A stretch of 24,345 nucleotides of DNA, from positions 1 through 24,345 of the IMG/VR virus record IMGVR_UViG_3300032331_000114. One strand, written 5' to 3'. A program made the translations under genes and the position numbers. This DNA is from a virus. A model generated the notes under the pieces. That model saw nothing but the letters and a program-made list of their open reading frames with translations, did not search any database and was not told the origin of the DNA. Shown here in pieces: positions 1-24,345 of the stretch (position 1 is the stretch's first letter; each line of letters starts with the position of its first letter).

Positions 1-96
1 AGTTGCTGCTGTGTTAGTTGCTGCTGTGTTAGTTGCTGCTGTGTTAGTTGCTGCTGTGTTAGTTGCTGCTGTGTTAGTTGCTGCTGTGTTAGTTGC
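1..96 (-). repeat. 15-bp tandem repeat encoding NTAAT
   Basis: Six complete copies of AGTTGCTGCTGTGTT (plus-strand reading) run from base 1 to 90, with a partial seventh to 96. On the coding strand each unit reads AACACAGCAGCAACT, giving Asn-Thr-Ala-Ala-Thr, so the repeat stays in frame with the partial gene. The copies are identical, which suggests recent expansion. The array is cut by the window edge, so its true copy number is unknown. Confidence 0.95.
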
Positions 97-990
97 TTTA
101 ATAGCGTTAGCAGCGTTAACAGCATCTTGAATGACTCCACCAAGTGCATAACTTCTTTGGCCTCTAGTAGAAGATTCTCTAGACGCTAACAGTTGACCTA
201 GAGCACTAAAAGCTCCTGTTAAGTCAAGCTCATCTTCTTCTGCGGGTTTATCTTCTTGTGGTTTACCTCCGTTGTTGTCTAGCATTTTTTTAGTCATGTA
301 TGCTTCAGTTAAAGAAGGGGCAGTAAAAACACCAAGCTCACTCACTGTTGCACCGGGAATACCGAAAGCAGCGGTAGTAAGTCCCTGACCACCTCCCATC
401 GAAGCTAAATTGGGAGCACTTGGTAAACCCATTCCTGTACTAGCAGAAGAAGCTGCTAAATTATAACCCTCACCTAGTGCAGGTGTTTGAAGCCCTAAAC
501 CAGATCCTGCTCCAGAGCTAAGAGAATAAGTGCCGGAGGAAGCAGGAGGTAGAGTCATTGTTTCTACACCAAGCATACTACTGCTTGTCACTGGAGCCGT
601 TGTCACGCCAACACTTGCATTAGGTAGAGACGCTGTTTCTATACCAGCCATACTACCACCTGTCACTGCACTAGTTTCAGCAGCACCTTCGGCAGCACCA
701 GCGGCTGCTCCCTCAGTGCCATAATAATATCCATAGGTCAGTGCAGCAGCAGCAACAACAGTTGCCCAACCGCCGGGTACAACGTCTCTTACTGTTGAAT
801 CAATCCACTCACCAGCGTCCTCAACAGCGTTTTTACCAGCCGTCCATGTAGGCTTTATAACATCGTTGTAAATGGGCTTTACAACATCGTTGAAGACGGG
901 CTTTACAACAGCATTGTAGGCAGGTTTTACAACATCGTTGTAAGCTTTTTCAGCAATTTTGACAGGGTTTATATCGTCCCAAAAACTCAT
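1..990 (-). CDS. Probable internal/ejection virion protein with peptide repeats (partial, 3' end missing)
   Basis: An open frame of 330 codons starts at ATG 990-988 (MSFWDDINPVKIAEK) and leaves the left edge without a stop. Residues 16-47 are four tandem octapeptides of the form (A/V/I)(Y/F)N(D/A)V(V/I)KP, followed by TW. A hydrophobic Ala/Gly stretch with GYYYGTEGAAAG follows around residues 90-120. Two similar copies of a G(I/V)ETxxLPxAS block then appear, then an acidic stretch (EDKPAEEDELDL), a YALGGV motif near 283, and a tail of NTAAT pentapeptides. I do not recognise a named family. Its place after the lysis genes, its low complexity and its amphipathic/hydrophobic N-terminal half fit an internal virion or DNA-ejection protein, but that is inference. 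It could also be a fibre-associated protein. Confidence 0.8.
   Translation of the reverse strand, partial: MSFWDDINPVKIAEKAYNDVVKPAYNAVVKPVFNDVVKPIYNDVIKPTWTAGKNAVEDAGEWIDSTVRDVVPGGWATVVAAAALTYGYYYGTEGAAAGAAEGAAETSAVTGGSMAGIETASLPNASVGVTTAPVTSSSMLGVETMTLPPASSGTYSLSSGAGSGLGLQTPALGEGYNLAASSASTGMGLPSAPNLASMGGGQGLTTAAFGIPGATVSELGVFTAPSLTEAYMTKKMLDNNGGKPQEDKPAEEDELDLTGAFSALGQLLASRESSTRGQRSYALGGVIQDAVNAANAIKATNTAATNTAATNTAATNTAATNTAATNTAAT
850..945 (-). repeat. Four 24-bp repeats encoding an octapeptide (xYNDVVKP)
   Basis: Four consecutive 24-base units encode AYNDVVKP, AYNAVVKP, VFNDVVKP and IYNDVIKP near the N terminus of the left-edge protein. The units differ at several bases but keep the protein pattern, so the repeat appears kept by selection on the peptide rather than newly copied. 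A regular eight-residue period with Pro at each end suggests a chain of short helices or a binding array. Confidence 0.9.
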
Positions 991-1015
991 TTCTTACTCC
1001 TTAAATCTGAACGGC

Positions 1016-1594
1016 TCATACTAAGACCTTCCAATCATAACGAGGAACATCTGAGGCTGTTACATCAACACCTATCTTTTTAAGTAAGGTTACAACACTA
1101 GAGCCGCCCTCTTTAAAGTTTCCATACATAGCCTTCACTTCTCCATCCCTTATCTTATTCATTAAAGACAATATTGATACAGCCAATTTTTCAGGGGAAT
1201 CTGTGGTAAACAAGTTAAACTCAACAATGTATGGCTTTAACTTTCTTAATATCACCACTGTATTGTTTTCTTGGAGCACCGCCAAATCACCAAGTTTTCC
1301 TAGTTTTTCAATGTTAGAAAGTCCAAGCACTGGATCAAGACCATACGTCTTTGCATGCTCTGTAATAATTTGAGAGGGTTTCATTTTATTATTCATCACT
1401 TGACCTCCCTCTGCATAACCAGTGACATCACCACCTCTTGACATCTTCTCTGTCAGCTTAGAAGATATCAAAGAATATTTCTTTGCTTCTGCTGGTGTTG
1501 ACATCAAGAACTCATCAAACATATGCATAGGCCCGTTATAGCCCATCTTCCTAGCTACAACTTCTTTTTGTGTTGCTGTAAAATTTTCTTTCAT
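1016..1594 (-). CDS. Conserved phage protein with RKMGYxGPM and YAEGG motifs
   Basis: A 192-residue protein. The N-terminal third carries VARKMGYNGPMHMFDEFL (about residues 13-30), a block I recall from other marine phage virion proteins, followed by MSRGGDVTGYAEGGQV at 51-66. Residues 67-192 look like a separate mixed alpha/beta part (for example LAVLQENNTVVILRKLKPY). The start ATG overlaps the stop of the upstream gene by four bases (ATGA), so the two are probably translationally coupled. An excellent internal ribosome binding site precedes Met67, so a shorter C-terminal product is possible. No catalytic motif is visible and function is unknown. Position between the lysis genes and a probable internal protein suggests a virion role. 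Confidence 0.82.
   Translation of the reverse strand: MKENFTATQKEVVARKMGYNGPMHMFDEFLMSTPAEAKKYSLISSKLTEKMSRGGDVTGYAEGGQVMNNKMKPSQIITEHAKTYGLDPVLGLSNIEKLGKLGDLAVLQENNTVVILRKLKPYIVEFNLFTTDSPEKLAVSILSLMNKIRDGEVKAMYGNFKEGGSSVVTLLKKIGVDVTASDVPRYDWKVLV
1397..1410 (-). promoter_or_regulatory. Internal Shine-Dalgarno before Met67 of the 192-residue protein
   Basis: On the minus strand the sequence AGGGAGGT (1410-1403) stands six bases before an in-frame ATG (1396-1394). This is closer to the ideal ribosome binding site than most annotated starts in the window. The same bases encode Glu-Gly-Gly-Gln of the YAEGGQV motif, so the match could be a by-product of the protein motif. Confidence 0.45.
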
Positions 1595-1887
1595 TTCTTT
1601 AATGCCTTATACAAATATTCTAAAAACTGTTGATTATCTTTTAATGTTGCTATCAAGCCTGTCGTTACACAATACACTTGTCTCTCACTCATGTTAAGCT
1701 GCATTGCAACATCTATTGCATGTACCACTTCGTGTAAGACAGTGTCTGTTTCTAGTAAAGCGGGTTGTCCATTTTTTATATTTATCTTCAAATTATCGCT
1801 GTCACAATTTCCTACAAGCTCTTTTAAATCGTCTAAGAAGAAAACTTCATATTCTCTTCCTATTATATTTATATTTTTAAAAGACAT
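1591..1887 (-). CDS. Small HExxH (zinc metallopeptidase-like) phage protein
   Basis: A 98-residue protein with LHEVVHAID at residues 51-59, a clear HExxH zinc-binding motif (H52, E53, H56). A downstream SERQV segment (E68) could offer a third ligand. Small phage and mobile-element proteins with HE(I/V)xHAID followed by an ERQV-type helix are known, often compared with ImmA/IrrE-type peptidases, though substrates are mostly unknown. No signal peptide or membrane segment is visible, so action in the cytoplasm or virion is likely. It lies just after the M15 peptidase gene and overlaps the next gene by four bases. Its start region is an imperfect duplicate of the sequence just upstream. The zinc-binding fold is fairly likely; proteolysis is unproven. 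Confidence 0.85.
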   Translation of the reverse strand: MSFKNINIIGREYEVFFLDDLKELVGNCDSDNLKINIKNGQPALLETDTVLHEVVHAIDVAMQLNMSERQVYCVTTGLIATLKDNQQFLEYLYKALKK

Positions 1888-1938
1888 TATATAATCCGTT
1901 ACTGCTATATTTATGCTTTAAGAGACATTATATAATCC
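1882..1938 (-). repeat. Duplicated translation start region
   Basis: The 16-base sequence GGATTATATAATGTCT occurs twice on the minus strand (1938-1923 and 1897-1882), 41 bases apart. Similarity continues downstream of each copy (CTTAAAGCATAAATAT against TTTTAAAAATATAAATAT). The inner copy contains the ATG of the HExxH gene; the outer copy contains an ATG followed after five codons by a stop. This looks like an imperfect tandem duplication of a gene start. Confidence 0.85.
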
Positions 1939-1940
1939 AT
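1911..1940 (-). other. Possible 9-codon leader ORF
   Basis: ATG at 1940-1938 overlaps the stop of the M15 peptidase gene (TAATG) and opens a frame reading MDYIMSLKA before a TAA stop. It ends 23 bases before the HExxH gene start. The second Met lies in the duplicated start sequence. It may be a remnant of the duplication, or a short leader that hands ribosomes from one gene to the next. There is no independent evidence of translation. Confidence 0.3.
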
Positions 1941-2407
1941 TAAGCAACAAGTCCATTTAAATACACTGTCTTACCATTTTGTTTGGTTGCTGTCAACTCC
2001 TGTTTCTTAAGGTTTTTAGGGTCGTAGGAAACATGAACCCATCCGCTGTCAGGAATACCGGGAGTGTAGAATTCAAGGATGAGTTGTGTATATTCTAAAT
2101 TGTCCATAATCCACTGAGCCAACTCAGCATTAGCTACACCGGGTATTTCTATATCGGCTGCTTGGCCCTTGCAATGGTCTGAAGTTTTTGATCCTCCGAC
2201 TGCTGCGTTACTTTCCGGAGAGCGATAGGCACTATTAACTTTAACACCTGTTTTATAATGATCTCTAATTGGTTGCAATACTTTCTCACAAAGGATTTTT
2301 AAAGAAGCTTGTGCTTCGGGTGTGGGAGTATTGTCTAAGCCCAAGCGTAGGGCTGTCTCACTCTTACTAAGCTCATGTAAGGAGAAGTTAGCGGATAGTT
2401 GGGTCAT
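1940..2407 (-). CDS. M15-family peptidase, endolysin (L-alanyl-D-glutamate or D-Ala-D-Ala type)
   Basis: A 155-residue protein with the Peptidase_M15_3-type pattern: SAYRSPESNAAVGGSK (59-74), SDHCKGQAADIE (76-87) and GWVHVSYD (122-129). H78, D85 and H125 match the zinc ligands (SxHxxGxAxD and WxHxS). These enzymes cleave peptide cross-links or stem peptides of peptidoglycan, and this gene sits next to spanin and membrane-protein genes, so it is the likely lysis enzyme. It has no signal peptide, so release would need a holin. AAGGAA precedes the start, and the start lies inside the end of the Rz gene (20-base overlap). Length is usual for a single-domain phage M15 endolysin with no separate cell-wall-binding domain. 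Confidence 0.93.
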   Translation of the reverse strand: MTQLSANFSLHELSKSETALRLGLDNTPTPEAQASLKILCEKVLQPIRDHYKTGVKVNSAYRSPESNAAVGGSKTSDHCKGQAADIEIPGVANAELAQWIMDNLEYTQLILEFYTPGIPDSGWVHVSYDPKNLKKQELTATKQNGKTVYLNGLVA

Positions 2408-2870
2408 TTATTTTTTCCTTAATTTCGTTATATTGGTTTATACAAACATTCAATTTACGTATTGCTGTATCTCCTTCTGCTGCTATGGCGATAAGAGATT
2501 CAGCAACTTTTCTGTCAAGTTCGGCACGTGTTTCTCTTGTGTCACTTCCGCTGGTAAGGGCGGCATCTGTGGTGGGTTGTACACTACAGTTGGTGGTTTG
2601 GGTGGTGACAGGAATGAACAGCTTGTGTTCACCAGAGCTAACAGCAATACGGAGATCAGTAATTTTCTTTTGGGCATTTTGTTCATTTTTTCTTAATGTT
2701 TCAGCATATGTAGTTGCTACAGTGGTCAGTTGTTTTTCAGTGTTTCGTGCCATATCATTAGCTTTAACCACTTCTAAAGCTGTCTCTACTCCTTTGTCAT
2801 AGCCACCTTTCCAATAGCCCCCACCAAAAGCAAAAACAAATAAAGCTATACTCAACAACAAATTACGCAT
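2388..2870 (-). CDS. Rz: Rz-like inner-membrane spanin (i-spanin)
   Basis: Predicted 160 residues starting at Met 2870: a hydrophobic N-terminal segment (LLLSIALFVFAFGGGYW, about 4-20) then a long, charged, helical periplasmic part with a Cys near the middle and another near the end. This is the usual Rz architecture: anchored in the inner membrane and joined to Rz1 to fuse inner and outer membranes in the last step of Gram-negative lysis. I prefer the start at 2870 because GAGGA lies upstream and the ATG overlaps the previous stop as ATGCGTAA, a pattern used elsewhere here. An in-frame ATG at 2891 would add seven residues but lacks a clear binding site. The Rz1 gene lies wholly inside it. 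The spanin pair indicates a Gram-negative host. Confidence 0.85.
   Translation of the reverse strand: MRNLLLSIALFVFAFGGGYWKGGYDKGVETALEVVKANDMARNTEKQLTTVATTYAETLRKNEQNAQKKITDLRIAVSSGEHKLFIPVTTQTTNCSVQPTTDAALTSGSDTRETRAELDRKVAESLIAIAAEGDTAIRKLNVCINQYNEIKEKINDPTIR
2483..2686 (-). CDS. Rz1: Rz1-like outer-membrane lipoprotein spanin (o-spanin), nested in Rz
   Basis: A 67-residue frame lies fully inside the Rz gene in another frame. It starts MNKMPKRKLLISVLLL, a lipoprotein signal with positive charges and a hydrophobic core, and reaches a Cys at 23 in LVNTSC. That is a weak lipobox because Asn sits where Leu is usual. The mature part is Pro-rich (SPPKPP, NPPQMPPLP), as in known Rz1 proteins, and short. 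Nested Rz1 genes are known in lambda-type phages. Its expected role is the outer-membrane half of the spanin complex. Start could also be Met4 (2677). The combination of nesting, signal and proline content makes the call fairly strong despite the imperfect lipobox. Confidence 0.8.
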   Translation of the reverse strand: MNKMPKRKLLISVLLLALVNTSCSFLSPPKPPTVVYNPPQMPPLPAEVTQEKHVPNLTEKLLNLLSP

Positions 2871-3192
2871 CAGTGGTTTTTCCTCTGACATAAGCTTGAG
2901 CAGCCATAAACGCTACGACAATGGTTCCCATAGCAGCACAATAGGTTGTGGCTAGTCCATTCAAAGCATTCACTTTTTCTAGAGATACAAAAGCAGAAGC
3001 TAGATAGGCTATGACAACAGGAGGAAGCACTAAAGCAGCCCACGCCATAATGCGTTGCTGGTCTTGCATCTTGTCCATATTCTCAATCATCAACATACGT
3101 TCTGACTTAGCTAACTCAGTATCAGTGATGACACCATCATGATTAGTGTCAAACTCATTGTACGTAGAATCTTTCTCTAATTGCTTATTCAT
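2863..3192 (-). CDS. EF-hand plus two-transmembrane protein (candidate holin)
   Basis: Predicted 109 residues from ATG 3192, chosen because AAAGGA lies nine bases upstream and the ATG overlaps the previous stop as ATGAATAA. Residues 15-26 (DTNHDGVITDTE) form a complete EF-hand calcium loop with acidic or Asn residues at positions 1, 3, 5 and 12 and Gly at 6. A charged helix follows, then two hydrophobic segments at about 48-69 and 80-102 and a short basic tail. Size, two membrane passes and position beside spanins and endolysin fit a holin. Similar EF-hand/membrane proteins occur in marine phages as far as I recall, without a proven role. Calcium sensing by the lysis pore is an attractive but untested inference. 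Confidence 0.85.
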   Translation of the reverse strand: MNKQLEKDSTYNEFDTNHDGVITDTELAKSERMLMIENMDKMQDQQRIMAWAALVLPPVVIAYLASAFVSLEKVNALNGLATTYCAAMGTIVVAFMAAQAYVRGKTTDA

Positions 3193-3352
3193 CTTTTTGT
3201 TTCCTTTCTTTTTGTTCAACCTGTCTTCTTAACTTTTCAACTTTCTCAATCTGTACTTTTGTTTCATGTTTCATTTCTAAAACATCAAGATATAAAAAGC
3301 CAAGCAGTGGAAGTAACAATGCTATCAATACACAAGCTGCTATCCATCCCAT
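3185..3352 (-). CDS. Small single-pass membrane protein with coiled-coil tail
   Basis: Predicted 55 residues: MGWIAACVLIALLLPLLGFLY gives an N-terminal membrane segment (about 3-21), followed by a strongly charged helix (VEKLRRQVEQKERKQKDE) likely to be coiled coil. I place the start at 3352, where TAATG couples it to the stop of the preceding gene, with GAGG just upstream. A longer in-frame reading back to 3475 would overlap the preceding gene by 124 bases and its added segment is probably not translated. It stands in a row of membrane genes before the spanins, so a part in lysis (pinholin, antiholin or accessory) is possible. No family recognised. Confidence 0.72.
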   Translation of the reverse strand: MGWIAACVLIALLLPLLGFLYLDVLEMKHETKVQIEKVEKLRRQVEQKERKQKDE

Positions 3353-4050
3353 TATGTCCTCGCCAGTTTTCCTACGAATAGAAGCCACATCCAGAGGTAT
3401 GCTATAAGGATTAGGGACATTACGAGATATGCCGACTTTTGCTGAAGATCCCTTTTTTCCTCTCGCCGTTGCCATTGTTTATATCTTTCTTGAGCCTCTT
3501 GTTTAAGTCTAGCTTGTTCTTGTTCCTCTTGAATTACTTCTCTCATTTCAAACACAGAACTATATAAAGCACCCATCTCTGGAGGACTTTGATACACCAT
3601 TGTTTCTCTAATGGTGATTTCTAATTCAGCCATTTGCTGCTGTGCCATCACTCTATTAAGAGCAGCCTCCATATGATTTTGAGTAGGCTCGTATATGTTT
3701 TTAGACTTATCCTCTTCTTCTCTTATGTGTGCAGCTAGCTGCTCTTGAATTTTAAAAAACTCTGTTAAGTTTTTGACAATATCAACTTTAACTTGAGTTT
3801 CATTAACAGCAACATAATCAGCTTTTTTAGCTTTAGCCACAGATTTTTTAATTTGTGGTTTAGGTTTGTTACCAAAGAAATTAAGAAGCTGTTGCCAAAA
3901 TCCACGCATCTCTTTGCCAATGGCAACAACTTCATCAGCAGTGTTTTTAATTTCAACAAAAGATTCTTTAGCTTGTTTATAAAGTTCACACCCAGCTTGT
4001 ATATTCTTGACAAGACCTGCTGCAAGTAAACAAAGGCTGATTGGATCAAT
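3352..4050 (-). CDS. Membrane-anchored coiled-coil phage protein, apparent ATT start
   Basis: Predicted 232 residues if translation starts at ATT 4050-4048. The N terminus would read (M)DPISLCLLAAGLVKNIQAG, then CELYKQAKESFVEIKN, and run unbroken into the frame from the first in-frame ATG (3909; MRGFWQQLLNFFGN). GGAG lies six bases before the ATT, and the upstream gene stops one base before it, so the space would otherwise be unexplained. I recall related phage proteins beginning MDP(I/V)xxxLA, which supports the long form. The middle is helical and charged (EEQEQARLKQEAQERYKQWQRREEKRD); a C-terminal membrane segment is SAYLVMSLILIAYLWMWLLF. Role unknown. Whether ATT is a true start, a mutation or a sequence error cannot be told here. 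Confidence 0.75.
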   Translation of the reverse strand: MDPISLCLLAAGLVKNIQAGCELYKQAKESFVEIKNTADEVVAIGKEMRGFWQQLLNFFGNKPKPQIKKSVAKAKKADYVAVNETQVKVDIVKNLTEFFKIQEQLAAHIREEEDKSKNIYEPTQNHMEAALNRVMAQQQMAELEITIRETMVYQSPPEMGALYSSVFEMREVIQEEQEQARLKQEAQERYKQWQRREEKRDLQQKSAYLVMSLILIAYLWMWLLFVGKLART

Positions 4051-4051
4051 T

Positions 4052-4261
4052 TTAAACTCCTATAAGTTTCTTTAAAAACTCAGCAGCAACTCCGGGGCCA
4101 AACAATACAGCCGTCATTACAGCATACAAAAGATATTCAATCTTGGTTATGCGTTTATCACCTTCTTCAAAAGACTTTTGAATGGCTGCATATCGCTGAG
4201 CACATACTTCTTCATGTGTCATAAGCTTAGCTTCTGTTTCAGATATTAGTTTATTATTCAC
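4052..4261 (-). CDS. Small single-pass membrane protein, holin-like or accessory lysis protein
   Basis: About 69 residues. The start is a GTG: either 4264 or 4261. I prefer 4261 because AGGAG then lies seven bases upstream and GTGA overlaps the previous stop by four bases. The N-terminal half is charged and helical (THEEVCAQRYAAIQKSFEEG, then DKRITKIEY) and the C-terminal half is a membrane segment (LLYAVMTAVLFGPGVAAEFL) followed by KKLIGV. This layout, amphipathic helix then one membrane pass, recalls XhlA-type accessory lysis proteins, but sequence identity is not evident. It stands at the head of the membrane-protein block, directly after a fibre-linked gene. Confidence 0.75.
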   Translation of the reverse strand: MNNKLISETEAKLMTHEEVCAQRYAAIQKSFEEGDKRITKIEYLLYAVMTAVLFGPGVAAEFLKKLIGV

Positions 4262-4545
4262 CACGGTACTCCTGTAGCTGCTACTGGGTTTTGCTTTGCA
4301 ACAAGGTGAGACTGAAGGCCAGCTTCAATATCTGACGCTTCCAGATTAGACTTGACCCACCCAAGAACTTGTTCTTTAGTAAGTTCTTCATAAGGTGTAA
4401 AGGTGTCTCCACGCTCAACCCCCACTGAGCCAGATGTGCTTACTGATTGATTACCATCCATAACGACACAACGCCAATAAACATTTATGACTAAGCCATC
4501 GGAAAGTTTACGATCAAGTTGTGTGATTGTCCAAGTTGTTTCCAT
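4258..4545 (-). CDS. Small conserved phage protein after the tail fibre (DUF7936-like)
   Basis: A 95-residue soluble protein: TWTITQLDRKLSDGLV at 4-19, a beta-rich middle (VYWRCVVMDG), then FTPYEELTKEQVLGWVK and an ending AKQNPVAATGVPW. The TWTI-QL start, the LTxxxVxGWV motif and the NPxxATGVPW ending match a family I recall, probably DUF7936, usually next to phage tail-fibre genes. AGGAG precedes the ATG by five bases. Function is unknown; a fibre-associated or assembly role is suggested by location only. No membrane segment or catalytic motif is visible. Confidence 0.82.
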   Translation of the reverse strand: METTWTITQLDRKLSDGLVINVYWRCVVMDGNQSVSTSGSVGVERGDTFTPYEELTKEQVLGWVKSNLEASDIEAGLQSHLVAKQNPVAATGVPW

Positions 4546-4557
4546 GAAAGCTCCTGA

Positions 4558-7503
4558 TTAAACTAAACGATAGAGAACAAAGGTGTTTGCCGCTGTTCTG
4601 CGGATGCGGAAATGGGCTGATACACCTGTTGCAATGGTTAACGATCCCAATGATGTAACACCTGTGTTTACAGCCATTGTGACTGTGCCAGATGCTGTGT
4701 TGATGACGAAGAAGTCATAAGCAATATTTGTGGTTGCCCATGTTGCCAATGTCTCCATTGTCGTACCAAGCGGCATTGTGATGGTGTACGTTGTGCCAGT
4801 AGCACTGATTATCTGACCTTGAATGTTGGCGTTGGTCAGCGTAGCTGCTGCGCTGATAGCTGCGGGTGCTGGTGCATACGGCATGACTGCGCCAGATTGA
4901 ACTTGCACATTACCGCTGGAGTCGATACGCATACGTTCTGAGCCAGCAGACTTTAAAAAGAGTGCATCCACAGAATTATCGTATGACATACCGCCTTGTC
5001 CAGCGGCGGCAGAATCACCAAGTTGGACAGAGACAGTGCCTGATGTTCCACCTGTGACCATCAAAGACCTATCACCCGAACCAGATATTTGTAAATTTCC
5101 TGCTGGCGAACTAGTACCTATACCCACATTACCAGCGTAATCGAGCAACATTTGTTGCGTTAATGTCTGAGTAGAGCCAGTGCCGGGTGATGTGTAAAAA
5201 CCAATTCCAACTTGGTCTGCATCAGCCGTATTCTGAACAGAAGCAATGGCAGAGCCAGTGCGTACAGATGAGCCATCCGCCTTACCAAAAGCAAGAACAG
5301 CTTGCACATTACCTGATCCAGCAGTGCCACCAGAACGCAAGAATATAGCTTCTCCAGCATGTGTACTATTATCCAGTGTTGGTGCTGTAGTGTTTGCAAA
5401 TCTTGACAACGCCCCCGTTGGAGCACCTGAAACATCTAATGCGGCGACTGGTGGTGAAATCCCTATACCCAAATTACCAGCCATGTAGTTATCAGCAGTA
5501 CCAGAAGCGTATATGTTGTACTTGTTTGTTCCGCTAGAGACTAAACTGGTAATGCCGTAGTTGTTTGTGCCTTTAGTTTGGTCAGAAATGTATAAACCGT
5601 AAGCGTTTGTTAGGGTGTAACCAGTGCCTTGTGGTTGAGGGACATTTAAGCCAATCCACTCGGTATAAGCACCTGCCGTGGTCAGGGTCGATATCGCTCG
5701 AATTTGTTGTACTGAAGCTGTTGCTCCCGTACCAAACGTAGTAGCCGCATCAATACCACGTTGCGTAGTGCCTGTGAGCGTAGGCGAGCCAACTAACAGC
5801 GCAGTACCCGCATTCACAGCACTACCCACACCCATATACCCATTCACCGTCACGGTGTCGGTGGAGGCATCGCCGAGGGTTACGTTTCCTGTAGCTGATA
5901 AATTTGTAAATGTACCAGCAAGTGCAGTGGTAGCACCAATAGACATATTGTTAATAGTACCCGCAGTACCAGAACTGATGGTAATAGTTCCTGCACCTGT
6001 AGTAGTGTATGACTGATTGTTGGCAGTTGTATTGGCGGTTATTGCACCAGTAGCAGACAACGTGGTAAATGCACCTGTTGCGGGTGTCGTTGCGCCAATC
6101 GACATGTTGTTGATCGTGCCTACGCCTGTTGAAGTCAAAGCAAGCGTGGGGGTAGTACTCGCAGTCAACGTAATCAAGTTTGTGTAAGCCAAACCATCTG
6201 TGTCGTATGCGGCAAGAGAAAGTGTGTTGGTGGCTGTCTTTGCTGATTTAAGCTGAGTGCCAGTTACATAGGACGCATTTTCTGTGATGGTGTCAGTATC
6301 GGCATTACCAATCGTTGTATTACCTGTGCTGGTGAGATCAGTGAACGTACCTGCAAGTGCAGTGGTAGCACCAATAGACATATTGTTAATAGTACCGGCA
6401 GTGCCTGAACTAATGGTAATAGTTCCAGCACCAGTGGTGGTATAGGACTGTGCGTTGGTTGTTGTGTTAAAGGTTATTGCACCAGTAGCTGACAACGTAG
6501 TGAATGCGCCTGTGCTTGTTGTTGTTGCACCAATCGACATGTTGTTGATTGTTCCAACACCCGTTGAAGTCAATGCAAGAGTAGGAGTATTACTTGCGGT
6601 CAACGTAATTAAGTTTGTGTATGCTGCGCCGTCTACATCGTATGCTGCCAACGCAAGTGTATTGGTTGCTGCTTGGGCAGAACGTAGCACAGTGCCAGTT
6701 ACAAACTGACCATTTAAGGTGATGGTGTCTGCTACCGCATCACCAAGAGTTACGTTTCCTGTCGCTGACAAAGTAGTAAACGCACCTGTTGATGCTGTTG
6801 TTGCACCAATTGACATATTGTTAATTGTGCCAACACCTGTTGATGTTAAAGTAAGAGTGGGCGTGGTACTAGCTGTCAGCGTAATCAAGTCTGTGTACGC
6901 AACACCGTCTGTGTCGTAAGCAGCAAGAGACAAAGTGTTGGTGGCTGTCTTTGCTGATTTAAGCTGAGTGCCAGTTACATAGGAGGCCCCTTGAGTGATA
7001 GTGTCAGTGTCGGCATCGCCTAAAGTAATGTTGCCATTTAAAGCTACAACACCAGAAAAATTAGCAGCCGCCGCTGTAAGTGTTCCTGTCAATGTAGGGG
7101 AGATTGACAACACCATGTTGCCTGTGCCTGTCACTGCATTACTTAATGTGACACCACCATATGTCAAAGCTGCTGATAACGTGGTGGCTCCAGTAACACC
7201 AAGTGTGCCACCAATAGAAGCAGCACCAGCAAGATAGAAGTCTTTAAATCTAAGACCAGTTGTACCAAGATCTACAGTGTTAGTAGTCTTAACACCCAAC
7301 ACAGATGTTGAAATTGTTACGTCTTGAACAGGGCCTAATGCAAGGATGGGAGCACCCTCTCCAGCAGTGCCATCATGGTTGTGGCCTGTAGAAGAATTAA
7401 AGGCAGCTTGAATACCATCAAACTCCCCATCTAAATCAGCAGCACTAATGACGTTACCGTCAGCAATGTTGTTAATAGTATCTACTCTTGTATATCCTGC
7501 CAT
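4558..7503 (-). CDS. Repetitive tail fibre / receptor-binding protein
   Basis: A 981-residue, Thr/Ala/Gly/Ser-rich protein with very little Lys or Arg. The N terminus (MAGYTRVDTINNIADGNVIS, then LDGEFDGIQAAFNSSTGHNH) is of a type common at the particle-proximal end of podovirus fibres. The middle has five copies of INNMSIGATT and three of a longer unit with ATNTLxLAAYDxDGxAYTxLITLTAS. A later part resembles globular fibre segments (NVGIGTSSPAGNLQISGSGD). The C terminus (FFVINTASGTVTMAVNTG) looks like a terminal beta domain. I see no intramolecular chaperone S74 peptidase motif. AAGGAA lies before the ATG. Expected role: trimeric fibre on the tail that binds the host surface. Family identity rests on composition, repeats and context. 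Confidence 0.88.
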   Translation of the reverse strand: MAGYTRVDTINNIADGNVISAADLDGEFDGIQAAFNSSTGHNHDGTAGEGAPILALGPVQDVTISTSVLGVKTTNTVDLGTTGLRFKDFYLAGAASIGGTLGVTGATTLSAALTYGGVTLSNAVTGTGNMVLSISPTLTGTLTAAAANFSGVVALNGNITLGDADTDTITQGASYVTGTQLKSAKTATNTLSLAAYDTDGVAYTDLITLTASTTPTLTLTSTGVGTINNMSIGATTASTGAFTTLSATGNVTLGDAVADTITLNGQFVTGTVLRSAQAATNTLALAAYDVDGAAYTNLITLTASNTPTLALTSTGVGTINNMSIGATTTSTGAFTTLSATGAITFNTTTNAQSYTTTGAGTITISSGTAGTINNMSIGATTALAGTFTDLTSTGNTTIGNADTDTITENASYVTGTQLKSAKTATNTLSLAAYDTDGLAYTNLITLTASTTPTLALTSTGVGTINNMSIGATTPATGAFTTLSATGAITANTTANNQSYTTTGAGTITISSGTAGTINNMSIGATTALAGTFTNLSATGNVTLGDASTDTVTVNGYMGVGSAVNAGTALLVGSPTLTGTTQRGIDAATTFGTGATASVQQIRAISTLTTAGAYTEWIGLNVPQPQGTGYTLTNAYGLYISDQTKGTNNYGITSLVSSGTNKYNIYASGTADNYMAGNLGIGISPPVAALDVSGAPTGALSRFANTTAPTLDNSTHAGEAIFLRSGGTAGSGNVQAVLAFGKADGSSVRTGSAIASVQNTADADQVGIGFYTSPGTGSTQTLTQQMLLDYAGNVGIGTSSPAGNLQISGSGDRSLMVTGGTSGTVSVQLGDSAAAGQGGMSYDNSVDALFLKSAGSERMRIDSSGNVQVQSGAVMPYAPAPAAISAAATLTNANIQGQIISATGTTYTITMPLGTTMETLATWATTNIAYDFFVINTASGTVTMAVNTGVTSLGSLTIATGVSAHFRIRRTAANTFVLYRLV
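5918..5961 (-). repeat. 44-bp exact repeat in tail fibre gene, copy 1
   Basis: This segment is identical to 6353-6396 and encodes part of the TINNMSIGATTALAGTF unit. Identity at silent positions shows recent copying or gene conversion between fibre repeats, unlike the more diverged copies near 6090, 6520 and 6810. Confidence 0.9.
6224..6273 (-). repeat. 50-bp exact repeat in tail fibre gene, copy 1
   Basis: Identical to 6935-6984. It encodes the YVTGTQLKSAKTATNT unit. Flanking bases diverge on both sides. Confidence 0.9.
6353..6396 (-). repeat. 44-bp exact repeat in tail fibre gene, copy 2
   Basis: This is the second copy of the segment at 5918-5961. The two lie 435 bases apart in the same orientation and frame (435 is a multiple of three), so recombination between them would remove 145 codons without breaking the frame. 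Confidence 0.9.
6935..6984 (-). repeat. 50-bp exact repeat in tail fibre gene, copy 2
   Basis: Second copy of the segment at 6224-6273, 711 bases away (a multiple of three). Exchange between the copies would shorten or lengthen the fibre by 237 residues in frame. Confidence 0.9.
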
Positions 7504-7540
7504 ATTATTTCCTTAATAAATGCCTAACAGTTTTACCACA

Positions 7541-9520
7541 TTATCGTCTGTCATGCGTAGAATATTCCATCGTGGCAGCGTCCAACGAAAAAGGAGGGTC
7601 TGTACCGTCTGATACAAACTGTAATGAAATAGAAAAACCAGAACCAATTGTTTGTGTTTGAAACAGCTTTTTTAATTTTGTTCCGTACTTTGTTGTTCCA
7701 TATTTAGCTGTACTATTTCCATAAAACCCCACACTTCCACTATTAACGTTAGACAATAAAATTGTTTCTGGTTGTATACTTCCAAAGTCATCAAAGTCAA
7801 GTTTTAAATTAACTGAGATATTTACAGAGCCTTGTGGGTCTGTGTACAAAAACATCTTATAAAAAGTCTTTCTAACTCGTGGATCATTAATTGGAACAAA
7901 CGGAGTAGCAAAGCTAGCTAAGATATTAGCACCAGAAAAACTATTTCCACTTTCCATCTGATAGACATATCCATCAGAATGAGCAAAGACAATAATTTCT
8001 GTTTGATTAATATAATTACTATCGGCTACATAAGCTTTAATGCCCACTGTTTCAGCCCAAGAAATGGCGCTGGTATTATCACCTGCCACCTGTGTTCCTA
8101 ATATTCCTTTGGAACTAGCAGCCGTAGTTGAAGCATTATATCCTAAAAGCCTATACTGAGACTTCTGTTTAATAATGACACTAGCAAAACTACTACTAGA
8201 AGAAATAAGTGCAGTGGCTTCTGCTTGGATGGGTTTAGACACCACTCCTAAATTGAAGTCTCCAGTTCTGTCTGTTGCACTAAGTAGTCTTAAACCTTCA
8301 GGGCCTAAGAACATAATGTCTCCACCTACCTCTTGTATGGTATCTGTAGCCACACAGCCTACATTCCTTGTAATTGGTTGGAGATTAAAGTCTGATGAAG
8401 TGTTTCCTACAAGCTGATTGATAGTTTTTTCAGTAAAGATGATTAAGGCTTCTCTAAAAACAATGGTGCCTGTTATAGTGGCTCCTATGTTTATAACTCC
8501 TGCTCCATTGGCTGCTGTAAAGTCAGTGTCTGTATAAGGAGAAGAGAAGATAAGCTTGTCATCGTTTACAAAAAACATATGGTTTTTATGAAACACAGCA
8601 AAATCAGAACCTACTAAGTCAATGTTGTTGTCAATAAAAGCAAATGTAGCATCATCCCATACAAAGGGATAGTTAACACCATCAACACCAACAATCTTGT
8701 CAGTGCTGTTAATTCTATATTTAGTTGTTCTTACTTTAATACCATCACTATACTTAGCTGTTAGCCAAGTAATGGCTGCATTATCAGCAGGACTACTAGC
8801 TAAAGCAGGGTTGATAGCTAATGTAGCACCACCACTTGTAACAGTGGCATCTGCTGTGACAGTGTATATTTTTTGTACACCAGCAATAGTAAATGTATCT
8901 CCTACTTTAGGAACATCTGTCAAACCATCCACTATTAAACTGCTTCCTGTTTGACTAGCACCATTAACTAACACTGTACCATAAGAAGGAATATTAATCT
9001 TTGTCCAACCACTACCTGTAGACTTATAAATGTCATTGTTTCTACAAGCAATGATAGTGTCTTCCCACGCTGCTACACCTTTTATAATGCCTGTATGGGA
9101 AGTAAAAGTTACAGCAGCTTTATCAGCAGGGCTACTAGCCATAGAAGTTGTAAATGTCAATGTCGCTCTCTTATTGGTGCTGTCAAAAGAAACGCCAGCA
9201 CTAGCCACTGTATATGTTCCTGTGACACCAGCAATGGTAAGTGTGTCTCCAGCAACAGGAGAAGTATAAATGTTTCCTAATACAAGCGTTGTTCCTGTTT
9301 GACCACTACCATGCACTTTAGGTAAACCATAAGCAGGGACAAAAGAACTGTCATATTTATCAAAACCTTCTATTCTTCTATAACCACCATCGGTGGAAGG
9401 CTCAAAGTTTTTTAATAGGCGAGCACTGCCCGGAGCATTAATACCCTGTTGTAAAGGAGATAGGCTAGAAACAAGCCCTCCCTTAAATTCAAAAGCATAT
9501 GTTTGCCATGCGTCAGCCAT
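7541..9520 (-). CDS. Tail tubular protein B / tail nozzle-like protein
   Basis: A 659-residue beta-rich protein. The N terminus (FKGGLVSSLSPLQQGINAPG, then SARLLKNFEPSTDGGYRRIEGF) is typical of podovirus tail nozzle proteins of the T7 gp12 / P22 gp10 type, which fix to the portal-adaptor ring and carry fibres. Central segments (TGTIVFREALIIFTEKTINQ and GGDIMFLGPEGLRLLSATD) fit the beta-propeller part of this class. Two similar Ig-like inserts lie at about 70-140 and 187-252, each with VxGDTxTIAGV, YTV and ASSPADxAA. Its ATG overlaps the stop of the tail tubular A-like gene (TGATG). Order A then B is as in T7-like phages. The class call is firm from layout and N-terminal pattern; detailed family is not. 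Confidence 0.85.
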   Translation of the reverse strand: MADAWQTYAFEFKGGLVSSLSPLQQGINAPGSARLLKNFEPSTDGGYRRIEGFDKYDSSFVPAYGLPKVHGSGQTGTTLVLGNIYTSPVAGDTLTIAGVTGTYTVASAGVSFDSTNKRATLTFTTSMASSPADKAAVTFTSHTGIIKGVAAWEDTIIACRNNDIYKSTGSGWTKINIPSYGTVLVNGASQTGSSLIVDGLTDVPKVGDTFTIAGVQKIYTVTADATVTSGGATLAINPALASSPADNAAITWLTAKYSDGIKVRTTKYRINSTDKIVGVDGVNYPFVWDDATFAFIDNNIDLVGSDFAVFHKNHMFFVNDDKLIFSSPYTDTDFTAANGAGVINIGATITGTIVFREALIIFTEKTINQLVGNTSSDFNLQPITRNVGCVATDTIQEVGGDIMFLGPEGLRLLSATDRTGDFNLGVVSKPIQAEATALISSSSSFASVIIKQKSQYRLLGYNASTTAASSKGILGTQVAGDNTSAISWAETVGIKAYVADSNYINQTEIIVFAHSDGYVYQMESGNSFSGANILASFATPFVPINDPRVRKTFYKMFLYTDPQGSVNISVNLKLDFDDFGSIQPETILLSNVNSGSVGFYGNSTAKYGTTKYGTKLKKLFQTQTIGSGFSISLQFVSDGTDPPFSLDAATMEYSTHDRR

Positions 9521-10242
9521 CAGTTCACCCTATCACCAAAAGCAGAAGTTCTAGAAGTAGCAAGCATGCCTGACCTCACATATGAATAACGATTAACTAA
9601 CATGGTACGCATGCGTTTAACACCTTCTTCAAACTTACTCTTAGCCAAAGTAGAAGCTTGTTCGTTACTTCTAAACAAATAAGCATAGTGCATAGCACCA
9701 TCAATAATCACATGTCTAAATCTATCTGGTATAGAAGGAACATCTGAATATGAAGATAAGTCTACAGGTATTCTGTAATATTCGTAATAGACAGTGTATG
9801 CTTCTTTTGGAGAAGGCACAAGACCAAACTCTAAGCTAGGAGCATGAAAGACAAAAGCAGGGACATCTCGCTTGCTTGTGTCTGCTGTGTATTCTTGATC
9901 AATGTATTTAGACAAGTAGTCTTCATATGAAAGAATAGTTAGCTTTTGTGTTTGATTATTAAGGGTTGTGCTTTCTTTAATACGGAAAGTATCAAAGTCA
10001 ATAGTGTTGGCATCTGTAGGAAAAGCATATCGAATGGTTCCCGCTGTCAGTGTCTCTTCTGCCAATACATGATTAAAAGGCCACTCATGGTGGATATGAT
10101 TGATATCTCTAATGGCAGCATTCACCGCATCTTTATTGTGTGCATAGAAACCAACAGCATCAGCAAAATTACTAGAAGTAAGCTCAACTTCATTGAGCCT
10201 TCTATTCACTTCATTAACTAGATCAAGAAAATTATATGCCAT
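9520..10242 (-). CDS. Tail tubular protein A-like head-tail adaptor
   Basis: A 240-residue protein starting MAYNFLDLVNEVNRRLNEVE, with an N-terminal helical part (AVNAAIRDINHIHHEWPFNH at about 40-59) and a mixed C-terminal part (YEYYRIPVDLS, then PDRFRHVIIDGAMHYAYLFR). This helical layout with a DRF-(R/H)-xxI-xxGA motif is typical of the podovirus adaptor placed between portal and nozzle (T7 gp11 type). It follows a small Ig-like gene with a TAATG overlap and precedes the B-like gene with TGATG, a tight pair. Expected role: a ring joining portal to tail. AAGGAA stands before the start. Confidence 0.83.
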   Translation of the reverse strand: MAYNFLDLVNEVNRRLNEVELTSSNFADAVGFYAHNKDAVNAAIRDINHIHHEWPFNHVLAEETLTAGTIRYAFPTDANTIDFDTFRIKESTTLNNQTQKLTILSYEDYLSKYIDQEYTADTSKRDVPAFVFHAPSLEFGLVPSPKEAYTVYYEYYRIPVDLSSYSDVPSIPDRFRHVIIDGAMHYAYLFRSNEQASTLAKSKFEEGVKRMRTMLVNRYSYVRSGMLATSRTSAFGDRVN

Positions 10243-10559
10243 TATTGTTCCTTAATTCTCAACCTAATAACACGCTCAGCCACATTACCACTATTGTCAG
10301 TCATCTTACAATAAATTTTATATTCAGTATTGTTTGTGCCTAAGCCTAAATTAATTGTAGCCACTCCACCACTAATAGTTTGACCAACATTTTGTAAACC
10401 ATTAACAACATTACTTGAAGGTAAAGCTGTCTTTGTTCCAGTAGAGTCATCTACATACCAAACTACAGTTGTGATGGTAGCACTATTAAGCCATCTAGAC
10501 CAGTCAACACTGTAGTCTAGAGTTTCATCTGGATCTTTATTGGGCCATCTAAATGACAT
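10242..10559 (-). CDS. Small Ig-like conserved virion protein
   Basis: A 105-residue protein beginning FRWPNKDPDETLDYSVDWSR, with a beta-strand pattern that includes VVWYVDDSTG and a C-terminal EYKIYCKMTDNSGNVAERVI strand pair typical of Ig-like folds. I recall close relatives in marine podoviruses and cyanophages next to head-tail genes; none has a named function. AAGGAA lies four bases before the ATG. Its coupling to the adaptor gene suggests a structural role on the neck or head surface. Confidence 0.82.
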   Translation of the reverse strand: MSFRWPNKDPDETLDYSVDWSRWLNSATITTVVWYVDDSTGTKTALPSSNVVNGLQNVGQTISGGVATINLGLGTNNTEYKIYCKMTDNSGNVAERVIRLRIKEQ

Positions 10560-10567
10560 ATTATTCC

Positions 10568-12907
10568 TTATTCCACTAATACACTTCTATCATATGAGGA
10601 AGATCTTCCTTCTATGTATACAACCCTATTATCTCCCATCACCATAACTGTACGTTCTTTGGCAGTGGATTTAGCTTCTACAAACACTGTCCTGTTTCTA
10701 TCATATAAAGCCGCAACAGCATTGAAATTAAAAACAACATTGGTAATTGTAACACTACCAATATTTCCTGTAGCAAATAAACCAGTTGTAGCATAAATAC
10801 TTTTTGCTTTTACTTCAATAATTCCTAAACTAGAAATTATTTCTTGTCCAATAATACTAATATTAGCTTTACCAATAAGAATTAAGCTACCTACACTACC
10901 TGTTGCTTGAAAGCCAGTAATAGATATTATTGGGTTATTTTCTGTTATCCGTGTAGTTACAGTGCCTAAAGCTGCTGTGGCTGAGCTTCCTGTTACAGAA
11001 GCAATGGCGTTTGCACGTGCAATAGCACTACCCAAAATAGCAGAAGAGACGCTTCCTGTTGGTAATACTCTGGCCTTAGCTGCTACAGTTATACTACCTA
11101 TAGAGCCTGTAGAGGATATTCCTGTTGGTGTAAAGCTACTCTTTCCTGCAACTGTTAAACTACCAACACTACCAGTGGTTGATACACCAACTACACTAAC
11201 AGTAATTGGGTATTTTGGAACATATGTAAAAACAACAAGTCCATCACCGTATGTCAAAGTTCCAGTATCACTGTGGACACCAGCACCACCGTTACCGCCA
11301 GCAGTGTAATTATTTGATTGACCACCCTCACCACCAGTACCGCCAGTTATGTAATAAAGATTATTTGCAAGGGAAAGAATTGAGCCTTGAGGGGGGTTGC
11401 CATTTGTTGTTGCAAACCCACCACCACTACCACCACCATTTGTACCCGCTGTAGCCGCTACCGAAGCCGTAGCTCCAGTACCTCCAGTACCTCCAGTAAT
11501 ACCCCCGCCAGCACCTCCAGCCGAAGTTGTACCTGCGCTACCAACATTACCACCATTTGAGCCACCACCACCACCACCACCTCTTAAAGTAGCTGTGTTA
11601 AATGCCGCTCCACCAACTGCGCCAGCGCCAGATGGGCCACCGCTACCACCACCGCCGCCACCGTTAAATCTTGAGGAAGTAAAACCTGCGCCACCTGTAC
11701 CACCAGCGTTTGTTGTATCCCCCTTAGCAGATGTGGTAGTGCCACCTGTGCCACCTGTATTTGAATTGGTGTTGCCACCACTAAAAGCTAATACACCAGA
11801 AGTTTTTGCGGAAGGCGCTGAATTTGCACCAATATTTATCCAACTACTCGCAGATGAACCAGCAGAAAGAGCAGGGACGTTGTAGTAAACAAGTGTTGAA
11901 CCAGCAACCATTGAGGCCGTAACACTTGCCGCTACAGTTTCAGAATACCCACCACCTCCACCTCCACCACCTTGGGATGCTGATGTTGTTGTACTATTTA
12001 TACCCGCCGCACCAAAAGCCCTAATAGAAACAAGCGAGTCAAAATCAGACGGGATGGTAAAAGAACCAGACTGAGAGCCAGCAAAAACAATACTTTTTTG
12101 AGTGCCTTGAATTACAGTTATGACAATAAAAGCAGTTTGCCCATCAACTCCAATAGTATCGATTGAGCCATCATCAGTAACATAAGCGGTGCTGCCCCCA
12201 AATGGGCCATAATTTATTGGCGTTTTAAGTGGGTAGCCGTTAAAATATTGTGCTTGTCCTAATACGTCTTGTGTTGCATTAACATAAGCAGTGCCATTCC
12301 AATAGCCACCATTGCCTCCAAAAGCACCGCTGCTTCTACCGTAGGGAATGCTGCTTAAGCCACCTGAAACGCCACCGTTAGCTCCTCCACCATTACCGGG
12401 AAAATATGTTTCAAAAGTAGCGGGGCTTGCTATACCAGTAGCTGAATAGGCCGCCCCTGCATTAGCCCCCGCCCCATTTGGCCCTGCCTGACCACCCCGA
12501 CCATAAGTCAAACCCCCCAAGGCTGACTGTACAACTCCATCCCCACCCGCATATTTAATATCACCATAGTTAGCCGCAACTTGAGATGCGGCAGCAGTGT
12601 TACCACCTACTGCCAAACACCCATCAGCCGTAGAACTTGGGGCGGCATTTGAGGTTTTGTTTACCCAAGTGCTACCGCCATCGCTAATATTAAAATATAC
12701 TGTGTTACCAGCAGTGACAGAAAGCGTAGAAGTTTGTGAGTATGAACCGCCAATATTTTTGGGTTGTGGGAAGCCAGAATTGCTGTAATAAGTTGTTGCA
12801 GAAGCACCACCAAAGCACTCAACTTTAACAGCAGTAACGCCAGTAGGCACAATCCAAGTGCCAAAAGCTACACTTTTAAAAAGAAAAATCATGTCGCCAG
12901 CAGCCAT
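10568..12907 (-). CDS. Glycine-rich tail adhesin-like protein with 21-residue beta repeats
   Basis: A 779-residue protein. Two similar Gly-rich halves come first (about 5-270 and 270-565). Each opens with an FxxGxFxIPxxxxxxxVxxxG-like block, has a W(V/I)N...NxAPSxxxxGxLAxxGGNT segment, and ends in long Gly runs (GGGGGGGG, GGTGGTGAT). From about 570 to 735 come seven repeats of about 21 residues with the form TGxxxTGSVGSLTVxGK. The last 45 residues hold four short strands (RTVFVEA, RTVMVMG, RVVYIEG, RSVLVE). Gly-rich polyproline-II-type packing is known in T4-like gp38 adhesins and similar receptor-binding proteins, so an adhesin on the tail or head is likely. The start lies in a weak ribosome site. 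Homology is uncertain. Confidence 0.82.
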   Translation of the reverse strand: MAAGDMIFLFKSVAFGTWIVPTGVTAVKVECFGGASATTYYSNSGFPQPKNIGGSYSQTSTLSVTAGNTVYFNISDGGSTWVNKTSNAAPSSTADGCLAVGGNTAAASQVAANYGDIKYAGGDGVVQSALGGLTYGRGGQAGPNGAGANAGAAYSATGIASPATFETYFPGNGGGANGGVSGGLSSIPYGRSSGAFGGNGGYWNGTAYVNATQDVLGQAQYFNGYPLKTPINYGPFGGSTAYVTDDGSIDTIGVDGQTAFIVITVIQGTQKSIVFAGSQSGSFTIPSDFDSLVSIRAFGAAGINSTTTSASQGGGGGGGGYSETVAASVTASMVAGSTLVYYNVPALSAGSSASSWINIGANSAPSAKTSGVLAFSGGNTNSNTGGTGGTTTSAKGDTTNAGGTGGAGFTSSRFNGGGGGGSGGPSGAGAVGGAAFNTATLRGGGGGGGSNGGNVGSAGTTSAGGAGGGITGGTGGTGATASVAATAGTNGGGSGGGFATTNGNPPQGSILSLANNLYYITGGTGGEGGQSNNYTAGGNGGAGVHSDTGTLTYGDGLVVFTYVPKYPITVSVVGVSTTGSVGSLTVAGKSSFTPTGISSTGSIGSITVAAKARVLPTGSVSSAILGSAIARANAIASVTGSSATAALGTVTTRITENNPIISITGFQATGSVGSLILIGKANISIIGQEIISSLGIIEVKAKSIYATTGLFATGNIGSVTITNVVFNFNAVAALYDRNRTVFVEAKSTAKERTVMVMGDNRVVYIEGRSSSYDRSVLVE
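11400..11990 (-). repeat. Glycine-codon-rich low-complexity region
   Basis: On the coding strand this region is dominated by GGT, GGA and GGC codons, including runs such as GGTGGTGGTGGTGG near 11564-11580 and 11952-11972. It encodes the long Gly stretches of the adhesin-like protein. Such DNA is prone to slippage and to replication-coupled length change in codon steps. Confidence 0.85.
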
Positions 12908-12936
12908 ATGATTATACCTGTGTAGTTAGCTGCTTC

Positions 12937-13380
12937 TTAAGCAATTCTAATAATTGCGTTGCTTGCGTCTGCTGTGGGGAATTGAATAGTAAAATCGCCA
13001 TTGGTAGATGTCTTATCCCCACCAAAAGAAATGACAGCTACAGCATTGGTAGTAGCTGATCCCCCATCAGTGGTGGTGTTATAGATGAGAGCACCAGCAG
13101 CAGTGATAGTAGCAGTAGAAAAAGTTACATCAGCAAAGTCTATAAAAGCTGTAGTGCCACTGGATGTTGGATCAATGTTCGTGAGGGTTGCTCCACCAGC
13201 AGTGTAGCCAGTGCCTACCACTTCGTTAGAAGTTGTATAAGCCGTGGTTGTAGCGTCAAGAGATGCCGAAGAAGTGTACAAAGCAATTTTAAAAGTATGC
13301 CCAGAAGTGACATTAAAATCATGCTTTCTTTCTAAGAGTTCTTTTTTAAAGCTTGTGCAAAGAGCAGATGTAATAGCCAT
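12937..13380 (-). CDS. Conserved phage structural protein (MAITSALCTSFKKELL family)
   Basis: A 147-residue protein starting MAITSALCTSFKKELLERKH, then FKIALYTSSASLDATTTAY, a GTGYTAGGATL motif, and an end FTIQFPTADASNAIIRIA. I recall close relatives in many marine and freshwater phages, encoded near head and neck genes and found as virion proteins. Function is not known to me; a decoration or neck component is plausible. I chose the start at 13380; an upstream in-frame Met (13416) would place the start inside the terminator region. It is the first gene after the capsid terminator, so its expression needs read-through or an unseen promoter. Confidence 0.85.
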   Translation of the reverse strand: MAITSALCTSFKKELLERKHDFNVTSGHTFKIALYTSSASLDATTTAYTTSNEVVGTGYTAGGATLTNIDPTSSGTTAFIDFADVTFSTATITAAGALIYNTTTDGGSATTNAVAVISFGGDKTSTNGDFTIQFPTADASNAIIRIA

Positions 13381-13401
13381 TATAAAATCTTTCGTTGTAA
13401 A

Positions 13402-13440
13402 TAAAAAAAGGGGCAACCTCTTGTGGAAGCTGCCCCCTTG
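13402..13440 (-). terminator. Rho-independent terminator after the capsid/decoration genes
   Basis: On the minus strand GGGGCA (with an adjacent CTTCC) pairs with GG-TTGCCCC across a short ACAAGA loop and is followed at once by TTTTTTTATTT. A GC-rich stem plus a run of seven T is the classical intrinsic terminator. It lies 15-50 bases past the stop of the decoration gene, in the 73-base gap before the next gene. Partial read-through would give more capsid than tail mRNA. Confidence 0.85.
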
Positions 13441-13453
13441 GTTTAGTTAGCTA

Positions 13454-13948
13454 TTAAGCCAACTGTTCACGGTCTACAGAAGCAGGGCCAACACGGTCTG
13501 ATGCATCAACAATCACAGCAAACACACGGACAGAGCCAGCACTGAGAGTTGTAGTCTCAGTAACCAACAACAAGTCCAATGTATCAGCAGCTTGAGTTAC
13601 GATGGGGTAACCAGCAGTGGCAGGGGTTGCGTAAGTACCAGCAGTAGCTGAGCTAGTTACAGCAAAAGCTGAAACATAAGCAGCAGCAGTAACACCAGTT
13701 ACGCCCAAGCTGACTGTGCAACTACCAGTGGCAGCAGTGATCACTTCAAAGCCAGCAGCCAACACAATGGATTGTGCAGGAATCTGGAGAGCTTCAATTA
13801 CGTCAGCAGCGGCAAGGACACTGCCTTTTGCTGTTGCAGCAGCAGACCAGCTAATGGTGTTTTCAACCACATAAGGCATGTTGCGAAGAGCACGACTAGG
13901 TTGTGTAGCTGCGCCAGCAGCATTAGAAAGAGTGGTAATAGTTGCCAT
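13454..13948 (-). CDS. Probable capsid decoration protein
   Basis: A 164-residue Ala/Thr/Val-rich beta protein (starts MATITTLSNAAGAATQPSRA). It has strands such as SIVLAAGFEVITAATGSCTV and LDLLLVTETTTLSAGSVRVF and an ending DASDRVGPASVDREQLA. It follows the major capsid gene by 11 bases with a strong AAGGAG site and is inside the promoter-terminator unit of the capsid gene, so it should be made in large amounts. This fits a head decoration or stabilising protein. I recall related proteins after capsid genes in podoviruses, without a firm name. No Cys cluster, membrane segment or enzyme motif is present. Confidence 0.8.
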   Translation of the reverse strand: MATITTLSNAAGAATQPSRALRNMPYVVENTISWSAAATAKGSVLAAADVIEALQIPAQSIVLAAGFEVITAATGSCTVSLGVTGVTAAAYVSAFAVTSSATAGTYATPATAGYPIVTQAADTLDLLLVTETTTLSAGSVRVFAVIVDASDRVGPASVDREQLA

Positions 13949-13959
13949 TTATGTTCTCC

Positions 13960-15030
13960 TTAAGCAGCATTGTATTTAGCAGTGACAATACCTTCGGGGC
14001 GCAAAATCTTACGACCATAAAGGTGCATACCACGCACGATGTCAGCAAAGCTATCTGGATCACGATAGGTTTCTGTTTTGGTGATTTGCTGTGCAGTTGC
14101 GACAGCAGAATCATGACCAGCAACGATCACGCCGAAGTTGGTGTTTTGGTTAGCAGTACCAGTAGTACCAGCACCAGTTCCAACCTTAGGCAGGTTGTTA
14201 GACACATAGACTTTGAAGCCATGCAGGTTGTTGACAACCAAGCCATTTTGCAAGCCAGAGCCACCGAAGTCGCCCCTGAACAAACGGCTGTCTTCGTCTT
14301 TCAACAGCTCGATGAAGACGGGATCAACCACCAACCAACGACCATTGGTGTCAACAAATTGTTGATCCAACAAACGACCCATACGAGCAATCACCATCAA
14401 AGGAGAAGCTGTAGCGGTAGGCAGGGCAGTAGCGCCGGGCAAACGAGCAGCCAAGGGGATAGAGTGATCGCCAGCAGAAGCTGTGGTAATGTTACCAAAG
14501 TCACTTTTCTTCAATACCATGCTTGCCAACAGTTCGTTAGAACCAGCCTCTGTCAAAGCTTTAGTACCGGGGTAAGTGGTACGAGCAGTGCCAGCTTGAG
14601 TGTGCTTAGCAGACTGTTGATAGCCGGACAAATAGCCCAACACATCTTGGTCATACTGGTCACGTATGCGATAAGCTGCACGATCAGAAGCCATTTGCAT
14701 GAAATTTACATGAGAATGAGCAGCTTCAATGTCATCAATCTTGAAGGCATAATAGTTAGCCTGATCAACAACCAAGGTGAAGTCTTCGTCATTCAGGTCT
14801 TGTGCAGTGATTTGTGTACCACGGGCGTAAGACTGAACAGAAACTTCAGGCTCTTTGATGATTTTAACAGAGTCGCCCATGTTGGCGATTTCGCCAAAAT
14901 AGTCGCTATTGGTAATAGCTTCGACTGTAGATGATTTGCGGAAAGCAAGCTGAACTTGCTTGGAATAAATAACTGGGCTAAAATTACCATTGGGTAAGTT
15001 GTTATAGCCAGTTGCCTTTGGAAATGCCAT
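13960..15030 (-). CDS. Major capsid protein (HK97-fold type)
   Basis: A 356-residue protein starting MAFPKATGYNNLPNGNFSPV. Features typical of capsid proteins include FRKSSTVEAITNSDYFGEI (30-48), an E-loop-like segment GDSVKIIKEPEVSV, then TQITAQDLNDEDFTLVVDQ, the long helix with AAYRIRDQYDQDVLGYLSGY, and a C-terminal segment YRDPDSFADIVRGMHLYGRK. The last part (RPEGIVTAKYN) is the usual P-domain end. It follows the scaffold gene, has an AGGAGGA site six bases before the ATG, and lies behind its own promoter and a 250-base leader, as expected for the most abundant virion protein. No protease gene or cleavage site is seen in the window, so processing is not evident. The subgroup (P22-coat or T7-like) is unsure. 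Confidence 0.9.
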   Translation of the reverse strand: MAFPKATGYNNLPNGNFSPVIYSKQVQLAFRKSSTVEAITNSDYFGEIANMGDSVKIIKEPEVSVQSYARGTQITAQDLNDEDFTLVVDQANYYAFKIDDIEAAHSHVNFMQMASDRAAYRIRDQYDQDVLGYLSGYQQSAKHTQAGTARTTYPGTKALTEAGSNELLASMVLKKSDFGNITTASAGDHSIPLAARLPGATALPTATASPLMVIARMGRLLDQQFVDTNGRWLVVDPVFIELLKDEDSRLFRGDFGGSGLQNGLVVNNLHGFKVYVSNNLPKVGTGAGTTGTANQNTNFGVIVAGHDSAVATAQQITKTETYRDPDSFADIVRGMHLYGRKILRPEGIVTAKYNAA

Positions 15031-15243
15031 GATGTATCCTCCTAAGATATTGATAGGGCATATAATTAAATACGCTCACACAACTACAGAGGCTGATATT
15101 ATTAGGTGTGTAGTGAAGATAACCGCCGCTATCTCTGTCTACAGGCTAATAAACTTACAGGTGATTCTGACAGTTTACTTGCTTTGCGTTACATGTTACT
15201 TGTTTACTTAAGGTGGTTATAGCGAATAACGGCTTAAGGAAAC

Positions 15244-15280
15244 TGGCTATTAAAGGGCTACCTTGGTAGCCTAATAGCCG
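15244..15280 (-). promoter_or_regulatory. Strong two-part stem-loop in the capsid mRNA leader
   Basis: Outer arms GGCTATTA (15245-15252) and TAATAGCC (15272-15279) are perfect complements. Inner arms GGCTACC (15256-15262) and GGTAGCC (15265-15271) are also perfect, with only a three-base bulge between the two stems on one side. Fifteen paired bases with no T-run afterwards argue against a terminator. It begins within a few bases of the predicted transcript start, so it could protect or help process the capsid mRNA. Confidence 0.75.
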
Positions 15281-15288
15281 TGTTTAAA

Positions 15289-15316
15289 GTTATATCACAC
15301 TTGAAGTATTTGTCAA
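15289..15316 (-). promoter_or_regulatory. Sigma70-like promoter for the major capsid gene
   Basis: On the minus strand a perfect -35 box TTGACA (15316-15311) is followed after 16 bases by TATAAC (15294-15289), five of six matches to TATAAT. It lies in the largest gap in the cluster, upstream of the most abundant protein gene, and points the right way. Transcription would start near 15282. A host RNA polymerase promoter would be enough for capsid expression. Confidence 0.7.
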
Positions 15317-15345
15317 CAATCTTCTATAAAATAATGATTGTTGAC
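15312..15345. repeat. 10-bp perfect inverted repeat overlapping the promoter -35
   Basis: GTCAACAATC (15312-15321) and GATTGTTGAC (15336-15345) are exact reverse complements, separated by an AT-only-like spacer of 14 bases (TTCTATAAAATAAT). The first arm covers five of the six -35 bases. Symmetry, spacing of arm centres by about 24 bases and overlap with the promoter fit a repressor or activator site. As RNA it could also fold as the scaffold mRNA 3' hairpin. Confidence 0.65.
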
Positions 15346-15357
15346 GTATAAATCAAG

Positions 15358-16218
15358 TTAGCGAGCGTTGCCGCTGATGTCGTACACAAATTTACCAGAC
15401 TTAATGGCTTTAGCAATAGCTTCTTGGTTTGCTTCGTACTGTTGTGTGGTCATTTGGTTAACAGAAGACTCGTAAATCACACCATCAGTGTCAACATTAG
15501 AAGGTGCTGAACGGCTACCTCTTGATCCAACGCTTTGTGCAGCATCTTTACTAGACTCTTTAGTCTTAGTCCTTGTAATACCTTTATCTACTTTATATAG
15601 ATCAATGGCCCTAGCAGCAGCTTTTGCGTCTGTGTCGTTTTCATACAAAGCCTGTTGTACCCACTTTGGTTGTTCTTCTACCCAATCATGGAAGTCATCT
15701 GTATCCCGAATCTTATCAAAGTCTGGGTGCAAACGCAGAAGCTCCCCTTCAGCTTTGTCCCTAGCTGTCTCAAGTTCTCTTTCATCTAAAGAACGGAGAC
15801 GTAACTCAATTGATTCAGACTGCTCCTTAGCTTTCTTCATGGCAATGGATTCAACAATCTTAGCTACATCTGGGTATTGTTCAGCCCAAGCAGAAAGTTC
15901 TTCTTCTGTTTTAGGCAACTTAATTTGATTAGTTGTGCTCTTTTGAAGCTGAGCCTTCAGTTCATCAATCTGTGTTTGAAGCTGTGTTTGTTGCTGCTGC
16001 GAATGTCTACGCAGATCTCCATAACGCTTCTTAAATGTTTTTTCCTCTGAAGATAAATTGGAATCATCTTCCTCTTGTTTCTTCTCGCCTTTATTTGCTT
16101 CTTGCAGTTCTTTAAGTTCTGCTTCTTCTTGTTCAATTTTCTCATTGTTGGCGTTACGTTTGCCAAAAGGAGAATAAGCTTTCATTTCTTGTTTCTGTTC
16201 TAAAACAACATCAGTCAT
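15358..16218 (-). CDS. Capsid scaffolding protein
   Basis: A 286-residue, highly charged, helical protein with no membrane segment. The Glu/Lys/Gln-rich N-terminal half contains coiled coil (RRHSQQQQTQLQTQIDELKA around 70-90). A middle part has DERELETARDKAEGELLRLH and HPDFDKIRDTDDFHDWVEEQ. The C-terminal half ends in a helical, basic segment (QQYEANQEAIAKAIKSGKF) suited to capsid binding. Gene order portal-scaffold-capsid and composition are typical for podoviruses. Scaffold directs head assembly and then leaves or is removed. AGAGG stands before the ATG. The capsid gene is not directly coupled, because the regulatory gap follows. Confidence 0.9.
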   Translation of the reverse strand: MTDVVLEQKQEMKAYSPFGKRNANNEKIEQEEAELKELQEANKGEKKQEEDDSNLSSEEKTFKKRYGDLRRHSQQQQTQLQTQIDELKAQLQKSTTNQIKLPKTEEELSAWAEQYPDVAKIVESIAMKKAKEQSESIELRLRSLDERELETARDKAEGELLRLHPDFDKIRDTDDFHDWVEEQPKWVQQALYENDTDAKAAARAIDLYKVDKGITRTKTKESSKDAAQSVGSRGSRSAPSNVDTDGVIYESSVNQMTTQQYEANQEAIAKAIKSGKFVYDISGNAR

Positions 16219-16332
16219 AAATACCTCTATAAGTTGGGGCTAACTGTTGCCGCCATGTGCGGGGAGATAGGTAGCCAATAATGGTGGGTGTTGTAAATAT
16301 TGACCAGCCCACCTCTGGTTACAATATGTTTA
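16219..16332 (-). other. 114-base gap before the scaffold gene
   Basis: The gap holds the scaffold ribosome site (AGAGG). It also has a weak hairpin on the minus strand (GGTGGG near 16315 pairing with CCCACC near 16285 over a 19-base loop). A TATAAT lies over the stop of the upstream gene (about 16336-16341) without a good -35 at normal spacing. A scaffold promoter is possible but not convincing. Confidence 0.4.
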
Positions 16333-16869
16333 TTATACCATACCTTTTTTCTTAGCCATCAATCCTGTTTTAGGTTGTTCCATAGGAGCTTGTTCTGATG
16401 TAAAGTAAGGGGCTAAGTTGTTTAGCATCTGTTGATCACTCACTGTTCCAGCAGGAGGGGGTGCTTGAAATTGTGACTGATCTGTAGCCATACCACCCAA
16501 AGCCATCTCAGTTTGTGTGTTTTCATCTTCTGGAAGCTCAGACATAATTTGGTCTACGTTTTTAGAAAACTCATCACCATGAAGTGCTTCTGGGTTTGCC
16601 ACTTCATCAGCATTGCCCATTTGTCCCTGTTCATTCATCTTCTGCAAACCACGTTTAGCTAAGTCTCTAATATGCATTAGACGCTCTAGCCCTACATAAC
16701 GTACAACATCAGCAGGAAAAACAAACTCTCCTTCGCTGAGTTTTGCATTAATATCATCTCTTACTTCTTTTTGCATAGCGCCGGGAGGTACTTGATTGCC
16801 ACTCACGGGATCAACTGTGCCACTTTCATCTGGCATACCGCCCTCAGCTAAAAATTTATTGTTGTACAT
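16333..16869 (-). CDS. Conserved head-module protein with EGEFVFPADVVRY motif
   Basis: A 178-residue protein. Residues 35-61 carry EVRDDINAKLSEGEFVFPAD and VVRYVGL, followed by LMHIRDLAKRGLQKMNEQGQ. I recall this block as widespread in marine phages, between portal and capsid genes or in minor virion proteins. Two GGM motifs appear (LAEGGM at 7-12, ALGGM near 130) and the C terminus is LMAKKKGMV, close to the ends of two small Lys-rich proteins upstream. The ending region is Pro/Gln-rich. The gene overlaps the preceding one by 14 bases. Function unknown; a minor head or connector protein is likely from location. Confidence 0.85.
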   Translation of the reverse strand: MYNNKFLAEGGMPDESGTVDPVSGNQVPPGAMQKEVRDDINAKLSEGEFVFPADVVRYVGLERLMHIRDLAKRGLQKMNEQGQMGNADEVANPEALHGDEFSKNVDQIMSELPEDENTQTEMALGGMATDQSQFQAPPPAGTVSDQQMLNNLAPYFTSEQAPMEQPKTGLMAKKKGMV

Positions 16870-17071
16870 TTATTTCATCCTTTAAATATTTAAGTCTACG
16901 TAAAGCAGCAATTGCCCCTTGTGTTTGATAGATGTCTTGAACATCTTTTGACTGTTCAAGTTTTTTATGGCAACTGCTTATTTCATAATCAAGAGTTTCT
17001 AAAAAAGATTCCCATTGGTTGTTATTATTAACAAATGATTTAAGTTTAGATAGGTGGGGTTTGTTGTTCAT
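16856..17071 (-). CDS. Small helical protein between portal and scaffold
   Basis: A 71-residue protein from ATG 17071: MNNKPHLSKLKSFVNNNNQW, then ESFLETLDYEISSCHKKLEQ and a helix that ends AIAALRRLKYLKDEINVQQ. The pattern W(E/D)xFxxxLDxxIxxxxxxLEQxxxxxDIYxxQGxxxALRxLKYLxD is one I recall from podoviruses at this exact place. I chose this start because it has the family-like N terminus; a longer in-frame opening to 17137 would lie within the portal gene. It overlaps the portal end by 26 bases. Probably a small assembly or head protein; no activity is known to me. Confidence 0.82.
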   Translation of the reverse strand: MNNKPHLSKLKSFVNNNNQWESFLETLDYEISSCHKKLEQSKDVQDIYQTQGAIAALRRLKYLKDEINVQQ

Positions 17072-19136
17072 TTCCGCTAAATCCTTGTTCGCCCGGCACT
17101 GGTGCAGCACCAATACCAATGTTACCACCACCACCACCTGTCATATCAGCCACTCCCGGAGGCCCTGCCACGCCTTGTGGAGGCTGTCCAGCAGCAGGAG
17201 CAGGAGCACCTCCTTGCTGCATTAACAATGCTTGGCGCATGGCTTCATCCATGTTGTTAGTCACTTTGTCTGGGTCTAAGTCCATGCTCTTTGCAATTTC
17301 TCTAATGATGTATGGAAACTTAGCAAAAGGCATAAGAGAAGGCTGGCTAGCTATCTGCAAGAATTGCATTAAACGCTGGCTTCTCACTTCATTAGCCATC
17401 AAACTTTCAGTGCCTCTAGCATTAACTTCTAAATCGCCTTTAATCTCAGGATCAAAATCAAATTGCATATTGAAATTGAAAAAAGCTTTTCCAATAGGCC
17501 CAAGCAAATAGTCATCTAGATTTTTAATGACAGTTTTAACACTGCCACTAGCTGCGTTCATCAACATACTTATGCCACTTGCTGTGCGGCCTACACCAGA
17601 TATGCCTGTTTGTCCATATGAATACGAAGGAAGTCCTGTAGACTCATCTGCCAATTGTCTTGCTTTATCAAACAATTGAAGATTTTCTTGTGAGACATTA
17701 GGAAACTTTGTACCAAACAAAGCTTGACCCGGTGCTCCACCCTGTCTCCTAAACACTTTACCCGGAAACACAGACAAGTCTTGTCCCGGTACAAGGTTAG
17801 TTTCATCCACTTCAAATACAAGGTTGCCAGAAAGAACCGCATTATCCACTGACATACGCATAAAACCATTCATTAAGGTTTGGGTATCGTCCATGTTTTC
17901 AGCAATACCTACACCAGCTAGAGAGTAGGGGTTTAATTCATATGGCACAGCATAATAAGGTATCTTTGCTGGCTTAAAAGGATTGAGGACAAGACGTAAA
18001 ATTTTTCCATTACAGAACCAAATGTTAGCCTGTAATTCACCTGCCTCCATCATATCTTCTGGAACGGTGATTTCATTTTCTTCAAGCAGATCAATATCTA
18101 CATTTCCCCAATATTCCAACACTTCAAAGCGCTCAACACCAAAGTTTGGTGTATAATCTCTGAGATCGTCTTCCCAATATTTTTTATTGTATGTCTCACC
18201 TTCATCAATAATTTGATCAATGACATTGGCTCTAAAATAAGGACGCTTCTTCAAAGCTCTAAGCTGAGTGCGACTCATTTTATGACGCTCAATTACATAC
18301 TGACATTCGTCAGTGTTAGTGGCATCAGGATCCCAATAGAAGTTCCAAAGAGAAACGTGAGAAGCTTCAGGAACAGTTTTAATTATTGGTTTATATTCAC
18401 CACTCTCAGCCCAATTTGCATATTCTTTGTTGACAGCAAAAGGCCCTTTCATTACGCCTGTACCAAACAATGCCATCTCAAAAGCAGTGGAGCGTAAATG
18501 CTTAGATGCTCCTGTTTCTTCAAGCTGATCATGTATTTTCTTTTCCATCTTCTTAGCTGCAACGGTTGCAGGACTAAAAGTGAGAGAAGAAGGGGTGACA
18601 CCGGGGCCTTCTTTTAAGTTGGGCAAATCTTTAAGATCGTCTTTCATAGATCCAAGCATTTGTTCCAACACATCCAAGTCAAATCCCTTTGGAATGTTTC
18701 CACTATTTTCACCAAAAGGAATCTCTGTTGGCATGTTCTCTCCTGTAGTAGGAGGTGCTTTAGGATCGGTATGTACATCAGCAACTACACCATCAGGCAG
18801 AGTGGTGGGATCAACACTCAATGGAAATTTATTATTAGAGAACAACACCTCAGTGATTTGACTGTAAGCAGCTAAGGTTTTAGTCTTAGTCACTTTAATA
18901 AAAACACGAGACTTCTCAGTTTCTGTGAATTGAACATCAGGGCCGTAGATGCCTCTGTAGTTTCTATAAGCACGTAGCCAGCGGCTTTCGTCTGCCCGTC
19001 TGCTTTCTTCTGATCTTGTATATCTCTCTTGAATATAGGAAATTAAACCCCCGCCAGAGAAACCCTCTTCTTCTTTGTTCTTTACATCATCTAAAGCTAG
19101 GGTTTTATCACCAAGCATTTGTTTATTCTTTTCCAT
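17046..19136 (-). CDS. Portal protein
   Basis: A 696-residue protein, near the size of large podovirus portals of the P22 type. The N-terminal half contains RWLRAYRNYRGIYGPDVQFT and ITEVLFSNNKFPLSVDP. The core has VSLWNFYWDPDATNTDECQY and a loop/helix region PYSLAGVGIAENMDDTQTLM with MNGFMRMSVDNAVLSGNLVF. The end is a Gln/Met/Gly-rich tail (LLMQQGGAPAPAAGQPPQG, then PPI). The portal forms the dodecameric DNA channel at one head vertex and docks terminase and tail. It follows the large terminase with AAGGAAC before the ATG. Order TerL, portal, scaffold, capsid is standard. I am sure of class; the exact portal family is inferred from length and motifs. Confidence 0.92.
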   Translation of the reverse strand: MEKNKQMLGDKTLALDDVKNKEEEGFSGGGLISYIQERYTRSEESRRADESRWLRAYRNYRGIYGPDVQFTETEKSRVFIKVTKTKTLAAYSQITEVLFSNNKFPLSVDPTTLPDGVVADVHTDPKAPPTTGENMPTEIPFGENSGNIPKGFDLDVLEQMLGSMKDDLKDLPNLKEGPGVTPSSLTFSPATVAAKKMEKKIHDQLEETGASKHLRSTAFEMALFGTGVMKGPFAVNKEYANWAESGEYKPIIKTVPEASHVSLWNFYWDPDATNTDECQYVIERHKMSRTQLRALKKRPYFRANVIDQIIDEGETYNKKYWEDDLRDYTPNFGVERFEVLEYWGNVDIDLLEENEITVPEDMMEAGELQANIWFCNGKILRLVLNPFKPAKIPYYAVPYELNPYSLAGVGIAENMDDTQTLMNGFMRMSVDNAVLSGNLVFEVDETNLVPGQDLSVFPGKVFRRQGGAPGQALFGTKFPNVSQENLQLFDKARQLADESTGLPSYSYGQTGISGVGRTASGISMLMNAASGSVKTVIKNLDDYLLGPIGKAFFNFNMQFDFDPEIKGDLEVNARGTESLMANEVRSQRLMQFLQIASQPSLMPFAKFPYIIREIAKSMDLDPDKVTNNMDEAMRQALLMQQGGAPAPAAGQPPQGVAGPPGVADMTGGGGGNIGIGAAPVPGEQGFSGNEQQTPPI

Positions 19137-19144
19137 GTTGTTCC

Positions 19145-20725
19145 TTAATAGCCAAATAATGGGTCAGCAATTCTAATTCCAGAGGTTTTAGAAGAGGCTG
19201 GATTGTAATCAAATACACTGCTACGTGGTCTACTCATAACGCCGTATCTAATAGCATCATACAAATGGTCTTCGCCCTTCGTATCAACATCCTCTGGCTT
19301 TTTCTTATCCAGCTGAATGATGGGAAGTTGAGCAATGGTTTTTACACAATTGCTTGTTATAATCATTCTTGGTTGTTCTGTAAATGGGTCAGTTTGGAGT
19401 CTTCTATGCAACTCGTTCTTACCTGACACCCTACTACCAGCACTTCTATCTGCTGGCCTCCACCTACAACCTTCCATAATCATCTGTTCTGCTAGTGAGG
19501 GGCCTGTATCTCCACGCTTATGCCAGCAACTACTATCCAAAACACCATACCTAATACCACCATCGTGTTCTTCAGCCCTCAATATCATGTGGGCTAGGTC
19601 TTTTGCCAGCACTTTGCTAACATAAAGCTCCCTGTATATCACCAGTTGTTCACTAGGTGTAACAGCAAACCACACAACAGCACTAAAACTACCATATCCG
19701 TAGTCACAAGCCCTGAATTTTGCCCAATTTTTGGGGATATCAAAGCTATCTACCACATGAACAGCCCTATTAAACTCAGGAAACGCTGCTCCCTCTGCTA
19801 CATCCCAGTTTCCCTCAAGCAATTGCTTGCGTTGGTGTTCTGGTAAAGACAAAAGCATGGTTTCATAGTCACCACCCTCAGCCAAATAGGGGTTGTCTGC
19901 CAACATAGCGGGTATAAAACGCCGTTTAAACAGTGGCTGACCCTCTTTACTATGCCCCTTTGGGTATGATAGTACCTGTCCAGTGTCTACATCAGTTGCC
20001 CAAAAGGGTTTTCCAGCGGGAGCAGGGTCAATAAACATCTTCTTAACCCATGCATGACCCGGCCCTCCCGGATTGGTAGTGGCTCTCATAAAAATTGGTA
20101 GGTCACTAGCAGGGGTACGCAAGCGAGAACGCATATAGTTCCATGCAAACGGAGTATGCCACTGTGTCAACTCATCAAAACCAATCCAACTAAAAGCCAA
20201 TCCCTGATATCTCAATACATCTTCATCTCTATCTAGATAAGACATCCACAACCTAGCTCCACTAGGAGCTTGCCATTGCATCTTTCTCTCACTCCACTTA
20301 ATATTTGGATATATCTTTGGATATATTTCTTGGCTTTTCCAAATAAGTTCTCTAAGTTCTTCAGTGGTGTGACGCAACAAAAGCCCTGAAAATTGTGGAT
20401 GTCCTAAATATCTAAGGGGGTCTGCTAACATGGCATAACTTTTACCACCGCCAGCAGCACCCCCATATAACACTTCCCTTTCTGAAGAGGCCAAGAAAAC
20501 TGACTGAGGCCCTGCATTAGGTTTAAAAATTACATTCTGATACTCTTCTTCACTTTTCAATTTTGTAGAAGGTGTCTCTAATTTCTCTGTATTCGTCTGT
20601 TCCAAAATAGCTGTCTTCTGTGCAGCCGACTCTTTTTTCGTAGTATTCTGCTTTCTCAAGGGCTTCTTTGTACCTATGGGCGAGGAGACGATATGTTGTA
20701 GATCTTCTTTTTTGGGACTGTTCAT
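19145..20725 (-). CDS. terL: Terminase large subunit
   Basis: A 526-residue protein with a full two-domain terminase. The ATPase has Walker A GGAAGGGKS at 88-96, Walker B FSWIGFDE at 178-185 and a coupling ATTNPGG motif at 215-221. The nuclease has D341 in CDYGYGS, D397 in GVLDSSC and D486/D490 in EDHLYDAIRYG. It packages DNA into the head through the portal and cuts it at the end. The first 58 residues are Lys/Thr/Ser-rich, unconserved-looking and overlap the previous gene by 176 bases in another frame. The true start could instead be a non-ATG codon near the end of the overlap (such as the TTG at Leu56). No frame damage is seen. Confidence 0.95.
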   Translation of the reverse strand: MNSPKKEDLQHIVSSPIGTKKPLRKQNTTKKESAAQKTAILEQTNTEKLETPSTKLKSEEEYQNVIFKPNAGPQSVFLASSEREVLYGGAAGGGKSYAMLADPLRYLGHPQFSGLLLRHTTEELRELIWKSQEIYPKIYPNIKWSERKMQWQAPSGARLWMSYLDRDEDVLRYQGLAFSWIGFDELTQWHTPFAWNYMRSRLRTPASDLPIFMRATTNPGGPGHAWVKKMFIDPAPAGKPFWATDVDTGQVLSYPKGHSKEGQPLFKRRFIPAMLADNPYLAEGGDYETMLLSLPEHQRKQLLEGNWDVAEGAAFPEFNRAVHVVDSFDIPKNWAKFRACDYGYGSFSAVVWFAVTPSEQLVIYRELYVSKVLAKDLAHMILRAEEHDGGIRYGVLDSSCWHKRGDTGPSLAEQMIMEGCRWRPADRSAGSRVSGKNELHRRLQTDPFTEQPRMIITSNCVKTIAQLPIIQLDKKKPEDVDTKGEDHLYDAIRYGVMSRPRSSVFDYNPASSKTSGIRIADPLFGY

Positions 20726-21002
20726 TCTTTATTCTAACTTCCAAAGAGGAGGGGCCTATGTGTCTACCTGTCGTTGTTGAAAGCCAAGCAGCCACTTTAG
20801 CTAAACTATATTGCTTTAAATACTTCTTAGCTTTTTCTAAGGCTTCTAGTTCAGAGGGAATTGGCACAAGCCATCCACTATCCTCTTCATTCACCTTGTA
20901 ACCAAAAGGTATTGTACGCCCAATCTTTGGAATGTCTACAAACTTTTTTCTTTTAATATCAGGCTGTGGCAATATCCACTTGCCTATTCCCCTGTCAGTC
21001 AT
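20550..21002 (-). CDS. Conserved HTH-like phage protein between small and large terminase
   Basis: A 150-residue basic protein. It opens with IGKWILPQPDIKRKKFVDIP, has IPFGYKVNEEDSGWLVPIPS at 31-50 and then a helical region, YSLAKVAAWLSTTTGRHIGP (about 65-84), that resembles a helix-turn-helix of the kind seen in resolvase-like proteins. It ends with KRRSTTYRLLAHRYKEALEK. I recall close relatives at this site in marine podoviruses. DNA binding at the packaging site is possible. Its ATG overlaps the small terminase stop by 8 bases, and its end overlaps the large terminase gene. I am confident it is translated, because its conserved-looking frame is the better protein in the overlap. Confidence 0.83.
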   Translation of the reverse strand: MTDRGIGKWILPQPDIKRKKFVDIPKIGRTIPFGYKVNEEDSGWLVPIPSELEALEKAKKYLKQYSLAKVAAWLSTTTGRHIGPSSLEVRIKNEQSQKRRSTTYRLLAHRYKEALEKAEYYEKRVGCTEDSYFGTDEYREIRDTFYKIEK

Positions 21003-21366
21003 CTACCTGTTTTTCCTTAGCAGGTAATATCATCACACCACCACTAGATTCCACTTGCACTTTATCTGTTTTAACAAAGCCAGCCCTGTCTAACAGGTCT
21101 TTAGCAGCACTAAGCTTATCTTTGATGCCTAGCTCAGTGGGCATATTAATACCACCTACAACAGCCATAGCTGCTCTTGGAGCATTCATAGCAATGTAGA
21201 GTTGGGTGGCTTCAATAATTTCTTCTTTCAGATAGTTTGTGAGAAGCCTTGTGCTGTAACCTCTAGAGAAGCCAGCTAAGTTTTTAGCAGTGGTGATGTC
21301 TCCGTTAGCTTCAGTGAATAACACTTCAAGAAACTTTTTATGTTGTTCTGTTAGTTCTTTAGCCAT
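20995..21366 (-). CDS. terS: Terminase small subunit-like protein
   Basis: A 123-residue protein with an N-terminal helical DNA-binding-like region (LTEQHKKFLEVLFTEANGDI, then TTAKNLAGFSRGYSTRLLTN), a middle helix (EATQLYIAMNAPRAAMAVVG) and the segment KLSAAKDLLDRAGFVKTDKV common in small terminases. It should recognise the phage DNA packaging site and regulate the large subunit. AAGGA precedes the ATG. The gene lies directly before the 150-residue HTH-like gene and the large terminase. Call rests on fold pattern and order; I see no exact family match. Confidence 0.8.
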   Translation of the reverse strand: MAKELTEQHKKFLEVLFTEANGDITTAKNLAGFSRGYSTRLLTNYLKEEIIEATQLYIAMNAPRAAMAVVGGINMPTELGIKDKLSAAKDLLDRAGFVKTDKVQVESSGGVMILPAKEKQVDD

Positions 21367-21375
21367 TATTTTTCC

Positions 21376-21588
21376 TTAGATATTTGTATACACTTCTGAT
21401 TGTTCTTCTTCAACACACCTAAACTGTACTGTTGGGTTTAATTGTTTATTCAGCATCTCAAGTTCTAAAGCTTTGTAATAAGCAACTTGCCAACAACCTT
21501 CCATAGTTTCGTGTTTTGTTCTTGGTACATCAATTACAGAAATACACGGCTGTGTGGAAAAACAAAGCATAAATTCTATTAGAAACAT
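21376..21588 (-). CDS. Small Cys-containing protein of unknown function
   Basis: A 70-residue protein starting MFLIEFMLCFSTQPCISVID, with a short hydrophobic N terminus that could be a weak signal or membrane tether, then a helical middle (MEGCWQVAYYKALELEMLNK) and VQFRCVEEEQS. Three Cys after the N terminus (15, 32, 58) may pair in an oxidising place such as the periplasm. No clear Shine-Dalgarno lies before the ATG. I do not recognise a family with certainty. It stands nine bases upstream of the small terminase gene. Confidence 0.6.
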   Translation of the reverse strand: MFLIEFMLCFSTQPCISVIDVPRTKHETMEGCWQVAYYKALELEMLNKQLNPTVQFRCVEEEQSEVYTNI

Positions 21589-21592
21589 ATTT

Positions 21593-21964
21593 TTAAAGTT
21601 TTCTTACTGGATCAAAATATTCTTCTACAGAAACAGTGACATCAAAATTTCCAGCACTATCTGTAAAACACAATAGCTTATCACCTTGGTGTAGTGACAT
21701 AGAAGCTGTACTTGTTATAATATAATTACTATTATTACTCATCTTATATGTTTTTAATATATATTTATAACTGGCTTGTTCTTGATGATAGAATTGTAAA
21801 GAAATATCTTTATTAGCCACTGCACCAGAAGATATATTTAAAAAAGTAACCACAGCAGAAAAATTAGTAGGACACTGATACAACAACTGAGCACTACCAT
21901 CAGCGGCTGTAGCCGTCACATTAATTGATTCTGTTGTGAATTTACTAGCGTCTTTTGCTGGCAT
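21593..21964 (-). CDS. Probable virion structural protein, beta-rich
   Basis: A 123-residue protein with repeating beta strands (TTESINVTATAADGSAQLLY, NFSAVVTFLNISSGAVANKD and ISLQFYHQEQASYKYIL). A middle part reads NYIITSTASMSLHQGDKLLC and the end is VTVSVEEYFDPVRKL. Pattern and size resemble small trimeric fibre-base or decoration proteins seen in marine phages. Start overlaps the previous stop as TAATG. No enzyme motif is present. Function is inferred from fold-type and its location in the structural cluster. Confidence 0.68.
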   Translation of the reverse strand: MPAKDASKFTTESINVTATAADGSAQLLYQCPTNFSAVVTFLNISSGAVANKDISLQFYHQEQASYKYILKTYKMSNNSNYIITSTASMSLHQGDKLLCFTDSAGNFDVTVSVEEYFDPVRKL

Positions 21965-22128
21965 TATTTCTTCTTCATCTTTGAGGCTTCAGACAAAGCA
22001 ATGGCAATGGCTTGCTTAGGGTTTTTAACAACCTTACCACCTTTACCACTATGCAACCCTTTTGCCTTAAACTCATGCATAACTTTACCAACTTTAACAG
22101 TTTGTTTGGGAGTAAGTTTTGTCACCAT
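21964..22128 (-). CDS. DUF6496-like small basic protein
   Basis: A 54-residue protein from ATG 22128: MVTKLTPKQTVKVGKVMHEF, then KAKGLHSGKGGKVVKNPKQA and IAIALSEASKMKKK. The VGKVMHEFKxGxLxSGxGxxVxxxxQAIAIALSEA pattern matches DUF6496 as I recall it, found in phages and some bacteria. AAGGA lies six bases before this ATG; an ATG three bases earlier overlaps the previous stop (TGATG). The protein is very basic and probably binds nucleic acid or packs with DNA, but function is unknown. Confidence 0.85.
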   Translation of the reverse strand: MVTKLTPKQTVKVGKVMHEFKAKGLHSGKGGKVVKNPKQAIAIALSEASKMKKK

Positions 22129-22130
22129 CA

Positions 22131-22532
22131 TCAATCCTTTGTTATAGGCCCACCAGCTTTCCAAGCATCACATGTTCTGGCAGCAGCACATGTAAACTGG
22201 AACAAATCACAATATCCTAAATCAGCAGCAGCTACAAACTGCTCATCAAAGGATAGTTCATTCTTTCCTTCATCTTTCTCTAAGCCACCAATAATACATT
22301 CCATCATTCTGGGAGTTTGTATGAAGGCAGCACAGTTGCCACACTTCATATTCTTTATCTCTGAAAGAGGAGCTTTATACATCTCCACTTTCAATTTCCA
22401 AAATTCTGTGTTCTTAGCAGAAGGATCAGGAGGCCCATAGCCAAAGTCAGCAAAAGCTATGTTCCTGTTCTTTAAATTTATTTCAATGCTCTGTGTAGCA
22501 GCAGGACAAATCTTCTTAGTGACTAATGCCAT
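22131..22532 (-). CDS. Cys-rich conserved phage protein, HiPIP-like spacing
   Basis: A 133-residue protein with YGPPDPSAKNTEFWKLKVEM near 32-51, then KCGNCAAF (C64, C67), C79, LGYCDLF (C108), C115 and C121 in TCDAW, with C9 near the start. CxxCxxF plus later C and G(W/Y)C resembles the cluster layout of high-potential iron-sulfur proteins, and I recall close relatives in marine phages. A metal cluster, zinc or disulfides are all possible. There is no signal peptide, so a cytoplasmic or virion place is more likely than export. AAGGG precedes the start. The following gene overlaps its stop. Confidence 0.82.
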   Translation of the reverse strand: MALVTKKICPAATQSIEINLKNRNIAFADFGYGPPDPSAKNTEFWKLKVEMYKAPLSEIKNMKCGNCAAFIQTPRMMECIIGGLEKDEGKNELSFDEQFVAAADLGYCDLFQFTCAAARTCDAWKAGGPITKD

Positions 22533-22553
22533 ATTAACCCTTCTTTTTAGTGC

Positions 22554-22868
22554 TTATTTCTTTTTCTTCTTAGCCATACCACCTGAACTAAGTTTCATTT
22601 TTGGCATCATATCCATAGCTTTCTTGACAGCAGGTTGAGCTTTTTGTACAAAATTGTCTTTTGGTGCAGGAGCAGGGGCTGCTTTTGGTGCAGGAGCAGG
22701 AGCTGCTTTATTACCAAAAGCGGCTGCTATACGTTGCGCCCTTCCTGCTGCATCAGCTAACATACCGCCTGTTGCCATTTTCTTAGTTGTCTTTTTTATC
22801 ATACCGCCTTTTGCATATGCATCAGGGAACATACCACCTACTGCCATTTTCTTAGTTGTATTTTTCAT
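22554..22868 (-). CDS. Lys/Ala/Gly-Gly-Met repeat protein
   Basis: A 104-residue basic protein. The N-terminal half has KKMAVGGMFPDAYAKGGMIK and KKMATGGMLADA, which are repeats of one another. The middle is Ala/Pro-rich (KAAPAPAPKAAPAPAPKD) and the end is MKLSSGGMAKKKKK. Four GGM motifs lie in one short protein. The Pro/Ala linker with basic ends recalls small DNA-associated or head-internal proteins, but I know no assigned function. AAAAGGAAA lies before the ATG. Shared with the next gene: the GGMAKKK end. Confidence 0.78.
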   Translation of the reverse strand: MKNTTKKMAVGGMFPDAYAKGGMIKKTTKKMATGGMLADAAGRAQRIAAAFGNKAAPAPAPKAAPAPAPKDNFVQKAQPAVKKAMDMMPKMKLSSGGMAKKKKK

Positions 22869-22886
22869 GTTAGTTTTCCTTTTAGA

Positions 22887-23192
22887 TTAACATTTCTTTT
22901 TAGCCATACCACCTTTAGCCATCTTAGCTTTAGGTTTGGTAACACCGATCATAATGGCAACAGCAGGAATCTTAGCTCCCTTTTTAGCCATAGCAGAATC
23001 TTTCATCATCTTACCTTTAGCCATACCACCCTTAGCCATATTAGGGCCTAAAGATGTAGGCTTTGATTGTTTATAAGCTTTCTGCTCAAGCTCAACAGCT
23101 TTGTCTAAATACATATTTCTAGCATCTTGAGACAAGGTTTTATCCTTAGCCTTCTCACGATATTTAGCTACCATCTCAGCATCTGTTGCCAT
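22887..23192 (-). CDS. Lys-rich protein with MAKGGMAK motifs
   Basis: A 101-residue basic protein: an N-terminal helical part (DAEMVAKYREKAKDKTLSQD, then ARNMYLDKAVELEQKAY), then NMAKGGMAKGKMMKDSAMAK, a hydrophobic patch IPAVAIMIGVT, and the end KAKMAKGGMAKKKC. Twice MAKGGMAK. The N-terminal part looks like a real helical domain; the rest is low complexity. No function known. It follows a small phage protein gene by two bases and precedes the GGM-repeat gene. Confidence 0.78.
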   Translation of the reverse strand: MATDAEMVAKYREKAKDKTLSQDARNMYLDKAVELEQKAYKQSKPTSLGPNMAKGGMAKGKMMKDSAMAKKGAKIPAVAIMIGVTKPKAKMAKGGMAKKKC

Positions 23193-23194
23193 AA

Positions 23195-23503
23195 TTATTT
23201 TCCAAACTTCTGTTTCTGACCTTTAGGGGGTTGTTTAACACTACCCCCACTTCCAGCCCAAAGCTCCTTATTAGCCCAATAAGCAGCACTCATCTTACCC
23301 TTCTTTATATTCTCACCATGCCTAGCTTTAAAACTAGCTCTTGCTTCTGGAGAATAATTGTGTCCCATATTGGCATCACCAAAGTGAATCAGTTTTACCA
23401 CACTTCCTTCTTTTGCCAATACCATCATTTTCTTTTCTGGCTTGTCAGACTTCTTAGGTTTATTATACCCTTCAAACGTCTTGCCTCTGTATTCTATACT
23501 CAT
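23195..23503 (-). CDS. Small conserved phage protein (VLAKEGxxVKLIHFGD family)
   Basis: A 102-residue basic protein with MMVLAKEGSVVKLIHFGDAN at 26-45, HNYSPEARASFKARHGENI and SAAYWANKELWAG. I recall this pattern, (V)LAKxGxxxKLIxFG(Q/D)...ARxxFxARHxxN...SAxYWAxxxLW, in marine phage small proteins. The start overlaps the previous stop as ATGA. The middle is a likely alpha/beta fold and the ends are Lys/Gln-rich. Function unknown; a head-internal or DNA-binding role would fit its charge. Confidence 0.85.
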   Translation of the reverse strand: MSIEYRGKTFEGYNKPKKSDKPEKKMMVLAKEGSVVKLIHFGDANMGHNYSPEARASFKARHGENIKKGKMSAAYWANKELWAGSGGSVKQPPKGQKQKFGK

Positions 23504-23730
23504 CTGTACTTTGCTACCTTTCTTGCTATAGCTTTAGGCTGAGCAACAAACTGCTTACCAGCCTTGTTACCAGCAGCCTTAGCTTTGTTGGTGGCTGCTT
23601 TCTCTGTAGCAGACAACCCCTTCCAAGCAGCTTCTGGGAGATAACGCTTCTTTCCTTCAGAAGGCTTACCATCGCTGGTAGTCCACTTCTGCTTAGTCCA
23701 TTCCTTTAAAGACTCCTGAGGCTTCTTCAT
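23500..23730 (-). CDS. Small basic protein (DUF5872-like)
   Basis: A 76-residue protein: SLKEWTKQKWTTSDGKPSEG at 7-26, KKRYLPEAAWKGLSATEKAA at 27-46, then TNKAKAAGNKAGKQFVAQPK and AIARKVAKYR. I recall W(T)xQxWxTxSGxxSxGxxRYLPxxAxxxLxxxExAATxxAKxxGxxxGKQFVxQPxxIAxKxxxYR as a family in phages and large viruses, probably DUF5872. No function is assigned to it as far as I know. It overlaps both neighbours by four bases (ATGA), so it is tightly coupled in translation. Confidence 0.85.
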   Translation of the reverse strand: MKKPQESLKEWTKQKWTTSDGKPSEGKKRYLPEAAWKGLSATEKAATNKAKAAGNKAGKQFVAQPKAIARKVAKYR

Positions 23731-23909
23731 GACTTGTAGCCCCCACCCTTTGCTTTATATTGCTTAGCCACAAGCTGAGCTTTTCTAGCACTCCACTCAC
23801 CCGGGTCACCACCTGCTGAACCAGCTTTCACCTTAGCCACCAATGCTTTTCTCATTGTAGGTTTTGTATAATTACCAGCAGCATTAACTGTAGAAGCCTT
23901 CTTAACCAT
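23727..23909 (-). CDS. Small basic protein with GEWSARKAQ motif
   Basis: A 60-residue protein: MVKKASTVNAAGNYTKPTMR, then KALVAKVKAGSAGGDPGEWS and ARKAQLVAKQYKAKGGGYKS. The G(D/K)PG(E/Q)WSARKAQxxAxxY(K/E) motif is common in small phage proteins, and I recall it beside the DUF5872-like family. Very basic. Its ATG overlaps the previous stop by eight bases (ATGGTTAA) behind AAAGGAAAC. Unknown function; DNA association is a guess from charge. Confidence 0.85.
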   Translation of the reverse strand: MVKKASTVNAAGNYTKPTMRKALVAKVKAGSAGGDPGEWSARKAQLVAKQYKAKGGGYKS

Positions 23910-24171
23910 ATCTGTTTCCTTTCCTATCTCTCCAACCCTCAGCCTTCATAGCATCTTCAACAGCATTGAGGGGAAAATAATAACCAGTATTCTTCTCCAA
24001 CGCAGCCCTAACAAAGTAAACATCGCTGTGTGGAATGTGTATATTGTCTAGACTTCCTCTGTTCATTGCATGGTAGACATCGCTAACAACCGAGTAGGGC
24101 TTTGAAGAAAACAATCCTAGAGATATTATTTCTTCTCTGGTTGACAACAAACTTACAGATGGCTTCTTCAT
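23902..24171 (-). CDS. Hypothetical phage protein at head of the cluster
   Basis: An 89-residue protein, MKKPSVSLLSTREEIISLGL, then FSSKPYSVVSDVYHAMNRGS and FVRAALEKNTGYYFPLNAVE; the end is MKAEGWRDRKGNRYG. Soluble and mixed alpha/beta, with no known motif. It is the first gene after the right-hand AT-rich gap. I see no Shine-Dalgarno before ATG 24171 (ACTATATG), unlike almost all other genes here; the next gene overlaps its stop by 8 bases. It is probably real from that overlap and from its normal composition, but function cannot be said. Confidence 0.65.
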   Translation of the reverse strand: MKKPSVSLLSTREEIISLGLFSSKPYSVVSDVYHAMNRGSLDNIHIPHSDVYFVRAALEKNTGYYFPLNAVEDAMKAEGWRDRKGNRYG

Positions 24172-24345
24172 ATAGTATTTATAGGTTATAAAGGATGTAT
24201 AGGTAACAATGATACATGGTTTATAGGTTGTAAATGGACAGTCGATATTCTAAATTGGTTGACATATATATTAATATAAATAACTATAAGAAGAAGTAAA
24301 TAGATAAGTAGCTATGATGAAGCTATTATAGATTATATTAAATTG
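24172..24345. other. AT-rich upstream region at the right edge (no gene)
   Basis: This 174-base stretch is about three-quarters A+T and holds no gene. It has three TATAGG words (24180, 24198, 24222), two inside near-copies of TTTATAGGTT(A/G)TAAA(T)GG. A plus-strand TTGACA at 24259-24264 has only a poor -10 at normal spacing. On the minus strand, two TATAAT-like boxes lie near 24325-24337 without a -35 in the window. It may hold the promoter of the small-gene block, but no single one is convincing. Confidence 0.5.
24178..24237. repeat. Direct repeats of TTTATAGGTT upstream of the first small gene
   Basis: TTTATAGGTTATAAAGG at 24178-24194 and TTTATAGGTTGTAAATGG at 24220-24237 are near-identical, with a shorter TATAGGTAACAATG between them at 24198. 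Repeats of this kind near a gene start can be protein-binding sites, but AT-rich sequence makes chance copies more likely than usual. Confidence 0.6.

Follow-up and report, generated by a model that had tools for sequence, protein, structure and literature searches.

A two-pass phage membrane protein with a conserved EF-hand loop, often encoded beside lysis genes, is a candidate holin or holin partner with a putative cytosolic calcium sensor

The window, i.e. the whole stretch of DNA analysed here, is a 24,345-base fragment classed as a virus record. Its minus-strand genes run from high to low coordinates, and a reading of the ORF list, rather than a search, suggests that the terminase, portal, coat-protein and long tail genes come first. 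The lysis block lies near the end. This block encodes, in order, an XhlA-like protein, a tail-anchored protein (type c7), a 55-aa protein, a membrane protein with an EF-hand loop (hereafter the EF protein), an i-spanin with a nested o-spanin, and an M15 endolysin (Table 1). Spanins and an endolysin had been named as neighbours of the EF gene in the original prediction, and the PHROG matches (phrog_2466, phrog_3198 and phrog_894) agree; the 55-aa protein, the start of which coincides with the stop of the upstream gene (TAATG), gave no PHROG match. From the 55-aa gene through the endolysin consecutive genes overlap, the EF gene being overlapped on both sides with the i-spanin start inside its 3' end, and these overlaps suggest coupled translation. 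The EF protein is the sole small protein of the window with two predicted transmembrane (TM) segments; three further one-TM proteins in the cassette have no assigned role and count against reading the EF protein as the holin.

Table 1. Features of the lysis block of the window, in gene order.
Feature	Coordinates	Strand	Description
XhlA-like small protein	4052..4264	-	70 aa; one C-terminal TM; weak match to phrog_37133
Tail-anchored one-TM partner, c7 type	3352..4050	-	about 232 aa; probable ATT start; begins I-D-P-I...
55-aa single-TM protein	3185..3352	-	begins MGWIAACVLI...; overlaps EF gene start by 8 bp
EF-loop two-TM protein	2863..3192	-	109 aa; EF loop at residues 15-26; predicted TM1 about 46-68 and TM2 about 79-101
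EF loop codons D15-E26	3115..3150	-	DTNHDGVITDTE; from translation, conservation and shuffle test
Rz-like i-spanin	2388..2891	-	167 aa; phrog_2466, E = 6e-16; 29 bp overlap with EF gene
o-spanin candidate	2483..2686	-	67 aa; nested in i-spanin, other frame; phrog_3198, E = 6e-4
M15 peptidase endolysin	1940..2407	-	155 aa; PF08291, E = 2.7e-19; phrog_894, E = 1.8e-41; overlaps i-spanin end

The c7-type gene has an apparent ATT start, one base past the upstream stop (AGGAG-TTTAAA-ATT-GAT-CCA), and the same ATT with its Shine-Dalgarno sequence is present in the relatives L001 and L003. ATT is a rare start codon, and gene callers would miss it. The product resembles, by its start and layout, a partner protein found at other loci (c1), which starts MIDPV... 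where the window protein starts IDPI..., both being tail-anchored with one TM. Positions 1-105 of the window hold a tandem repeat that encodes NTAAT repeats in the ORF at 1-990 (minus strand).

The ORF of the EF protein is real on the minus strand and its product has 109 residues (MNKQLEKDSTYNEFDTNHDGVITDTELAKSERMLMIENMDKMQDQQRIMAWAALVLPPVVIAYLASAFVSLEKVNALNGLATTYCAAMGTIVVAFMAAQAYVRGKTTDA); a reading-frame check of the plus strand over the same interval found no coding, with stops throughout. Residues D15 to E26 form a canonical 12-residue EF loop, of pattern D-x-N-x-D-G-x-I-x-x-x-E, and agree with the pattern of the superfamily (D1, D/N3, D/N5, G6, an aliphatic residue at 8 and E12). The translation thus bears out the complete loop (DTNHDGVITDTE) that had been described at this place. 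A strict EF loop occurs in 1 of the 59 window ORFs of at least 60 aa, that of the EF protein, and arises in 12 of 200,000 shuffles of this protein; a chance origin of the loop was therefore rejected. The Pfam EF-hand models align to the correct residues at sub-cut-off scores, the best being PF13202 (E = 0.0017), and the window protein does not reach the gathering score (best 18.2 bits vs 25.9). Calling the protein an EF-hand is accurate for one canonical loop with a short entering helix and does not extend to a full EF-hand pair. Downstream of the loop, hydropathy reveals two hydrophobic segments, which together with the predicted helices support the two membrane segments described after the loop; the juxtamembrane residues are D44-Q46-R47-M49-W51. 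No known family was found for the EF protein in Pfam, PHROGs or NCBIfam, phrog_27150 apart. This PHROG was matched by 41 of 66 family members (best E = 8.4e-12), the window protein itself reaching it at E = 0.006 only.

Viral contigs were scanned with the EF protein itself, with its relatives from phages and with an alignment. This gave several hundred relatives, and 395 loci, four of them phage records, were analysed. Named phages with the EF protein are Limnohabitans phage DC31, the Roseobacter phages CRP-1, CRP-9, CRP-207, CRP-345 and CRP-810, Pelagibacter phage HTVC008M and Methylophilales phage Melnitz, and every phage match is annotated as 'hypothetical protein'. The family thus spans phages of Limnohabitans, Roseobacter, SAR11 and OM43, in freshwater and marine settings. 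With regard to a host-gene origin, bacterial genome contigs yielded no relatives when searched with the window protein, and the family profile matched three MAG contigs only.

Within this family, conservation is highest in the loop. It is complete at 391 of the 395 loci, the remaining four being cut by the contig end. The 391 members with an uncut N-terminus show no variation at loop positions 1, 5, 6 and 12. They carry D or N at position 3, V or I at position 8 and T or S at position 9, while positions 2, 4, 7, 10 and 11 are free to vary; in all, 121 distinct loops occur. Fixed ligand positions together with variable non-ligand positions are the pattern expected of metal ligands and not of a sequence motif. 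In CRP-810 and CRP-345 the loop uses DLNGNG, a different and equally good ligand set. Eight members at 19-62% identity to the window protein share six invariant positions, M1, D15, G20, E26, E37 and Q46, so that D1, G6 and E12 of the loop are among the positions kept down to 19% identity. A bias of the search toward the loop was considered and rejected, since a query with the membrane part only still gives the loop in 82 of 83 sequences (from the viral scan plus three genome matches). Relatives with a broken loop, which would have spoken against the original prediction, were looked for among 474 informative relatives, and the single one that departs is the exception among these membrane-only matches, with E replaced by Q at position 12. 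The entering helix is missing in some relatives, those of CRP-1, CRP-9 and CRP-810 beginning at or near the loop. By comparison of the sequences the EF gene is under strong purifying selection (pS 0.82-0.90 vs pN 0.12-0.16 by region), these values yielding no per-region dN/dS ratio because synonymous sites are saturated.

Lysine and arginine residues, counted together over 66 members, number on average 2.6 in the 15 residues preceding TM1, against 0.7 in the stretch that joins the two TMs and 3.0 beyond TM2. By the positive-inside rule, this distribution places both ends and the EF loop in the cytosol, i.e. a predicted N-in/C-in topology, and supports the cytosolic location of the loop that had been proposed. 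The AlphaFold2 model, built from 66 sequences, is of moderate confidence (mean pLDDT 79, pTM 0.46) and contains a short helix at residues 10-13, then the loop, an unbroken helix at 24-65 that contains TM1, and a helix at 71-108. The model thus predicts a single helix that serves both as exit helix of the loop and as TM1. The family profile matches calmodulin-type calcium-binding proteins in the PDB (best E = 2.7e-7). No significant fold match was obtained in the PDB or BFVD; the weak PDB fold matches are mostly EF-hand proteins and include 1cta (E = 6.7), a peptide with one EF site that forms homodimers with calcium.

Compared with the EF-hand superfamily (calmodulin, S100 and the troponin C site III peptide 1cta), the EF protein has in common the 12-residue loop with all ligand positions and the exit helix, and differs by its single loop, its short or missing entering helix and the fusion of its exit helix to a TM helix. 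The class II holins, such as pinholin S21 of phage 21, are likewise small, with two TM helices, and encoded beside an endolysin and spanins, as the EF gene is in the window but not in its T4-like relatives. Their layout of two TMs with N-in/C-in orientation is shared by the EF protein according to prediction (hydropathy, charge and model). No sequence match to them was found, however, and the EF protein has an acidic cytosolic N-terminus of about 45 residues with the EF loop; we know of no described holin that carries such an N-terminus. No curated holin family was matched above cut-off by the window protein or by family members. PF07332 (Phage_holin_3_6, Actinobacterial Holin-X) aligns weakly to the membrane part of 10 of the 66 members, with E values no higher than 0.01 (lowest 9.4e-5) and short of its gathering score, one fully listed member having 19.4 bits vs a cut-off of 28.4; to our knowledge, no EF loop has been reported for that family. 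A calcium-binding phage lysin, LysGH15, is reported to have an 'EF-hand-like' site (PMC4022735); there the site is in the endolysin enzyme, whereas that of the EF protein is in a membrane protein. The open papers searched contained neither an EF-hand holin, nor an ion sensor in a holin, nor a description of the EF-protein family.

A lysis gene (endolysin or spanin, same strand) lies within 2.5 kb of the EF gene in 162 of the 230 loci that have at least 2.5 kb on both sides, which are not a random sample because they were chosen by similarity; after clustering, the proportion is 15 of 25 clusters at 70% identity and 7 of 10 at 60%. As a guide to the chance rate, 5 kb would by our estimate cover roughly one tenth of a genome of 50 kb. 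The endolysins near the EF gene are of unrelated kinds, namely M15 (two types), GH108 and GH19, and Limnohabitans phage DC31 keeps the order XhlA-like, c1, EF, spanin and endolysin. In the complete genome of CRP-1, and in that of CRP-345 with its last 500 bases excepted, two predicted TMs are found in no protein of 60-220 aa other than the EF protein and a spanin. A lysis role is thus supported by gene neighbourhoods that contain several unrelated families of endolysins and spanins, and by the lack of another small multi-TM candidate besides the spanin in CRP-1 and nearly all of CRP-345. The description of the EF protein as a membrane protein of the lysis block stands to this extent. Because some members lie outside lysis cassettes and beside a recognised holin, it is not established as 'the holin' of the whole family.

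We consider the family to be best read as holins or holin partners with a cytosolic calcium sensor. Calcium binding by the EF loop is very probable and a role of the EF protein in lysis is likely, while its being the main holin of the window phage is an evenly balanced matter. The full reading that we prefer, a late holin-type lysis protein with a cytosolic calcium sensor, falls just short of that balance, and control of lysis by calcium is held more tentatively still.

The main rival is that the EF protein is a lysis accessory and not a pore former, i.e. a calcium- or leak-sensing antiholin or holin partner that restrains or releases another membrane protein, possibly the tail-anchored c1/c7 or the XhlA-like protein encoded just upstream. 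Several loci agree with this. In CRP-810 the EF protein, a GTA-type holin encoded directly after it and a GH108 endolysin stand in a row; this GTA_holin_3TM protein (PF11351) likewise belongs to the membrane proteins encoded in lysis cassettes of Roseobacter phages and is distinct from the EF protein, with three TMs by family definition and no EF loop. At the loci L152 and L129 the EF gene is followed by a multi-TM protein (c103) and then by a GH108 or GH19 endolysin, and in 135 of the 230 loci, some of them without nearby lysis genes, c1/c7 is no more than 2.5 kb away from the EF gene. Against it, CRP-1 and CRP-345 offer no other small multi-TM holin as a target, although one-TM proteins could serve. 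On balance we regard an accessory role as somewhat unlikely.

A role outside lysis is less probable again. The EF protein would then be a general phage membrane protein, found among lysis genes because it is expressed late. It could be a component of the virion or of DNA injection, lining a host-membrane channel with calcium, or a factor that alters host calcium or membrane physiology. The placements that speak for it are those of the T4-like phages: in HTVC008M and Melnitz the EF gene lies between gp51 (baseplate hub genes) and the tape measure, an arrangement found in 20 of the 230 loci including related contigs, and in other T4-like contigs it lies elsewhere, in auxiliary regions. Likewise phrog_27150, the only PHROG matched by many members, has no function assigned. 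These T4-like placements also count against the holin reading, as does CRP-207, in which the EF gene lies near the terminase and upstream of it, with another holin-like protein of three TMs about 26 kb away. Against a role outside lysis, the location of the gene differs among T4-like phages, and most clusters adjoin lysis genes while the endolysin type changes. A loop that permanently holds magnesium or calcium as a structural ion for the fold of the cytosolic domain, with no regulation, would show the same extreme conservation and is nevertheless very unlikely, given the low free calcium on the predicted cytosolic face, the continuity of the exit helix with TM1 in the model and the E at position 12, which in EF loops favours calcium over magnesium.

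Returning to the holin-type protein with a calcium sensor, the timing of holins is usually ascribed to their accumulation in the membrane and to the membrane potential. The near-invariant loop and the usual place beside lysis genes suggest that phages may also use calcium in timing the bursting of the host. At resting cytosolic calcium the EF loop would be empty or half filled. Once the membrane starts leaking, calcium from outside, which is millimolar in sea water, would enter and fill the loop. Once filled, single EF loops tend to associate in pairs, and we propose that neighbouring molecules would thereby be drawn together; as the exit helix continues as TM1, the change in the loop could pass straight into the membrane helices. 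A first small leak would so become an all-or-none event, with release of the M15 endolysin and action of the spanins next, calcium acting as a trigger rather than a brake. Such a calcium-gated holin, in which calcium influx makes the molecules pair and open, in phages of abundant aquatic bacteria, is a doubtful proposal at present. If it were true, the first membrane damage, or calcium let in by another phage or agent, would set off prompt lysis, and the copies in T4-like pelagiphages and methylophages would be the holins of those phages, for which none has been named. Should calcium set the time of lysis, burst size could differ between sea water and fresh water for a chemical reason. The loop makes the calcium idea testable by one or two point mutations.

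The family is common in phage contigs and provides a concrete holin candidate where none has been named, as in Melnitz. The authors of that genome name no holin, propose curli pores as a pinholin analogue and do not mention the EF-hand protein (PMC9004378). For phages of the HTVC008M and Melnitz type the candidacy is a lead and not a result. Close to the EF gene, HTVC008M, Melnitz and one further locus (L396, L397 and L146) carry a gene resembling adenylate/guanylate cyclases and one for a protein with curlin repeats.

Other genes recur around the EF gene. At the loci L237, L306, L315 and L131, genes of the secreted c15/c16 type and one for a coiled protein with a single TM (c3) stand beside it. 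The c3 protein of CRP-207, gp73, is annotated as 'putative lysozyme'; by inspection it appears to be a one-TM coiled protein, its near relative has no lysozyme match, and it was not counted as a lysis gene. Additionally, in Roseobacter phage CRP-5, where the two-TM EF protein was not found, a lytic transglycosylase (754-1515 of L401) ends in an EF loop of its own (DVDKDGKVTKAE) and adjoins a holin-like protein.
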